NCBI RefSeq assembly: GCF_025716945.1
Contig: NZ_JAOVZT010000001.1
Span: 1 to 64,000, forward strand
Source: Geodermatophilus sp. YIM 151500
GTDB lineage: Bacteria; Actinomycetota; Actinomycetes; Mycobacteriales; Geodermatophilaceae
DNA: 64,000 bases
Direction: 5' to 3'
Shown here: in pieces, positions 1-64,000 of the stretch
Layout of the letters: each line of letters opens with the position of its first letter
Position numbering within the stretch: position 1 is the first letter of the stretch
Made by a program: the position numbers and the translations under genes
The notes under the pieces: model-generated
What the model was told of the DNA's origin: nothing
The model's database searches: none
Seen by the model: the letters and a program-made list of their open reading frames with translations, nothing else

Positions 1-988
1 GAGGGCGTGTCCACCCGCAAGGTCGACGACCTGGTCGCCGCCCTGGGCGTGGAATCGGGCATCAGCAAGAGCGAGGTCTCCCGCATCTGCGGCCAGCTCG
101 ACGCCGAGGTGACCGCCTGGCGGGACCGATCCCTGGGCGAGCAGGCGTTCCCCTACGTCTTCCTCGACGCCACCTACTGCAAGGCCCGGGTCAACCGGCG
201 GGTGGTCTCCCGGGCGGTGGTGATCGCCACCGGTGTCTCCGCCGATGGCCGCCGCGAGGTGCTCGGGGTTGATGTCGGCGACAGCGAGAGCGAGGTGTTC
301 TGGACCGGCTTCCTGCGCGGCCTGCGCGACCGCGGCTTGGGCGGGGTGCAGCTGGTCATCTCCGACTCCCACCGCGGCCTGACCGCCGCGATCGACACCG
401 TGCTGACCGGCGCGGCCTGGCAGAGGTGTCGGGTGCACTTCATGCGCAACGTGCTCGCCCGGGTCAGCAAGGGGCAGGCGGAGATGATCGCCGCCGCGAT
501 CCGCACCATCTTCGCCCAGCCCACCGCCGACACCGTCCGCGAGGCGGTGGACAACGTGGCGACCACCCTGCAGCGGCAGTTCCCCGCCGTGGCTCTCCTG
601 CTGCGCGACGCCCGCGAGGAGATCACCGCCTTCGCCGACTTTCCCCAGGCCCACTGGCGCAAGATCTGGAGCACGAACCCGCTGGAACGACTGAACAAGG
701 AGGTCAAGCGGCGCACCGACGTGGTCGGCATCTTCCCCGACGACGCCTCCCTGCTCCGGCTCGCCGGCTGCGTGCTGATCGAGGCCCACGACGAGTGGCA
801 GGTCGCCGACCGCCGCTACCTCTCCGAGGCCTCCATGGCCCTGCTCACCCCGCCCGAGCCGACCGCCCTGGAGCCCCGACGCACCGAGCAGAACGAGGTG
901 ATCGACCAGCCCGCCTGCACACGGCATAGTCAGCCCCCCGCAGGGCAGCACGCGGACGAGCTACACCACCCCTCGGGACGTGACCCTC
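1..988 (+). mobile_element. IS256-family insertion sequence, left end outside window
   Basis: The element carries an IS256/mutator-type transposase. Its right end is placed near 988 because the serine recombinase frame on the other strand remains family-like down to about 990 and then turns into unrelated residues. The last bases before the junction (about 955-988, containing GAGCTACACCACC and GGGACGTGACC) look like the terminal inverted repeat typical of actinobacterial IS256 elements. That resemblance is from memory of the family. The left terminal repeat and the second target duplication lie outside the window, so the boundary is an estimate to within about 10 bases. Confidence 0.75.
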
Positions 989-1182
989 CCAGGCCGCCTG
1001 GCCGACGATCTGACCGTTGTGGCTGCGCAGGCCCGCGATGCGCGGGTTGGCCAGCACCTGGCGCAGGCTGTGGGTCTGCCAGGGCACGTCCTTCACGCTG
1101 CGGATGCCGCGATCATCCAGGTCGGTGCACAGCGAGCGCAGCGACTCTCCGGCGACGAAGCGCTCCGCGAGGTCTCGGATGA
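1..1182 (+). CDS. IS256-family transposase, 5' partial
   Basis: DDE transposase of the IS256 (mutator) family, which catalyses excision and integration of the element. The reading frame is open from base 1 (E-G-V-S-T-R-K-V-D-D-L-V), so the true start lies upstream. The first GTG at 7 is internal. Visible catalytic landmarks are the first Asp in FLDATYCKAR, the second Asp in VISDSHRGL and the Glu in NPLERLNKEVKRR, plus the family's C..H block (QRCRVHFMRNVL). Family-like sequence ends around residue 310 (LEPRRTEQNEV). The frame then runs through the IS end into flanking recombinase DNA and stops at 1182, so the last 60-70 residues are probably not native. No internal frameshift is visible, so the enzyme may be active. 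Confidence 0.85.
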   Translation, partial: EGVSTRKVDDLVAALGVESGISKSEVSRICGQLDAEVTAWRDRSLGEQAFPYVFLDATYCKARVNRRVVSRAVVIATGVSADGRREVLGVDVGDSESEVFWTGFLRGLRDRGLGGVQLVISDSHRGLTAAIDTVLTGAAWQRCRVHFMRNVLARVSKGQAEMIAAAIRTIFAQPTADTVREAVDNVATTLQRQFPAVALLLRDAREEITAFADFPQAHWRKIWSTNPLERLNKEVKRRTDVVGIFPDDASLLRLAGCVLIEAHDEWQVADRRYLSEASMALLTPPEPTALEPRRTEQNEVIDQPACTRHSQPPAGQHADELHHPSGRDPPRPPGRRSDRCGCAGPRCAGWPAPGAGCGSARARPSRCGCRDHPGRCTASAATLRRRSAPRGLG

Positions 1183-1720
1183 TCGCCGCCTCAGCGGGGC
1201 GGTGAGTCGTCGCGTCGTCCTCGAAGCCGAACGGGCGGCGGGAGCGACCGTGCGGCAGCCCGAGTTCGGCGTTCTGCAGCATCTTGCGCTTCACGCGGCG
1301 GCTCTTCGCGGCACTTTCTTGGGCGGCCACCGCACCCATGATGCGCGCGACGAGCAGCCCGTCACCGCTGCCCAGGTCGGCGTCCCCGGCGACGAACTTG
1401 ACGTGCCGGACCCTGGCTGCGTCCAGGACCTCGAGGAAGTCCTCGAGTTCGCGGGGGCGGCGGGTCAGTCGGTCCAGGTGGTAGACCAGCACGCCGTCTC
1501 GGGTGCCGGAGGTGAGGTCGGCCAGCATGCGCAGGTACTCCGGGCGGGGCTTGCCGGAGTAGGCGGACAGGTCGTTGTCGACGTACTCCTCGCGGACCTC
1601 CCACCGCAGGTCGGCCGCGAGCCTGCGGCAGTCCTCCACCTGGCGGCGGACGCCGAGTCCTTCTCCGGCCTGGTCGCTGCTGATGCGGGCGTAGATCGCG
1701 GCGGACCGGGGTGTCGACAT
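845..1720 (-). pseudogene. Large serine recombinase, truncated by IS256 insertion
   Basis: Site-specific recombinase of the resolvase/invertase superfamily (large serine integrase type). The N-terminal catalytic domain is clear: AAIYARISSDQ with the nucleophile Ser near residue 14, then DNDLSAYSGKPRPEY, VYHLDRLTRRPRELEDFL and the long helix with MGAVAAQESAAKSRRVKRK. A recombinase domain follows (LPHGRSRRPFGFE, then LRQVLANPRIAGLRSHNGQIVG). At about residue 245, near base 988, family similarity stops and the frame enters the IS256 end, terminating at 845. The zinc-ribbon and coiled-coil C-terminal half is therefore missing. The ATG at 1720 has no good Shine-Dalgarno sequence in front, because its upstream region is the junction with the HNH gene remnant. 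Probably non-functional. Confidence 0.8.
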
Positions 1721-1735
1721 AGGGAGTCATACTAA

Positions 1736-1987
1736 GGACACGACAGCAACCTGTGCTGCCTGTGCCGCAGCCACCACCGGCTCAAGACCCACGCGCGCGG
1801 CTGGCGGTTCGTCCTGGACGACGACGGCACCCTGCACGTGACCACCCCCTCGGGCATCACCCGCACCACCCGCCCACCCGGCCTGAGATCCCCCGCACCA
1901 CCCCGCCCACCCGGAACACCACCCGCGACCGGGACACACCCGCCGACCGGGACACCGCACCAGGACGACGGTCCGCCGCCCTTCTGA
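1736..1987 (+). pseudogene. 3' fragment of an HNH endonuclease (DUF222/13E12-type) gene
   Basis: Reading 1736-1987 in one frame gives the end of an HNH nuclease: LCCLCRSHHRLKTHARGW carries the Cys and His-His of the HNH fold, followed by FVLDDDGTLHVTTPSGITR and a Pro/Gly-rich tail ending at TGA 1985-1987. This matches the C-terminus of the multicopy DUF222-HNH proteins of actinobacteria. The 5' part (DUF222 domain) is absent and a TAA lies immediately before the fragment at 1733-1735. The break sits 16-22 bases from the recombinase start codon, so the recombinase-bearing element appears to have integrated into this gene. Confidence 0.75.
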
Positions 1988-2313
1988 CCACCAGGGATTC
2001 CGCACGCCCGCTCCCCCGGGATGAGGGACAGCGGCGTCACGCTGTCGTGAGCCGCTGTCGCACGCTGCGAAGACCACCGGCGTCCGGTCGCGGGCGGCCC
2101 GGCACGTGCCCGGCGATCGGCCCGCGGGTCAGGTCGGGCAGCACCGACGAGGTGTCGCGCGCCTCCCCCCGATCGCGTCGACCGACTCGTCGGGGTCGGC
2201 ATGCTCGATCGCGACGCCGCTCGTCCCGGCCCGGCAGCGGGTGCCCAGCCGGCACCCAGGGAACGGCAAGCTGCGGGTGGGACAACGGGGGCGTGCCCGC
2301 CGGAGCAAGCCTC
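1988..2313. other. Intergenic stretch, no gene seen
   Basis: Between the HNH remnant and the GtrA-like gene I see no convincing coding frame: open frames here lack start signals and family-like residues. The main structure is the hairpin at 2027-2059, listed separately. The rest is GC-rich sequence with several CGACCGACTCG-like short inverted segments around 2176-2215. Confidence 0.5.
2027..2059. terminator. Strong hairpin downstream of the HNH remnant
   Basis: GACAGCGGC at 2027-2035 pairs perfectly with GCCGCTGTC at 2051-2059. Inside, TCAC 2037-2040 pairs with GTGA 2047-2050 around a GCTGTC loop, leaving one bulged G at 2036. There is no T-run after it. It lies 40 bases past the HNH stop and may be a factor-independent terminator of the type seen in high-GC genomes. 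Confidence 0.5.
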
Positions 2314-2820
2314 GTGTCCCACACCGCCTGGAGCCCAGGCGTCCACCGGGACGACCCGACCGTGCTCGGCGACCGTGCGGCGAACGCGGCGCGGCGGCTC
2401 GCGCAGTGGGCCGGCGGGAACGGCGGCGTCGCGCAGTTGGCCCGCTTCCTCACCGCCGGCGGCGTGGCCAACCTGGCCTACGCCCTCCTCTTCCTCGCCC
2501 TGGCCCCGCTGGGCACGCAGCCGGCCAACCTCGCCGGAGCCCTCGCCTCGTCGGCGCTGGCCAACGAGCTGCACCGCCGGCTGACGTTCCGCGCCGCGGA
2601 CCGCGTCGACTGGTGGAGCGCGCAGTGGGCCGGCGGTGGCCTCGCGCTCACCGGTTGGGCCGCCTCGAGCCTCGGGCTGGCTGCCCTCGCGGCGTCCGGG
2701 GCGACGACCGGCGCGACGACCGAGGTCGTGCTCGTCCTCGCGGTGACCGCATCGATCGGCCTCGCGCGGTTCGTCGCGCTGCGCTGGGTGTTCCGGCCGC
2801 GCGCCGTCCGCACCGCCTGA
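2314..2820 (+). CDS. GtrA-like family membrane protein
   Basis: Small integral membrane protein of the GtrA/DPMS-related family, whose members are thought to help move lipid-linked sugars across the membrane. The family landmarks are FLTAGGVANLAYALLFLAL (first membrane segment, about residues 35-55), a second segment with NLAGALASSALANELHRRLTF, and two further hydrophobic segments ending in FVALRWVFR. That makes four membrane segments in 168 residues, the usual family size. I chose GTG 2314 because GGAG at 2302-2305 is spaced 8 bases before it. GTG 2293 is a possible alternative. The frame is open far upstream to 1753, but that part overlaps the HNH remnant and hairpin and is not protein-like. 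Substrate unknown. Confidence 0.7.
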   Translation: MSHTAWSPGVHRDDPTVLGDRAANAARRLAQWAGGNGGVAQLARFLTAGGVANLAYALLFLALAPLGTQPANLAGALASSALANELHRRLTFRAADRVDWWSAQWAGGGLALTGWAASSLGLAALAASGATTGATTEVVLVLAVTASIGLARFVALRWVFRPRAVRTA

Positions 2821-2944
2821 CTGGGTCACCGCCGGACCCGGGCGGGCGCCGGTCGGGGACCGGCGCGGTACGCCGAGCCGGCCGAGCGTGTGCGCCGACG
2901 CCCCGTTCCGGGCCGTGGAACAGGGCGCGAGCGCACGCACCCGG

Positions 2945-3065
2945 CCCGGCGAGCGGGTCACCCGGGCACCGCGCCCCGGCCCGACCCGCGGGTCTCCCGG
3001 GCACCGCGACCCGGCCCGCCCGGCGAGCGGGTCACCCGGGCACCGCGACCCGGCCCGACCGGTCG
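2945..3065. repeat. Imperfect GC-rich direct repeats
   Basis: The block beginning CCCGGCGAGCGGGTCACCCG occurs at 2945 and again at 3019 (74 bases apart), each followed by GGGCACCGCG and CCCGGCCCG. A shorter version of the second half lies between them near 2995. The right end runs into the last codons of guaD, so its terminal residues are encoded by the repeat. Such repeats probably arose by slippage. Confidence 0.7.
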
Positions 3066-4381
3066 CCGGTCGTGCCGGACGGTGCGCCGTCGGGCCCGCG
3101 CGTCAGCAGCGGGCGGCCGTCGACCCACACCGCGGCGACGTCGGCGGTCGAGCCGAGGGCGAAGACCTTGGCCAGCGCCTGCTCGTCGTCGGCCGCGTGC
3201 CGCAGGGCGACGTCCAGGGTCGAGCCGGTGGCCGGGCGCACCAGGACCGCGTCGAAGCGCCGTCCGGTGCCCAGGTCGCCCACCTCGTCGCCGAGCCCGA
3301 GGACCTCGGCGCCGGCGGACGTCGCCAGGTGCAGCAGGTGCGCCGCGGACAGCGGCACCCCCTCGTCACCGAGCAGCTGCTGCACGAAGTAGGCCTGCAG
3401 CCCCTCCTTGAACAGCGAGAAGCCGGTGCCCGCGCCGACGTCGGAGCCGAGGGCGACCCGCACCCCGCAGGCCAGGTGGCGCCGCAGCGGGAACAGGCCG
3501 CTGCCCAGCGCCGCGTTGCTCGTCGGGCAGTGCGCCACGCCGGCACCCCGCTCGGCCAGGCAGCGCAGCTCGGCGTCGGTCGGGTGCACGTTGTGCGCCA
3601 GCACGCTGCGCCGGCCGACGAGGCCGTGCCGGTCGTAGGTGTCGACGTAGCCGCAGCCGTCGAACAGCCGGGCGACGGTGGCGATCTCCTGGGCGTTCTC
3701 GTTGACGTGCGAGGTGAACCACGCCCCGTCGACGTCGGCCTGCAGCGACCGGCAGGCGTCGAGCAGGCCGTCACCGCAGGACAGCGAGAACCGGGGGGTC
3801 ACCGCGTACCGGGTCCGCCCGACCCGGTGCCACCGCCGGGCCAGCGCGAGCCCCTCGTCGTAGGCCCGCTGCGGGGTGGTGAGCAGCTCCTCGCGCAGCA
3901 GCCGGTCGCTGACGACCAGGCCGGCGGTGATCCGCAGCCCGGCGCCGGCGGCCTCGGCGAACAGCACGTCCACGGCGGGCGCGAAGTGCGACCCGAAGAC
4001 CAGCGCCGAGGTCGTGCCGGCCTGGACCAGGCCGCTGACGAACTCCTCCGCGACGGCCTCGGCGTAGGTCCGGTCGGCCAGCCGGGCCTCCTCGGGCAGC
4101 GCGCACCGCTCGAGCCACTGCAGCAGCGGCATGCCGAGCCCGCCGATCGCCCGGACCTGCGGGAAGTGCACGTGCGTGTCGACGAAACCGGGCAGCAGGA
4201 CGCCGTCCCGGAGGTCGACGACCTCGTCGGCGGGGTACCGCGCGGCCATCGCCGCGAAGCCGCCGCGGTCGACGACCAGCCCGTCGCGGACCAGCAGTCC
4301 GGCGTCGGCGTCCGCCCGGAGCGAACCCCCCGCGAACGGGTCGTCGGGGGTGTCGAGCACGGTCGCGCGGAACAGCGTCAT
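3032..4381 (-). CDS. guaD: Guanine deaminase
   Basis: Hydrolyses guanine to xanthine and ammonia, feeding the xanthine dehydrogenase encoded just upstream. It is a metal-dependent amidohydrolase of 449 residues, normal for the family. Metal and substrate landmarks: DTHVHFPQ (His70, His72), TSHVNEN (His225, Glu228), LAHNVH (His263) and GSDVGAGTG (Asp314), the set expected for a zinc guanine deaminase. The ATG overlaps the xdhC stop by four bases (ATGA at 4378-4381), so the genes are translationally coupled, and it is the last gene of the minus-strand xdh operon. The C-terminal dozen residues are Gly/Arg-rich and encoded by a tandem repeat, so they are unlikely to matter for catalysis. Confidence 0.93.
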   Translation of the reverse strand: MTLFRATVLDTPDDPFAGGSLRADADAGLLVRDGLVVDRGGFAAMAARYPADEVVDLRDGVLLPGFVDTHVHFPQVRAIGGLGMPLLQWLERCALPEEARLADRTYAEAVAEEFVSGLVQAGTTSALVFGSHFAPAVDVLFAEAAGAGLRITAGLVVSDRLLREELLTTPQRAYDEGLALARRWHRVGRTRYAVTPRFSLSCGDGLLDACRSLQADVDGAWFTSHVNENAQEIATVARLFDGCGYVDTYDRHGLVGRRSVLAHNVHPTDAELRCLAERGAGVAHCPTSNAALGSGLFPLRRHLACGVRVALGSDVGAGTGFSLFKEGLQAYFVQQLLGDEGVPLSAAHLLHLATSAGAEVLGLGDEVGDLGTGRRFDAVLVRPATGSTLDVALRHAADDEQALAKVFALGSTADVAAVWVDGRPLLTRGPDGAPSGTTGDRSGRVAVPG

Positions 4382-5343
4382 GGCCGCGCCCCCGTGCCCT
4401 CCGACGCGCCCGCCGGCACGGACCGGGCGGCCGGGTCACCGGCGGACGGGGCACCGGCGTCCGGATCAGCGGCGGACGCGTCACCGGCGGCCGGATCGGC
4501 GCCGGACGCGCCACCGGCGGCCGGCCCGGCCGCTCGCGCGGCCGCCTCCCGCTCCAGCATCGCCACCAGGGCGGCGGCCACGCCGATCGCGATGGTCGAC
4601 GGGTCCTTGCCGGTGAGCCCGGGCAGGCCGATCGGCGTGGTGATCCGGTCGATCACCTCGTCCGGGTGCCCCTCGTCGGCGAGCTTGCGCCGGAAGCGGG
4701 CCCACTTCGCCGCCGAGCCGATCAGCCCGATCGACCCCAGGCCCGGGGTGCGCAGCGCCGCGTCGCAGAGGGCGGCGTCCTCGGCGTGGTCGTGCGTCAT
4801 GATCAGCACGTGCGCCCCGGGCGGCAGCTCGGCCAGCACCAGCTCCGGCAGCACCGGCACGTGGTGCACGTGCACGGCGGCCACCGCGTCGGCCAGCACG
4901 GCCAGCCGCTCGTCGGTGAGCTGCTCGGGCCGCGAGTCGACCAGGTGCAGGTCGAGGTCGCGCCGGGCGAGGATCCGCGCCAGCTCCAGCCCGACGTGCC
5001 CGACCCCGAAGACGGCCACCGCGGGCGCCACCGGCAGCGGCTCGAGCAGCAGCGTCACCTCGCCTCCGCAGCACTGGACGCCGTGCTGGTACGGGGCCTT
5101 GTCCGACAGCGCGACGGTCACCAGCTCCGGGCGCGACCCCCCGGTGTCCAGCAGCTGCCGCGCCCGGGTCACCGCCACGGCCTCGAGGTTGCCGCCGCCG
5201 ACCGTGCACCAGGTGCGGTCCGCGGCGACCACCATCTTCGCGCCGGCCTCGCGGGGGGCGTGCCCGCGGACCGCCGCCACCGTGACCAGCACCCCGCGCC
5301 CTCGCGCGGCGCGCAGCTCCTCGATCGCCCTTGTCCACTCCAC
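4378..5343 (-). CDS. xdhC: Xanthine dehydrogenase accessory protein XdhC
   Basis: XdhC-type chaperone that binds the molybdenum cofactor, helps its sulfuration and hands it to the XdhB subunit. The N-terminal XdhC/CoxI domain is seen in VTVAAVRGHAPREAGAKMVV and TVGGGNLEA. A Rossmann-like C-terminal domain carries VFGVGHVGLELARIL and ends with ALRTPGLGSIGLIGSAAKWARFRRKL. Conserved cysteines sit in VQCCGG. The last 50 residues are a low-complexity Ala/Asp/Gly/Pro tail (repeats of ADPDAGAPSAGDP) encoded by an approximately 27-base repeat. It lies 10 bases after xdhB and overlaps guaD by ATGA. Length is 321 residues including the tail. Confidence 0.9.
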   Translation of the reverse strand: MEWTRAIEELRAARGRGVLVTVAAVRGHAPREAGAKMVVAADRTWCTVGGGNLEAVAVTRARQLLDTGGSRPELVTVALSDKAPYQHGVQCCGGEVTLLLEPLPVAPAVAVFGVGHVGLELARILARRDLDLHLVDSRPEQLTDERLAVLADAVAAVHVHHVPVLPELVLAELPPGAHVLIMTHDHAEDAALCDAALRTPGLGSIGLIGSAAKWARFRRKLADEGHPDEVIDRITTPIGLPGLTGKDPSTIAIGVAAALVAMLEREAAARAAGPAAGGASGADPAAGDASAADPDAGAPSAGDPAARSVPAGASEGTGARP

Positions 5344-5353
5344 GACCGCTCCC

Positions 5354-9261
<3,908 letters not shown>

Positions 9262-9286
9262 CTCCTGCTGCTCCTGTCTGTCTCGG

Positions 9287-9319
9287 ACCGGCCGGGCGGC
9301 GGTCGGCCGCCCGGCCGGT
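9287..9319. terminator. Perfect 14-bp stem-loop between permease and xdhA genes
   Basis: ACCGGCCGGGCGGC at 9287-9300 pairs exactly with GCCGCCCGGCCGGT at 9306-9319 around the loop 9301-9305. It sits 36 bases after the permease-OHCU stop and 26 bases before the xdhA start in the direction of transcription. No T-run follows on the minus strand, so it may be a partial terminator, an mRNA processing or stability element, or an attenuator. Confidence 0.6.
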
Positions 9320-9354
9320 CGGCGGAGGCCCGCCTGCAGCCTCCCGCCCGGGTG

Positions 9355-11292
9355 TTACAGCGCGGTCGCGCCGTAGCGCTGGGTCCGCGCCGTGTGGATC
9401 GGGTTGGCGTCGGCGACCAGGTCGTCGAACCGGTGCCCGGCGATCTTCGCGATCTCGATCAGCGCGGCCGCGTGCTCCTGCGTGGGCGAGTTCTGCAGGC
9501 GCATCCGGCCCTGCTCAAGGATCCGCTCCCGGCTGGGGTTGTCACGCACGCAGACGATCAGCGGGAAGCCGAACTTCTCCCGGTACGCGGTGGTCACCTC
9601 GCGGAAGGCGGCGTGGTCCTCGTCGGTCAGCCGGGTGAGGCCCGCGGTCGCCTGGTCGAGGGTGGACTGCTCGCCCGCCGCGCCCTCGGCGACGGTGTCG
9701 CTGCCCAGCGCCGGGTAGGCGTCCATGAGCTGCTGCTGCTGCTCCGGGGTGGCCGCGAACAGGGCCTCCTGGAAGGCCAGCCGCAGCGAGGACGTGTCCC
9801 TGAACGGCCGCTGGGTGTAGGCGTTCTCGACCACCCAGGTCGGGCCCTGGAACAGCCGGCCGAAGGTGGCCACGAACTCGTCGCGGCTCATCGCGTTGAC
9901 GTCCTGGAGCCGGACCTGCCCGTGCCCCGGGATGCCCGCCACGGCGGCGCCGTGCGGACGCCCGATGTGGTGGAACACCGCGTTGAGGCCGATCGCGGTG
10001 ATGCTGCCCAGCGTGATGCCGCTGCCCAGGATGATCTGGGCCCAGGACGGCACCGCCTGGGCGATGCCCGGCTGGACGGTGACCAGCAGCGCCAGGCCCA
10101 GGCTGGTGGCGACGATGACGACGTTGCGGTGGTCGTTGAAGTCGACCTTCGCCAGCGTCTGGATGCCGACGACGGCCACGGTGGCGAACATGGCCAGCGC
10201 CGCGCCGCCGAGCACCGGGTGCGGGATGCCGGCGACGACCGCCCCGGCCTTGGGCACCAGGCCGACCAGGATCATGAACCCGCCGGCCGCGGCGACCACC
10301 CAGCGGCTCTTCACCTGCGTGAGGCGGACCAGGCCCACGTTCTCGGCGAAGCAGGTGTAGGGGAAGGAGTTGAAGACGCCGCCGATCGTGGTGGCCAGCC
10401 CGTCGGCGCGCAGCGCCGCGGCGATGTCCTTGCGGCCGACCCGCTTGTCGACGATCTCGCCGGTCGCGAAGACGTCGCCGGTGGTCTCCACCGCGGTGAT
10501 CAGCATGACCACGATCATCGACACGATCGCGGCCAGGCTGAACTTCGGCCAGCCGAAGTGGAACGGCGTGGTCACGCCGACCCACGAGGAGTCGGCGACC
10601 GCGCCGAAGGTGGCGTCGCCGAGCGCCCACGCGGTCACCGTGCCGACGACCAGCCCGACCAGGACGGCGACGGTGGCCAGGAAGCCGCGGAAGAAGCGCT
10701 GCATCAGCACGATCAGGGCCAGGGTGCCCAGCGCGTACGCCAGGTTCCGAGCGTTGCCCGGGTCGGGGTCGGCGCCGCCGCCGACGGCGTCGAGCGCGGC
10801 GACCGGCAGCAGCGCGATGCCGATGATCGTGATGACCGAGCCGGTGACCACCGGGGGGAAGAAGCGGATCAGCCGGCTGAAGTACGGGGCGATGAGGAAG
10901 GTGAACAGGCCGGCGACGATGACCGCGCCGTAGATGACCAGCAGGCCGTCCGTTCCTCCGCCCGCGGCCAGCCCGATGGCGATCATGGGCGACACGGCGG
11001 TGAAGGTGACGCCCTGCAGCAGGGGCAGCCGGACGCCGACCTTCCAGAAGCCGACGGACTGGATGATCGAGGCGATGCCGCAGGTGAACAGGTCGGCGTT
11101 GATCAGGTGGATCAGCTCGCGGTCGGAGAGACCGATGGCGCCGGCGAGCAGGATCGGGACGATCACCGCGCCCGCGTAGAAGGCGAGCAGGTGCTGCAGG
11201 CCGTAGACGGCCAGCTTGCCGGGAGGCGGGACCTCGTCGACGGGGTGCTTGCGGCGCTTGCGCGGCGGTGACGGTGGGGCGGTGGTGGACAT
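9355..11292 (-). CDS. NCS2 xanthine/uracil permease fused to an OHCU-decarboxylase-like domain
   Basis: 645-residue fusion. Residues 1-455 are a nucleobase:cation symporter-2 (NCS2) permease with 12-14 membrane segments (GLQHLLAFYAGAVIVPILL, QGVTFTAVSPMIAIG, NSFPYTCFAENVGLV carrying the NCS2 Q/E-N-G signature region, GGFMILVGLVPKAGAV). Residues 456-645 match OHCU decarboxylase (MSRDEFVATFGRLFQGPTWV, AYREKFGFPLIVCVRD, ALIEIAKIAGHR). The expected catalytic His of the HP-x-x-G motif is Tyr526 (YPALG) and the catalytic Glu of S-x-x-E-Q is Asp546 (STLDQ); the Arg near 621 is kept. ATG 11292 is preceded by GAGGAA. The fused domain would face the cytoplasm if the C-terminus is inside. The second, canonical UraD is at 24536, so the fused domain may be altered in function. 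Confidence 0.88.
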   Translation of the reverse strand: MSTTAPPSPPRKRRKHPVDEVPPPGKLAVYGLQHLLAFYAGAVIVPILLAGAIGLSDRELIHLINADLFTCGIASIIQSVGFWKVGVRLPLLQGVTFTAVSPMIAIGLAAGGGTDGLLVIYGAVIVAGLFTFLIAPYFSRLIRFFPPVVTGSVITIIGIALLPVAALDAVGGGADPDPGNARNLAYALGTLALIVLMQRFFRGFLATVAVLVGLVVGTVTAWALGDATFGAVADSSWVGVTTPFHFGWPKFSLAAIVSMIVVMLITAVETTGDVFATGEIVDKRVGRKDIAAALRADGLATTIGGVFNSFPYTCFAENVGLVRLTQVKSRWVVAAAGGFMILVGLVPKAGAVVAGIPHPVLGGAALAMFATVAVVGIQTLAKVDFNDHRNVVIVATSLGLALLVTVQPGIAQAVPSWAQIILGSGITLGSITAIGLNAVFHHIGRPHGAAVAGIPGHGQVRLQDVNAMSRDEFVATFGRLFQGPTWVVENAYTQRPFRDTSSLRLAFQEALFAATPEQQQQLMDAYPALGSDTVAEGAAGEQSTLDQATAGLTRLTDEDHAAFREVTTAYREKFGFPLIVCVRDNPSRERILEQGRMRLQNSPTQEHAAALIEIAKIAGHRFDDLVADANPIHTARTQRYGATAL

Positions 11293-11316
11293 GGCGTTCC
11301 TCGCTGGAGCGGGTGC

Positions 11317-11377
11317 GGGACGACGGGACGAGCGGGACGACGGGACGAGCGGGACGTGCGGGACGTGCGGGACGTGC
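11317..11377. repeat. Short tandem repeats before the permease gene
   Basis: Two copies of a 17-base unit (GGGACGACGGGACGAGC at 11317-11333 and 11334-11350) are followed by three copies of the 9-base unit GGGACGTGC (11351-11377). They fill the gap between the racemase-like gene and the permease-fusion gene. Likely a slippage-prone spacer; no operator symmetry seen. Confidence 0.8.
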
Positions 11378-11390
11378 TCGGGGGTGGAGA

Positions 11391-12155
11391 TCAGCGCGCG
11401 CCGCGGCGGCCGGGGAGCGGCCAGCCGAGGAGCTCCTTGGGCCGCGGGGCGGCGTAGCCGCCGGCCTTGCTGGTGCGCAGGCCCTGCCGGACGAGGCCCT
11501 CGGCGAGCGGGACGGCTGCGGCGACGCCGTCCACGACCGGGACGCCGGTGGCCGCCTCGACCGCGTCGCCGAGGCCGGCCATGCCCGCGCACCCGAGGCA
11601 CACGACGTCGGCGCCGTCCTCCTCGACCAGCCGCTTGGCCTGGGCGGCCATCGCCTCGACCGCGGCGCCGGCGTCCTCCTCGAGCTCGAGGACGGCGAGC
11701 CCGCTGGCCCGCACACCGGCGCAGCGGTCGTCGAGCCCGGCCAGGCGCAGGCGGTCCTCGATGAGCGGGACGGCGCGCTGGAGCGTGGTGACCACGCCGA
11801 AGCGGCGGCCGAGCAGGCAGGCGGTGAGGGCGGCGGCCTCGGTGATGTCGACGACCGGCACCTCGACCAGCTCCTGCAGGCCCTCGCGGCCGTGCTCGCC
11901 GAACCCCGCCTGGACGACGGCGTCGTAGGGACCGTCGTACGAGGCGACGGCGTCCATCACGGCGACGGCGGCGAGGTAGCTCTCGAAGTGGCCCTCGACC
12001 GAGGCGGCGCCGAAGCGCGGGGTGAGGCCGATGACCTCCGTCGTCGGGGCGGCGACCCGGCGGGCCGCGGCCACGACGGTGTCGGTCATGGCCGCCGTCG
12101 TGTTGACGTTGACGACGAGGATGCGCATCGGTGCGCCCTGATCCATCCCAGCCAT
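11391..12155 (-). CDS. Aspartate/glutamate/hydantoin racemase-family protein, possible allantoin racemase
   Basis: Member of the Asp/Glu/hydantoin racemase superfamily. Within a purine cluster the best guess is allantoin racemase (HpxA-like), converting R- to S-allantoin so that allantoinase can use it. The two-cysteine racemase architecture is only partly visible: VVCLGCAGM (about residues 190-198) provides the second catalytic Cys, while the first, expected near the QAGFGEHG segment, is not a cysteine here but Ala-Gly-Phe-Gly. NVNTTAAMTDTV at the start is the usual substrate-loop motif. ATG 12155 is chosen because GAGGAGG lies 5 bases upstream; an internal ATG at 12128 is possible. It is the first gene of the minus-strand xdh operon, right behind two TGGTATACCA-type operators. 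Confidence 0.75.
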   Translation of the reverse strand: MAGMDQGAPMRILVVNVNTTAAMTDTVVAAARRVAAPTTEVIGLTPRFGAASVEGHFESYLAAVAVMDAVASYDGPYDAVVQAGFGEHGREGLQELVEVPVVDITEAAALTACLLGRRFGVVTTLQRAVPLIEDRLRLAGLDDRCAGVRASGLAVLELEEDAGAAVEAMAAQAKRLVEEDGADVVCLGCAGMAGLGDAVEAATGVPVVDGVAAAVPLAEGLVRQGLRTSKAGGYAAPRPKELLGWPLPGRRGAR

Positions 12156-12266
12156 GGCGCCTCCTCGAGCCGCGGTCGGGTCGTTCGCCCGGCCGCTCCC
12201 CGCATCGCGGGTGTGAGCCGGACCACACGGAGACCATAGGGCCGGCCGAGTCCTGGGTCAAGAGTC

Positions 12267-12276
12267 TGGTATACCA
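12267..12276. promoter_or_regulatory. Operator palindrome TGGTATACCA upstream of the racemase-permease-xdh-guaD operon
   Basis: A perfect 10-base palindrome in an otherwise extremely GC-rich intergenic region, 112 bases upstream of the racemase-like ATG. The same core occurs upstream of hyi and between the malic enzyme gene and uraD. It resembles binding sites of FadR-subfamily GntR regulators, and the FadR-type gene next door is the obvious candidate ligand-sensing repressor. Confidence 0.75.
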
Positions 12277-12340
12277 ACTCTTCCGTCATCCCCGCCGTAC
12301 ACCGGTCCGCTCCGCACCGGGTCGACGCCAGGGATCAGCT

Positions 12341-12350
12341 CGGTATACCG
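12341..12350. promoter_or_regulatory. Second operator-like palindrome CGGTATACCG
   Basis: Perfect palindrome sharing the GGTATACC core, 74 bases from the TGGTATACCA site and 29 bases beyond the stop of the FadR-type regulator gene. Two sites about seven helical turns apart would allow cooperative or looped repression of the minus-strand xdh operon. Confidence 0.6.
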
Positions 12351-12378
12351 AAAGCGGGGTCCGTCGGAGGTGGCCGGC

Positions 12379-13152
12379 TCAGTCGGGCATGCCGTCGAGC
12401 ACCATGTGCCGGCTCGCGCGCACGTGCGCCAGCGCCACGGCGGCGGCCAGCTCCGCGTCACGCGACGCGAGCGCCGCGTAGAGCTGCTCGTGCTCGGTCT
12501 GCACCCGTTCGTGGTCGGTCGTCTGGCGGAACAACCAGCGCAGCCGGCCGGTCACCGGCTCGAGCACGGAGCGCAGCGAGTCGTTGCCGGTCAGCTGGAG
12601 CAGGGTCTCGTGGAAGGCGGTGTTGGCCGTCCCGCACCGCGTGTGGTCGCCGGCCTCGACCGCGCGCCGCCCGTCCTCGACGACGGTGCGCAGCCGGGCC
12701 AGCCCCTCCTCGTCGACGCGCTCGGCGACGAGCCGGGCCACGAGCGCCTCGAGCACCTGGCGGATGTCGAACAGGTCGGCGACGACCGACCGCGTCAGGT
12801 CGCGCACCACGGCGCCGCGTCGCGGCAGCAGCTCGACGAACCCCTCGCTCTCCAGCGCGCGCAGCGCCTCGCGGACGGGCACCCGGGAGACGCCGAACTC
12901 CTCGGCCAGGTCGCGCTCGACGAGCCGGGTGCCCGGGACCCACGCGCCCTCGGCGATGCGCGTCCGCATCTTCTCCCGGACGACGTCGCGCAGCGGGAGC
13001 CCGCCGACGGTCGCCAGCGCCTCCACCGGCTCCGTCGCCTCCACCGCCTCCGCCGGCTCCATCGCCTCCACCGCCTCCACCGCCTCCCTGGCCCCCGGCT
13101 CCGTCGCGTCCACCGGCTCCGTCGCGTCCACCGCCGCCGCAGTCGTGCTCAC
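12379..13152 (-). CDS. FadR-subfamily GntR transcriptional regulator, probable purine/allantoin repressor
   Basis: Winged-helix DNA-binding domain around residues 50-120 (PLRDVVREKMRTRIAEGAWVPGTRLVERDLAEEFGVSRVPVREALRALESEGFVELLPRRGAVV) followed by an all-helical FCD ligand domain with metal-binding type His residues in TAFHETLLQLTGN, TEHEQLY and ALAHVRASRH. Length 257 residues from GTG 13152, which has GGAGGA about 10 bases upstream. The N-terminal 45 residues are an unusual acidic repeat (VDATEPVDATEP, VEAVEAMEPAEAVEATEP) not found in typical FadR proteins. Its location inside the purine island and the nearby GGTATACC palindromes make it the likely island regulator. The effector (allantoin, glyoxylate or other) cannot be told from sequence. 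Confidence 0.88.
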   Translation of the reverse strand: MSTTAAAVDATEPVDATEPGAREAVEAVEAMEPAEAVEATEPVEALATVGGLPLRDVVREKMRTRIAEGAWVPGTRLVERDLAEEFGVSRVPVREALRALESEGFVELLPRRGAVVRDLTRSVVADLFDIRQVLEALVARLVAERVDEEGLARLRTVVEDGRRAVEAGDHTRCGTANTAFHETLLQLTGNDSLRSVLEPVTGRLRWLFRQTTDHERVQTEHEQLYAALASRDAELAAAVALAHVRASRHMVLDGMPD

Positions 13153-13197
13153 AGCGACATCGTCCTCCGTCGCCACGCCGGGCGTCCCGTGCGGCAC

Positions 13198-13294
13198 GCA
13201 GAGCACCGCCCGGAGGGGGCAGGGCACCGCCCGGAGGGGGCAGGGCACCGCCCGGAGGGGGCAGAGCACCGCCCGGAGGGGGCAGGGCACCGCC
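13198..13294. repeat. 21-bp tandem repeat, about 4.6 copies
   Basis: Unit GCAGGGCACCGCCCGGAGGG plus one G, starting at 13198, 13219, 13240, 13261 and a partial at 13282; copies differ at one position (GCAGAG or GCAGGG). It lies 46-142 bases upstream of the regulator start. The period equals two helical turns and seven codons, so the frame stays open through it. Not a CRISPR: there are no spacers. Confidence 0.9.
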
Positions 13295-13410
13295 TCCAGG
13301 AGGGGGTCCCGGCCGCGCGCGTCGCCGGTACCGTCCCGGTTGCCCGCGCCGGACCGGGTACGGACGGGACCGGGCCGACCTGCCGGGTCGGCAGGACGGA
13401 GGAGGACGTC

Positions 13411-13686
13411 GTGGTCCACGAACCCGCGCGGAGAGGACCGGAGGTCGTCGGGGACCGCCGGGCGGTGGTCCCGGCCGACCAGGGCGGTGAGCAGCCCTGT
13501 GCCGCTCCGCTGGTCTGCCCGGAGTGCGGCGCCATCCCCGACCGGTCGACGGTCATCCGGTGCCCGACGTGCGCGGCGCGGGGCCGCCTCGGACCGGACC
13601 ACCCCGGACCGGACCACCCCGGACCGGACCGCCCCGGACCGGGCCGGCCCGCACCGGGCCGGCCCGCACCAGGCCGGCCCGGATGA
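13411..13686 (+). CDS. Small zinc-ribbon protein with Pro/Gly repeat tail
   Basis: A 91-residue protein that I do not recognise as a named family. Its middle carries a clear zinc ribbon: CPECG, eleven residues, then CPTC (about residues 38-56). The C-terminal 35 residues are a repeat of G-P-D-H-P and G-R-P-A-P type units encoded by 15-base tandem repeats at 13591-13682. The GTG at 13411 is preceded by AGGAGG with 5-base spacing, a very good ribosome site, and its TGA overlaps the ATG of the DUF488 gene (ATGA at 13683-13686). Good start, zinc motif and overlap argue that it is real. Role unknown, perhaps nucleic-acid or partner binding with the DUF488 protein. Confidence 0.6.
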   Translation: MVHEPARRGPEVVGDRRAVVPADQGGEQPCAAPLVCPECGAIPDRSTVIRCPTCAARGRLGPDHPGPDHPGPDRPGPGRPAPGRPAPGRPG

Positions 13687-14051
13687 CGATCCGGGCGGTG
13701 CACGTCCGCGACGTCCGGCCCGGTGACCGGGGACGCCGGTACCTCGTCGACCGGCTCTGGCCACGCGGTGTGGCCAAGGACAGCCTGCCGCTCAGCGGTT
13801 GGCTCCGGGACGTGGCCCCCAGCGGCGAGCTGCGACGGTGGTTCGGGCACGACGTCGCCCGCTGGGAGGAGTTCCGGCGCCGATACGCGGCCGAGCTGGA
13901 CGAGCACCCCGAGGCCTGGCTGCCGCTGCGCGATGCCGCCCGCAGCGGCGCGGTCCTGCTGCTCTTCGCCGCCGCCGACCGGGAGCACAACAACGCCGTC
14001 GTCCTGGCGGAGTACCTCCTCCGCCGGTCGGCGGACGAGAGCGGCGGCTGA
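13683..14051 (+). CDS. DUF488 family protein
   Basis: 122-residue cytoplasmic protein of the DUF488 family. Recognisable family features are VHVRDVRPGDRGRRYLVDRLWPRGV near the start, LRDVAPSGELRRWFGHD, FRRRYAAELDEHPEAW and LLFAAADREHNNAVVLAEYL near the end, which correspond to the usual DUF488 blocks. No biochemical role is established. ATG 13683 is chosen because the sequence upstream in the same frame is a low-complexity repeat and because it overlaps the zinc-ribbon gene stop. Convergent with the allE gene that ends at 14133. This pair is the only plus-strand insertion in a minus-strand run of purine genes and may be unrelated to the pathway. Confidence 0.8.
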   Translation: MTIRAVHVRDVRPGDRGRRYLVDRLWPRGVAKDSLPLSGWLRDVAPSGELRRWFGHDVARWEEFRRRYAAELDEHPEAWLPLRDAARSGAVLLLFAAADREHNNAVVLAEYLLRRSADESGG

Positions 14052-14132
14052 TGCCCGCCGCGGTGCGCGGAACGCGGTGGCGGGGGCCCCGACGGGGTGC
14101 CGACGGTCCATCGGGAGTCCGCGGCCTCACCG

Positions 14133-14972
14133 TCAGACGAGCTGCCGGCTCAGCGGCATGTGCCGGTTGACGTCCTTGTAGAGCAGGTAGCGGAAGCGAC
14201 CGGGTCCACCGGCGTAGCAGGCCTGCGGGCAGAAGGCCCGCAGCCACATGAAGTCACCGGCCTCGACCTCGACCCAATCCTGGTTGAGCAGGTACACCGC
14301 CTTGCCCTCGAGCACGTACAGGCCGTGCTCCATCACGTGCGTCTCCGGGAACGGGATCACGCCGCCGGGCTCGAAGTTGACGATGTTGACGTGCATGTCG
14401 TGCCGGACGTCGGTCTGGTCGACGAAGCGGGTCGTCGTCCAGGCGCCGCGGGTGTCGGGCATCGGGATCGGTTCGACGTCGCCCTCGTTCGTCACGAACG
14501 CCTCGGGCACGTCGACGCCGTCGACCCGCTGGTAGGCCTTGCGGATCCAGTGGAACCGGGCCGGCTCGGCGCTCTCGTTGCGCAGCGTCCAGGTCGCCGC
14601 GGGCGGGAGGAAGGCGTATCCCCCCGGCTCGAGGGTGTGCGCGGCGTCGCCGATGGTCAGGCGCAGCGTGCCCTCGACGACGAACAGCACCGCCTCCGCG
14701 GCCGGATCGGTCTCCGGGCGGTCGCTGCCACCGCCCGGCGACACCTCCACGATGTACTGGGAGAAGGTCTCGGCGAAGCCCGACAGCGGCCGGGCGATCA
14801 CCCACAGCCGCGTCCCCTGCCAGAACGGCAGGTTGCTGGTGACGATGTCGGTCATCGTCCCCTTGGGCAGGACGGCGTAGGCCTCGGTGAACCGGGCCCG
14901 GTCGGTGGTGAGCTCGGTCTGCCCCGGCAAGCCGCCGCGGGGGGCGTAGTACGGGCTCCTGGTCGCGGTCAC
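14133..14972 (-). CDS. allE: (S)-ureidoglycine aminohydrolase
   Basis: Mn-dependent bicupin enzyme releasing ammonia from S-ureidoglycine to give S-ureidoglycolate. Starts YYAPRGGLPGQTELTTDRARFTEAYAVLPKGTMTDIVTSNLPFW, a signature of this family. Two cupin domains follow: the first around VLFVVEGTLRLTIGDAAHTLEPGGYAFLPP, the second around NFEPGGVIPFPETHVMEHGLYVLEGKAVYLLNQDWVEVEAGDFMWLRAFCPQACYAGG, which supplies the metal ligands (E, H, H and Q). 279 residues from GTG 14972 with GGAAGGA upstream. An ATG at 15044 is in frame but would overlap allB. Follows allB in the same minus-strand operon. Confidence 0.92.
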   Translation of the reverse strand: MTATRSPYYAPRGGLPGQTELTTDRARFTEAYAVLPKGTMTDIVTSNLPFWQGTRLWVIARPLSGFAETFSQYIVEVSPGGGSDRPETDPAAEAVLFVVEGTLRLTIGDAAHTLEPGGYAFLPPAATWTLRNESAEPARFHWIRKAYQRVDGVDVPEAFVTNEGDVEPIPMPDTRGAWTTTRFVDQTDVRHDMHVNIVNFEPGGVIPFPETHVMEHGLYVLEGKAVYLLNQDWVEVEAGDFMWLRAFCPQACYAGGPGRFRYLLYKDVNRHMPLSRQLV

Positions 14973-15033
14973 GCTGGTCGTCCTTCCGGCGGGAGCCGTT
15001 CGAGCGGCTCGGAGCGGGTGCGGGCCCGGTTGC

Positions 15034-16371
15034 TCACGCGGCACCCCGCACGAGGAACCGGCCGTGCGGATCGGCGGCGTCGACGGGGCGGCCGCGCAGC
15101 CAGGTGCTGCGGACGACGCCGTCGAGCCGGCGCCCGGCGTAGGGCGTCACGGGGTTGCGGTGGTGCAGCCGCGCGGGGTCGACGACGAAGGCCTCGTCCG
15201 GCGCGAAGACGCAGAAGTCGGCGTCGCAGCCGACCGCGAGCCGGCCCTTGGTCCGCAGGCCGGCCAGCCGGGCGGGGCCCTCGGCCATCCACCGGACGAC
15301 GTCGGCCAGGGTCCGGCCGCGGGCCCGCGCGCCGGACCACATCGCCGGAAGGCCGATCTGCAGCGAGCTGACCCCGCCCCACGCGCGCTCGAAGTCGCCG
15401 ACGTCCAGCAGCTTGAGCTCAGCGGTCGACGGCGAGTGGTCCGACACCACGCAGTCGATGTCGCCGGCCACGAGCGCGTCCCATAGGAGCTCGCGGTTGG
15501 CCGCCTCGCGGATCGGCGGGCAGCACTTGAACTGGGTGGCGCCCTCGCCGATCGTCTCGGCGTCGAAGGACAGGTAGTGCGGGCAGGTCTCGACGGTGAC
15601 CGGCAGGCCCTCGGCCCGCGCCGCGCGCAGCGCCGGCAGCGCGTCGGCGCTGGACAGGTGGAGCACGTGGGTGCGCGCCCCGGTCCGGCGGGCGGCCTGC
15701 AGCACGGTCTCGACGGCGCGGGACTCGGCGCTGGGCGGCCGCGACCGCAAGAAGTCGCCGTAGCGACCGCCGCCGCGGTGCGGCGCCCGCTCGATCTCGC
15801 CGGCGTCCTCGGCGTGCACGATCATCAGGCCGCCGAAGGAGGCCACCTCGGCGAGGTAGTGCTCGAGCTCGGCCGGCGACAGCGGGGGGAACTCCTCGAC
15901 GCCGGAGTCGAGCAGGAAGCACTTGAACCCGAAGACGCCGGCCTCGTGCAGCCCGCGCAGCTCCCCGATGTTGCCCGGCACCGCGCCGCCCCAGAAGCCG
16001 ACGTCCACGGCGCACTTGCCGTCGGCGGCCTTCCGCTTGGTCTCGAGGGCGGCGACGTCCACGGTCGGCGGGATGCTGTTGAGCGGCATGTCGACGATCG
16101 TCGTGACGCCGCCGGCGGCGGCCGCCCGGGTCGCCGTCTCGAAGCCCTCCCACTCGGTGCGGCCGGGCTCGTTGACGTGCACGTGGGTGTCGACGAGCCC
16201 GGGCAGCAGCACCTCGTCGGGGGCGAGGTCGACCACCCGCGCGCCCGTCAGCTCCGCGTCGCGCGGCGCGACCGCCGCGATGCGCCCGTCGCGCACGCCG
16301 ACGCAGAGGCCCTCCTCGCCGTCGCCCGTGACCGCTCGCGCGGCGCGGACGACGAGGTCGAACTCGGTCAC
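15034..16371 (-). CDS. allB: Allantoinase
   Basis: Opens the hydantoin ring of S-allantoin to allantoate. Cyclic amidohydrolase of 445 residues with [26 protein letters not shown] (metal His63 and His65), [19 protein letters not shown] (carboxylated Lys), [24 protein letters not shown] and [13 protein letters not shown] (Asp). The [12 protein letters not shown] and SDHSPS segments distinguish allantoinase from dihydropyrimidinase. GTG 16371 has AGGAGG at 5-base spacing. Lies between glxK and allE in the operon driven from upstream of hyi. Confidence 0.94.
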
Positions 16372-16432
16372 GGCACCCTCCTCGACGACAGCTTCCCAGT
16401 CCCCCGTCCCGGGCGCGGCGCCCGGACGGCGG

Positions 16433-17614
16433 TCACGCCGGGCCTCCTCGCGCCGCCGCTCCCGAGAGGGTCGGTCGGTCCGGCGCGCCGAGTCCCCGGT
16501 CGCGGGCGATGCGCGCCCCGAGCCGCTCGAGCAGCGGGCCGGCGTGCTGCATGCACCGGCCGACGTCGCTCTCCAGGTCGGTCAGCGCGTAGGCGGCGTC
16601 GATGCCCGCCGCGCGCAGCGCGGCCGCGTCGAGCAGGCACCGCCCGGCGACGGCGACGACCGGCACACCGGCCGCCCGGGCCGCCGCGGCCACACCGGCC
16701 GGCGCCTTGCCGTGCAGCGTCTGCGCGTCGAGCGATCCCTCCCCCGTGACGACCAGCACCGCGCCGGGCAACAGGTCGGCGAAGGTGGTCAGGTCGAGGA
16801 CGACCTCGATGCCCGGACGGCGCACCGCCCCGAGCACGGCCAGGCAGGCGTGCCCGAGCCCGCCCGCCGCGCCGGCGCCCGGCCGCTCGGCCGCCTCCGC
16901 CGCCACCGGACCGAGGACGGCGCCCAGGGCGTCGACCCAGCGGCGCAGCCCGGCCTCCAGGACGGCGACGTCCGCGGCCGTGGCCCCCTTCTGCGGCCCG
17001 TAGACGGCGGCCGCACCGCGCTCGCCGAGCAGCGGGTTGTCCACGTCGGTGGCCAGGACGACGCGCGTGCCGCGCAGGCGGGCGTCCAGTCCGTCGAGCT
17101 CGACCCGCGCGAGCCGGGCGAGCGCGCCGCCGCCGGGGGGCAACGGGACACCGTCGGCGTCGAGCAGCCGCGCGCCGAGGCCGACCAGCAGGCCGGCGCC
17201 GCCGTCGGTGCACGCGCTGCCGCCGATGCCGAGCACGACCTCGGTGCAGCCGCGGTCGAGCGCGGCCCGCACGAGCTCGCCGGTGCCGAGGCTGGAGGCC
17301 TCGAGCGGCGCCCGTCGTCCGCCGGGGAGCACGGCCAGGCCGGAGGCGGCCGCCATCTCGACGACCGCCGTCCGGTCCCGGACCGCCAGGGCGCTGTCCA
17401 GCGGCCGGCCGGTGGGCCCGGTCACCCGGACCGGCACCCGGCGGAAGCCGGCGGCCTCGGCGGCGGCCAGCGTGCCCTCGCCGCCGTCGGCCACGGGGAT
17501 CTGCCGGACGTCGGTGCCCGGGGCGACCGAGCGCAGGCCGGCGGCCACCCGGGCGGCCACGTCGGCCGCCCCGAGGCTGCCCTTGAACTTGTCCGGCGCG
17601 ACGACGACCCGCAT
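16433..17614 (-). CDS. glxK: Glycerate kinase
   Basis: Phosphorylates D-glycerate, the last step of the glyoxylate-to-phosphoglycerate branch fed by Gcl and GlxR. GckA/GarK-type kinase: starts [27 protein letters not shown], then [52 protein letters not shown] and [21 protein letters not shown], all diagnostic. 393 residues. ATG 17614 is preceded by GAGGAG. The C-terminus is followed 60 bases later by allB. A repeat-rich 200-base spacer separates it from gcl. Confidence 0.94.
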
Positions 17615-17654
17615 GTGTGCTCCTCGTCTGGTCGAGGCTGGTGAGCCGCTGGAG

Positions 17655-17812
17655 CGACCCTCTCGCAGGGTCCCGTCGCGAGCCTGCGAGCTATGGGGGG
17701 CGAGGGCGGCCCCGTCCCGGGTCCCGCCCCGAGCCTGCGAGGGGTGGGGAGGACGGGGCCCCCTCGCAGGGTCCCGCCCCGAGCCTGCGAGGGGTGGGGG
17801 GCGAGGGGGTCC
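17655..17812. repeat. Three-copy 50-bp repeat forming hairpins between glxK and gcl
   Basis: The motif GAGCCTGCGAG recurs at 17680, 17731 and 17781 (51 and 50 bases apart) within longer similar units. Copy 3 forms CCCCTCGCAGG (17760-17770) against CCTGCGAGGGG (17784-17794), a perfect 11-bp stem with a 13-base loop. Copy 1 forms CTCGCAGG (17662-17669) against CCTGCGAG (17683-17690). It resembles REP-like intergenic elements and lies in mRNA of the gcl-glxK operon, so it may stabilise or attenuate the transcript. Confidence 0.8.
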
Positions 17813-17814
17813 TT

Positions 17815-19614
<1,800 letters not shown>

Positions 19615-19700
19615 GGGGTTCTCCGTTCGGGTGCCGCCCGGCTCGGGCGGGTGCTGGGTGGGAGGTCCGGGGAGGACGCCGGCGGTCGGCGTCCCGTGGA

Positions 19701-20585
19701 TCAGCCGCCGCGGCGGCCGGACAGCTGCTCGACGAGCAGCAGCAGCGCGGAGTGGTCGAGCGACCCGTGGCCCTGGGCCCGCAGCGACCCCATGAGCTGG
19801 GCGACGAGGGCGCCGACCGGGATGGCCACGCCGGCCTCGCGCGCGGCGCTGGTCACGATCCCGAGGTCCTTGTGGTGCAGGTCGACGCGGAACCCCGGGG
19901 TGAACTCGCGGGCGGTCATGCCGGCCGCCTTGCGGTCGAGGATGCGGTTGCCCGCCAGCCCGCCCGCGAGGACCTTGATGGCGGCCTCGGTGTCGACGCC
20001 GTGCGCCTCGAGGAAGACCAGGGCCTCGGCGACGAGCTCGATGGTGCCGGCGACGATGAGCTGGTTGGCGGCCTTGACGGTCTGCCCGGACCCGGCCGGG
20101 CCGACGTGGACGACGGTGGAGCCGACGGCCTCGAGCACCGGGCGGGCGGCCTCGACGTCGGCCGGCTCGCCGCCGACCATGATCGACAGGGTGCCCTCGA
20201 CGGCGCCCGCCTCCCCGCCCGACACCGGTGCGTCGACGGCGCGCATCCCGCGGGCGCGCGCGGCCTCGGCCAGCCGCACCGACACGTCGGGCCGGATGGT
20301 GCTCGCGTCGACCAGCAGCGTGCCGGCCTTGGCCGAGTCCAGGACGCCGCCCTCGCCGAGCACCACGCCCTCGACGTCCGGCGAGTCGGGCAGCATTGTG
20401 AGCACGATGTCGGCGTCGCGCACGGCGTCGGCGACGTCGTCGGCTCCGCGGCCGCCGCGCTCGACGAGCTGGTCGACCTTCTCGCGGGTGCGGTTGTAGC
20501 CGACGACGTCGAGGCCCGCGGTGAGCAGGTTGGCGGCCATCGGCCCGCCCATGATCCCCAGCCCGATGACGGCGACGGTGGTCAT
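19701..20585 (-). CDS. glxR: Tartronate semialdehyde reductase (2-hydroxy-3-oxopropionate reductase)
   Basis: NAD(P)H-dependent reduction of tartronate semialdehyde to D-glycerate. beta-Hydroxyacid dehydrogenase family, 294 residues: Rossmann start [21 protein letters not shown], substrate loop [22 protein letters not shown] and catalytic Lys171 in [18 protein letters not shown] 20585 follows a GGAGGAGCTGCC-like leader (CTGGAGGAGCTGCC on the minus strand). Placed directly between gcl and hyi, the arrangement typical for allantoin/glyoxylate operons. Confidence 0.94.
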
Positions 20586-20628
20586 GGCAGCTCCTCCAGT
20601 GGTGGTGTGGTCGTGCGGTCAGGGCCGG

Positions 20629-21450
20629 TCAGGGAGTGGCCGAGCGCCGGTCGCGGGGCAGCCAGCCCAGCCCCTCGACGGTGCCGGCCTGCGGCTTGTA
20701 CTCCAGGGCCACCCAGCCGTCGTAGCCGGCGGCCCGCAGCTTGCCGAGGTAGCCGTCGAGGTCCAGCTCGCCGGTGCCCGGCTCGTGGCGCCCGGGCGCG
20801 TCCGCGATCTGCACGTGCGCGACCCGGTCGGCGTGCCGGGCGATCACCGCGTCGAGGTCGTCGCCGTTGACGGCCAGGTGGTACAGGTCGCAGAGGAACC
20901 CGAGGCTCTGGACGCCGGTCTCCAGGCGGACGCGGTCGATGACGCCGACCACGTCCGCGGCGGTCAGCAGCGGGTAGCGCGGGGCCCCGCTGACCGGCTC
21001 GACCAGCACGGTGCCGCCGATACGAGCGGCCGCGCGCCCGGCGATCGCCAGGTTCTCGACGGCGAGCTCGTCCTGCGCCTCGGGCGTCGCCCCGTCGACC
21101 CGGTTGCCGTACAGCGCGTTGAACGCGCGGCAGCCGAGCCGCTCGCCGATGCCGACGGTGACGTCGACGTTGTCCCGGAACTCCGCAGACCGCGCCGGCC
21201 AGGAGACCAGCCCCCGGTCCCCGCCGGGCATGTCACCGGCGGCGAAGTTCAGCCCGATCAGCGCGACGCCGGCGTCCTCGACCGACCGGACGAACGCGTC
21301 GACGTCGCCGTCCGACGGGACGGCCTCGCCGAACGGCCACCAGAACTCGACGGCCTCGAAGCCCGCCTCGCGGGCGGCGGCGGGCCGCTCGGGCAGCGGG
21401 AGCTCGGTGAAGAGGATCGACAGGTTGACGGCGTAGCGAGGGGACGACAT
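20629..21450 (-). CDS. hyi: Hydroxypyruvate isomerase / TIM-barrel isomerase
   Basis: Xylose-isomerase-like TIM barrel that probably interconverts hydroxypyruvate and tartronate semialdehyde. 273 residues from ATG 21450 (GGAGAG upstream). Landmarks: YAVNLSILFTELPLPERPAAAREAGFEAVEFWWPF, FNALYGNR, LVEPVSG (metal Glu), FLCDLYHLAVNGDDL (metal Asp and His), VAHVQIADAPGRHEPGTGELD and VALEYKP (Glu). These match Hyi closely. The frame is open to 21540, but the region before ATG 21450 contains the operator pair. First gene of the minus-strand unit hyi-glxR-gcl-glxK-allB-allE. Confidence 0.9.
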   Translation of the reverse strand: MSSPRYAVNLSILFTELPLPERPAAAREAGFEAVEFWWPFGEAVPSDGDVDAFVRSVEDAGVALIGLNFAAGDMPGGDRGLVSWPARSAEFRDNVDVTVGIGERLGCRAFNALYGNRVDGATPEAQDELAVENLAIAGRAAARIGGTVLVEPVSGAPRYPLLTAADVVGVIDRVRLETGVQSLGFLCDLYHLAVNGDDLDAVIARHADRVAHVQIADAPGRHEPGTGELDLDGYLGKLRAAGYDGWVALEYKPQAGTVEGLGWLPRDRRSATP

Positions 21451-21478
21451 CAGCGGCGGCTCTCCTGCGGCGGTTGGA

Positions 21479-21514
21479 TTTGGTATACGAAGCCTAGCGG
21501 TTTGGTATACCAAA
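21479..21514. promoter_or_regulatory. Tandem GGTATAC operators upstream of hyi
   Basis: Two AT-rich palindromes 22 bases apart (two helical turns): TTTGGTATACGAA at 21479-21491, imperfect, and TTTGGTATACCAAA at 21501-21514, perfect over 14 bases. They lie 29-64 bases before the hyi start. They share the core with sites at 12267 and 24433. The 22-base spacing suits cooperative dimer binding by the FadR-type regulator, and they probably overlap the hyi promoter. Confidence 0.8.
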
Positions 21515-21559
21515 ATGCAAGCCCTCCCGGGGCGGAACACGGCCCCCCGGGGGGACCGG

Positions 21560-22891
21560 TCAGGCCGGCGGGCGCCGGCGGGCCAGCACCTCGAGGCGGT
21601 GCCGCTCCACGCCGGTCGCGGCGGCCGCCTCCGCCTCGCCGACCGCGCCGCAGTCGATCCCGCGCAGCACCGCGCCGGCGAGGGCCTGGGCGGTGGCCGG
21701 CTCGTCCATCACCTCGCCCTCGGCGCGCTCCAGGTAGGCGCGGATGCGGGCACCGGCCGCCGGGAGCGCGCCGCGGAAGAAGGCGTAGGTGGCCAGGTAC
21801 CGGGTCGGCAGGTGCCCGGGGTGCATGTCCCACCCCTGGTAGAAGCCGCGCTCCAGCGACCGCGTGACCAACCGGGCGTGCAGCCGCCAGGCGCCGTGCA
21901 CCGCGGCTCGCCCGCCCACCGGCACGACGTTGGTCGAGCCGTCGGAGACGCGCACACCCGTGCCGGCGGCGGCCACCTGCAGGACGGCCTTGGCGTGGTC
22001 GGCCGCGGGGTGCTCCAGGCTCTGGTGCGCCGCCGCGATGCCCAGCGCCGCGCTGTAGTCGAAGGTGCCGTAGTGCAGGCCGGTGCACCGGCCCGCCGAC
22101 GCGGCGATCATGCGGGCCACCGTGGCGGTGCCGTCCGCGGCCAGCACCGCCTGCGGCGTCTCCACCTGCACCTCGAAGCGCAGCCGGCCGACCGGCAGGC
22201 CGTACGCCTGCTCCATCCGGGCGCACACCTCGACCATGGCCGCCACCTGGTCCACCGACGTGACCTTGGGCAGGGTCAGCAGGAAGCCCTCCGGGAGGCC
22301 GCCCGCAGCGACCAGCCCGCCGACGACGAGGTCCAGCGTGCGCAGGCCGCGCCGGCGGGTCGGCGCCTCGAAGCTCTTGAACCGGATGCCCAGGTACGGC
22401 GGTCGACCCTCGACCCGCGCCATCCCCGCCAGGGCGACCGCGACGTCGGCGGCCGCAGCGTCCTCCTCCTCGTCCGGGCGGTGCCCGTAGCCGTCCTCGA
22501 AGTCCACGCGCAGGTCCTCGACCGGCTCCCGGCGCAGCTTCTCCCGCACGCGGTCGTGCACGTCCCGCACCGCGTCCGCCGGAAGGCCGACGGCGCCGGC
22601 CAGCGCGGCCGCGTCGGGCGCGTGCTCGTCCAGCAGGTCCAGGGCCGCACGGCCCCAGTCCCGCGTGACGGCGGCCGAGCACCGGTCGGCGGGCACGTAG
22701 ACCGTGTGCACCGGCTGGCGGCTGCCGTCGTCCCCCGGGTAGTGCCGGCGGAGCTGCTCGTCGGCGGCGGCCAGCCGCTCGTCGAGCAGGTCGGCGAGGC
22801 TGCCGGCAGGGCTGTCGGCAGGGCTGCCGGTCGGGCTGCCGGCAGGGCTGCCGGCAGGGCTGCCGGCGAGGTGCTCGGTCACACGGGTCAT
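21560..22891 (-). CDS. DUF6986 family protein, HpcH/HpaI aldolase-citrate lyase-like
   Basis: 443 residues. After a low-complexity N-terminus (repeated G-S-P-A), a CitE/HpcH-like TIM barrel is recognisable: DLRVDFEDGYGHRP, IRFKSFEA, LLTLPKVTSVDQV (P-K-V strand), RFEVQVETPQAVL (metal-type Glu), GLHYGTFDYSAALGI (metal-type Asp) and QGWDMHPGHLPTRY (the H-P segment after strand 7-8). This superfamily makes or breaks C-C bonds of acyl-CoA or oxoacids, including glyoxylate-using malyl-CoA lyases and malate-synthase-like enzymes. I read it as DUF6986 from memory; no activity is established. It follows the malic enzyme gene by 68 bases in one transcription unit, suggesting a role in glyoxylate-to-malate metabolism. 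Start ATG 22891 has a purine-rich leader; GTG 22882 is an alternative. Confidence 0.75.
   Translation of the reverse strand: MTRVTEHLAGSPAGSPAGSPTGSPADSPAGSLADLLDERLAAADEQLRRHYPGDDGSRQPVHTVYVPADRCSAAVTRDWGRAALDLLDEHAPDAAALAGAVGLPADAVRDVHDRVREKLRREPVEDLRVDFEDGYGHRPDEEEDAAAADVAVALAGMARVEGRPPYLGIRFKSFEAPTRRRGLRTLDLVVGGLVAAGGLPEGFLLTLPKVTSVDQVAAMVEVCARMEQAYGLPVGRLRFEVQVETPQAVLAADGTATVARMIAASAGRCTGLHYGTFDYSAALGIAAAHQSLEHPAADHAKAVLQVAAAGTGVRVSDGSTNVVPVGGRAAVHGAWRLHARLVTRSLERGFYQGWDMHPGHLPTRYLATYAFFRGALPAAGARIRAYLERAEGEVMDEPATAQALAGAVLRGIDCGAVGEAEAAAATGVERHRLEVLARRRPPA
22801..22866. repeat. 12-bp in-frame tandem repeat encoding G-S-P-A
   Basis: Five to six copies of CTGCCGGCAGGG with small changes, in frame with the DUF6986 gene so that the N-terminus reads AGSPAGSPAGSPTGSPADSPAGS. 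Unit length is four codons, so expansions and contractions keep the frame. Confidence 0.85.
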
Positions 22892-22959
22892 GGTCGCGCT
22901 GCTCTCTTCCGTGCGGAGGGGACGGGGGACGTCGTGCCCGGTGTCGAGGCCGGTGCCGC

Positions 22960-24348
22960 TCATCCCGGCTGCTGCCGGGCCACCGCGCTGACCGCGGTGG
23001 CGACCGCGGGTGCCACCGCGGCGTCGAAGACGCTGGGGACGACGTAGTCGACGTTGAGCTGGTCGGGACCGACCGCGTCGGCGATCGCGATCGCCGCGGC
23101 GATGAGCATGGCGTCGTCGATGTGCCGGGTCCCGGCGTCGAGCAGGCCGCGGAAGAAGCCGGGGAAGGCGAGCACGTTGTTGATCTGGTTGGGGAAGTCG
23201 CTGCGCCCCGTCGCCACCACGGCGGCGTGCTCGGCGGCCGCCTCGTAGGGCACCTCGGGCACCGGGTTGGCAAGGGCGAACACCACCGCGCGGGGCGCCA
23301 TCGTGGCGACGTCCGCGCCGGTCAGCAGGTCGGGCGCGGAGACGCCGATGAAGACGTCGGCGCCGCGGAGGACCTCGACCAGCGGTCCCCGGACCCCCTC
23401 GGGGTTGGTGTGCTCGAGGATCCACTGCCGCATCGTGTCGCCCTCGGGCGCCCGCTCCAGCGCGCCGCGGCGGTCGCAGGCGACGATGTGCCGCGCGCCC
23501 TGCGCGAGCAGCAGCCGGACGATGGCGCTGCCGGCGGCGCCCACCCCGGACACCACGATCCGGACGTCGGCGATGTCCTTGCCCACGACCTTGAGCGCGT
23601 TGGTCAGCGCGGCGAGGACGACGATCGCCGTCCCGTGCTGGTCGTCGTGGAACACCGGGATGTCGAGCACCTCGCGCAGCCGCCGCTCGATCTCGAAGCA
23701 GCGGGGCGCGGCGATGTCCTCGAGGTTCACCCCGCCGTAGACCGGCGCCAGGCAGCGGACGATCTCGACGATCTGGTCGGTGTCCTGCGTGTCGAGGCAC
23801 ACCGGCCAGGCGTCGACGTCGGCGAAGCGCTTGAACAGCGCGGCCTTGCCCTCCATCACCGGCAGCGCCGCCGCCGGCCCGATGTCGCCGAGCCCGAGCA
23901 CCGCGGACCCGTCGGTCACGATCGCGACGGTGTTCCGCTTGATGGTCAGCCGGCGGGCGTCCTCGGGGTTCTCCGCGATCGCCTCGCAGATCCGGGCCAC
24001 CCCGGGCGTGTACGCGCGGGAGAGGTCGTCCCGGTGCCGCAGCGGGACCTTGGACGTCACCTCGATCTTGCCGCCGAGGTGCATGAGGAACGTCCGGTCC
24101 GACACCTTCCGCACCACAAAGCCCGGCAGACGGCGGATGGCCTCCGTGATCGCCTCGGCGTGGGCCACGTCGCTCGCGTCGCAGGAGAGGTCGACGACCA
24201 GCCGGTCGTGCGAGGACTCGGCGACGTCGAGGGCGGTCAGCGACCCACCGGCGTCGGCGACCACCCGGGAGAGATGGGCGGTCGCGTCGCTGGCCGGCTT
24301 CGTCTCGACGCGCAGGGTGATCGAGTACCCGGGACCCGGGACGGCCAT
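22960..24348 (-). CDS. NAD(P)-dependent malic enzyme with N-terminal ACT domain
   Basis: Oxidatively decarboxylates malate to pyruvate. 462 residues. Residues 1-85 form an ACT-like domain (YSITLRVETKPASDATAHLSRVVADAGGSLTALDV). The malic enzyme domain follows with SRAYTPGVARICEAIAENP, the catalytic Lys in VMEGKAALFKRFADVDAWPV, the metal site GGVNLEDIAAPRCFEIERRLRE, FHDDQHGTAIVVLAALTNALK and a Rossmann VVSGVGAAGSAIVRLLL. ATG 24348 has a strong AGGAGGAG leader. Divergent from uraD across a shared operator-bearing region. Its presence in a urate/allantoin cluster implies that glyoxylate or related carbon reaches malate. Confidence 0.92.
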   Translation of the reverse strand: MAVPGPGYSITLRVETKPASDATAHLSRVVADAGGSLTALDVAESSHDRLVVDLSCDASDVAHAEAITEAIRRLPGFVVRKVSDRTFLMHLGGKIEVTSKVPLRHRDDLSRAYTPGVARICEAIAENPEDARRLTIKRNTVAIVTDGSAVLGLGDIGPAAALPVMEGKAALFKRFADVDAWPVCLDTQDTDQIVEIVRCLAPVYGGVNLEDIAAPRCFEIERRLREVLDIPVFHDDQHGTAIVVLAALTNALKVVGKDIADVRIVVSGVGAAGSAIVRLLLAQGARHIVACDRRGALERAPEGDTMRQWILEHTNPEGVRGPLVEVLRGADVFIGVSAPDLLTGADVATMAPRAVVFALANPVPEVPYEAAAEHAAVVATGRSDFPNQINNVLAFPGFFRGLLDAGTRHIDDAMLIAAAIAIADAVGPDQLNVDYVVPSVFDAAVAPAVATAVSAVARQQPG

Positions 24349-24432
24349 GGCTCCTCCTCGCGGCATCCGTTCACCGCACGGGCGCCGTCCGCACTCGCGT
24401 GCGGCCGACGCTGGCGTGCGTAGTGACAGGTC

Positions 24433-24442
24433 TGGTATACCA
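24433..24442. promoter_or_regulatory. Operator palindrome TGGTATACCA between malic enzyme gene and uraD
   Basis: Perfect palindrome in the divergent region, 85 bases before the malic enzyme start and 94 bases before the uraD start. It is positioned just upstream of the -35 element of the uraD promoter. Third location of the island-wide core, so both divergent units probably answer to the FadR-type regulator. Confidence 0.8.
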
Positions 24443-24457
24443 AACCGCGTCAAGGTC

Positions 24458-24487
24458 TTGACGTGTGGCCGACCGCACATCTAGCTT
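24458..24487 (+). promoter_or_regulatory. Predicted sigma-70-like promoter for uraD-uraH-uox-permease
   Basis: TTGACG at 24458-24463, an 18-base spacer and TAGCTT at 24482-24487, in the middle of an unusually AT-containing stretch for this window. It leaves a leader of about 40 bases before uraD. The operator ends 15 bases upstream of the -35 box. Confidence 0.55.
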
Positions 24488-24535
24488 TCACTCTACGAAA
24501 AGCACCTCCCGCGATGCGGAACTGAGGATCTGCCC

Positions 24536-25057
24536 ATGCGCTCACTCGAGACCGAGGACGCGGCGCTCGACCGCTTCCACACCTGGGACGACGACACCGC
24601 CGGCGCCGCCCTGCACGCCTGCTGCGCCAGCCCTGCCTGGGTCACCCGCGTGCAGTCCGGCCGGCCGTACCGGACCCGCGCCGAACTGCTCGACGCCGCG
24701 GAGGACGCGTGCCGCGCGTTGGACGACCGCGAGCTGGACGCGGCTCTGGACGGCCACCCTCGGATCGGGGACCGCGCGGGCGGGGAGAGCACCGAGGCCC
24801 GCTGGTCCCGCCAGGAGCAGGCGTCGGTGTCCGACGCCGACGCGGCCACCCGGGACGCGCTCGTCGAGGGCAACCTCGCCTACGAGCAGCGCTTCGGGCA
24901 CGTCTTCCTGATCCGCGCGGCCGGCCGGTCCCCCGCCGAGATGCTGGCCGAGCTCCGCCGCCGCCTCGGCAACGACCCGGCGGACGAACGACGCGAGGTC
25001 GTCGACCAGCTCGCCCAGATCACGCGGCTGCGCGTGGAGAGGCTGCTGGAGTCGTGA
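24536..25057 (+). CDS. uraD: OHCU decarboxylase
   Basis: Converts 2-oxo-4-hydroxy-4-carboxy-5-ureidoimidazoline stereospecifically to S-allantoin. 173 residues. The family's catalytic residues are present: His74 in DGHPRIGD and Glu94 in SRQEQASV, 20 residues apart as in characterised members, followed by FGHVFLIRAAGRS and RLRVERLL with the terminal Arg region. ATG 24536 has GAGG nine bases upstream. It overlaps uraH by GTGA and so is translationally coupled to it. This is the canonical UraD of the window, in contrast to the altered domain fused to the permease at 9355. Confidence 0.93.
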   Translation: MRSLETEDAALDRFHTWDDDTAGAALHACCASPAWVTRVQSGRPYRTRAELLDAAEDACRALDDRELDAALDGHPRIGDRAGGESTEARWSRQEQASVSDADAATRDALVEGNLAYEQRFGHVFLIRAAGRSPAEMLAELRRRLGNDPADERREVVDQLAQITRLRVERLLES

Positions 25058-25383
25058 GCACCCTGTCCACGCACGTCCTCGACGCCGTGACCGGCACCCC
25101 CGCCGAGGGCATGCCCGTGCTGCTCGAGCAGCGCACCGGCGCCGACGGCTGGACGTCTCTCGCGGGGGGCACGACCGACGGCGACGGCCGCATCCGCGAC
25201 CTGGCCCCCGCGGCGCTGGAGCCGGCGGTGTACCGGCTCACCTTCGACACCGACGCCTGGGCGGCGGGCGCACCCGGCTTCTACCCCGAGGTGTCGATCG
25301 TCTTCCGGGTCACCGAGGACCGCCACTACCACGTCCCCCTCCTGCTCAGCCCGTTCGCCTACTCCACCTACCGAGGGAGCTGA
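25054..25383 (+). CDS. uraH: 5-Hydroxyisourate hydrolase
   Basis: Transthyretin-like hydrolase opening 5-hydroxyisourate to OHCU. 109 residues: LSTHVLDAVTGTPAEGMPVLLEQ at the N-terminus (active-site His), RLTFDTDAWAAGAPGFYPEVSIVFRV, and the C-terminal signature YHVPLLLSPFAYSTYRGS that separates the enzyme from true transthyretins. GTG 25054 overlaps the uraD stop; the next gene, uricase, starts 5 bases after its stop. Confidence 0.95.
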   Translation: MSTLSTHVLDAVTGTPAEGMPVLLEQRTGADGWTSLAGGTTDGDGRIRDLAPAALEPAVYRLTFDTDAWAAGAPGFYPEVSIVFRVTEDRHYHVPLLLSPFAYSTYRGS

Positions 25384-25388
25384 ATCCG

Positions 25389-26285
25389 ATGGCCCACGTC
25401 TTGGGGCACAACCAGTACGGCAAGGCCGAGACCCGCGTCGTCCGCATCTACCGGGACACCGACCCGCACGAGATCGTCGACTACAACGTCAGCGCCGCGC
25501 TGTCCGGCGACCTCACGGACACCCACCTGACCGGCGACAACGCCAAGGTGCTCACCACCGACGCGGTCAAGAACACCGTCAACGCGTTCGCCAAGGAGCA
25601 CGGCGAGGCCGCGCGCCAGCCGGAGTCGTACGGCCTGGCGCTGGCCCGCCACTTCGTCGAGGACGTCCCCCAGGTCTCCCGGGCCCGGGTCAAGCTCGAG
25701 GCCTACCCGTGGCAGCGGCTGGACGCGGGCGGCGCTCCGCACCCGCACGCCTTCGTCCGCGCCGGTCAGTACACCCGCACCGCGACGGTCACCTACGCCG
25801 ACGGGCGGGCCTGGATCGTCTCCGGGCTGCGCGACCTCACCGTGCTCAAGAGCACCGACTCGGAGTTCTGGGGCTTCTACCAGGACAAGTACACGACGCT
25901 CAAGCCGACGACCGACCGGGTGATGGCCACGTCGGTGTCCGCCCAGTGGTGGCACACCGCGGACGACGTCGACTGGTCGAAGTCGTTCGACAGCGCCCGG
26001 GCGGCGATGTGCGAGGCCTTCGCCCAGTCGCACAGCCTCGCGCTGCAGCAGACCCTGTTCGAGATGGGCGGCGCGGTGCTCGACGCCGTGCCCAGCGTGG
26101 CCGAGGTCCGCTTCTCCCTGCCGAACAAGCACCACTTCGTGATCGACCTCGGCCCGTTCGGGCTGGACAACCCCAACGAGGTCTTCCACGCCGACGACCG
26201 TCCCTACGGGCTCATCGAGGGCACCGTCCGGCGGGAGGACGCCGCGGACCCCGGCCCCGCCTTCGACCCCGGCCAGGGCTGGTGA
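25389..26285 (+). CDS. uox: Urate oxidase (uricase)
   Basis: Cofactor-free oxidation of urate to 5-hydroxyisourate with release of H2O2. 298 residues forming two T-fold domains. Visible landmarks: NQYGKAETRVVRIYRD with the catalytic Lys, TGDNAKVLTTDAVKNTVNAFAKEH with the catalytic Thr, VDGG-type HPHAFVRAG, LKSTDSEFWGFYQDKYTTLKPTTDRVMATSV, and LPNKHHFVIDLGPFGLDNPNEVFHADDRPYGLIEGTV near the end. ATG 25389 follows GGGAGCTGAATCCG. Third gene in the uraD-uraH-uox-permease operon; the peroxide made here may explain the peroxiredoxin gene downstream. Confidence 0.96.
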   Translation: MAHVLGHNQYGKAETRVVRIYRDTDPHEIVDYNVSAALSGDLTDTHLTGDNAKVLTTDAVKNTVNAFAKEHGEAARQPESYGLALARHFVEDVPQVSRARVKLEAYPWQRLDAGGAPHPHAFVRAGQYTRTATVTYADGRAWIVSGLRDLTVLKSTDSEFWGFYQDKYTTLKPTTDRVMATSVSAQWWHTADDVDWSKSFDSARAAMCEAFAQSHSLALQQTLFEMGGAVLDAVPSVAEVRFSLPNKHHFVIDLGPFGLDNPNEVFHADDRPYGLIEGTVRREDAADPGPAFDPGQGW

Positions 26286-26325
26286 GCCGCCCGGACCCCG
26301 ACTGATACCCGAGAGAGGTCTCCCC

Positions 26326-27840
26326 GTGTTCCGTCGCAAATCCGCCGGGTCCGACGCGGCCCACCCGGTCGACGAGGTCCTGCCGCTCCCCCGCATGACC
26401 CTGTTCGGCCTGCAGCACGTGCTGAGCATGTACGCCGGCGTCATCGCCGTCCCGCTCATCCTCGGCACGGCGCTGGAACTGCCCGTCGCCGACGTCACCT
26501 TCCTGATCTCCGCGGGCCTGCTGATCTCCGGCGTGGCCACGCTGCTGCAGTCGATCGGCGTCTGGAAGATCGGCGCCCGGCTGCCGATCGTGCAGGGCAC
26601 CAGTTTCGCCGCCGTCGCGACCATGCTCGCCATCGGCACGACCGAGGGCGGTGAGACGGGGCTGCGCACGGTCTTCGGCGCGGTCATCGTCGCCGGGGCG
26701 GCGGCCTTCCTGCTCGCGCCGGTGTTCACCAAGCTGCTGCGCTTCTTCCCGCCGGTCGTGACCGGGACCGTCATCACCGTCATCGGGGTGTCGCTGCTGC
26801 CCGTCGCCGTCCGCTGGGCCAGCGGCGGGGCCGGGGCCGAGGACTTCGGGGAGCCGGGCAACATCGGCCTGGCCGGCCTGACGCTGCTGATCATCGTGCT
26901 GATCTACCGCTTCCTGCCGGGCTTCTTCAGCCGGGTCGCGATCCTGCTCGGCCTGGTGCTCGGCACGCTGGTCGCGATCCCGCTGGGCAAGACCGACCTG
27001 GGCCGCATCACCGAGGCGCAGGGCTTCCAGCTCACCGAGCCCTTCCACTTCGGCCTGCCGATCTTCGCGGTCGGCGCGATCGTCTCGATGTTCGTCGTGA
27101 TGCTGGTGATCATGACCGAGACGACGGCCGACATCCTGGCGATCGGCGAGATCGTGGGCCGGCCGGCCGACCGGGCCACCGTGACCGGCGGTCTGCGCGC
27201 GGACATGCTGTCGACGTCCGTGGCCGGCGTCTTCAACGGCCTGCCGGTGAGCGCCTTCGCCCAGAACGTCGGGCTGGTCGCCATCACCGGCATCCGCAGC
27301 CGCTTCGTCGTCGCCGTCGGCGGCGTCATCCTGATCGTGCTGGGTCTGTTCCCGGTGCTCGGCGCCTTCGCGGCCGTCGTCCCCCTGCCGGTCCTCGGCG
27401 GTGCCGGGCTGGCGCTGTTCGGCACCGTGGCGGCCAGCGGCGTCCGCACGCTCGGCAAGGTGGACTACGACGGCAACGCCAACATCGTCATCGTCGCCAT
27501 CGCGCTGGGCCTGGGTGTGGTGCCGATCGCGGTGCCGGAGTTCTACGAGGGGTTCCCGACCTGGTTCCAGGTCGTCTTCGAGTCCGGGATCAGCGCCGCC
27601 GCGATCGCCGCGGTCCTGCTCAACGCCCTGTTCAACATCGTCGGGCGCAAGGAGACCACCGAGGGCCCCGTGTTCGCCGAGGCGCCGGCACCCGGCACGA
27701 CCTACGACACCAGGGACAACGAGCCGCCCGCCGTCGGCCGGTCGCGGACCTCCACCGAGGGCTCCCCCGCCGCGGAGGCGCCGTCCGGCCCGCCCACCCC
27801 GGATCGCGCGGCGCCACCGCGCCGCCCGACGACGCACTGA
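26326..27840 (+). CDS. NCS2 urate/xanthine permease
   Basis: Proton-coupled nucleobase symporter of the NCS2 family with about 14 membrane segments, 504 residues. Signatures: FGLQHVLSMYAGVIAVPLILG, VQGTSFAAVATMLAIGTTEGG, RFFPPVVTGTVITVIGVSLLPVA, VMTETTADILAIGEIVGR and FNGLPVSAFAQNVGLVAITGIRSRFVV (the family's QNxG motif), then GKVDYDGNANIVIVAIALGLGV. GTG 26326 has GAGAGAGG upstream. Co-transcribed with uricase, so urate or xanthine import is likely. Unlike its paralogue at 9355 it ends in a 60-residue Pro/Ser-rich tail without an OHCU domain. Confidence 0.9.
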   Translation: MFRRKSAGSDAAHPVDEVLPLPRMTLFGLQHVLSMYAGVIAVPLILGTALELPVADVTFLISAGLLISGVATLLQSIGVWKIGARLPIVQGTSFAAVATMLAIGTTEGGETGLRTVFGAVIVAGAAAFLLAPVFTKLLRFFPPVVTGTVITVIGVSLLPVAVRWASGGAGAEDFGEPGNIGLAGLTLLIIVLIYRFLPGFFSRVAILLGLVLGTLVAIPLGKTDLGRITEAQGFQLTEPFHFGLPIFAVGAIVSMFVVMLVIMTETTADILAIGEIVGRPADRATVTGGLRADMLSTSVAGVFNGLPVSAFAQNVGLVAITGIRSRFVVAVGGVILIVLGLFPVLGAFAAVVPLPVLGGAGLALFGTVAASGVRTLGKVDYDGNANIVIVAIALGLGVVPIAVPEFYEGFPTWFQVVFESGISAAAIAAVLLNALFNIVGRKETTEGPVFAEAPAPGTTYDTRDNEPPAVGRSRTSTEGSPAAEAPSGPPTPDRAAPPRRPTTH

Positions 27841-27871
27841 CACACCGGCTGCACTGACCGCACCGCCCTCC

Positions 27872-27909
27872 GCTGCGGGGGTCCCGCCGGCCGGCGGGAC
27901 CCCCGCAGC
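27872..27909. terminator. 38-bp perfect palindrome after the permease gene
   Basis: GCTGCGGGGGTCCCGCCGG (27872-27890) is followed at once by its exact complement CCGGCGGGACCCCCGCAGC (27891-27909). It starts 32 bases past the permease stop and ends 30 bases before the next ATG. A strong terminator-like hairpin without a T-run, it probably separates the uricase operon from the peroxiredoxin gene. Confidence 0.75.
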
Positions 27910-27938
27910 CGCTCCGAACACCGAGAGGACCCCGGCTC

Positions 27939-28421
27939 ATGACCCGCCTCGCCCCGGGCGACCCCGCTCCCCCGTTCGTCCTGCCCACCGCCGACGGGAC
28001 GTCGGTCTCCAGCGCGGAGCTGCGGCACCGCAGGGCGGTGGTCTACTTCTACCCGGCGGCCGGGACGCCCGGCTGCACGGCCCAGGCCTGCGACTTCCGC
28101 GACAACCTGGGCTCGCTGTCGGCCGCGGGCTATGCGGTGGTCGGCATCTCCCCCGACGCTCCGGAGGACCTGGCACGCTTCCGCGACGAGCAGTCGCTGC
28201 CCTTCCCCCTGCTGGCCGACCGCGACCACGCGGTGCACGAGGCCTACGGCACCTGGGGCGAGAAGACCGTCGACGACCGGCGCGTCATCGGGACCATCCG
28301 GTCGACGTTCGTCCTCGACGAGGACGGGCGGGTCGCACACGCCCTGTACGACGTGCCCGCCCGCGGGCACGTCGCCGAGCTGCGCCGGCTGCTCGGCGCG
28401 GAGGAGCCGGCGCAGCGCTGA
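27939..28421 (+). CDS. bcp: Peroxiredoxin, thioredoxin-dependent thiol peroxidase (Bcp type)
   Basis: Reduces H2O2 and organic peroxides using thioredoxin. 160 residues, cytoplasmic. VVYFYPAAGTPGCTAQACDFRDN holds the peroxidatic Cys46 (T-P-G-C) and the resolving Cys51 of the BCP subgroup. Also seen are GISPDAPEDLARFRDE and FPLLADRDHAVHEAYGTWGEK. ATG 27939 has GAGAGGA nine bases before it. Its place directly after the uricase operon suits detoxification of the H2O2 that uricase makes, though the palindrome in between suggests separate transcription. Confidence 0.93.
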   Translation: MTRLAPGDPAPPFVLPTADGTSVSSAELRHRRAVVYFYPAAGTPGCTAQACDFRDNLGSLSAAGYAVVGISPDAPEDLARFRDEQSLPFPLLADRDHAVHEAYGTWGEKTVDDRRVIGTIRSTFVLDEDGRVAHALYDVPARGHVAELRRLLGAEEPAQR

Positions 28422-28485
28422 CCGCCGGCCGTACGAGGCGGGCGCCGGCGCACACGCTCCGGCCGGGCGGCGCGCCGGCGCTCGC

Positions 28486-29340
28486 TCAGGTGAGGGCGAC
28501 CTCGGCGAGCAGGTCGACCTGCTCGGGGTCGGAGACGGTCGCATCCAGCACGAGCTCGTCGACGCCGATGTCGGCGAAGGCGGCGATCGCTCCCCGGATC
28601 GCCTCCGGCGTGCGCAGCGCGCTGCCGGCGATCGTCCCGGCCATGTCGCCCATGGGCTGGTAGTAGTCGAGCAGGTACTCGCGCGAGCGCTGCTCGGTGT
28701 CGCCCAGGGAGAAGTACGCCAGCGCCGCGAACCGCGGCGTCCCCTCCCGGCCGGCGTCCCGCCAGGCCGCCCGCACCCGCTCGAGCATGGGGGCGGTGAC
28801 CTCCGGCGGCGTGCCGCCCGCGGTGTAGCCGGCGCCGTGCTCGACGACGCGGCGGACCGCCGCGTCGCCCGACCCACCGATCAACAGCGGCACGCCGGCC
28901 GTGGGCGGGGCGGCCGGGCGGGCGCCCTCGACCAGCGCCTCCCCTGCCCATGCCCGGCGCAGCCCGGCCAGTTGCTCGTCGAACAGCCGACCGCGCGCGG
29001 TGAAGTCCCGGCCGGTGAGCGCGTAGTCGCTCTCCCGCCAGCCGACGCCCAGGCCCATCGTGAGCCGCCCGCCGCTGATCTCCTGCACCGTGGCCGCCTG
29101 CTTGGCCAGCTCGGCCGTGCTCCGCGCCGGTGCGATCAGCACGTTGGGGAAGAAGCGGACCCGCTCGGTCACCGCGGCCGCCGCGGCGAAGACGGTCAGC
29201 TCCTCGTACGACGGGTAGGACACCGCGCCGATCGTGGCCAGGCTGGAGAAGCCGGCGGCGTCGGCGCGCCGAGCCCACTCCAGCAGCTGGGCGCCGGTGG
29301 TCCCCCGGACGCTGTTCGGGATGCCGATGCCGATCTGCAC
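28486..29340 (-). CDS. LLM-class flavin/F420-dependent oxidoreductase
   Basis: Luciferase-like monooxygenase fold, 284 residues. MQIGIGIPNSVRGTTGAQLLEWARRADAAGFSSLATIGAVSYPSYEELTVFAAAAAVTERVRF and ISGGRLTMGLGVGWRESDYALTG are typical of the actinobacterial TIGR03-type LLM group that usually binds F420. PLLIGGSGDAAVRRVVEHGAGYTAGG is the glycine-rich segment near the cofactor. GTG 29340 has GGAGG at 7-base spacing. Substrate unknown. Convergent with the peroxiredoxin gene and in tandem with the F420 oxidoreductase gene upstream. Confidence 0.85.
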   Translation of the reverse strand: MQIGIGIPNSVRGTTGAQLLEWARRADAAGFSSLATIGAVSYPSYEELTVFAAAAAVTERVRFFPNVLIAPARSTAELAKQAATVQEISGGRLTMGLGVGWRESDYALTGRDFTARGRLFDEQLAGLRRAWAGEALVEGARPAAPPTAGVPLLIGGSGDAAVRRVVEHGAGYTAGGTPPEVTAPMLERVRAAWRDAGREGTPRFAALAYFSLGDTEQRSREYLLDYYQPMGDMAGTIAGSALRTPEAIRGAIAAFADIGVDELVLDATVSDPEQVDLLAEVALT

Positions 29341-29388
29341 GTGGAGCCTCCGAGGGGTGGGAAGGGCGGGGTGGTCAGGGCGGGGTGG

Positions 29389-29802
29389 TCAGGGTGTCGC
29401 GGTCCAGCCGCTCCACCGCTCGACGCGCACCGCGATGAGCGGTCCGTGCGGCGGGTCGGTGCGGTACGGGGGGTGCCGGTCGGCCAGGGCGCTCAGGCCC
29501 GGGTGCGACGCGGGTGGCTCGTCGACGACGTCGGCCCGGCCGTCGGCCCGCACCCACCACAGCCGGGTCCAGTCGTCCTCGTAGTGGTCGACCAGCAGCG
29601 AGCACCGGGGCTCGTGCCGGAGGTTCTCCAGCCGCTGCAACCGGGTCGTGCGCTTGGGCTTGCGGTCCACGGCGGTGAACACCGTCTCGCCGACGACGGC
29701 GAACACGACGACGACGACGTGCGGCCACCCGTCGGGGCGGACGGTCGCCAGGCGGGCGACGTCGCCGCCGGCGAAGCGTTGCCGCAGCTCCGCCGTCCGC
29801 AC
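29389..29802 (-). CDS. PPOX-class F420-dependent oxidoreductase
   Basis: Split-barrel flavin-binding protein of the PPOX/TIGR03668-like family, 137 residues. Landmarks: RFAGGDVARLATVRPDGWPHVVVVVFAVVGETVFTAVDRKPKRTTRLQRLENLRHEPRCSLLVDHYEDDWTRLWWVRADGRADVV, including the K-P-K-R-T segment expected to bind F420 phosphates. GTG 29802 lacks a strong ribosome site and could be leaderless. Substrate unknown; members of the wider family reduce bilins, quinones or mycotoxins. Confidence 0.85.
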   Translation of the reverse strand: MRTAELRQRFAGGDVARLATVRPDGWPHVVVVVFAVVGETVFTAVDRKPKRTTRLQRLENLRHEPRCSLLVDHYEDDWTRLWWVRADGRADVVDEPPASHPGLSALADRHPPYRTDPPHGPLIAVRVERWSGWTATP

Positions 29803-29840
29803 GGGCGCAGTCCTACCAGAGCGGCCGCTCTCCGGCCTCG

Positions 29841-30020
29841 TCAGAAGTCGTGGGCCTCGTCGTAGCCGTAGTCGCCCCCGGTGTCGGCCGGGGAGCCGGA
29901 CGGCGACGCCGCCTCGGGCCGCCCGCGGCCGGGCGCCGGCGGCGGCGCGCTCCCGCCGACCTCCTCGTGGACCAGGTCGTAGCCGTAGTCGTCCGACGCG
30001 TCCCGCCGCTGCTCGGTCAC
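29841..30020 (-). CDS. Small acidic protein with two YGYD repeats, unknown function
   Basis: A 59-residue protein read from GTG 30020, which has GAGGGG about 5 bases in front. Two near copies of a motif, DDYGYDLVHEE (about residues 10-20) and GDYGYDEAHDF (the C-terminus), flank a Pro/Gly/Ser-rich linker. No membrane segment or cysteine. I do not recognise a named family. The duplicated aromatic-acidic motif with a conserved His suggests a short linear binding element. It lies between the F420 oxidoreductase and the FKBP lipoprotein genes on the same strand. Confidence 0.5.
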   Translation of the reverse strand: MTEQRRDASDDYGYDLVHEEVGGSAPPPAPGRGRPEAASPSGSPADTGGDYGYDEAHDF

Positions 30021-30138
30021 GGACCCCCCTCGCGGTCGACCCGCGGGCGGACGTCGTCCCGCGGTCGGCCCATGCTCGACCGCGCGCTCGTCCGACCGCA
30101 AGACCGGGGCGGCCGCGCCGTCGTCGGGGGTGCCCCGG

Positions 30139-30735
30139 TCACGCGCCGACCTCCACGAGGTCGAGGACGAAGGTGAGCGTCGCGCCGCCGGGGATCGGAC
30201 CCACGCCCTCCTCGCCGTAGGCGAGGTCGCTCGGGATGGTGACCTGCCGGCGGCCGCCGACCCGCATGCCGGTGATGGCCTGCTCGAAACCGGGGATGAC
30301 CTGCCCCGCGCCGAGGGTGACCGGCAAGGTCTCCTCGGGTCCGCGGCTCCAGGAGGAGTCGAACTCCTCCCCGGTCTCGTAGAACCCACCCACGTACTTG
30401 ACGGCCACGGTCGACCCGGCCACCGCCTCGGCGCCGTCCCCGACCACGACGTCGCTGACCACGAGGTCGCACGGCGGCGGGGCGTCGGAGGGCGGCACGT
30501 CGGGCGCCACGGCCAGGTCGGTGGAGACCTCCCCGCCCGGCGCCGCCGTCGGCTCGCGGGTCTCGCACGCCGCGCCCCCACCGCCGCCGGGGGACGCGGT
30601 GTCCGGGGTGCCGGCGGTGGTGGGCGCCCCGGCGGTGCCCGAGGCGGAGCCGCCGGGGTCGTCGCCGCCGCAGGCGGTCAGCAGGGCGCAGAGGGTGAGT
30701 GCCAGCAGCGCACGCGGCACGGGACGACGGGGCAT
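30139..30735 (-). CDS. FKBP-type peptidyl-prolyl isomerase lipoprotein
   Basis: Exported lipoprotein: MPRRPVPRALLALTLCALLTAC is a lipoprotein signal with Cys22 as the lipidated residue. A Gly/Thr/Ser-rich linker follows to about residue 85, then one FKBP domain: VVVGDGAEAVAGSTVAVKYVGGFYETGEEFDSSW, VIPGFEQAITGMRVGGRRQVTIPSDLAYGEEGVGPIPGGATLTFVLDLVEV, with the FKBP active-site aromatic and Asp residues. 198 residues. ATG 30735 has AGGAGAG upstream. Likely catalyses proline isomerisation of exported proteins at the membrane surface. Confidence 0.92.
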   Translation of the reverse strand: MPRRPVPRALLALTLCALLTACGGDDPGGSASGTAGAPTTAGTPDTASPGGGGGAACETREPTAAPGGEVSTDLAVAPDVPPSDAPPPCDLVVSDVVVGDGAEAVAGSTVAVKYVGGFYETGEEFDSSWSRGPEETLPVTLGAGQVIPGFEQAITGMRVGGRRQVTIPSDLAYGEEGVGPIPGGATLTFVLDLVEVGA

Positions 30736-30763
30736 GGGCGCTCTCCTGGCGGCACGGGTGACG

Positions 30764-30824
30764 GGGCGGTGGTATCCCGGGTGGTGGGGTCCCGGGTGGT
30801 GGGGTCGCGGGGTGGTGGGGTCGG
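30764..30824. repeat. 15-bp G-rich tandem repeat
   Basis: Three to four imperfect copies of GGTGGTGGGGTCCCG between the FKBP lipoprotein start and the next gene. It sits where the promoter would be expected. The G-runs could form a quadruplex on the plus strand. Confidence 0.65.
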
Positions 30825-30919
30825 CGATCCGGACCGGATCACCGTGCGCGGCCCGGGGCGCCGCCCCAGTCTCGCAACCCGGTCCCCGCGGCATCGGGGC
30901 GGCACCGGAGCGGGCTCGA

Positions 30920-31540
30920 TCAGGGCACCAGGACCGTCGTCGTCACCCGGACGACGCCGGGCCGCGGCGGCACCGAGCCGAAACCGAAGGTCACCGGCGG
31001 CCGGACCGGGGCGAGCGCGCCGAGGGACGCGCCGTCCCAGGTCGCCCGGAGGCCGGTGACGGCGTGCAGGTCCTGCACGCCGTACCACTCGGTCCGCCCG
31101 CTCCCGGCCGAGCCGGTGGTGCGCAGGCCGGTGAGGGCGCGGGCCGGCCGGTCGAGCAGGCCGATCCACGGCGGCCACCGGGCCAGGCGGGCCGGCACGG
31201 CGCGCAGCAGCCGGCCCAGCGGCGGCCGCCGGCCCGTGCGGAACGCCAGCCGCAGCGGTCCGGCGGTGACGGCCCACGTGGCGCCGTCGGGCCGGTCGAC
31301 CGCGACGTCGACCAGCCGGACCTCGTCGAAGACGTAGGTCGACGCGATGAAGTCGGCCACCTCCGGCCGCGGCGCGAGCAGCAGCCGGTGCCCGTCGGGT
31401 CGCTGCAGCATCACGTCGGACACGGGCCCGAACGGCGAGCGCGGCCAGTGCCCGACGACGACCCGGGTGCCCGAGGTCGTCCCGAGGCCGGCGATCCACC
31501 CGTCGAAGCGCAGCCGGCCGGTCAGCTCGGTCCCCGCCAC
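30920..31540 (-). CDS. Conserved actinobacterial protein of unknown function
   Basis: 206 residues, no signal peptide or membrane segment. Recurrent features are VVVGHWPRSPFGPVSDVMLQRPDGHRLLLAP, FIASTYVFDEVRLVDVAV, a Pro/Arg-rich central section and EWYGVQDLHAVTGLRATWDGASLGALAPVRPPVTFGFGSVPPRPGVVRVTTTV. It looks like a beta-rich fold with a hydrophobic C-terminal half, and I recall similar unnamed proteins in actinobacteria. Codon use and clean frame support a real gene. Function cannot be assigned. It is tail-to-head with the SARP regulator, whose stop is 29 bases upstream of its start. Confidence 0.7.
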   Translation of the reverse strand: MAGTELTGRLRFDGWIAGLGTTSGTRVVVGHWPRSPFGPVSDVMLQRPDGHRLLLAPRPEVADFIASTYVFDEVRLVDVAVDRPDGATWAVTAGPLRLAFRTGRRPPLGRLLRAVPARLARWPPWIGLLDRPARALTGLRTTGSAGSGRTEWYGVQDLHAVTGLRATWDGASLGALAPVRPPVTFGFGSVPPRPGVVRVTTTVLVP

Positions 31541-31569
31541 CGCCGGGACCTAGCCCGGACGGCGTCCGG

Positions 31570-34518
31570 TCAACCGCCGGCCCGACCGCCCGGCGCCGGA
31601 CCGGACGCGCGGTGGATGGCGGCCCGGGCGTGCGCGACCGCCGCCGCGACGGGCATCCCGGCGCCCGCGGCGAGGCCGGCGTCGGTCGCCGCCGGCCCGA
31701 GGCCGCGCCGGAGGGCGGCGCAGGCCTCGTCCAGCGCCGCCATCTCCCGCCCGAGTTCGGGGAGCCGCTCGAGGTTGGCCAGGACGGCGCCGGCGAGCAG
31801 CGCCGCGTCCCGCTCGGCCCCGAGCCGGGCGAGGAGGACCGCGAGGTGCAGCAGCACCCACCACTGGGAGAACTCGTTGCCGAGGTCCTCCCACGCGTCG
31901 AGCACCTGCGCGAACTGCCGAACGGCCGCGGCGTCCGTCCCCTCCCGGGCCGTCAGGGCGACGGCGGAGGTGCGCGCGAGCATGACGAACAGCCGGTTGT
32001 CGGCCGGGGTGCCGTGCCGGACGGCCGACTCGTAGGCAGCGAGCGCCCGGCCGGGGTCGCGCTGCGCCTCGGCCTCGCCGAGCACGAAGCAGGCCCAGCT
32101 CGACGCCGTGGGGTTGCCGGTCGCCCGGGCCCGCTCCACCAGCGCCGGCAGGGCCGCAGCCGCGTCCGCCGCGCCTCCGACGTAGGTGAGCGCCTGGTAC
32201 GCCGAGATGTCCTCGAGCAGCCCGTCGACCTCCTCGCCGGCCGCCCGGTGCAGCGTCGCGCTGCGCCGGAACAGGTCGACGGCCTCGGCCCGGTGCCGGA
32301 ACATCGCCTCGCAGGCGACCTGGTTGACCGCTCGCGCCGCGGCGGGCGCGTCGAACCCCCCGGCCGCCGCCACGCCCCGGCGGGCCAGCTCGCCGGCCCG
32401 GGTGACGTCGCCGACCGCCCAGGACGCCGCCGCGGCGGCGGCGAGCGCGTCGGGCAGCCGCGGGTGCTCGACTTCCCACCCCGCCACCGCGAGGCCCCAG
32501 TCGAGCAGGTCGAGGCGCTGCCGGAGGTAGGCGTAGGGCATCACGTCGGCGGCCAGGCGGACGGCCAGCGGCTGGTCGTGCTCGGCGGCGAAAGACCAGG
32601 CGGCGTGCAGGTCGGGGCCGAGGGCGGCGATCGCGGCCACCGCCGCCGGCTCGTCCGGGCCGGTCAGCAGCGGCGTCAGCCCGGCCAGCCGGCGGGCGAC
32701 GTCGCAGGCGTGGCGGGCCCGCAGGGCGTGCCTCTCGGCCGGGTCGAGCCGCTCCCGCGTGTAGGTCCGCAATGTCTCCAGCAGCCAGAACCGGCCCTCC
32801 CCCGCCTGGACCAGCGACTGCTCGACCAGGCGCGCGAGCAGCGGACCGACCGACGGGAGCGGGAGCCCGTCGTCGGCGCACACGGCCTCGACCCGGTCGA
32901 GCGGGAAGGAGCCCGGGAAGACGCCGAGGCGCACGAGCAGCCGCGCCTCGGCGTCGCCCAGCAGGCCGAACGACCAGTCGACCACGGCCCGGACCGACCG
33001 GTGCCGCGCGGCCGCCGTCCGCCGTCCGCCGGTGAGCAGGTCGAGGCCCGAACCGAGCCGGTCGGCGAACTCCCGCAGGCCGAGCGCGGGGGCGCGGGCC
33101 GCGCCGATCTCGATCGCCAGCGGCAGGCCGTCGAGGCGGCGGCAGGTGGCCACCACCAGGTCGAGGTCCTCGTCGGAGAGCCGGTCGACCTCCAGGCCGG
33201 GCGCGCGCGCCACGAACAACCGGACGGCCGGGTTGTCCCGGTCGGGTCCCGCGGGCAGCGGCAGCGGCGCGAGCACGTGCACGTGCTCGCCCGCCGCGGC
33301 CAGGCGCTCGCGGCTGGTGGCCACCAGCGTGAGCTCCGGCGCGGCGGCGAGCAGCCGCTCCACGAGCGGGGCCAGCGGCTCGAGCACGGTCTCCGCGTTG
33401 TCCAGGACGAGGACGCCGCGGTGCCCGGCCAGCGCGGCGGCCAGGCCCGCGGCCGGATCGGGGCCGTGCGGACGCTCGGTCCCGGCCGCCTCCGCCACGG
33501 CGTCGGCCAGCCGCTGGCCGGTCACCGCCGACAGGTCGACCCACCAGACCCGCCGGCCGTCGGCGGCCAGCTCGTGCGCCACCTCGAGCACCAGCCGGGT
33601 CTTGCCCACGCCGCCCGGGCCGACCACCGTGACCAGCCGCTGCTCGGCCAGGCACGACCGCAGCAGGGCGCGGTCCTCCGCCCGGCCCAGGAGCTCCCCC
33701 GGCCGCCAGGGCAGCGCCCGCGCGGCGGTCGGCGGCGTCGGCGCCGGCGTCGTCCCCGGCCGGGGCGGCGGCCGCGACGACGCGGACCCGCCGTCCCCGC
33801 GCAGGATGCGCGTCTGGAGCTCGCGGAGCGAGGCCGACGGGTCCATGCCCAGCTCGTCGGCCAGCGCCGCCCGGTGGCGGCGGAAGGCCTCGAGCGCCTC
33901 GGCCGGCCGCCGGTCGGCCTCCAGTGCCCGCATCAGGACCTCGACCGGCCGGGACCGCAGCGGCTCGCGGGCCACCAGCTCGCGGGCGGCCCCGATCGCC
34001 TCGCCCACCGCACCGGACTCCAGCAGCAGCGCGGCGCGGTCCTCCTGCGCCGCGGTCCGCAGCTCCTCCATCCGCACGGCCCGGCCACGCGCGAACGCCT
34101 CGGCGAACTCGCCGAAGGCCGGGCCCCGCCACAGCGCGAGCGCCTCGTCGAGCCGGGCGACCGCCCCCGCCGGGTCCGCGGGCACCAGTCGCCGGGCCTC
34201 CCGGCAGCCCGCCTCGAACCGCTCCGCGTCGACCGCGCTCGGCTCGACGGCCAGCTCGTACCCCGGTGACCGGGTGCGCACGAGGTGCCCGAGCGGGCCG
34301 AGCCGGGCCCGCAGCCGGCGCACCACCTGGTGCAGCGCGTTGACCGGGTCGTCCGGCGGCTGGTCCGGCCACAGCGCGTCGACCAGCCGGGACACCGGGA
34401 CGGCGGTGCCGGGCTGGAGGAGCAGGGCCACGAGCAGCGCGCGCGACCGGCTGCCCGGGAGCGGGATCCGCTCGGCCGCCACCTCGACCTCGAGCGGACC
34501 CAGGACGCGGAAGAGCAT
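31570..34518 (-). CDS. AfsR/SARP-type transcriptional regulator with ATPase and TPR domains
   Basis: 982 residues. Residues 1-95 form an OmpR-like DNA-binding domain (MLFRVLGPLEVEV, SRLVDALWPDQPPDDPVNALHQVVRRLRARLG). Residues 95-250 form the bacterial transcriptional activation domain (GYELAVEPSAVDAERFEAGCREARRL to AFRRHRAALADELGMDPSASLRELQ). An NB-ARC-type ATPase follows, with P-loop VTVVGPGGVGKTRLVLEV and Walker B region GVLVLDNAETVL. The C-terminal 400 residues are helical repeats of TPR type. ATG 34518 has GAGGTGG upstream. Divergent from an FAD oxidoreductase gene across 160 bases that contain two direct repeats, so it probably activates that gene. Confidence 0.9.
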   Translation of the reverse strand: MLFRVLGPLEVEVAAERIPLPGSRSRALLVALLLQPGTAVPVSRLVDALWPDQPPDDPVNALHQVVRRLRARLGPLGHLVRTRSPGYELAVEPSAVDAERFEAGCREARRLVPADPAGAVARLDEALALWRGPAFGEFAEAFARGRAVRMEELRTAAQEDRAALLLESGAVGEAIGAARELVAREPLRSRPVEVLMRALEADRRPAEALEAFRRHRAALADELGMDPSASLRELQTRILRGDGGSASSRPPPRPGTTPAPTPPTAARALPWRPGELLGRAEDRALLRSCLAEQRLVTVVGPGGVGKTRLVLEVAHELAADGRRVWWVDLSAVTGQRLADAVAEAAGTERPHGPDPAAGLAAALAGHRGVLVLDNAETVLEPLAPLVERLLAAAPELTLVATSRERLAAAGEHVHVLAPLPLPAGPDRDNPAVRLFVARAPGLEVDRLSDEDLDLVVATCRRLDGLPLAIEIGAARAPALGLREFADRLGSGLDLLTGGRRTAAARHRSVRAVVDWSFGLLGDAEARLLVRLGVFPGSFPLDRVEAVCADDGLPLPSVGPLLARLVEQSLVQAGEGRFWLLETLRTYTRERLDPAERHALRARHACDVARRLAGLTPLLTGPDEPAAVAAIAALGPDLHAAWSFAAEHDQPLAVRLAADVMPYAYLRQRLDLLDWGLAVAGWEVEHPRLPDALAAAAAASWAVGDVTRAGELARRGVAAAGGFDAPAAARAVNQVACEAMFRHRAEAVDLFRRSATLHRAAGEEVDGLLEDISAYQALTYVGGAADAAAALPALVERARATGNPTASSWACFVLGEAEAQRDPGRALAAYESAVRHGTPADNRLFVMLARTSAVALTAREGTDAAAVRQFAQVLDAWEDLGNEFSQWWVLLHLAVLLARLGAERDAALLAGAVLANLERLPELGREMAALDEACAALRRGLGPAATDAGLAAGAGMPVAAAVAHARAAIHRASGPAPGGRAGG

Positions 34519-34564
34519 CGCCGGCCACCTCGACGGTTGGACCGGCGCAGTCTGCCACGCCGGC

Positions 34565-34606
34565 GACAGCGCGGACGCCCTCCGCGGCGCCGGGCCGACA
34601 GCGCGG
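34565..34606. promoter_or_regulatory. Direct repeat GACAGCGCGG, possible SARP operator
   Basis: GACAGCGCGG occurs at 34565-34574 and 34597-34606, 32 bases (three helical turns) apart, in the divergent region between the SARP-type regulator and the FAD oxidoreductase. SARP proteins bind direct repeats near the -35 box, so this is a candidate site. Confidence 0.35.
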
Positions 34607-34678
34607 TGACAGGCCCCGCCCCGAGGCTCGGCGCACCGGCCGCTCCACCTGCGGCCCTGGCCCGGAGGGACGACCGCC

Positions 34679-35905
34679 ATGTCCACGTCCACCGCCCCGT
34701 TCGACGCGATCGTGGTCGGCGCCCGCTGTGCCGGTGCCTCGACCGCGATGCTGCTCGCCCGCCGCGGTCACCGGGTGCTGCTGGTCGACCGCAGCCGCTT
34801 CCCCAGCGATCTGCGGCTGTCCACCCACCTGGTCTGGCAGCCCGGTGTCGCGCGGCTCGAGCGGTGGGGGCTGCGCGAGCAGGTCGCGCGGTCGGGCTGC
34901 CCGCCCATCGTCGAGGGCACCGTCGACTTCGGGGACTTCGTCCTCACCGGCCGGGTTCCTCCGGCCGGGGACGTCGAGGAGGCCTACGCGCCCCGGCGCC
35001 GGGTGCTCGACACCATCCTCGTCGAGGCCGCCGTCCGTGCCGGCGTGGAGCTGTGGGACGGCTGCACCGTCGACGGGCTGCTCACCGACGGCGACGAGCG
35101 CGGCGAGCCCCGGGTCACCGGCATCACGGGCCGGACCGGCGGCCGGACCCGGGTGACCGCGAGCGCGCCGGTGGTCATCGGCGCCGACGGGATGCGCTCG
35201 GTGGTGGCCCGGCTCGTCGACGCCCCGGCGTACCTCGAGCGGCCGGCGCTGAACGGCACCTGGTTCAGCTACTGGAGCGGGCTCGGGCTGCCGCACTCGA
35301 CCCTGTACGTGCGGCCCTACCGCACCGTCGCCGCGAACCCCACCAACGACGGGCTCACCGTCGTGGGCCTCAACTGCCCGGTCGACGAGTTCCGCCGGCA
35401 CCGCTCCGACGTCGGTGGCTTCGTCACCCGCACCGTCGAGGAGTGCGCGCCCGAGCTCGCCGACCGGCTCCGGTCCGGCACCCGCGAGGAGCGCTGGAGC
35501 GGCGCCGCCGTCCCGAGCTTCTTCCGGCGTCCGTCCGGGCCCGGCTGGGCCCTCGTCGGGGACGCCGGCTACGTCAAGGACCCGTGCACCGCCCAGGGCA
35601 TCACCGACGCGTTCTCCTCCGCGGAACTGCTCGCCGAGGCCGTCGACGACGCGCTGCGCGGCCGCCGCGGCTGGGGCGAGGCGCTGTCCGGCTACCAGCG
35701 GCGGCGCGACGAGGCCGCGATGCCGATGTACGAGTTCACCTACGCCCAGTCGTCGCTGGAGCCGCCCCCGCCGGAGATGCGGGAGCTGCTCGCCTCGCTG
35801 GCCGGCGACCCGGACGCCGCATCCGGCTTCTTCGGCGTGTTCGCCGGCACGGTGCCGGTGCAGGCCCTCTTCGGCGCGCCCGAGCCCGCCTCGTCCGCCG
35901 CCTGA
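34679..35905 (+). CDS. FAD-dependent oxidoreductase of the geranylgeranyl reductase/monooxygenase type
   Basis: 408 residues. N-terminal FAD-binding segment DAIVVGARCAGASTAMLLARRGHRVLLVDRS, where the second Gly of the G-x-G-x-x-G motif is replaced to give GARCAG, typical of this actinobacterial group. Also present are VIGADGMRSVVARLVDA (D-G motif) and ALVGDAGYVKDPCTAQGITDAFSSAELLAEAV (G-D motif). Substrate unknown; relatives reduce isoprenoid chains or hydroxylate aromatics. ATG 34679 has GGAGGGAC upstream. Divergent partner of the SARP-type regulator. Confidence 0.85.
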   Translation: MSTSTAPFDAIVVGARCAGASTAMLLARRGHRVLLVDRSRFPSDLRLSTHLVWQPGVARLERWGLREQVARSGCPPIVEGTVDFGDFVLTGRVPPAGDVEEAYAPRRRVLDTILVEAAVRAGVELWDGCTVDGLLTDGDERGEPRVTGITGRTGGRTRVTASAPVVIGADGMRSVVARLVDAPAYLERPALNGTWFSYWSGLGLPHSTLYVRPYRTVAANPTNDGLTVVGLNCPVDEFRRHRSDVGGFVTRTVEECAPELADRLRSGTREERWSGAAVPSFFRRPSGPGWALVGDAGYVKDPCTAQGITDAFSSAELLAEAVDDALRGRRGWGEALSGYQRRRDEAAMPMYEFTYAQSSLEPPPPEMRELLASLAGDPDAASGFFGVFAGTVPVQALFGAPEPASSAA

Positions 35906-35965
35906 CCGACCTGGGGCGCGCCGCAGCGCCGCCGTCCCCGCCGCCGGGACGGCGCCCCCGCGGGC

Positions 35966-37192
35966 GTGCGAGCATCGGACCTCGTGCAGCGACCGGGGCT
36001 GGGTGAGCTGCCCCGGGAGGTCGGGGTGCTCGCCGTCATCGCATTCGTGGTCGCCCTCGGCTTCGGCATCGTCGCCCCCGCCATCCCGGTCTACGCCCGC
36101 TCCTTCGGCGTCGGCACGACCGCGGTCGGCCTGGCGGTGAGCGCCTTCGCCTTCTTCCGGTTCGTCTCCGCCTTCGGCAGCGGCTCGTTCGTCGAGCGGT
36201 TCGGCGAGCGGGTCGTGCTGGCCGCCGGCCTGCTGGTCGTCGCGGTGACCACCGGGCTGGCCGGCCTGGCGCCGTCGTTCCCGCTGTTCCTCGGCCTGCG
36301 CGCGGCCGGCGGGGTGGGCAGCGCGATGTTCACCGTCTCGGCGCTGTCGCTGCTGCTGCGGGTGACCCCGCCGTCGCACCGCGGCCGGGCGGCGGCGACC
36401 TGGCAGGGCGGTTTCATCCTCGGCGGCATCGCCGGGCCGGCCGCCGGCGGGCTGCTGGCCGAGCTGTCCCCGCGGCTGCCGTTCCTCATCTACGCGGGCT
36501 TCCTGCTGGTCGCGGGCAGCGTCACCCTGCTGATGCTGCGGACGGAGGCGGTCCCGGCGCCGCCCGGCCGGCTGCCGGCCGCGGCCGGGCCCGACCTGGA
36601 GCCCGCGCCGCTGCCCCTGCTCGCCGCGCTGCGGACCCGCGCGTACCTGGCCGCGCTGGTCGCCAACCTCGGCGTCGGGTGGGTGCTGTTCGGCGTCCGC
36701 AACTCGCTGGTGCCGCTCTACGTCACCGAGGAGCTGGGCCGCACGGTCGCCTGGGCCGGGGCCGGCCTGCTGGCCGGCTCGGCGGCGCAGGCGCTCGGCC
36801 TGCTGCGCGCCGGGCGGCTCGCCGACACGTGGGGACGGCGTCCCGCGCTGGTGCTCGGCGCGGCGCTGGCCACCGGGTCGACGGCGATCCTCGTGCTGCC
36901 GCCGGTGCTGTGGGCCTTCCTGGTGTCGATGGCGGTGTTCGGCCTGGCGGCGTCGTTCCTGGGCAGCGCACCGGCCGCGCTGGTGGGCGACATCAGCCCC
37001 GCGCGCGGCGGCCGGGTCGTCGCGGTGTTCCAGATGGCCGCCGACCTCGGGGCGATCGTCGGGCCGCTGGCCGCCGGCTGGCTCACCGACGCGGTGTCGT
37101 ACCAGGCCGCCTTCGCCGCGACCACCGTCGTGCTGGCCGCGGGCCTGGTCGCCGCGCTCGCCCTGCCCCGGCGGAAGACCGCCCGCCCGTAG
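35966..37192 (+). CDS. MFS transporter
   Basis: Major facilitator with 12 membrane segments in 408 residues. Features: GVLAVIAFVVALGFGIVAPAIPVYARSFGVGTTAVGLAVSAFAFFRF, loop 2-3 GSFVERFGERVVL, SLLLRVTPPSHRGRAAATWQGGFILGGIAGPAAGGLLAE (motif C-like, usual for exporters of the DHA1 group) and LGLLRAGRLADTWGRRPALV. GTG 35966 is used; GTG 35984 is equally possible. Probably a drug or metabolite exporter. May be co-transcribed with the FAD oxidoreductase gene 60 bases upstream. Confidence 0.85.
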   Translation: MRASDLVQRPGLGELPREVGVLAVIAFVVALGFGIVAPAIPVYARSFGVGTTAVGLAVSAFAFFRFVSAFGSGSFVERFGERVVLAAGLLVVAVTTGLAGLAPSFPLFLGLRAAGGVGSAMFTVSALSLLLRVTPPSHRGRAAATWQGGFILGGIAGPAAGGLLAELSPRLPFLIYAGFLLVAGSVTLLMLRTEAVPAPPGRLPAAAGPDLEPAPLPLLAALRTRAYLAALVANLGVGWVLFGVRNSLVPLYVTEELGRTVAWAGAGLLAGSAAQALGLLRAGRLADTWGRRPALVLGAALATGSTAILVLPPVLWAFLVSMAVFGLAASFLGSAPAALVGDISPARGGRVVAVFQMAADLGAIVGPLAAGWLTDAVSYQAAFAATTVVLAAGLVAALALPRRKTARP

Positions 37193-37400
37193 CGCCCGCA
37201 CCCGCGGACGACCTGGGGCCCGGCGACGGCGAGCTCCTCCGGCCGCCGGCCGCCCGGCCGGGTCCCGGCCGCGCCCGTGCCCTGGTGCCCCTCGCACCCA
37301 GAGCACGGGGACACGCGGAGACGTCCTCGGGCCGGCGCGCCCCCCCGAGGCCACCGGATCCCTCCCCTGGCACCCGCAGCCGCCGGCCGTCGGCGGCCCG

Positions 37401-38114
37401 TCAGGCCGTCCGGGCAGCGAGGACGGCGGCCGGGACGCCGAGGCAGTTGGTCGCCAGGTGCAGCAGCACCGGCGCGAGCAGGCTGCCGCTGCGCAGCCGC
37501 AGCCAGGTGAACAGCACCCCCGCGGTGGCGGTGACCGCGCAACCGGCCAGCACGAGCGCCGCCCGCGCGACCGGCGACTCCGCCAGGTCGTTGGCCGCCA
37601 CGGCGCTCAGCGCGGGCCGCACGTGCCAGGCGCCGAACAGCGCGGCCGAGCCGAGCACCGCCGTCCGCGGCCGCACCACCCGGACCAGGGCGGCGAGCAG
37701 CACGCCGCGGAAGGCGACCTCCTCCCACAGCACGGTGCCCAACGGGATCCGCACGAGCACCTGGTGGGCGACCTGACCGCCGGAGAGGCCGGCCACCCGC
37801 GCGTCGGCCAGCAGCGGCCGCAGCGCGGGCACGGCCAGGGCGAGCCCGTAGCCGGCGGCGACGACGGCGGCGCAGGCGCCGCCCAGCCGCGCGCCGGCGG
37901 CCAGCCGCCCGGGCGACAGGCCGAGGGCCGTCCACGACAGGCCGCCGGCCCGGGCGGCGGCGAGCAGCGCAGCGGTGGCCGCCAGGTTGGCGGCGGCGTA
38001 CGACCCGGGGTAGCCCGGCAACCGGACGACGACCGCGTTGTTCCACGCGGCCAGCACGACGACCAGCGAGCCGGTGAACACGGCATCGCGGCGGCGACAC
38101 GGGTGAGCATGCAC
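37401..38114 (-). CDS. CPBP-family intramembrane glutamic protease
   Basis: Membrane protease of the CAAX/Abi (CPBP) family, 237 residues with about six hydrophobic segments. Catalytic motifs are present: VLWEEVAFRGVLLAALVR (E-E-x-x-x-R), FGAWHV (F-x-x-x-H) and LLHLATN (H-x-x-x-N). GTG 38081 is a possible later start. Starts only 2 bases from the divergent small membrane protein gene, so the two promoters must overlap each other's coding sequence or be leaderless. Confidence 0.85.
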   Translation of the reverse strand: MHAHPCRRRDAVFTGSLVVVLAAWNNAVVVRLPGYPGSYAAANLAATAALLAAARAGGLSWTALGLSPGRLAAGARLGGACAAVVAAGYGLALAVPALRPLLADARVAGLSGGQVAHQVLVRIPLGTVLWEEVAFRGVLLAALVRVVRPRTAVLGSAALFGAWHVRPALSAVAANDLAESPVARAALVLAGCAVTATAGVLFTWLRLRSGSLLAPVLLHLATNCLGVPAAVLAARTA

Positions 38115-38116
38115 GG

Positions 38117-38506
38117 GTGGTGACTTCCCGGAGGACCCACCGGCTCACGCTCGCGGCGGTCGGCGTGCCCTGCGTCGCCGCCGTCGTCGCCTTCGGCCCG
38201 CTGACGGCGGGCGCGCTGGTCGCGGTGGTCGCGGCGGGCGCGGTCGTCGCGGCGCTCGCGCTGGCCGGGTCGGCCGGCTCCGGTGCCGCTCCGGTCGGGC
38301 GCCGCGGGCTCCCCTGGCTGGTCTGGGGAGCCGCCGCGCTCGCGTGGGAGCTGACCGCGCTGGCCACCGACGGGCTGCCGACGCTCAGCGACCTGCTCGA
38401 CCCGGTGCTCGCCCGTCCCGCCGTCCGTGGTGCGGCGACCGCGGGTTGGCTCGCGGCGGGGGGCTGGCTGCTCGCCCGCCCGCGCCGTCCGGAGGCGGCC
38501 CGGTGA
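38117..38506 (+). CDS. Small membrane protein, unknown function
   Basis: 129 residues with three hydrophobic segments: LTLAAVGVPCVAAVVAFGPLTAGALVAVVAAGAVVAALALAG, LPWLVWGAAALAWELTAL and AATAGWLAAGGWLLA. The central W-G-x-x-A-L-A-W-E-L motif followed by PTLSDLLDPVL resembles an unnamed actinobacterial family that occurs beside short partners like the next gene. Overlaps that gene by GTGA at 38503-38506, implying a two-protein membrane complex. Start is GTG 38117 or GTG 38120. Confidence 0.65.
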   Translation: MVTSRRTHRLTLAAVGVPCVAAVVAFGPLTAGALVAVVAAGAVVAALALAGSAGSGAAPVGRRGLPWLVWGAAALAWELTALATDGLPTLSDLLDPVLARPAVRGAATAGWLAAGGWLLARPRRPEAAR

Positions 38507-38709
38507 GCGCCGCGGTGGGCACCGCGGTCAGCGTCGCCGTCTTCGCCGTCCTGCTGGTCGCCGCGGTGGCGCTCGAGGCCGGCGCCCGCCGGGCCGGCCG
38601 CTGGCCGACCGCGACCGAGGCCGTCGCCGCCGCCATGCGCACCGGCACCGGCCGGTTCGCGGTGCTGCTCGTCTGGCTGTGGCTGGGCGTGCACTTCCTC
38701 GCCCGGTGA
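38503..38709 (+). CDS. Very small membrane protein, DUF6186-like
   Basis: 68 residues with two membrane segments: VGTAVSVAVFAVLLVAAVALEAGARRAGRWPTATEAV and GRFAVLLVWLWLGVHFLAR. The W-P-T-x-x-E-A segment and the C-terminal W-L-W-L-G-x-H-F end resemble the short DUF6186-type actinobacterial proteins, a resemblance from memory. GTG 38503 overlaps the upstream stop, so translation is coupled to its partner. Function unknown. Confidence 0.65.
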   Translation: MSAAVGTAVSVAVFAVLLVAAVALEAGARRAGRWPTATEAVAAAMRTGTGRFAVLLVWLWLGVHFLAR

Positions 38710-38725
38710 GCGGGAGGGGACCCGC

Positions 38726-41700
38726 TCACCGCAGGACGACGAGCAGGTCACCGCCCTCCACCTGCTGCACGCCCCCGATGGCCAGCCGGGCGACCGTGCC
38801 GGGCCGCGGCGCGGTGATCGCCGCCTCCATCTTCATCGCCTCGATGGTGGCCACCGGCTCGCCGGCCTCGACCGTGTCGCCCTCGCCGACCGTGAGGGTG
38901 ACGACGCCGGCGAACGGCGCGGCGACGTGGCCGGGATCGGTGCGGTCGGCCTTCTCCGCGGCCTTGACGGCGGCCTCGACGGAGCGGTCGCGCACCGACA
39001 CCGGCCGCAGCTGCCCGTTGAGCGTGCACATCACGGTGCGCATACCGCGCTCGTCGGCGTCGGAGAACGCCTCGATGCCGAAGAGCAGCCGCACGCCGGG
39101 CTCCAGGTCGACGGAGTGCTCGGCGCCGGGCCGCAGTCCGTAGAGGAACTCCTTGGTCGGCAGCACCGAGGTGTCGCCGTACTGCTCGCAGTGCGCCTCG
39201 TACTCGCGCGTGGGTCCCGGGAAGAGCAGCCGGTTGAGGGTGGGCCGCGGGCGCTCGGCCAGCCCGCGACGGTCGTCGTCGGTCAGCTGGGCCGGCGGCT
39301 CGGCCGGCCGGCGGCCGTCCAGCGCGCGGCCGCGGAACGGCTCGGGCCAGCCGCCGGGCGGGTCGCCGAGCTCGCCGCGGAGGAAACCGATCACCGAGTC
39401 GGGCAGGTCGTACTTGCCGGGGTCGCTGGCGAAGTCGTCGACGGCCACGCCGGAGCCGACCAGCTGCAGCGCCAGGTCGCCGACCACCTTGGACGACGGG
39501 GTGACCTTGACCAGCCGGCCCAGCAGCCGGTCGGCGGCGGCGTAGGCGTCCTCGACCTCCTCGAACCGCTGCCCGAGGCCCAGCGCGATCGCCTGCTGGC
39601 GCAGGTTCGACAGCTGCCCGCCGGGGATCTCGTGGGTGTACACCCGGCCGGTCGGGGCGGGCAGGCCCGACTCGAACGGGGCGTACACCCGGCGGACCGC
39701 CTCCCAGTACGGCTCCAGGTCGTTGACCGCCCGCAGGTCCAGCCCGGTGGCCCGCTCGGTGGCGTCGGTGGCGGCCACGATCGCCGACAGCGGCGGCTGG
39801 CTGGTGGTCCCGGCCAGCGCCGCCGACGCCCCGTCGACGGCGTCCACGCCGGCCTGCCAGGCGGCGAGCAGGGTGGCCAGCTGCCCGCCGGCGGTGTCGT
39901 GCGTGTGCAGGTGCAGCGGCAGGTCGAACCGCTCGCGCAGCGCGGTCACCAGCCGCGCGGCGGCCGGCGGGCGGAGCAGCCCGGCCATGTCCTTGATCGC
40001 CAGCACGTGCGCGCCGGCCTCGACGATCCGCTCGGCCAGGCGCAGGTAGTAGTCGAGGGTGTACAGCCGCTCGGCGGGGTCGGCGAGGTCGCCGGTGTAG
40101 CACAGCGCCACCTCGGCCAGCGTCGTCCCGGTCTCCCGGACGGCGTCGATCGCCGGGCGCATCTGGTCGACGTCGTTGAGGGCGTCGAAGATGCGGAACA
40201 CGTCGATGCCGGTCGCCGCCGCCTCGCGGACGAAGGCGTCGGTGACCTCCTCCGGGTAGGGCGTGTAGCCGACGGTGTTGCGGCCCCGCAGCAGCATCTG
40301 CAGGCAGACGTTGGGCACCGCGTCGCGCAGCGCGGCCAGCCGGTCCCAGGGGTCCTCGTGCAGGAAGCGCAGCGCGACGTCGTAGGTCGCCCCGCCCCAG
40401 GCCTCGACCGACAGCAGCTGCGGTGTCGTCCGGGCCAGGTGCCCGGCCACGGCCAGCAGGTCCTTCGTGCGCACCCGGGTGGCCAGCAGCGACTGGTGCG
40501 CGTCGCGGAAGGTCGTGTCGGTCACCGCCAGCGGCACCTGCGCGCGCAGATCGGCGGCGAACCGCTCCGGACCCGCGGCGAGCAGCCGCTGCCGCGAGCC
40601 GTCCGGCGGCGGGGTGCGCAGGTCCACCGGCGGCAGCTTCTCGGCCGGGTCGACCAGCTGCGGCCGCTCGCCGTGCGGCTTGTTGACCGTCACGTCGGCC
40701 AGGTAGCTCAGCAGCCGGGTGCCGCGGTCGGCCGACGAGCGGGCGGTGAGCAGCTCCGGCCGCTCGTCGATGAACGAGGTGGTGACCCGCCCGGCGCGGA
40801 AGTCGGGGTCGTCGAGCAGCGCCTGCAGGAACGGGATGTTGGTCGCCACGCCGCGGATGCGGAACTCGGCGACGGCCCGCCGGGCCCGGGCGGCCGCGAT
40901 GTCGAAGGTGCGCCCGCGGCAGGTGAGCTTCACCAGCAGCGAGTCGAAGTGCGCGCCGACCTCCGCGCCCAGCGCGGAGCCGCCGTCGAGCCGGATGCCC
41001 GCGCCGCCGGGCGAGCGGTAGGCGGTGATCCGGCCGGTGTCCGGGCGGAACCCGTTGGCCGGGTCCTCGGTGGTGATCCGGCACTGCAGGGCCGCGCCGC
41101 GCAGCTGGATCGACTCCTGCGCCAGGCCGAGGTCGGCCAGCCGGCCCCCGGAGGCGATGCGCAGCTGGCTCTGCACCAGGTCGACGTCGGTGACCTCCTC
41201 GGTCACCGTGTGCTCGACCTGGATCCGCGGGTTCATCTCGATGAACACGTGCCGGCCGGCGGCGTCGAGCAGGAACTCCACCGTGCCGGCGTTGACGTAG
41301 CCGATCGCCGTGGCGAAGGCCACCGCGTCGGCGCAGATCCGCTCCCGCAGCTGCGGGTCGAGGTTCGGCGCCGGCGCCAGCTCGACCACCTTCTGGTGCC
41401 GCCGCTGCACCGAGCAGTCCCGCTCGTACAGGTGCACCACGCCGCCCGCGCCGTCGGCGAGCACCTGCACCTCGATGTGCCGGGGGTCGACCACCGCCTG
41501 CTCGAGGAAGACCGTGGGGTCGCCGAAGGCCGACTCGGCCTCGCGCATGGCGGCCGCGACCGCGGCCGGCAGCTCGGCCGCGTCCTCGACCCGGCGCATC
41601 CCCCGGCCGCCGCCGCCGGCCACGGCCTTGACGAAGAGGGGGAACGGCAGGTCGGCGGCCGCGGCGAGCAGCTGGTCGACGTCGGCGCTGGGCGCGCTGG

Positions 41701-42100
41701 AGGCGAGCACCGGCAGCCCGGCCTCGCGGGCCGCGGCGATGGCCCGGGCCTTGTTGCCGGTCAGCCGGAGCACCTCCGCCGGCGGGCCGACGAAGGTGAT
41801 GCCCGCCCGGTCGCAGGCCTCGGCCAGCTCCGGGTTCTCCGACAGGAACCCGTACCCCGGGTAGACGGCGTCGGCGCCGGCGCGGACGGCGGCGCCGACC
41901 ACCTCGTCGACCGACAGGTAGGCGCGCACCGGGTGCCCCGGCTCGCCGATCTGGTAGCTCTCGTCGGCCTTCAGCCGGTGGACGGAGTTGCGGTCCTCCC
42001 ACGGGAAGACCGCGACGGTGCCGGCCCCCAGCTCGTAGGCGGCGCGGAACGCCCGGACGGCGATCTCCCCGCGGTTGGCGACCAGTACCTTCCGGAACAT
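38726..42100 (-). CDS. pyc: Pyruvate carboxylase
   Basis: Biotin- and ATP-dependent carboxylation of pyruvate to oxaloacetate. 1124 residues in three blocks: biotin carboxylase (1-450: MFRKVLVANRGEIAVRAFRAAYELG, KAVAGGGGRGMRRV, FIEMNPRIQVEHTVTEEVT), carboxyltransferase (about 535-810: TDTTFRDAHQSLLATRVRTKDLL, ALNDVDQMRPAID, HLHTHDTAGGQLATLLAAWQAGVDAVDGA) and a C-terminal biotinyl domain with the biotinylated Lys1090 in AMKMEA. ATG 42100 is chosen because the family starts MFRKVLVANRGE; the open frame reaches 42202. Anaplerotic; no clear operon partner. Confidence 0.95.
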   Translation of the reverse strand: MFRKVLVANRGEIAVRAFRAAYELGAGTVAVFPWEDRNSVHRLKADESYQIGEPGHPVRAYLSVDEVVGAAVRAGADAVYPGYGFLSENPELAEACDRAGITFVGPPAEVLRLTGNKARAIAAAREAGLPVLASSAPSADVDQLLAAAADLPFPLFVKAVAGGGGRGMRRVEDAAELPAAVAAAMREAESAFGDPTVFLEQAVVDPRHIEVQVLADGAGGVVHLYERDCSVQRRHQKVVELAPAPNLDPQLRERICADAVAFATAIGYVNAGTVEFLLDAAGRHVFIEMNPRIQVEHTVTEEVTDVDLVQSQLRIASGGRLADLGLAQESIQLRGAALQCRITTEDPANGFRPDTGRITAYRSPGGAGIRLDGGSALGAEVGAHFDSLLVKLTCRGRTFDIAAARARRAVAEFRIRGVATNIPFLQALLDDPDFRAGRVTTSFIDERPELLTARSSADRGTRLLSYLADVTVNKPHGERPQLVDPAEKLPPVDLRTPPPDGSRQRLLAAGPERFAADLRAQVPLAVTDTTFRDAHQSLLATRVRTKDLLAVAGHLARTTPQLLSVEAWGGATYDVALRFLHEDPWDRLAALRDAVPNVCLQMLLRGRNTVGYTPYPEEVTDAFVREAAATGIDVFRIFDALNDVDQMRPAIDAVRETGTTLAEVALCYTGDLADPAERLYTLDYYLRLAERIVEAGAHVLAIKDMAGLLRPPAAARLVTALRERFDLPLHLHTHDTAGGQLATLLAAWQAGVDAVDGASAALAGTTSQPPLSAIVAATDATERATGLDLRAVNDLEPYWEAVRRVYAPFESGLPAPTGRVYTHEIPGGQLSNLRQQAIALGLGQRFEEVEDAYAAADRLLGRLVKVTPSSKVVGDLALQLVGSGVAVDDFASDPGKYDLPDSVIGFLRGELGDPPGGWPEPFRGRALDGRRPAEPPAQLTDDDRRGLAERPRPTLNRLLFPGPTREYEAHCEQYGDTSVLPTKEFLYGLRPGAEHSVDLEPGVRLLFGIEAFSDADERGMRTVMCTLNGQLRPVSVRDRSVEAAVKAAEKADRTDPGHVAAPFAGVVTLTVGEGDTVEAGEPVATIEAMKMEAAITAPRPGTVARLAIGGVQQVEGGDLLVVLR

Positions 42101-42292
42101 CTCGGCCTCGCTGTCGTCGGTCGTGCGCCTGGGCGACGACCGGGCGAGCGCTCCCCGGCCGGACCGGCGGGCGGGCGTCGGGAGGCGGTCGCGAGTCGTC
42201 ACCCCGCAGCATCGCGGACGGCGCGGCGCGGGGGAACACCGGTGCCGTCCAGCGGCAGGACCGGTGCCGTCCAGGAGCAGGACCGGTGGCGC

Positions 42293-43135
42293 TCAGCGGG
42301 AGCGCGCCGCCGACGTCTCCGGTCCGGGCGCGGTCGCCGTGGGCGCGCCGAGCCCGCGGGAGACCGCCCGTGCCGCGGCCCGCACCGCGGGCTCGAGCGC
42401 TGCGGCGCTCGCCCTCCCCGCCGGGACGACGATGGACAGCGCCGCCACCACCTCCTCGCGGGGGCCGCGGACCGGCGCGGCCACCGAGACCACGGGGGCC
42501 GGCCGTCGCCGGTCGATGACGCCGACGCCGGTGCGCCGGATCTCGGCCAGCGCCCGGCGCAGCGCCGCCGGCTGCGGCGGTGGGTCGTCGGAGCGGCCGG
42601 CGACCTCCCCGGCCAGCACCCGCTCCTGCAGGTCGGCGGGGGCGAAGGCCAGCAGCAGCCGTCCGACGGCCGTCATGTGCAGGGGCAGCCGATCGCCGAC
42701 GCGGTACTGGACCGGGACGGCGGTCCGCGCCGACCGGCGTTCCACGAGCAGGGCCGCGTCGCCGTCCAGGACGGCGAGCAGCACGTGCTGGCGGGTCGCC
42801 TCGTACAGGTCGTCCAGGTAGGGCATCGCGACCTCGCGCAGGCCGAGCGTCCGCGGCGCCAGCGACGCGACCTCCCACAGCCGGAGCCCGACCACGTACC
42901 GCCCGTCCGCGCCCCGTTCCAGCGCACCCCAGGCGACCAGCCGCTCGGCGAGCCGGCGCGCCGTGCTCAGCGGCAGCGCGGCGCGGCGGCCCAGGTCGGA
43001 CAGCGTGAGTTCCCGGTGGCCGTCGGCGAAGGCGGCGAGCACGGCCAGGGCGCGGTCGACGACCGGCTCGCCGTGGGAGGGACGCCGGCCCCGGCGGGCG
43101 GTCGCCGGTGCGGGAGCGGGCTGCACCGGGGTCAT
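42293..43135 (-). CDS. IclR-family transcriptional regulator
   Basis: 280 residues. N-terminal winged helix at about 20-85 (VVDRALAVLAAFADGHRELTLSDLGRRAALPLSTARRLAERLVAWGALER), then the IclR effector domain (VASLAPRTLGLREVAMPYLDDLYEATRQHVLLAVLDGDAALLVERRSA, LPLHMTAVGRLLLAFAPADLQERVLAG, VVSVAAPVRGPREEVVAALSIVVP). Divergent from the MFS-hydroxylase-FAH-DUF3500 operon across 149 bases holding a palindrome, so it probably regulates that operon in response to an aromatic compound. ATG 43135; an upstream extension to 43312 overlaps the operator region and is unlikely. Confidence 0.9.
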   Translation of the reverse strand: MTPVQPAPAPATARRGRRPSHGEPVVDRALAVLAAFADGHRELTLSDLGRRAALPLSTARRLAERLVAWGALERGADGRYVVGLRLWEVASLAPRTLGLREVAMPYLDDLYEATRQHVLLAVLDGDAALLVERRSARTAVPVQYRVGDRLPLHMTAVGRLLLAFAPADLQERVLAGEVAGRSDDPPPQPAALRRALAEIRRTGVGVIDRRRPAPVVSVAAPVRGPREEVVAALSIVVPAGRASAAALEPAVRAAARAVSRGLGAPTATAPGPETSAARSR

Positions 43136-43157
43136 GCTGCCAGCCTGCGAGCAAGTC

Positions 43158-43172
43158 TGCCGTTCAATGGCA
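43158..43172. promoter_or_regulatory. Imperfect palindrome TGCCGTTCAATGGCA, likely IclR operator
   Basis: Seven-base arms TGCCGTT and AATGGCA match at six of seven positions around a central C. It is 23 bases from the IclR gene start and 113 bases from the MFS gene start, the usual place for an IclR-type site that controls both directions. It is the most AT-rich stretch in the spacer. Confidence 0.5.
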
Positions 43173-43284
43173 ACCCTCTCGGAGGACGTGAGGCCGGTCA
43201 CCAATCGTGGGTGCCGGCGGTCGCACCCCGGCCGCCGGGAGCCCCGCCGAGGCCTCCCGCCGACCACCCCGACCGGAGCTCCGC

Positions 43285-44613
43285 ATGACCCTCCCCGACG
43301 CGCCGCGCCCACCGACGCGTGCCGCCCACCTCGTCCCGCTGCTCTGCTGGCTGGCGCTGGTCGCCGACGGCTACGAGCTGTTCGCCTACGGGGCCACGGT
43401 CCCGGGCCTGCTCGCCGACCCCGGCTGGGCGGTGACCCCCGCCGGGGCCGGCGCCGTCGGCAGCCTCGCCCTGGGAGGCGTGCTGGCCGGCTCGCTGGTG
43501 GCCGGCACCCTCACCGACCTGCTGGGTCGCCGGCGCCTGTTCGTCCTGTCGATCAGCGTCTTCTCGCTGGCGATGTTCGCCTGCGCACTGGCGCCCTCGT
43601 TCGGCGTGTTCGCCACCTGCCGCCTCGTCGCCGGCCTCGGCATCGGCGGCCTGCTGCCCACCGCGGTGGCCCTCACCAGCGAGTTCGCCGCTCCCGGGCG
43701 CCGGTCGCGGATCATCGGCGCGGTGCTCACCGGGCCCCCGCTGGGCGGGTTGCTCGCCTCGGGGGCCGCGGTGGCGGTCGTGGCCGACGGCGGCTTCCGC
43801 TGGGTCTACGGGCTCGGCGTCCTGCCGCTGCTGCTGGTCCCGGTGGCGCTGCGGCTGCTCCCCGAATCCCCCGCGTTCCTGCGCGCCCGCGGCCGCACCG
43901 CGGAGGCCGACCGGATCGCCGCCCGCTTCGGCCTGCCGACCCCGTCCGCGGCGCCCGCGACCGCGGCCGGCCGCCGGTTCCCGGTCGCGGCGCTGTTCGC
44001 CGACGGCCGGGGGCCGGTCACCCTCGGGCTCTGGCTGGTCAACGTCTGCAGCCTGCTGGTCGTCTTCGGCGTCAGCACCTGGCTGCCGCAGATCATGCGC
44101 GGGGCCGGGTACGGGGTGAGCTCCGCGATCGGCTTCCTCCTGCTGTACAGCGCGGGCGCCATCGTCGGCACGCTGCTGGCCGCCGCGCTCGCCGAGCGGG
44201 TGGGCGCCAAGGCGATGGTGCTGGCCGGCTTCCTGTCGGCCGCCGCGGCGCTGGCGCTCATCGCCACCACGCCGCCGACGGGCCTGGTCGTGCTGCTGGT
44301 CGCCCTCGCCGGCTTCGGCGGGCTGGGCACCCAGAACATGGTCAACGACCACGTCGCCGGCTACTACCCGGCCGCGGCCCGGGCCACGGGCCTGGGCTGG
44401 GCGCTCGGCGTCGGCCGGATCGGCGCGATCGTCGGCCCGACCTACGGCGCGCTCTTCGTCGGCGCCGGCAGTGCCGTCGCGGCGGCCTCCCTCGCCTTCG
44501 CCGGGCCCGCCCTGGTCGGCGCGCTGGTGATGTCCCGGCTGCCGCGGCGCGACCGGACGGCGTCCGGCGACGTCCCGCAGGCCGAGCCCGCGCGGACGGG
44601 GCTCGCGGCGTGA
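43285..44613 (+). CDS. MFS transporter, aromatic acid:H+ symporter type
   Basis: 442 residues, 12 membrane segments. CWLALVADGYELFAYGATVPGLLAD carries the D-G-x-E-L-F-x-Y-G motif of the AAHS group (aromatic acid importers such as PcaK and BenK). Also LAGSLVAGTLTDLLGRRRLFVLSI, GGLLPTAVALTSEFAAPGRRS and LLPESPAFLRARGR, where P-E-S-P is typical of metabolite importers. ATG 43285 has GGAG upstream. Overlaps the hydroxylase gene by GTGA, so import and first oxidation of the same substrate are linked. Confidence 0.88.
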   Translation: MTLPDAPRPPTRAAHLVPLLCWLALVADGYELFAYGATVPGLLADPGWAVTPAGAGAVGSLALGGVLAGSLVAGTLTDLLGRRRLFVLSISVFSLAMFACALAPSFGVFATCRLVAGLGIGGLLPTAVALTSEFAAPGRRSRIIGAVLTGPPLGGLLASGAAVAVVADGGFRWVYGLGVLPLLLVPVALRLLPESPAFLRARGRTAEADRIAARFGLPTPSAAPATAAGRRFPVAALFADGRGPVTLGLWLVNVCSLLVVFGVSTWLPQIMRGAGYGVSSAIGFLLLYSAGAIVGTLLAAALAERVGAKAMVLAGFLSAAAALALIATTPPTGLVVLLVALAGFGGLGTQNMVNDHVAGYYPAAARATGLGWALGVGRIGAIVGPTYGALFVGAGSAVAAASLAFAGPALVGALVMSRLPRRDRTASGDVPQAEPARTGLAA

Positions 44614-46433
44614 CCGCGGCACGGACGGCCGCCGGGCGGCCGGGCAGCGCGGACGTGCCCGTCCTGGTGGTCGGCGGCGGGCCGGCAGGGCTCGCCGCGG
44701 CCCTGGAACTGGACCGGAACGGCGTGGCCAGCCTCGTCGTCGAGCCCCGCACCACCGTCGACCCGCTGCGGCCCCGGGCCAAGACGACCAACGCCCGCAC
44801 CATGACGCACCTGCGCCGGTGGGGCCTGGCCGACCGGCTGCGCGCCGCCGCCCCGCTGCCGGTGGACTGGGCCCAGGACGTCGTCTTCTGCTCGACCCTG
44901 CTCGGCCGCGAGGTCCGCCGCTTCGCGCACGCCTTCCAGCTGCACGACGCCCCGCAGGAGTGGGCGCCCGAGGTCGGCCAGCAGGTGCCGCAGCCGGTCA
45001 TCGAGGAGGTGCTGCGGGACGGCGTCCGCGCCTCCGCGCACGCCCGGCTGTGGACCGGTGCCCGCGTCACCCGCCTGCGGGAGGACGCCGACGGCGTCGA
45101 CGTCACCGTCGTCGACGACGCGGGGACCGAGCGCGCCGTCCGCGCCGACCTGGTGCTCGGCGCCGACGGCGGCTGGAGCGTGACCCGACCGGCGATCGGG
45201 GCGAGCTACCAGGGCTCGTGCGGCGAAAAGCCGAACCTCAGCATCCTGTTCCGGGCGCCGGGCCTGGCCGACCGGGTGCCGTTCGCCGGCGCCGTCCACC
45301 ACTGGGTGATGGCCCCCGGTGCGGCCGGCATCGTCGGGCGGCTGGACCTCGGCGACACCTGGTGGGCCATCGTCCAGGGCGTCGACGTGCGGACCGCCGA
45401 CGACGTCGACCCGGGGGCGCTCGTGCGCGCCCTCGTGGGCGGCCCGGTCGAGGTGGAGGTCATCGCCACCGATCCGTGGGTGGCCCGCATGCTGCTGGCC
45501 GACTCCTACGGCTCGGACCGGGTGCTGCTCGTCGGCGACGCCGCGCACCTGAACCCGCCGTGGGGCGGGCACGGCTTCAACACGTGCGTCGGCGACGCGG
45601 TCAACGTCGGCTGGAAGGCCGCCGCCGTGCTGCAGGGCTGGGGCGGGCCGGAGCTGCTGGCCAGCTACGAGGCCGAGCGCCGTCCGGTCGCCGCCCGGAC
45701 CATCGCCGACGCCGCGGCCAACGACCGGGCCCTGGCCTCCCGGTTCGCCGACCCGCGGCTCGGCGAGGACGGCCCCGAGGCCGAACTCGTGCGCACGGGG
45801 ACGGCCGCGGCGCTGCAGGTCAAGGAGAGCGAGTTCCACTCGCTGGGACTGGTGCTGGGCTACCAGTACGCCGGCTCCCCGGTGGTGGTCGACGACGGGA
45901 GCGCGGTGCCCGTGGACGACCCGGTCGCCTACCGCCCCTCCGCCCGCCCCGGTTGCCTGCTCCCCCACCGCTGGCTCACCGGCGGCCGGTCCGTCTACGA
46001 CCTGCTCGGCCCGGGCATCACCCTGCTGGGCCTCGACGGGGCGGACGTGTCAGCGGTGGAGGACGCCGCGGCCCGGCGGGGCGTGCCCCTGACCGTCGTG
46101 CGCCTCGGCGCCGGCGACACCGGGCCGGGCGGCCTTCCGCTGGAGGCGAGCTGGGGTGCCTCGCTGCTGCTGGTCCGCCCCGACCAGCACGTCGCCTGGC
46201 GGGGCACGGACGCCGCGGCCGCCGCCGCGGCCCTGGACCGGGTGTGCGGGTGGGTCCCGGTGCCGGCGGGCGCGACCGTCCACCGGCCCACCACGCCGGC
46301 GGACACTGCGGCCGACACCGCTGCAGACACCGCGGCGGACACGGCGGCCGACACGCAGGCCGCCACGGCGGCCGACACGGCGGCCGACACGGCGGCCGAC
46401 ACGGCGGCCGACACGGAAGGAGCGTTCGCATGA
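44610..46433 (+). CDS. FAD-dependent aromatic hydroxylase with DTAA repeat tail
   Basis: Flavoprotein monooxygenase of the PheA/TfdB and 3-(3-hydroxyphenyl)propionate hydroxylase (MhpA-like) group, inserting one oxygen into an aromatic ring using NAD(P)H. 607 residues: VLVVGGGPAGLAAALELDRNGV, DLVLGADGGWSVTRPAIG, and VLLVGDAAHLNPPWGGHGFNTCVGDAVNVGWKAAAVL. A C-terminal thioredoxin-like domain spans about 410-550. Unusually, the last 45 residues are a (D-T-A-A)n repeat encoded by 12-base units at about 46303-46415. GTG 44610 overlaps the MFS gene; the stop overlaps the FAH-family gene (ATGA). Confidence 0.88.
   Translation: MTAARTAAGRPGSADVPVLVVGGGPAGLAAALELDRNGVASLVVEPRTTVDPLRPRAKTTNARTMTHLRRWGLADRLRAAAPLPVDWAQDVVFCSTLLGREVRRFAHAFQLHDAPQEWAPEVGQQVPQPVIEEVLRDGVRASAHARLWTGARVTRLREDADGVDVTVVDDAGTERAVRADLVLGADGGWSVTRPAIGASYQGSCGEKPNLSILFRAPGLADRVPFAGAVHHWVMAPGAAGIVGRLDLGDTWWAIVQGVDVRTADDVDPGALVRALVGGPVEVEVIATDPWVARMLLADSYGSDRVLLVGDAAHLNPPWGGHGFNTCVGDAVNVGWKAAAVLQGWGGPELLASYEAERRPVAARTIADAAANDRALASRFADPRLGEDGPEAELVRTGTAAALQVKESEFHSLGLVLGYQYAGSPVVVDDGSAVPVDDPVAYRPSARPGCLLPHRWLTGGRSVYDLLGPGITLLGLDGADVSAVEDAAARRGVPLTVVRLGAGDTGPGGLPLEASWGASLLLVRPDQHVAWRGTDAAAAAAALDRVCGWVPVPAGATVHRPTTPADTAADTAADTAADTAADTQAATAADTAADTAADTAADTEGAFA
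46303..46415. repeat. 12-bp tandem repeat encoding the D-T-A-A tail of the hydroxylase
   Basis: About nine copies of GCGGCCGACACG with few substitutions, in frame at the 3' end of the hydroxylase gene and ending about 15 bases before the next start codon. Length variation between strains would change only the tail. Confidence 0.85.
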
Positions 46434-47284
46434 GGATCGTGGGCATCCGCCGGCCGGGCGGCCGGGGCGTGGAGGTGGCCGACCTGCGGGCCGACGGCGA
46501 GGTGGCCGTGCTCGGCGGCCTGGACGAGTTCTGGGCCGATCCCGCCGGCGCCCTGTCGCGGCCGGCCGCCGGTCCGGTGCTGCCGGTCGCGTCGGTGGAG
46601 CTCGTCCCGCCGGTGCTCCCCGACGCCCGGGTGGTCTGCATCGGGCTCAACTACCTGAAGCACGTCGCCGAGGGGTCGTTCCGGGAGCAGGAGCTGCCCG
46701 AGCACCCGACCCTGTTCGCGCGGTGGACGCGGTCGCTGACCGTCGGCGGCGCGGAGGTGCCGGTGCCGTCCGGGGAGGACGGCCTGGACTGGGAGGGCGA
46801 GGTCGTCGCGTGGGTGGGCGCACCGCTCGTGGACGCCGACCCCGACGCGGCGCTCGCCGCGGTCGTCGGCTACTCGACGTTCAACGACCTCACCTCCCGG
46901 CGGGCGCAGAAGCTCACCTCGCAGTGGATCCTCGGCAAGAACGGCGACAACTCCGGTCCCCTCGGGCCGATGGTCCCGGCCGGCGCGGTGGGCGACCTGC
47001 GCGACGGGCTGCGGGTGCGGACGCGGGTCAACGGAGAGACCGTCCAGGACGGTCGCACCGACGAGATGGTCTACACCGTCGGCGACACCCTCTCGCTGGT
47101 CTCGCACACCTTCACCCTGCGCCCGGGCGACCTGCTGGCCACCGGCACCCCGTCGGGCGTCGGCTACGCCCGGACGCCGCCGTGGCTGCTGCAGCCCGGC
47201 GACGTCGTCGAGGTGGAGGTCGAGCGGCTGGGCGTCCTCCGCAACCCGATCGTCGGCAACGACGCCCGCCGGAAGGGGGCCTGA
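46430..47284 (+). CDS. Fumarylacetoacetate hydrolase family protein
   Basis: 284 residues, FAH superfamily: hydrolases and decarboxylases of 2-oxo dicarboxylates in aromatic catabolism (acylpyruvase, HpcG/HpaG-like, MhpD-like roles). VVCIGLNYLKHVAEGSFREQELPEHPTLFARW and the metal-binding Glu residues of LDWEGEVVAWVG are seen, with YSTFNDLTSRRAQKLTSQWILGKNGDNSGPLGPMV and DLLATGTPSGVGYARTPPWLLQPGDVVEVEVE. ATG 46430 overlaps the hydroxylase stop. It would act after ring cleavage, but no ring-cleavage dioxygenase is present in this operon. Confidence 0.9.
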   Translation: MRIVGIRRPGGRGVEVADLRADGEVAVLGGLDEFWADPAGALSRPAAGPVLPVASVELVPPVLPDARVVCIGLNYLKHVAEGSFREQELPEHPTLFARWTRSLTVGGAEVPVPSGEDGLDWEGEVVAWVGAPLVDADPDAALAAVVGYSTFNDLTSRRAQKLTSQWILGKNGDNSGPLGPMVPAGAVGDLRDGLRVRTRVNGETVQDGRTDEMVYTVGDTLSLVSHTFTLRPGDLLATGTPSGVGYARTPPWLLQPGDVVEVEVERLGVLRNPIVGNDARRKGA

Positions 47285-47286
47285 CC

Positions 47287-48537
47287 GTGCCCGGCGAGTT
47301 CCGGCGGTACCTGTTCCCGCACGACCACCCGCGGCTGGCCGGCGTCCGGGGGCTGGACCCGTACGCCTACCGCGAGCACGCCCGGACGCCGGGCACGTTC
47401 ACCGGCGGCCTGGTGGAGGGTTGGACGCCGCTCTACCGCGACGAGTTCCGCGGCGTCACCGAGGACGGCACGCTGCGCGCGGGCCTGCACCCCCTGGAGC
47501 CGGCGCGGCCGGGCGAGGAGGCGCCGGTGCCCGCGATGGTGGCCGCCGCGCGGGACCTCCTCTCGGCGCTGTCCGAGGAGGACCGGGCGCGGGTGGCCTT
47601 TCCCGTCGACGCCGTCGAGTGGCAGACCTGGGCGAACCCGGAGTTCATGCAGTTCGACACCGGCCTGCGGCTGGAGTTCCAGCCGTCCGAGGTGCGGGAG
47701 CGGGCGCTGGCGCTGGTGCACGCCTCGCTGTCGCCCGAGGGGTACGACCTGGCGCACGCGATGATGCTGGTCAACGGCTTCCTCGGCGAGGTCGTCGGCC
47801 TGGAGACGGTCCTCAACGAGTGGAGCTACAACCTCGCCCTCTACGGCGAGCCGCACGAGCGCGCGCCGTGGGGGTGGCAGCTCTACGGCCACCACTGCGC
47901 GCTGAACTGCCTGGTGGTCGACGGCCGGATGGTGCTCTCCCCCGTCTTCCTGGGTGCCGAGCCCGACGAGATCGACGACGGGCCGCACGCCGGCCTGGCC
48001 GGGTTGTTCGCCGACCGGATCGAGCTGGGCACCGCGCTGATGGCGGCGCTGCCGGAGGAGCAGCGGCGGGCCGCCACCGTCTACGAGCGGATGGTCGACC
48101 CGGCCATGCCGCCCGGCCGGCTGCACCCGGGCGACGAGCGGCACCTCGCCGGGGCGTTCCAGGACAACCGGGTCATCCCGGTCGAGGGCGTCCCGGTCGC
48201 CGGGATGCCGGCCGAGGCCCAGCGCCTCTGCCTGGCCCTCGTCGAGGCGTTCGTGCGGCTGCTGCCCGAGGGACCGCGGCGGGCGCGGCTGCGGGAGGTG
48301 CAGGAGCACTGGGACGACACGTGGTTCTCGTGGATCGGCGGCTCGGAGCCCGGGGACGTCTTCTACCTCCGGATCCAGTCGCCGGTGGTCGTCGCCGAGC
48401 TCGACCACCACTGCGGCGTCTTCCTCGACTACGACACCCCGCAGCCGTTCCACGTGCACACCGTGCTGCGCACGCCGCACGGCAACGACTACGGCCGCGC
48501 CTGGGTGCGCCAGTGGCAGGCCGGACGGGCGACCTGA
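47287..48537 (+). CDS. DUF3500 family protein
   Basis: 416 residues, no signal peptide or membrane segment. DUF3500 features: MVAAARDLLSALSEEDRARVAFPVDAVEWQTWANPEFMQFDTGLRLE, MMLVNGFLGEVVGLETVLNEWSYNLALYG, WGWQLYGHHCALNCLVVDGRMVLSPVFLGAEPDEI and IQSPVVVAELDHHCGVFLDYDTPQPFHVHTVLRTPHGNDYG. The many conserved His, Asp and Glu residues suggest a metal or hydrolytic site, but the function is unestablished. GTG 47287 is 2 bases after the FAH-family stop and has GGAAGGGGG upstream. Last gene of the IclR-linked operon, followed by a strong terminator. Confidence 0.85.
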   Translation: MPGEFRRYLFPHDHPRLAGVRGLDPYAYREHARTPGTFTGGLVEGWTPLYRDEFRGVTEDGTLRAGLHPLEPARPGEEAPVPAMVAAARDLLSALSEEDRARVAFPVDAVEWQTWANPEFMQFDTGLRLEFQPSEVRERALALVHASLSPEGYDLAHAMMLVNGFLGEVVGLETVLNEWSYNLALYGEPHERAPWGWQLYGHHCALNCLVVDGRMVLSPVFLGAEPDEIDDGPHAGLAGLFADRIELGTALMAALPEEQRRAATVYERMVDPAMPPGRLHPGDERHLAGAFQDNRVIPVEGVPVAGMPAEAQRLCLALVEAFVRLLPEGPRRARLREVQEHWDDTWFSWIGGSEPGDVFYLRIQSPVVVAELDHHCGVFLDYDTPQPFHVHTVLRTPHGNDYGRAWVRQWQAGRAT

Positions 48538-48581
48538 GCGACCGCCTGCGGGCCGCCTCGTCCCCGCCCGGCGGACGCGCC

Positions 48582-48621
48582 GCGGCCCCGCCCCGCCGGA
48601 TGCCCGGCGGGGCGGGGCCGC
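48582..48621. terminator. 18-bp perfect stem-loop, terminator of the catabolic operon
   Basis: GCGGCCCCGCCCCGCCGG (48582-48599) pairs exactly with CCGGCGGGGCGGGGCCGC (48604-48621) around the loop ATGC. It lies between the convergent DUF3500 gene and the phasin-like gene and could serve both strands. Confidence 0.8.
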
Positions 48622-48629
48622 GGTGGGGG

Positions 48630-48668
48630 GACGCGGTGAGGGGACGCGGTGAGGGGACGCGGTGAGGA
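48630..48668. repeat. 13-bp tandem repeat, three copies
   Basis: GACGCGGTGAGGG repeats at 48630, 48643 and 48656 (the last copy with one change), immediately after the terminator stem and ending at the phasin-like stop codon. Confidence 0.85.
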
Positions 48669-48971
48669 TCAGGCCGCCGGCTCGGTGACCGGCTCGGCGC
48701 GGTCGGCGCCGCCCTGCGCCGCGGAGGCCACCGTCGAGGCGGAGCCCACCAGGTGCTTGGCCAGGTCGCGCTGCGCGTCGAGCACCTCGCCGGTCAGGTC
48801 GAACCAGCCGTCGACGGCGGCCTCGACGGCGGCCTCGGCGTCGGCCTGCCCGGGCAGGCCGGGCAGCCGGCCGGCCGCGGCGGTGAGGGACCGGGTCCAG
48901 GTGTCGACCGTGCTGCGGACGACGTCCTGACCCTGCCGGAGGATCTCGGTGTACTGCTGGCCGACGCTCAT
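48669..48971 (-). CDS. Phasin-like polyhydroxyalkanoate granule protein
   Basis: 100 residues, helical and amphipathic: QQYTEILRQGQDVVRSTVDTWTRSLTAAAGRLPGLPG, then EAAVEAAVDGWFDLTGEVLDAQRDLAKHLVGSAS and an Ala-rich tail. Length, heptad pattern and neighbourhood of phaC and phaB point to a granule-coating phasin; primary sequence alone is not decisive. ATG 48971 has GAGGAG at 6-base spacing. It has its own strong promoter with paired CCAAGCA motifs and lies directly downstream of an XRE regulator gene. Confidence 0.75.
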   Translation of the reverse strand: MSVGQQYTEILRQGQDVVRSTVDTWTRSLTAAAGRLPGLPGQADAEAAVEAAVDGWFDLTGEVLDAQRDLAKHLVGSASTVASAAQGGADRAEPVTEPAA

Positions 48972-49003
48972 GCGGGGCTCCTCGAAGTCGGTGCGATCGG
49001 GTG

Positions 49004-49039
49004 TGCTTGGGATAGTACGCACTCTGCTTGGTGTGTCAA
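49004..49039 (-). promoter_or_regulatory. Strong promoter with paired repeats upstream of the phasin-like gene
   Basis: On the minus strand TTGACA (complement of 49034-49039) and TACTAT (complement of 49012-49017) are separated by 16 bases, the best sigma-70-like promoter in the window. The heptamer CCAAGCA occurs at both 49004-49010 and 49025-49031, 21 bases apart (two helical turns), flanking the -10 box. This suggests a repressor site for the XRE protein encoded next door. The -35 box overlaps the XRE stop codon. Confidence 0.7.
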
Positions 49040-49413
49040 GCGCCCGACGACCGCCGGTCCACGAAGCTCCGGTATATCCGCAGCAGCGCCTCCCGCTCCT
49101 CCGGGCTGAGCGCCGGGTCGTCGCGGATGGCCTCCTCCGTCGTGCTCGCCCGGTCCGCCGCCCGGCCGGCCGCCGTCCCGCCCAGGCCCGCCTCGGCCAG
49201 CAGGTCCTCGGCGGGGATGCCGAGCGCCTCGGCGATCGCGTGCAGGACCCGCAGCGAGGGCTGGTGCAGCCCCCGCTCGACCTGGCTCAGGTAGGCGTTG
49301 GACACCTTGGTCAGCTCGGCCATGCCGCGCAGCGACAGGTCGGCCATCTGCCGCTGCACGCGGATGTACTCGCCGAGCCGGCGCGCGTGCGCGTCCTCGT
49401 CAGCAGTGGGCAT
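49036..49413 (-). CDS. XRE-family helix-turn-helix regulator
   Basis: 125 residues. Helix-turn-helix at about 12-70: LGEYIRVQRQMADLSLRGMAELTKVSNAYLSQVERGLHQPSLRVLHAIAEALGIPAEDLL. The C-terminal part (ALSPEEREALLRIYRSFVDRR) is short and helical, with no enzymatic domain. ATG 49413 has GAGAGGAC six bases upstream; an ATG-type start at 49440 is less well placed. Located between phaC and the phasin-like gene, it is likely a PHA-responsive regulator of the phasin promoter, analogous in role, not in sequence, to PhaR of other bacteria. Confidence 0.85.
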   Translation of the reverse strand: MPTADEDAHARRLGEYIRVQRQMADLSLRGMAELTKVSNAYLSQVERGLHQPSLRVLHAIAEALGIPAEDLLAEAGLGGTAAGRAADRASTTEEAIRDDPALSPEEREALLRIYRSFVDRRSSGA

Positions 49414-49512
49414 CGGCGTCCTCTCCGTCTCCAGCGCCACCGCCGAGGCCGTCCGCCCCCGCCGAGGCCGTCAGCCCAGGACCCGTCAGCCCAGCACCCG
49501 TCCCAGGACCCG

Positions 49513-51252
49513 TCAGCCCAGCACGTAGTCGCCCGGCCCGTCGCCGAGCACCGGGTACCGGTCGCTGCCGATCCGGGGCGGGTCCTGCTCGGGGCCGGAG
49601 TGCTCGTCGGACCAGCGCGACCAGTCCTCCCACCACGAACCGGTCCGGCGCTCGGCGCCCGCGCGCCAGGCGGCGGCGTCCGCGGGCGGCGTCGCGTCGC
49701 CGGGCGCCGCCTCGTACCAGGCCTTGGGGCCGGGCGGGTTCACGATCCCGGCGATGTGCCCGCCGCTGCTGAGCACGAACCGCACCGGCCCGCTGACCAG
49801 GCCGGTCGTCCGGTACGACGACTGCCACGGGACGATGTGGTCGTTGATGGCGGCGACCACGTAGGTCGGGGCCTTGATCGCGCCCAGGTCGACGACCTTC
49901 CCCGCGATCTCCAGCGTGCCGGCCGCCAGCTTGTTCTCGACGTAGAGGTTGCGCAGGTAGAACGAGTGCATCGCGGCCGGCATGCGGGTGCTGTCGGCGT
50001 TCCAGGCGAGGATGTCGAAGGCCGGCGGGTCCTGGCCCATCAGCCAGTTCGAGACGACGTAGTTGAAGATCAGGTCGTTGGCCCGCAGGACGTCGAAGGT
50101 GCCCGCCATGGAGGCGCCCTCCAGGACCCCTTCCCGCCGCATCTTGCGCTCGATCCGGTCGACCGTCCGGCGGTCGGTGAAGGTGCCCAGCGGCCCCGGC
50201 TCGGCGTAGTCGAGCAGCGTGTTGAGCAGCGTCAGCGTGCCGATGCGATCGTCACCGGCCTGCCGCAGCCAGGCATCGGTGATCGCCGTCAGGGCTCCGC
50301 CCAGGCAGAGCCCGACGATGTCGATCGTGTCCGCCCCGGTGATGTCCTGGATCACGTCGAGGGCGGTGGCCGGCCCGTTGACGACGTAGTCGTCCATCGT
50401 CGTCCCGGACATCGCGGCCGTCGGGTTGCGGTAGCTGATGGCGAACACCGTGCGACCGTGCTTGACCGCCCACTCGACGAAGCTGCGGCCCGGGGCCAGG
50501 TCCATGACGTAGTACTTGTTGATCCACGGGGGGCTGCAGAGCATCGGGTTGGCACGCACCCGCTCGGTCTGCGGCTCGTACTGCAGCAGCTCCATCAGCT
50601 CGTTGCGGTACACCACCTTGGCCGGCGTGGCGGCCAGGTCCCGGCCGACCTGGAAGGGGCGGGTGTCGACCTGCCGCGGCCGCCCTCCGTTGTGCACGAG
50701 GTCGTCGAGGAAGTTCCGGGCGCCGCGGGCCAGGCTCGCCCCGCCGGTGTCGAAGGCGCGCTTGAGGACGGCGGGGTTGGTGAGCGCGAGGTTGGTCGGG
50801 GCGAGGGCGTCGATCAGCAGCTCGGTGACCATGGACGCCTTGAGCGCGGTGCCCGGGTCGACGTCGGCCGCGGCGACGACCTCCCGCGCGAACCGGGCGG
50901 CGGCCAGGTAGCCCTGTCGCAGCCCGTACAGCACCGGGTTGCCGTCCCACGCCGGATCGGCGAACCGCCGGTCCTTGGGATCGGGCGGCACGAGGGGCCG
51001 GACGTCGGCGCCCAGCCAGTGCCCGGCCGCCACGAGCGGCACGCGGGCGAGGTCGGCGGCGAGCCGCAGCGCGGCCCGGGCCGGCGCCGCCGGCCGGGTG
51101 GCGCCGGCCCGCAGCACCTGCGCCACGGCGTCGCCGAACCCGACCACGTCGAGGTCTTCGAACAGCACGCTCTCCGGGGCGAGCACGCCCGCCGCGCGCT
51201 CCCCGGTGTCTGGACTGGATCCGGATCGTTCGGCCACGCGCCCATGCTGCAC
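49513..51252 (-). CDS. phaC: Poly(3-hydroxyalkanoate) synthase, class I-like
   Basis: Polymerises 3-hydroxyacyl-CoA into polyester at the granule surface. 579 residues. alpha/beta-hydrolase core with the lipase-like box GLCLGG carrying the nucleophile Cys316, NDHIVPW (Asp) and SSGGHIAG (His). Also WINKYYVMDLAPGRSFVEWAVKHGRTVFAISYRNP and WAERSG-type C-terminus WWEDWSRWSDEHSG. Start GTG 51252; GTG 51237 is an alternative, with GGAGGG upstream. Flanked by phasin-like, XRE, small accessory and phaB genes, forming a PHA locus. Confidence 0.93.
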   Translation of the reverse strand: MQHGRVAERSGSSPDTGERAAGVLAPESVLFEDLDVVGFGDAVAQVLRAGATRPAAPARAALRLAADLARVPLVAAGHWLGADVRPLVPPDPKDRRFADPAWDGNPVLYGLRQGYLAAARFAREVVAAADVDPGTALKASMVTELLIDALAPTNLALTNPAVLKRAFDTGGASLARGARNFLDDLVHNGGRPRQVDTRPFQVGRDLAATPAKVVYRNELMELLQYEPQTERVRANPMLCSPPWINKYYVMDLAPGRSFVEWAVKHGRTVFAISYRNPTAAMSGTTMDDYVVNGPATALDVIQDITGADTIDIVGLCLGGALTAITDAWLRQAGDDRIGTLTLLNTLLDYAEPGPLGTFTDRRTVDRIERKMRREGVLEGASMAGTFDVLRANDLIFNYVVSNWLMGQDPPAFDILAWNADSTRMPAAMHSFYLRNLYVENKLAAGTLEIAGKVVDLGAIKAPTYVVAAINDHIVPWQSSYRTTGLVSGPVRFVLSSGGHIAGIVNPPGPKAWYEAAPGDATPPADAAAWRAGAERRTGSWWEDWSRWSDEHSGPEQDPPRIGSDRYPVLGDGPGDYVLG

Positions 51253-51301
51253 CCTCCGGGCCCCGGGTGGGACCCCGTACCACCGTGCCGGGCGATGCCG
51301 G

Positions 51302-51577
51302 TCAGCTGCGCAGGTGGTCGCGCACCGCGCCGAGGAACATCTCGGAGGTCTGCCGGACCAGGGAGGCGTGGGTGCTCGCGAGCGCCGACGCCCAGTCCTG
51401 CCCGCTCCCCTCCGCGGCGCGCCGCTCGAGGTCCAGCAGCGTGTCGAGCAGCCGCTCGTACCCCTCCAGGTAGGCCCGGCCGTTCCGCCGCGCCTGGTCC
51501 AGGACCTGGTCGCTGAGCTCGCGCACCCGCCGCGTCAGGGCGTCGATGTCGCCCGCGGCGTTCCCGGTCTCGCTCAT
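51302..51577 (-). CDS. Small helical PHA-associated protein
   Basis: 91 residues: SETGNAAGDIDALTRRVRELSDQVLDQARRNGRAYLEGYERLLDTLLDLERRAAEGSGQDWASALASTHASLVRQTSEMFLGAVRDHLRS. The pattern of two long amphipathic helices resembles phasin or PhaE-like accessory proteins. ATG 51577 has GAGGAGGAG just upstream. It precedes phaC by about 50 bases in the same direction, so it probably assists the synthase or the granule. Family name uncertain. Confidence 0.7.
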   Translation of the reverse strand: MSETGNAAGDIDALTRRVRELSDQVLDQARRNGRAYLEGYERLLDTLLDLERRAAEGSGQDWASALASTHASLVRQTSEMFLGAVRDHLRS

Positions 51578-51843
51578 GCGGCTCCTCCTCGGGTCGGGTG
51601 GCGCCCCCCGCCGGCGCCACGGGAGCCGACGCCCGGGAGGGCGGCGGCCGCGCCCATCCTGCTCCGCGGGCGCCGGTCGCACCCGGCGTCCGGACCTCCC
51701 ACGTTGACGGCACCCCGCCGGGGCAGCATGCTGCGGCCGTCGCACCCCGGCGGCACGGCGCGCCGGCGACGTCCGGCTCGGCGCAGCGGACGCGCCCGGC
51801 CCCGGGGCAGCGGGAACCAGGACCGCCACCGAGGAGGCACGCC

Positions 51844-52659
51844 ATGACCGCGACGCAGGAACGAGTGGCCCGGGTCGGCGACAAGCTGACCGGCCGGGTC
51901 GCCTTCGTGACCGGGGGGACCCGTGGCATCGGGGCGGCGATCTGCCGCAGCCTGGCCGGCCAGGGCGCCGACGTGGCGGCCGGGTACAGCGGCAACCAGG
52001 AGGCGGCCGAGCGCTTCCGCGAGGAGTTCCGCGCCACCTGGCCGGACAGCCGGCTGACCGTCCACCGCGGCGACATCAGCTCCGCGGACGACTGCCGGCG
52101 CACCATCGAGGAGGTCATCGACCAGCACGGCCGGCTCGACATCCTGGTCAACAACGCCGGGATCACCGCCGACCGGTCGGTGCTCAAGATGAGCGACGAC
52201 GAGTGGCGCCGGGTTCTGGACGTGAACCTGTCCGGCGCCTTCTACCTCTCCCAGGCGGCGCTGCGGCACATGCTGGAGCGGGGCAGCGGGCGGATCGTGA
52301 TGATCTCCTCGGTCATCGGCGAGATGGGCAACATCGGCCAGGTCAACTACGCGTCGGCGAAGTCCGGGCTGTTCGGCCTGACCAAGACGCTCGCCCGCGA
52401 GGCGGCGATGAACCTCCAGCGGTCGGGGAAGCTCGACGGCATCGGCGTGACGGTCAACACCGTGACCCCGGGGTTCATCGCCACGGAGATGCTCGGCACC
52501 GTCCCCGAGAAGGTCCTCGACGGCATCCGCGCCAAGATCCCGCTCGGCCGGCTCGGGGAGCCCGAGGAGGTGGCCCGCGTGGTGCACTTCCTGGCCGCGG
52601 ACGGCTCGTCCTACATCACCGGCCAGATCTGGGGGGTTAACGGCGGACTCGACATGTAG
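51844..52659 (+). CDS. phaB: Acetoacetyl-CoA reductase
   Basis: NADPH-dependent short-chain dehydrogenase making 3-hydroxybutyryl-CoA for PhaC. 271 residues: GRVAFVTGGTRGIGAAICRSLAGQG (cofactor Gly motif), NNAGITADRSVLKM, catalytic Ser156, Tyr169 and Lys173 in SSVIGEMGNIGQVNYASAKSG, and TVTPGFIATEML. GITADRSVLKM and IGEMGNIGQVNYASAKSGL are characteristic of PhaB/FabG-like reductases. ATG 51844 has AGGAGG upstream. Divergent from the small PHA protein gene. FabG function cannot be excluded by sequence alone. Confidence 0.9.
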   Translation: MTATQERVARVGDKLTGRVAFVTGGTRGIGAAICRSLAGQGADVAAGYSGNQEAAERFREEFRATWPDSRLTVHRGDISSADDCRRTIEEVIDQHGRLDILVNNAGITADRSVLKMSDDEWRRVLDVNLSGAFYLSQAALRHMLERGSGRIVMISSVIGEMGNIGQVNYASAKSGLFGLTKTLAREAAMNLQRSGKLDGIGVTVNTVTPGFIATEMLGTVPEKVLDGIRAKIPLGRLGEPEEVARVVHFLAADGSSYITGQIWGVNGGLDM

Positions 52660-52726
52660 CCGCCCGCGACCGGCGCCGCGGTCCGGAACCGGACCGGCCG
52701 GTCGTGGGTAGACGTGATCCGGGCGA

Positions 52727-52760
52727 CCCGACCCGGCGGCATACCGTCCACCGGGTCGGG
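52727..52760. terminator. Inverted repeat between phaB and oleA
   Basis: CCCGACCCGG (52727-52736) pairs with CCGGGTCGGG (52751-52760) around a 14-base loop containing CATACCGT. It is 68 bases after the phaB stop and 70 before oleA, so it could be a terminator or an operator of the ole operon. Confidence 0.5.
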
Positions 52761-52830
52761 TAGAGCCCGGCGGACCACGGGCGGGACGCGTGCAGGGAGC
52801 CGGCCCCCGACTCAGAACGGGATCCTGCCC

Positions 52831-53853
52831 ATGGGCGGCAACGCGACGCACCGGTACACGAACACGGCGGTTCTGACCGTGAGCACGGCCGACGCCTCGC
52901 AGGTGGTCACGTCGGCGGCCATCGACGAGCAGCTGGCCGACACCTACCGGCGGACGCGGCTGCGGCCGGGCCTGCTGGAGAAGCTGGCCGGCATCCGCGA
53001 GCGGCGCTGGTGGACCGACGGCGTCACCTTCGTCGACGGCGCGGCGACGGCCGGGGCCAAGGCGATCAGCGAGAGCGGCGTCGACCCGGCCGACGTCGGG
53101 CTGATGGTGAACACCTCCGTCAGCCGCCGGTGGCTGGAGCCGTCCACGGCGGTCGCCGTGCACCACGCCCTCGGCCTGCCCAGCTCCTGCCAGAACTTCG
53201 ACATCACCAACGCCTGCCTCGGCTTCGTCAACGGCATGGAGCTGGCCGGGGCGATGATCGACTCCGGCCGGCTCGACTACGCCCTCGTGGTCAACGGCGA
53301 GGACGCCCGGCCGGTGCAGGAGGCCACGATCGCCCGGCTGAACGCCGAGGGCACCGGCGCGCGCGACGTGATCGCGCAGTTCGCCACGCTGACCCTCGGC
53401 TCCGGGGCGGTCGCCATGGTGCTCGGCCGCGCCGACCGGCACCCCGAGGGCCACCGGCTGGTCGCCTCGGTCAGCCGCGCGGGCACCGAGCACCACGAGC
53501 TCTGCGTCGGCGACAACGACATGATGCGCACCGATCTCAAGGGCCTGCTGGAGGCCGGTGTGGCGCTGTCCGAGGAGCTGTGGGCCGAGGCGGCCGAGGA
53601 GTTCGACTGGCGGGGCATGAGCCGCTACGTCGTCCACCAGGTGTCGCAGGTGCACACCGACACCATCTGCGCGCGGCTGGGCATCGACCCCGGCCGGGTA
53701 CCGCGGACCTTCCCGACCCGCGGCAACCTGGGTCCGGCGTCGGTGCCGTTCACGCTGGCCGGCGAGGTCGACGCGCTGGTCGACGGCGACCGGGTGCTGC
53801 TGATGGGCATCGGCTCGGGGCTGAACGCCTGCTGCCTCGAGATCGCCTGGTGA
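52831..53853 (+). CDS. oleA: OleA, thiolase-type 3-oxoacyl synthase for olefin biosynthesis
   Basis: Non-decarboxylative Claisen condensation of two fatty acyl-CoAs to a 2-alkyl-3-oxo acid, the first step of long-chain olefin synthesis. 340 residues with FabH-like fold: SVSRRWLEPSTAVAVHHALGLPSSCQNFDITNACLGFVNGMELAG, with the nucleophile Cys129, RYVVHQVSQVHT (His), and RTFPTRGNLGPASVPFTL (Asn). The RERRWW segment near residue 56-61 is typical of OleA. ATG 52831 is preferred; the frame is open to 52714 with no family-like residues. Stop overlaps the oleBC gene (GTGA). Confidence 0.9.
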   Translation: MGGNATHRYTNTAVLTVSTADASQVVTSAAIDEQLADTYRRTRLRPGLLEKLAGIRERRWWTDGVTFVDGAATAGAKAISESGVDPADVGLMVNTSVSRRWLEPSTAVAVHHALGLPSSCQNFDITNACLGFVNGMELAGAMIDSGRLDYALVVNGEDARPVQEATIARLNAEGTGARDVIAQFATLTLGSGAVAMVLGRADRHPEGHRLVASVSRAGTEHHELCVGDNDMMRTDLKGLLEAGVALSEELWAEAAEEFDWRGMSRYVVHQVSQVHTDTICARLGIDPGRVPRTFPTRGNLGPASVPFTLAGEVDALVDGDRVLLMGIGSGLNACCLEIAW

Positions 53854-56429
53854 CGGCGGCCGCTCCCGAGCTCCCCGGGCCTCCCCCGCCGCTGCCCGGG
53901 CTCGACCCGGGCTGGTCGCGGCTGGTCTCCGTGCCCGACCCGGACGGCGGCAAGCGCACCTGGCACGTGCTCGACAACGGCGTCCGCGACGCCGACGTCA
54001 CGCTGCTGTGCGTGCACGGCAACCCCACCTGGTCCTACCTGTGGCGCCGGCTGCTGGCCGCCGCCCCGCCGGGCTGGCGGGTCGTCGCCCCCGACCAGCT
54101 GGGCATGGGCTTCTCCGAGCGGCCGGCCGGGCCGCGGACGCTGCCGCAGCGGGTGGCCGACCTGGGGGCGCTGACCGCCGCCCTCGGCGTGACCGGACCC
54201 GTGGTCACCGTGGGGCACGACTGGGGCGGCGCGATCTCGCTGGGCTGGGCACTGGCGCACCGCCCCCACCTGGCCGGTGTCGTGCTGGCCAACACCGCGG
54301 TCGCCCAGCCCGCGGGCGACCGCGGCCCCGCCCTCATCCGGCTCGCGCACGCCCGCGCCGTCCGCGCCGGGGTCACCGTCGGCACGCCGGTGTTCGTCCG
54401 GGGCGCCACGGCGCTGTCGTGGCCGCCGCTGCCGCGCGAGGTCCGCCGCGCCTTCGCCGCCCCGTACCGCACGGCGGCGCGACGCCGCGCGGTCGGCGAC
54501 TTCGTCGCCGACATCCCGTTCGCCCCCGGCCACCGGTCCCGGCCGGCGCTGGAGGCGATCGCCGCGGGTGTGCGCGGACTCGACGTCCCCGCGCTGCTGC
54601 TGTGGGGTCCGCGCGACCCGGTCTTCGGCGAGCGGTACCTGGTCGACCTGCTGGACCGGCTGCCGGAGGCGGCCGTGCACCGCTACGAGGGCGCCTCGCA
54701 CCTGCTGCCCGAGGACGCACCGCAGTACGCCGACGCGGTGGTCCGGTGGGTGGGCGACCTCGGCACACCGCGGCCGACCGCGCCGGTTCCCCGCGGGGGG
54801 CCCGCCCGCCGGCCGTGGACCGCGCTGGTCGAGCGGGCCGGCGACGACGCGCCCGCCGTGGTCGAGGTCGGCGGCGGCACGGTGAGCTGGGCCGCCCTCG
54901 CCGACCGGGTGGGGGCGTTGGCCGCGGGGCTGGCGGCGGCCGGCGTCCGCCCGGGGCAGCGGATCGCCCTGCTCGTCGAGCCCTCGGCCGACCTCACCGC
55001 CACCGTCTACGCCGCCTGGCGCGCCGGGGCGGTGGTCGTCGTGGCCGACAAGGGGCTCGGCCTCGCCGGCATGCGCCGCGCGCTGCGCGGCGCGCACGTC
55101 GACTGGGTGGTCGGCGGGGCGCCGGGCCTGACCGCCGCGCGGTTGCTGGGGCTGCCGGGACGGCGGATCGCCGCCGGCCGGCTCGGGGCCGGCGCCCGCA
55201 GGGCGCTCGGCGCGGCGCAGGACCTCACCGGCCTGGAGGCGCTCGGCCGGGCCGCGCCCGCGCCGCCCGAGCCGCCGGCCGACGCCGAGTGCGCCGTCGT
55301 CTTCACCTCCGGCGCCACCGGCCCGGCGAAGGGCGTGGTCTACACCCATCGCGCGGTCGCCGCGCAGCTGGAGCTGGTCCGGACGACGTACGGCCTCGGG
55401 CCCGGCGACCGGCTGGTCGCCGCCTTCGCGCCGTTCGCGATCCTCGGCCCCGGCCTGGGCATCGGCTCGGCCGTGCCCGACGTCGACGTCACCGCCCCCG
55501 GCACGCTGACCGCGCCGCTGCTGGCCGATGCCGTCGCGGCCGTCGGCGGCACGGTGGTCTTCGCCTCCCCCGCGGCGCTGCGCCGGGTGCTGGCCACGGC
55601 CGGTGAGCTGTCGGCCGCCCAGCGGGCCGCCCTCGGGAGGGTGCGGCTGCTGATGTCGGCCGGCGCGCCGGTGCCGGCGCCGCTGCTGCGCGCGCTGCGG
55701 GCGGTGCTGCCGGCGGCCGACCTGCGCACGCCGTACGGCATGACCGAGGCGCTGCCGGTCACCGACGTCTCGCTCGACGAGGTCGAGGCGGCCGGCGCGG
55801 GCGAGGGCGTGTGCGTGGGCCGCCCGCTGCCCGGCGTCGAGGTCGCGGTCAGCCCGCTGACCGGCTCGGGCGCGGCCGCCGGGCCGCTCACCGACCGGCC
55901 GGGGGGGACCGGGGAGGTCTGCGTGCGCGCGGCCCACGTCAAGGAGCGCTACGACGCGCTGTGGGCCACCGAGCGGGCGGCCTCGCGCGACCCCGGCTGG
56001 CACCGCACGGGCGACGTGGGGCACCTCGACGGCGCCGGTCGGCTGTGGATCGAGGGCCGCCTGCAGCACGTGGTCACCACCGCGGCCGGCCCGCTCACCC
56101 CGGTCGGCGCCGAGCAGCGGGTGGAGGCGCTCGCCGCCGTGGCCGCCGCGGCCTGCGTCGGCGTGGGGCCGCCCGGCGGGCAGGCGGTCGTGGTCGTCGT
56201 CGTCCCGGCGGCCGGCGCCCCGCGCGGAGAGCGGCTGCGGCTGGCCCCGACCGCGCTCGCCGACGCCGTCCGGGCGGCGGCGCGCGTCGACGTGGCCGCC
56301 GTGCTCGTCGCCGGCCGGCTGCCGGTCGACGTGCGGCACCAGTCGAAGGTCGACCGGGCGGAGGTGGCCCGCCGGGCGGCGCGCCTGCTGGCCGGCAGCC
56401 GGACGTCGGGACGCGCCCGCCGGCGATGA
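53850..56429 (+). CDS. oleBC: OleBC fusion: beta-lactone decarboxylase plus beta-lactone synthetase
   Basis: 859-residue fusion. Residues 1-310 are OleB, haloalkane-dehalogenase-like alpha/beta-hydrolase (LLCVHGNPTWSYLWRRLL, VGHDWGG with Asp124, GASHLLPED with His284), which opens the beta-lactone with loss of CO2 to give the alkene. Residues from about 320 are OleC, an AMP-forming ligase-like beta-lactone synthetase: FTSGATGPAKGVVYTH (485-500), TPYGMTEALPVT, TGDVGHLDGAGRLWIEGRLQHVV, with Lys in VRHQSKVDR. OleBC fusions are known in Actinobacteria. GTG 53850 overlaps oleA; the stop overlaps oleD (ATGA). Confidence 0.9.
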   Translation: MTAAAPELPGPPPPLPGLDPGWSRLVSVPDPDGGKRTWHVLDNGVRDADVTLLCVHGNPTWSYLWRRLLAAAPPGWRVVAPDQLGMGFSERPAGPRTLPQRVADLGALTAALGVTGPVVTVGHDWGGAISLGWALAHRPHLAGVVLANTAVAQPAGDRGPALIRLAHARAVRAGVTVGTPVFVRGATALSWPPLPREVRRAFAAPYRTAARRRAVGDFVADIPFAPGHRSRPALEAIAAGVRGLDVPALLLWGPRDPVFGERYLVDLLDRLPEAAVHRYEGASHLLPEDAPQYADAVVRWVGDLGTPRPTAPVPRGGPARRPWTALVERAGDDAPAVVEVGGGTVSWAALADRVGALAAGLAAAGVRPGQRIALLVEPSADLTATVYAAWRAGAVVVVADKGLGLAGMRRALRGAHVDWVVGGAPGLTAARLLGLPGRRIAAGRLGAGARRALGAAQDLTGLEALGRAAPAPPEPPADAECAVVFTSGATGPAKGVVYTHRAVAAQLELVRTTYGLGPGDRLVAAFAPFAILGPGLGIGSAVPDVDVTAPGTLTAPLLADAVAAVGGTVVFASPAALRRVLATAGELSAAQRAALGRVRLLMSAGAPVPAPLLRALRAVLPAADLRTPYGMTEALPVTDVSLDEVEAAGAGEGVCVGRPLPGVEVAVSPLTGSGAAAGPLTDRPGGTGEVCVRAAHVKERYDALWATERAASRDPGWHRTGDVGHLDGAGRLWIEGRLQHVVTTAAGPLTPVGAEQRVEALAAVAAAACVGVGPPGGQAVVVVVVPAAGAPRGERLRLAPTALADAVRAAARVDVAAVLVAGRLPVDVRHQSKVDRAEVARRAARLLAGSRTSGRARRR

Positions 56430-57397
56430 GGGTGCTGGTGACGGGGGCCAGCGGGATGCTCGGCCGGGCCACGGCGCGGGCCCTGCTCGAGCGCGGCGAC
56501 GAGGTGACCGTGCTGCAGCGCCGTCCGGCGGGGCTGCCGTGCGCGGAGGTGCTCGGCGACGTCGCCGACCCCGCCGCGGTGGGCCGGGCGGTCGCCGGGC
56601 GGGACGCCGTGGTCCACCTGGCCGCGAAGGTCGACGTCACCGGCCGCTGGGCCGAGTACGCCCGCCCCAACGTCGAGGGGACCCGGGTCGTCGTCGAAGC
56701 GTGCCGCGCGGCCGGCGTCGGCCGGCTGGTGCACGTGTCGTCGCCGTCGGTGGCGCACGCCGGCGCGGCCCTGGTCGGGGCCGGCGCCGGCCCGGCCGAT
56801 CCGGACCGGGCCCGCGGGCACTACGCCCGCTCCAAGGCGCTCGCCGAGCGGGCGGCGCTGGCCGCCGACTCGGCCGGGCTGGCGGTGCTCGCCGTGCGCC
56901 CGCACCTGGTCTGGGGACCGGGCGACAGGCAGCTGGTCGAGCGGATCGTGACCCGGGCCCGGGCCGGCCGGCTGCCGCGGATCGGCTCGGGCGCGGCGCT
57001 GGTCGACACGACGTGGGTGGACAACGCGGCCGACGCGCTGGTGGCCGCCGTCGACGCCTGCGGCCCGGTGCACGGCGAGGCGCTGGTCGTGTCCAACGGC
57101 GAACCGCGCCCGATCGCCGAGATCCTCACCCGGCTCTGCGGCGCGGCCGGCGTCCGCGGGCCCCGGGGCCGGGTGCCGTTCCGGGCCGCGTGGCTGGCCG
57201 GCGCCGCCGTCGAGGTCGTCTGGGCGGTCACCGGGCGGCGGGACACCCCGCCGCTGACCCGGTTCCTCGCCGAGCAGCTGGCCACCGCCCACTGGTTCGA
57301 CCAGCGCCGCACCCGGGAGGCGCTGGGCTGGGCGCCGCGCGTGCCGCTGGACGCGGGGTTCGCCCGCCTGGCCGCCTGGTACGCCGCGTCTGCGTGA
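56426..57397 (+). CDS. oleD: OleD, 2-alkyl-3-oxoalkanoate reductase
   Basis: NADPH-dependent reduction of the OleA product to the 2-alkyl-3-hydroxy acid that OleC closes to a beta-lactone. Extended SDR of 323 residues: VLVTGASGMLGRATARALLERGDEV, VVHLAAKVDVTGRWAEYARPNVEGTRVVVEAC, Ser-rich VHVSSPSV, Tyr133 and Lys137 in GHYARSKALAE, and RPHLVWGPGDRQLV. Coupled to oleBC by ATGA overlap, so oleA-oleBC-oleD is one translation-linked operon. Convergent with the RND exporter gene. Confidence 0.92.
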   Translation: MRVLVTGASGMLGRATARALLERGDEVTVLQRRPAGLPCAEVLGDVADPAAVGRAVAGRDAVVHLAAKVDVTGRWAEYARPNVEGTRVVVEACRAAGVGRLVHVSSPSVAHAGAALVGAGAGPADPDRARGHYARSKALAERAALAADSAGLAVLAVRPHLVWGPGDRQLVERIVTRARAGRLPRIGSGAALVDTTWVDNAADALVAAVDACGPVHGEALVVSNGEPRPIAEILTRLCGAAGVRGPRGRVPFRAAWLAGAAVEVVWAVTGRRDTPPLTRFLAEQLATAHWFDQRRTREALGWAPRVPLDAGFARLAAWYAASA

Positions 57398-57484
57398 GGA
57401 GGCGCCGGCGCCGCGGCGCGGCCGGGCGCCGGTCGCAGCGGGGTGACCGGCCGCCGCGGGGTGACCGGCCGGCCCGACCGCCCG

Positions 57485-60400
57485 TCAGGGCACCGGCACC
57501 GGCTCCCGCGGCCGCTCGACCTCCGGGGCGTCGGCCCGGTGCCGCGGCCGGCGGGCGCGGCGGCGCTCCCGCCGGGTCTCCAGCGACGTGTACAGGACCG
57601 GCACCAGCAGCAGGGTCAGCAGCGTCGAGCTGATCAACCCGCCGATGACCACCAGCGCCAGCGGCCGGGAGATGAACACCCCACCCCCGGTGAGGCCGAA
57701 CGCCATGGGGGTCAGCGCCAGCACGGTGGCCGCCGCCGTCATGACGATCGGCCGGACCCGCTTGCGGGCGCCCTCGGTGACCGACTCGGCCAGCGAGCGG
57801 CCCTGCCCCCGGTACTGGTTGACCAGGTCGATGAGAACGATCGCGTTGGTCACCACGATGCCGACGAGCATCAGCACGCCGATCAGCGCCGGGACGCCGA
57901 GCGGGGTGCCCGTGGCCAGCAGCACCAGCAGCGCCCCGGTCGCCGCGAACGGCACCGACACCAGCAGGATCAGCGGCTGGGCCAGGCTGCGGAAGGTCCC
58001 CACCATCACGAGGTAGACGATCACCACCGCGACGGCCAGCGCCAGGCCGAGGTCGGCGAAGGCCTCGCTCTGGTCGGACGCGACACCCCCGATGGACACC
58101 TGCACCCCGGGCGGCAGGTCGAGCCCGTCGACGGCGGCCTGCAGCTCGGCGGTGAGCGTGCCCAGGTCGGCACCGGACGGGGTGGCCGAGATCGTCGCGC
58201 TGCGCTCGCCGTCGACGCGGCTGACCGAGCTGGGCACCTCCACCTGCTCGACGTCGGCCACCCGCGGCAGCGGCACCGGCCCGGTCGGCGTGGGCAGGAC
58301 GACCGCGCGCAGCTGCTCGACGGTCTGCGGCGGGGCCGGCGGCCGGAGGACGACCGGCGTGGCGACGCCGTCGACGTCGACGCTGCCCACGGGCACGGCC
58401 GACGACAGGCCGGCCAGCGTCTGCGTCACCTGCGCCTCGGTCAGCCCGACCCGCGCGGCCGCCACCGGGTCGACGACCACCCGGACGACCGGCAGGGCAC
58501 CGGTGAGGTCGTTGGTCACGTCGGTGGCCCCGGGGACGCCGGCGACGGCCTCCTCGACCCGCTCGGCGGCCGCGGCCAGCTCGCCGGCGTCCCCGGCCCG
58601 CACCAGCACGTCGACGGTGCTCGGGCCGAAGCCCGAACCGGCCGCGGCGACGGTGACGTCCCCGACCCCGGCCAGGCCCTCGGCGGTCGACCGGATGCGC
58701 TCCCGCGCCGCCTCGGCGTCGGCGTCCGCGTCCAGCGTCACCGCGAAGGTCGCCCGCGGAGCGCCGCCCCCGCCGGCGAAGGCGGCGAAGCCGCCGGCCG
58801 AGCCGACGGTGGTCTGAACCGTCTCCACCCCCGGCAGCCCGACCAGCTCCTGCTCCAGCGTCCGGGCCCGCTCGTCCTGCGCGGCCAGGCTGGTGCCGGC
58901 CGGGTGGGCGGCGGTCACCGTGACCGTGTTCTGCCCCGAGTCCCCGATGAAGTTCGTCTGCAGCAGCGGGGTGAGCGCCAGCGTGCCGACGAGGAGGACG
59001 AGCGCGCCCGCCACCGTCCACCGGCGGTGGGCCAGCACCGCCGCGAGGGCCGGCACGTAGAGCCGCTGCAGCCAGGTGCGCCGCTCGGCGGCCTCCGCCT
59101 CCGCCCGTTCGCGGGCGAGCTCGACCGGGTCCCGGTCGCCCTCGGGCGCCCGCAGGAACACCGAGGCCAGCGCCGGCACGATGGTGAGCGAGACGACCAG
59201 CGAGGCGAGCAGCGCGATGGCGACGGTGAGCGCGAACGGCCGGAACAGCTCGCCGACCATGCCGCCCACGAGCGCGATGGGGACGAACACCGCCGCCGTC
59301 GCGATCGTCGACGAGGTGACCGCCGCGGCGACCTCGCCGACCGCCCGCACGATGGCCGCCGTCCGCCCCTCGCCGTAGGACAGGTGCCGCCTGATGTTCT
59401 CGATCACCACGATCGAGTCGTCGACCACGCGGCCGATCGAGACGGTCAGCGCGCCGAGCGTGAGGATGTTCAGCGAGAAGCCCGCGACCTGCAGCGCGAT
59501 GAACGTGACGCACAGCGAGACGGGGATCGAGACGGCCGACACCAGGGTGGAACGCACCGACGTCAGGAACACCAGGATGATCACCAGCGCGAAGACCAGG
59601 CCGAGCCCGCCCTCGGTCGCCAGCCCCTCGATGGACTCCTCGATGAACGGCGCCTGGTCGAAGACGACCGCCACGACGCTGCCCTCGCCCAGCGCCGACC
59701 GGACGTCGGGCAGCACCTCCCGCACCGCGCGGGAGATCTCCACGGTGTTCCCGTCGGGGGTCGAGGTGAGGCCCACCGCGAGCGCCGGTTCGCCGTTGAC
59801 GCGCGAGTAGGCCGTCGGCGGGGCCGTGCCCGGCTCGACGCGGGCTACCTGGCCCAGCGTCGTCACGGCGCCGGCGGCGCCGGTGAGCGGCACGGCGCGC
59901 AGGTCCTGGACCGAGGTGAGCCGCGAGCCGGCCTGGACCGGCAGCGAGCGGTCGCCCTCGGTCACCGTCCCGGCCGGCAGCACCACGCCGTTGTCCTGCA
60001 GCACCGTGGTGACCTGCGCCGGCGACAGCCCGGCGGCGGCGAGGCCGGCGGGGTCGAGCGTGATCTCCACGCGGGGCTCGTCAGCGCCGGTGACCGTCAC
60101 CTCGCGGACGCCGTCGATCCGCTCGAACAGCGGGACGACGTCGGCCTCGACCCGGTCGGCGACGTCGGCCGGGTCGCCGCGTGCGGCGACGGCCAGCTGG
60201 ACGACGGGGAGGTCGGCCAGGGATCCGACGAGGACCTCCGGCTCGACGCCCTCGGGCAGCTGGGTGGCGGTCCGCGCGACCGCCGTCCGCAGCTCGTCGG
60301 TCGCGGCGTCGAGGTCGGAGCCGTACTCGAGCTCGACGGCGATGGTGGCCAGCCCGGTGCTCGCGGTGGAGGTGACGGCGAGGACGCCGTCGACCGAGCC

Positions 60401-60616
60401 GATCGCCTGCTCGAGCGGCTCGACGACCTGCCGTTCCACCACCTCGGGCGAGGCGCCCGGCTGGGCGGCCAGGACCGCGGCGGCCGGGATCCGCAGCGAC
60501 GGGATCAGCTCCTGCTTCAGCGAGCCGGCCGACACCAGGCCGAAGACGAGGACCGCGATCGTCGCGAGCGCGACCAGGGCCCGGTTGCGCAGCGACAGGA
60601 CGGCGAGACGGGACAC
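57485..60616 (-). CDS. RND-superfamily efflux permease (HAE1-like)
   Basis: 1043 residues, two halves each with six membrane segments and a large extracytoplasmic loop. LAVLSLRNRALVALATIAVLVFGLVSAGSLKQELIPSLRIPAAAVLAAQPGASPEVVERQVVEPLEQAIGSVDGV is the classic AcrB/HAE1 start. TM4-like FSLNILTLGALTVSIGRVVDDSIVVIENI contains the Asp pair of the proton relay. A C-terminal equivalent is GVPALIGVLMLVGIVVTNAIVLIDLVNQ. GTG 60616 has GGAGG at 5-base spacing. No membrane-fusion or outer-membrane partner is present, as expected in a Gram-positive. Divergent from a MarR gene with a shared palindrome. Confidence 0.9.
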   Translation of the reverse strand: MSRLAVLSLRNRALVALATIAVLVFGLVSAGSLKQELIPSLRIPAAAVLAAQPGASPEVVERQVVEPLEQAIGSVDGVLAVTSTASTGLATIAVELEYGSDLDAATDELRTAVARTATQLPEGVEPEVLVGSLADLPVVQLAVAARGDPADVADRVEADVVPLFERIDGVREVTVTGADEPRVEITLDPAGLAAAGLSPAQVTTVLQDNGVVLPAGTVTEGDRSLPVQAGSRLTSVQDLRAVPLTGAAGAVTTLGQVARVEPGTAPPTAYSRVNGEPALAVGLTSTPDGNTVEISRAVREVLPDVRSALGEGSVVAVVFDQAPFIEESIEGLATEGGLGLVFALVIILVFLTSVRSTLVSAVSIPVSLCVTFIALQVAGFSLNILTLGALTVSIGRVVDDSIVVIENIRRHLSYGEGRTAAIVRAVGEVAAAVTSSTIATAAVFVPIALVGGMVGELFRPFALTVAIALLASLVVSLTIVPALASVFLRAPEGDRDPVELARERAEAEAAERRTWLQRLYVPALAAVLAHRRWTVAGALVLLVGTLALTPLLQTNFIGDSGQNTVTVTAAHPAGTSLAAQDERARTLEQELVGLPGVETVQTTVGSAGGFAAFAGGGGAPRATFAVTLDADADAEAARERIRSTAEGLAGVGDVTVAAAGSGFGPSTVDVLVRAGDAGELAAAAERVEEAVAGVPGATDVTNDLTGALPVVRVVVDPVAAARVGLTEAQVTQTLAGLSSAVPVGSVDVDGVATPVVLRPPAPPQTVEQLRAVVLPTPTGPVPLPRVADVEQVEVPSSVSRVDGERSATISATPSGADLGTLTAELQAAVDGLDLPPGVQVSIGGVASDQSEAFADLGLALAVAVVIVYLVMVGTFRSLAQPLILLVSVPFAATGALLVLLATGTPLGVPALIGVLMLVGIVVTNAIVLIDLVNQYRGQGRSLAESVTEGARKRVRPIVMTAAATVLALTPMAFGLTGGGVFISRPLALVVIGGLISSTLLTLLLVPVLYTSLETRRERRRARRPRHRADAPEVERPREPVPVP

Positions 60617-60651
60617 CGGGCCTCCAGCGGCAGCGGACCGCCGGCCCGCGA

Positions 60652-60676
60652 GGTACTTTGCGTGAGCCAAAGTACC
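60652..60676. promoter_or_regulatory. MarR-type operator palindrome
   Basis: GGTACTTTG at 60652-60660 and its exact complement CAAAGTACC at 60668-60676 are separated by 7 bases. It stands out as the most AT-rich site in this region, 36 bases upstream of the RND gene start and 32 bases upstream of the MarR gene start, so one dimer could repress both. Confidence 0.85.
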
Positions 60677-60707
60677 GGGCGCGAGCCGCACCGCAGGGAG
60701 GACGCGC

Positions 60708-61208
60708 GTGACACCCGACACCTCCGGCGACACGGGCTCGGTGGCGGGGCGCAGCGTGCCCCCGGACGTGGCCGAGGTGCTCCGCCTGGCGGAGGAGGTC
60801 GGGGCCTACGGCGTCCGCCGGCGGCTGGGCACCCTGCTGCACACGCCGCTGACGGTGCAGCAGCTGCGCTGCCTGACGATCCTCGTCGTCCAGGGGACGG
60901 CGACCCCCCACGTGCTCAGCGAGGCGCTGGAGGTGACGCCGGCGACGCTGACCGGCATCGCCGACCGCCTGGTGCGGGCCGGGATGGTCACCCGGCGGCC
61001 GGACGAGCGGGACGGCCGGGGACGGCGGCTGGCGCCCACACCGGCGGCGCAGGAGGTCGTGCGTCAGCTGATGGCCTCCGACATCGAGGCCGACGCCGCC
61101 GTGCTGTCGGCCCTGACGGCCGAGGAGCTGGCCGGCATCCGCCTCGGGCTGTCGGGGGTGCTCCGCGTGCTCCGCGCCTCGGCGGACGACGGTCCGGCCG
61201 CGCGCTGA
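60708..61208 (+). CDS. MarR-family transcriptional regulator
   Basis: 166 residues. Winged helix at about 45-110: LTVQQLRCLTILVVQGTATPHVLSEALEVTPATLTGIADRLVRAGMVTRRPDERDGRGRRLAPTPAAQEVV, including the D-x-R-D-x-R wing motif (DERDGRGRR). N- and C-terminal helices form the dimer interface. Divergent from the RND exporter with a palindrome between them, the standard layout for a substrate-relieved repressor of an exporter. Confidence 0.9.
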   Translation: MTPDTSGDTGSVAGRSVPPDVAEVLRLAEEVGAYGVRRRLGTLLHTPLTVQQLRCLTILVVQGTATPHVLSEALEVTPATLTGIADRLVRAGMVTRRPDERDGRGRRLAPTPAAQEVVRQLMASDIEADAAVLSALTAEELAGIRLGLSGVLRVLRASADDGPAAR

Positions 61209-61257
61209 CCCCGACCCGCACGTCAGCGCACGCCGTCGGCCGGCGGCGCACGCCGCC

Positions 61258-61283
61258 GGCTCGGCTCGGCTCGGCTCGGCTCA
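61258..61283. repeat. GGCTC pentanucleotide repeat
   Basis: Five tandem copies of GGCTC ending at the stop of the minus-strand gene that begins at 61658. Slippage-prone; no regulatory meaning apparent. Confidence 0.8.
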
Positions 61284-61658
61284 GCGGCGGTGCCAGCGGA
61301 CGGCGCCGCCCGCGGCGAGCCCCAGCACGACCGAGGACAGGACGGCGCTGCGGCGGGCGACGTCGCCGGTGTGCCGGGAGGTCCAGACCGCGGCGGCGTC
61401 CAGCGCGGTGAGCAGCAGCGTCACCTCGGTGGTGCGGCGGGCCTGCGGCGGCGGGCTGGCCAGGAGGGCGGCGCCCATGGCGATGTTGCGCGCGGCGACC
61501 AGCCGCACCAGCAGCGGCAGCGCCGCGTCGTCCGTGGTCGCGTCCCGGCGCACGCCGAGCAGACGGGTGATCGCCCGGGGCGCGAACAGGCCGGCCGTGC
61601 CCAGCCAGATCGACAGGGTTCCGACGCTCTTCCGGCTGACGTCCCACTCGCTGGTCAC
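61281..61658 (-). CDS. Small membrane protein, DUF4267-like
   Basis: 125 residues with three to four hydrophobic segments: SVGTLSIWLGTAGLFAPRAITRLLGV, LLVRLVAARNIAMGAALLASP, TTEVTLLLTALDAAAVW and AVLSSVVLGLAAGGAVRW. The early G-L-F-A-P-R and central R-L-V-A-A-R-N-I-x-x-G pattern resembles small DUF4267-type membrane proteins, from memory. GTG 61658 lies 6 bases after the stop of the upstream membrane protein gene, so it is part of the methyltransferase operon. Function unknown. Confidence 0.65.
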   Translation of the reverse strand: MTSEWDVSRKSVGTLSIWLGTAGLFAPRAITRLLGVRRDATTDDAALPLLVRLVAARNIAMGAALLASPPPQARRTTEVTLLLTALDAAAVWTSRHTGDVARRSAVLSSVVLGLAAGGAVRWHRR

Positions 61659-61664
61659 GGTCGC

Positions 61665-62240
61665 CTACTGCCCGGTGCCCGGGTCGCTCGAACCCCCCGC
61701 CCGCGCACCGGCGGCGCGGGCGGCCAGCACGAGGACCAGCGCGAGGATCGGCAGCGTTCCCCACGTGGCGACCACGTCGCTGACCGTGGCCACGGCGAAC
61801 GCGCCGGCGGCCGGGGTGTCGAGCGGGCCCAGCACGTGCTCCGCGCCGAGGGCGGCCACGGACACCGGGACGGTGATCAGCGCCGAGATGCCGCCGCCGA
61901 CGACGACGCCGGCGGCCACCGCGCTCGGCGCCGTCCGCACCGCCCGCCAGGCCAGGCCGGCGCCGCGGCCCAGCGCGCCGCGCGGCCGCAGGCCGCCGCC
62001 GTCGGGCAGGGCGGCGACCGCGCCGGTCACCCACAGCTGGGCGGCCAGGCCGGTGAGGAAACCGACCAGGTCGACCGCGAGCGCGGCGGCGAGGCTGGGG
62101 CTGCTCCACACCGGCAGGTGCCGGAGCACGTCGGGCACGGCGTTGACCAGCGCGGCCGCGCCCGCCGCCAGGAAGGCGGGTCCCGGGGAGCGGACCAGCA
62201 GGCGCAGGGCGGCCCGGACGACGGCGACCGGCCCGGTCAC
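61665..62240 (-). CDS. Multi-pass membrane protein of unknown function
   Basis: 191 residues with about five membrane segments, including AAGAAALVNAVPDVLRHLPVW, ALAVDLVGFLTGLAAQLWVTGAVAAL, AVAAGVVVGGGISALITVPVSVAALG and TLPILALVLVLAARAAG. No family recognised. GTG 62240 overlaps the methyltransferase stop (GTGA at 62237-62240), so it is translated with that enzyme. The longer open frame upstream is the shadow of the methyltransferase gene. Confidence 0.6.
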   Translation of the reverse strand: MTGPVAVVRAALRLLVRSPGPAFLAAGAAALVNAVPDVLRHLPVWSSPSLAAALAVDLVGFLTGLAAQLWVTGAVAALPDGGGLRPRGALGRGAGLAWRAVRTAPSAVAAGVVVGGGISALITVPVSVAALGAEHVLGPLDTPAAGAFAVATVSDVVATWGTLPILALVLVLAARAAGARAGGSSDPGTGQ

Positions 62241-62866
62241 CGCGAGCGCGGGGCCACGATCTGCACCCAGCGGTCGCCGGCGCCGGTGCGGAGCCGGCTC
62301 GGATCGACCTGCAGGCCGGCGTCGCGGAGCGCGGTCACCAGCTGCCGGACGTCGAACCGGTCGGCCGGGTGGCGGGAGACGGCGCGCAGCCACGGGGCGT
62401 CGACCACGCGCGAGGTCATCTCGGTGAGCGCGAACAGCCCGCCCGGGCGCAGCACGCGGCCGGCCTCCCGCACAGCGGCCCGCCAGTCGTCGACGTGGTG
62501 CAGGGCGTGGAAGCTCACGACCAGGTCGACGCTGCCGTCGTCCACGGGCAGGGCGGTGGCGTCGCCGACCTCGAACCGCACCCGGTCGCCGAGGTCGGCG
62601 CAGCGGCGGCGCGCCCGCTCGACCGACGCGGCGTGCACGTCGAAGGCCCGCACGTCCGTGGCGCCGAACCGGGTGACCGCCACCCGGGCACCCAGGCCGC
62701 GCCGGCCGGTGCCGATCTCGACGCAGCTCCCCCCCAGCGCGCCGAGCCGGGCCAGCCGGGACCCCTCGATCCGCAGGCCGAACTCGTAGCGCAGCCGCGA
62801 GTCGACCCACAGGCGGTTGGCGTCCAGGAAGGTGGGGGGCGGGGTGCTCCGCCGGGTGCCGGCCAT
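62237..62866 (-). CDS. Class I SAM-dependent methyltransferase
   Basis: 209 residues. The SAM-binding landmarks are present: CVEIGTGRRGLGARVAV (motif I), VRAFDVHAASVERARRR (acidic end of strand 2), GDATALPVDDGSVDLVVSFHALHHVDDWRAAVREAGRVLRPGGLFALTEM (motifs II-III, UbiE/Methyltransf_11 type). ATG 62866 lacks a strong ribosome site. The substrate is unknown; coupling to two small membrane proteins suggests a lipid or membrane-associated substrate, which is inference. Confidence 0.85.
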   Translation of the reverse strand: MAGTRRSTPPPTFLDANRLWVDSRLRYEFGLRIEGSRLARLGALGGSCVEIGTGRRGLGARVAVTRFGATDVRAFDVHAASVERARRRCADLGDRVRFEVGDATALPVDDGSVDLVVSFHALHHVDDWRAAVREAGRVLRPGGLFALTEMTSRVVDAPWLRAVSRHPADRFDVRQLVTALRDAGLQVDPSRLRTGAGDRWVQIVAPRSR

Positions 62867-62931
62867 GGCGGGCGACCTACCCGCGCGGGACGACCCGACA
62901 CCCGCTGCGGCCGGCGTGCGAGAGTGGCGCC

Positions 62932-63234
62932 GTGCAGCCGACACCGGAGTACTCCGTGCTGGAGTACACGCTGGCCGACGACTACCTGGAGCGCCGCGCG
63001 GCGCTGCGCGCGGACCACCTGGCGCTCGCCCGCGCGGCCCACGAGCGGGGCGAGCTGCTGCTCGCCGGCGCGCTGCCCGACCCCTACGACCGGGCGCTGC
63101 TGGTGTGGATCGCCCCTCGCGAGGTGGTCGAGCGGTTCGTCGAGCAGGACCCGTACGTGGTCCAGGGTCTGGTCACCGGGTGGACCGTGCGCCCGTGGAA
63201 CGTCGCCGTGGGCGGGTCCTCCGGCGCGGCCTGA
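62932..63234 (+). CDS. YciI-like protein
   Basis: 100 residues, ferredoxin-like YCII fold: VLEYTLADDYLERRAALRADHLALARAAHERGELLLAGALPDPYDRALLVWI, including the conserved R-x-x-H-L segment with the putative active-site His, and VEQDPYVVQGLVTGWTVRPWNVA (D-P-Y motif). Family members may act as small dehydrochlorinase-like or isomerase-like enzymes, but most are uncharacterised. GTG 62932 is 65 bases from the divergent methyltransferase start. Confidence 0.85.
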   Translation: MQPTPEYSVLEYTLADDYLERRAALRADHLALARAAHERGELLLAGALPDPYDRALLVWIAPREVVERFVEQDPYVVQGLVTGWTVRPWNVAVGGSSGAA

Positions 63235-63298
63235 GCCGTCCGGGGTGGGTCACCGGGCAGGACCCGGACCCCGCGGCGGCCGGGATCCGCCGGGCCGG

Positions 63299-64000
63299 TC
63301 AGCGCAGCGTCCACCGCTCCGGCCGGTCGCGGAGCTCGGCGAGCTGGTCGCGGGCCGCGGCGGCCACCCGGGGCTCGACGCCGAGACCGACGAGCTGCTC
63401 GGCCGCGGCCGCCATCTCGTCGGCGCGGCGACGCGCGTGCTGGCGGGAACCGGCGACCATCCGGTCGACCGTCGCGGGGCCGAAGCGCGCCATCTCGCGG
63501 CCGATGTCCTCGCGCAGCCAGTCGGCGAGCCCGGCCGTCTCCGCTCCCTGCATCGCCTCGACGACCGCCGCCGCGGTGCCCTTCCAAAACACGCTGCGCA
63601 GCAGCTTGCGGCTGCTGGCCGCCCCGGCCGGGCCGTTGACGACCTGCACGACGACCCCCAGGTCCGCGAAGATCCCGGCGTACCGGACGGCGCCCTCTCC
63701 GGAGACCACCTGCGGCGTGTGCATGCCGTTGCCGGGGACGACGGCCATGAGTGCCACGTCGACGACCGGGACGCCGGTGTCGGCCAGCTCCGCGACGAGC
63801 GCGACCTTGACCGCGGGGGCGGCGGCGTTGAGGTCGGCCCACACCGTGCCCGGCCGGAGCGCGGGGCGGGCGTTGACCAGCGCGAGCACGGCGTCGTGGG
63901 AGCTGTTCACGCTCAGCACGAGGTCGGCGTCGCGCACGGCGTCGGCCTCGTCGGACCGGACCTCGACCCCCTCCGGGGGCACCACGCGCGCCCGGCCGGG
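63299..64000 (-). CDS. NAD(P)-dependent dehydrogenase with DUF1932 domain, 5' partial
   Basis: beta-Hydroxyacid dehydrogenase-like protein truncated by the window end; the frame is open through 64000 and the N-terminal Rossmann G-x-G motif lies outside. Visible: [77 protein letters not shown], and NGPAGAASSRKLLRSVFWKGTAAAVVEAMQGAE, where the catalytic Lys follows G-P-A-G-x-A-x-x-x-K. The C-terminal 75 residues are DUF1932. Substrate unknown; 3-hydroxyisobutyrate-like or imine substrates are possible. Confidence 0.85.
   Translation of the reverse strand, partial: PGRARVVPPEGVEVRSDEADAVRDADLVLSVNSSHDAVLALVNARPALRPGTVWADLNAAAPAVKVALVAELADTGVPVVDVALMAVVPGNGMHTPQVVSGEGAVRYAGIFADLGVVVQVVNGPAGAASSRKLLRSVFWKGTAAAVVEAMQGAETAGLADWLREDIGREMARFGPATVDRMVAGSRQHARRRADEMAAAAEQLVGLGVEPRVAAAARDQLAELRDRPERWTLR

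Follow-up and report, generated by a model that had tools for sequence, protein, structure and literature searches.

The quercetinases QueD and QdoI/YxaG open ring C of quercetin. The depside they release would be split by an esterase into the B-ring acid and 2,4,6-trihydroxybenzoate. No enzyme for the further fate of the phloroglucinol-type ring released in this quercetinase-type flavonol breakdown was found in the literature searched. According to PMC12388069, fungi convert gallate to 1,2,3,5-tetrahydroxybenzene with an FAD monooxygenase. The paper also cites a proposal that the DUF3500 protein AN10530 of A. nidulans, as a putative dioxygenase, converts this compound to 5-hydroxydienelactone (Martins et al. 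2024, cited in PMC12388069). Furthermore, A. niger still grew on gallate after deletion of 17 ring-cleavage genes of recognised types (PMC10512348), and a 2026 paper describes the 1,2,3,5-tetrahydroxybenzene pathway as seemingly restricted to fungi. No function for a bacterial DUF3500 member was found in the open-access literature that names DUF3500.

Operon architecture and encoded enzymes

The window, meaning the whole 64-kb stretch of DNA analysed, contained the following features:

42293..43135, minus strand: IclR-family regulator, divergent; PF01614 (IclR_C), 8.7e-30; start at about 43135 by the gene caller
43285..44613, plus strand: MFS transporter, aromatic acid/H+ symport-like; PF07690 (MFS_1), 3.1e-36
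44610..46433, plus strand: class A flavoprotein aromatic hydroxylase (FMO), GTG start; PF01494, 1.3e-65, and PF21274, 3.2e-13
46292..46416, plus strand: tandem repeat with a 12-bp unit, 10.4 copies, in frame and closing the FMO gene at its 3' end (Tandem Repeats Finder)
46430..47284, plus strand: FAH-superfamily hydrolase; PF01557 (FAA_hydrolase), 8.6e-64
47287..48537, plus strand: DUF3500 protein, GTG start; PF12006, 1.4e-101

The preliminary description of this DNA had proposed a four-gene operon MFS-FMO-FAH-DUF3500 with a divergent IclR gene, and this was confirmed by the reading frames, the gene overlaps and Pfam, which bore out all five families; the coordinates in that description were also correct. 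In the reading frames, the MFS and FMO genes and the FMO and FAH genes overlapped by four bases (GTGA and ATGA, respectively), and the FAH and DUF3500 genes were separated by a 2-base gap. The IclR and MFS starts were 149 bases apart by the gene caller. A promoter and terminator scan found nothing. The IclR protein was closest to the PcaR/PcaU/PobR-type models (TIGR02431, 5.6e-35, below cut-off), and the MFS protein matched TIGR00895 with 2.7e-76, also below cut-off. The FMO possessed the FAD_binding_3 (PF01494, 1e-65) and Rng_hyd_C (PF21274, 3e-13) domains, and matched NF004780 with 614 bits, above cut-off, and RebC with 3e-74. Past the last recognised domain, the tandem repeat added a Thr-Ala-Ala-Asp-type C-terminal tail.

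The FAH protein belonged to PF01557 and carried the HxxE dyad and the acidic metal-ligand motif of that family; by known FAH enzymes, we take these residues to be the dyad and the metal ligands. The NY..H..E and acidic motifs were present in 116 of the 119 FAH cluster members. The protein matched the L-2,4-diketo-3-deoxyrhamnonate hydrolase 8gsr with 6.4e-37. It shares with the acylpyruvases and the 8gsr hydrolase the sequence family, the HxxE and acidic motifs and the 2,4-diketo acid type of substrate, although the substrate in the present case is a predicted one. The FAH protein may be an acylpyruvase-type C-C hydrolase acting on 2,4-dioxoadipate. Pyruvate and malonate would be the expected products because its sequence is close to such 2,4-diketo acid hydrolases and both motifs are retained.

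The preliminary description had also noted the absence of a known ring-cleavage enzyme, and the blast search of the 64-kb window bore this out. Relatives of intradiol dioxygenases, LigB, catechol-2,3-dioxygenase and quercetinases were not found with a reference set of about 33 proteins, all drawn from this bacterial family, which very distant dioxygenases could escape. A hidden known dioxygenase in the window was rejected on this result. The single weak intradiol match in the window fell within the IclR gene; the matches to the reference intradiol_L209, and those to other intradiol references at IclR genes, were discarded because they were sited on IclR genes.

Structure and conserved residues of the DUF3500 protein

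The DUF3500 protein matched PF12006 over its full length with 340 bits, compared with a gathering cut-off of 27.2. Among 29 diverse members, H202, H203, E371, H389, H391 and R395 were invariant, and D373 was nearly so. The conserved His, Glu and Asp positions look like a putative metal site. The AlphaFold2 model, built from 58 sequences, had a mean pLDDT of 87, and its sole significant PDB match in Foldseek was 9x86 (Amc20/ApmL), titled a dehydratase. Neither Pfam nor Foldseek matched the protein to intradiol, LigB, type I extradiol or cupin enzymes. Because the conserved His and Glu residues are kept in Amc20, they are no proof of oxygenase chemistry.

DUF3500 might instead open the ring without O2, as a hydrolase, hydratase or dehydratase acting on a keto tautomer or a quinone, with FAH splitting the diketo product. 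Rings hydroxylated at positions 1, 3 and 5 have cyclic 1,3-diketones as tautomers, and hydrolases able to open such diketones are known. The title of 9x86 and the lack of a known dioxygenase among the fold matches also point this way. However, the word dehydratase comes from the PDB title, and the fungal DUF3500 protein is described in PMC12388069 as a putative dioxygenase yielding a dienelactone. We consider opening without O2 unlikely.

The preliminary description had suggested DUF3500 as the possible source of a so far unrecognised ring-opening or hydrolytic step. The FAH and hydroxylase context, the rarity of dioxygenases near DUF3500 genes and the fungal proposal speak for ring opening; given the title of the solved relative, its chemistry may be other than that of an oxygenase. 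Ring opening is the best-supported reading of DUF3500 and, in our judgement, a fairly probable one. The hydroquinone, gentisate and catechol substrates put forward earlier found no support; flavonol A-rings degraded through 1,2,3,5-tetrahydroxybenzene agree better with the context.

Gene neighbourhoods of DUF3500 in actinobacteria

DUF3500 loci of actinobacteria were scanned with one genome per species, and the best 80 of 244 were kept. They came from Modestobacter, Geodermatophilus, Blastococcus, Arthrobacter, Brevibacterium, Streptomyces, Nonomuraea, Amycolatopsis, Rhodococcoides and others. A second set comprised 115 Geodermatophilaceae genomes (including Blastococcus, Modestobacter, Geodermatophilus and Klenkia) with 60 DUF3500 neighbourhoods, in which genes were called by a codon-usage script and which are partly the same loci as in the first set. 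DUF3500 was found in 58 of these 115 genomes, compared with 26 of 396 sampled phylum-wide.

Of the best 80 of 244 loci, 76 had FAH no more than 8 kb from DUF3500, and in 67 the distance was at most 1 kb. Other genes within 8 kb in the same 80 encoded FMO (44), a GntR/FCD regulator (40), an esterase-like hydrolase (38), monocupin QueD (20), GH1 (19), bicupin QdoI (16), class III CoA-transferase (13), an AccA/AccD-like protein (11) and GH78 (8). A quercetinase of either type was present in about 35 of these best 80 of 244 loci, with at least one locus matching both queries. FMO, hydrolase and FAH together accompanied QueD in 20 of 20 loci and QdoI in 13 of 16. The monocupin matched the solved quercetinase QueD (5fli) with 1.7e-39, and the Arthrobacter/Brevibacterium bicupin matched the Bacillus quercetin 2,3-dioxygenase (2h0v) with 8e-62; thus two quercetinase subtypes are linked with one and the same set of downstream genes.

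The clade to which the DUF3500 protein of the window belongs showed the conserved order cupin, alpha/beta hydrolase (BD-FAE family), FAH, DUF3500, FMO and GH1 glycosidase. Several Arthrobacter/Pseudarthrobacter loci held rhamnosidase, hydrolases, FAH, FMO and DUF3500, with the quercetinase gene convergent. In one Klenkia genome, QueD, hydrolase, FMO and GH1 formed one operon and FAH-DUF3500 stood at a separate place, a split that is predicted by the pathway order. The roughly 35 quercetinase-bearing loci, usually with hydrolase and FMO and some with glycosidases, look like flavonol catabolism, in which the hydrolases may act as esterases on the depside. FAH and DUF3500 made up the minimal recurring unit, which a GntR gene often accompanied. 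In 24 of the best 80 of 244 loci, no match to the hydroxylase, quercetinase or hydrolase was present up to 8 kb from this pair, which counts against the flavonol model.

The pairing was also evident within the family. The DUF3500 clade of the window occurred in 34 of the 115 genomes (in G098 as a contig-end fragment), all of which had the FAH ortholog; the ortholog (at least 73% identity) occurred in 36. The co-occurrence was far above chance (Fisher p about 4e-27 for 115 genomes, a statistic that ignores relatedness). The exceptions were G033, with an FAH ortholog and no DUF3500, and G080, with a divergent DUF3500 beside FAH. QueD was found in 29 of the 115 genomes, and 28 of these, all except G081, also had DUF3500 (Fisher p about 8e-20, likewise ignoring relatedness). 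In the control of 20 loci with divergent DUF3500 paralogs, FAH was present in 2 and quercetinase in none.

A divergent lineage with 33-39% identity (L240 and L241) was still accompanied by FAH, an MhpA-like FAD hydroxylase and a small cupin, and L241 also had a gene with a flavin reductase domain; the retained FAH and hydroxylase speak for the proposed route. Two further divergent DUF3500 genes in one genome (L002 and L003, on G000 C33 and C22) had no FAH neighbour found, and close to that of L003 were genes for a cyclase-family-like and an SDR protein.

Quercetinases aside, only about 11 of the best 80 of 244 loci had a match to a recognised ring-cleaving family at a distance of up to about 10 kb; the types varied, and all lay outside the core gene set. 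A dioxygenase was therefore not seen as a constant member of these loci, and a check of whether all DUF3500 operons also encode one gave a negative answer. Protocatechuate 3,4-dioxygenase-like genes stood 4-5 kb from DUF3500 in L179, L181 and L178 (Brevibacterium and Modestobacter muralis), and PcaGH near some loci of these genera fits the use of the B-ring acid, protocatechuate, from a flavonol.

These data also bear on the possibility that DUF3500 has an accessory function once the ring is open, as a dehydratase, isomerase or lactonase, with cleavage by a dioxygenase encoded elsewhere. The genome of the window has seven intradiol-type matches elsewhere, and a gene for a cupin of only about 100-115 aa immediately precedes DUF3500 in three loci (L177:8730-9065, L240:7205-7510 and L241:10336-10680), where it could be an accessory or alternative ring-cleaving dioxygenase. 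Nevertheless, no recurrent neighbour in the best 80 of 244 loci was a canonical ring-cleaving dioxygenase, across many genera there was almost no DUF3500 without its FAH partner, and the A. niger deletion strain grew on gallate (PMC10512348). An accessory role is judged improbable.

The proposed route and comparison with known systems

From which genes are present, how they are ordered, how they co-occur and to which families they belong, we regard it as reasonably likely that the operon forms the lower part of an aerobic route for the phloroglucinol-type A-ring of flavonols, with the substrates, products and use of O2 predicted as follows. The MFS protein would import an aromatic acid, most likely 2,4,6-trihydroxybenzoate; gallate would lead to the same next compound. 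The FMO would convert 2,4,6-trihydroxybenzoate to 1,2,3,5-tetrahydroxybenzene by oxidative decarboxylation, and a single hydroxylation of phloroglucinol would be an alternative entry. DUF3500 would open 1,2,3,5-tetrahydroxybenzene, most likely with O2 between neighbouring hydroxyls, to 2,4-dioxoadipate or a lactone, and FAH would cleave 2,4-dioxoadipate, a 2,4-diketo acid, into pyruvate and malonate. In its details, with O2-dependent cleavage to 2,4-dioxoadipate, this route is held with less confidence than the ring-opening role and is offered tentatively. Relatives with quercetinase, esterase and glycosidases would start from flavonol glycosides.

Class III CoA-transferase and AccA/AccD-like genes near DUF3500 are expected if malonate is released. 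The two adjoined in seven loci (L095, L146, L147, L167, L191, L195 and L200), and the pair is possibly a branch from malonate to acetyl-CoA. These genes leave the ring-opening chemistry undecided because hydrolytic opening could also release malonate.

In the window organism, a genome-wide QueD search found no close relative of the monocupin; its flavonol link is therefore drawn from relatives. As the importer is present and a close QueD is not, the organism probably obtains the aromatic acid from its surroundings. The operon could also degrade an unrelated aromatic acid, so that the flavonol link of the relatives would not be transferable to it. The result of the QueD search, the breadth of the hydroxylase subfamily and the FAH orthologs found without DUF3500 are consistent with this. 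However, the MFS, FMO and FAH proteins of the window were 82-86% identical to their counterparts in L079, which has the same MFS-FMO-FAH-DUF3500 order with quercetinase and hydrolase genes directly upstream, and an unrelated acid is considered unlikely. Under the flavonol A-ring model, the prediction specifies substrate, product and partner enzymes, and ring opening is the only unassigned step in the flavonol route.

If DUF3500 opens the ring, the family would gain a function and a new ring-opening fold. We give about even chances to the broader proposal that DUF3500 represents a class of ring-opening enzymes with a new structure and that DUF3500-FAH is a widespread actinobacterial module leading through tetrahydroxybenzene to pyruvate and malonate. 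If so, a seemingly fungal-only pathway would extend to bacteria through this module.

Compared with known proteins, DUF3500 has the same fold and family as ApmL/Amc20 of amipurimycin biosynthesis (9x86; Foldseek 1.5e-18, TM 0.85 by target), in which the GHH, E, D and H-x-H residues are kept. The two differ in that identity in the structural match is 24%, the chain of ApmL/Amc20 has 297 residues against 416, and its context is biosynthetic, with the dehydratase assignment given by the PDB title. The quercetinases QueD (5fli) and QdoI/YxaG (2h0v) adjoin DUF3500 in relatives, but they are cupins, unrelated to DUF3500 in sequence, and are missing from the window operon. In the naringenin fde cluster of Herbaspirillum and the isoflavone ifc cluster of Variovorax, an FAD hydroxylase likewise precedes opening of the flavonoid A-ring; unlike the present operon, they employ the glyoxalase-type dioxygenase FdeC, which acts on the flavonoid itself, rather than DUF3500 (PMC11069340). 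The fungal AN10530 pathway, as described in PMC12388069 and PMC13094099, shares with the operon the DUF3500 domain, the predicted central intermediate and the absence of a recognised dioxygenase; the Pfam-assigned FAD aromatic hydroxylase of the operon would be a putative counterpart of its FAD-dependent decarboxylating monooxygenase. In contrast to the fungal pathway described there, the bacterial operon includes FAH, its relatives add quercetinase, esterase and glycosidases, and the entry would be a flavonol A-ring in bacteria rather than gallate as in fungi.
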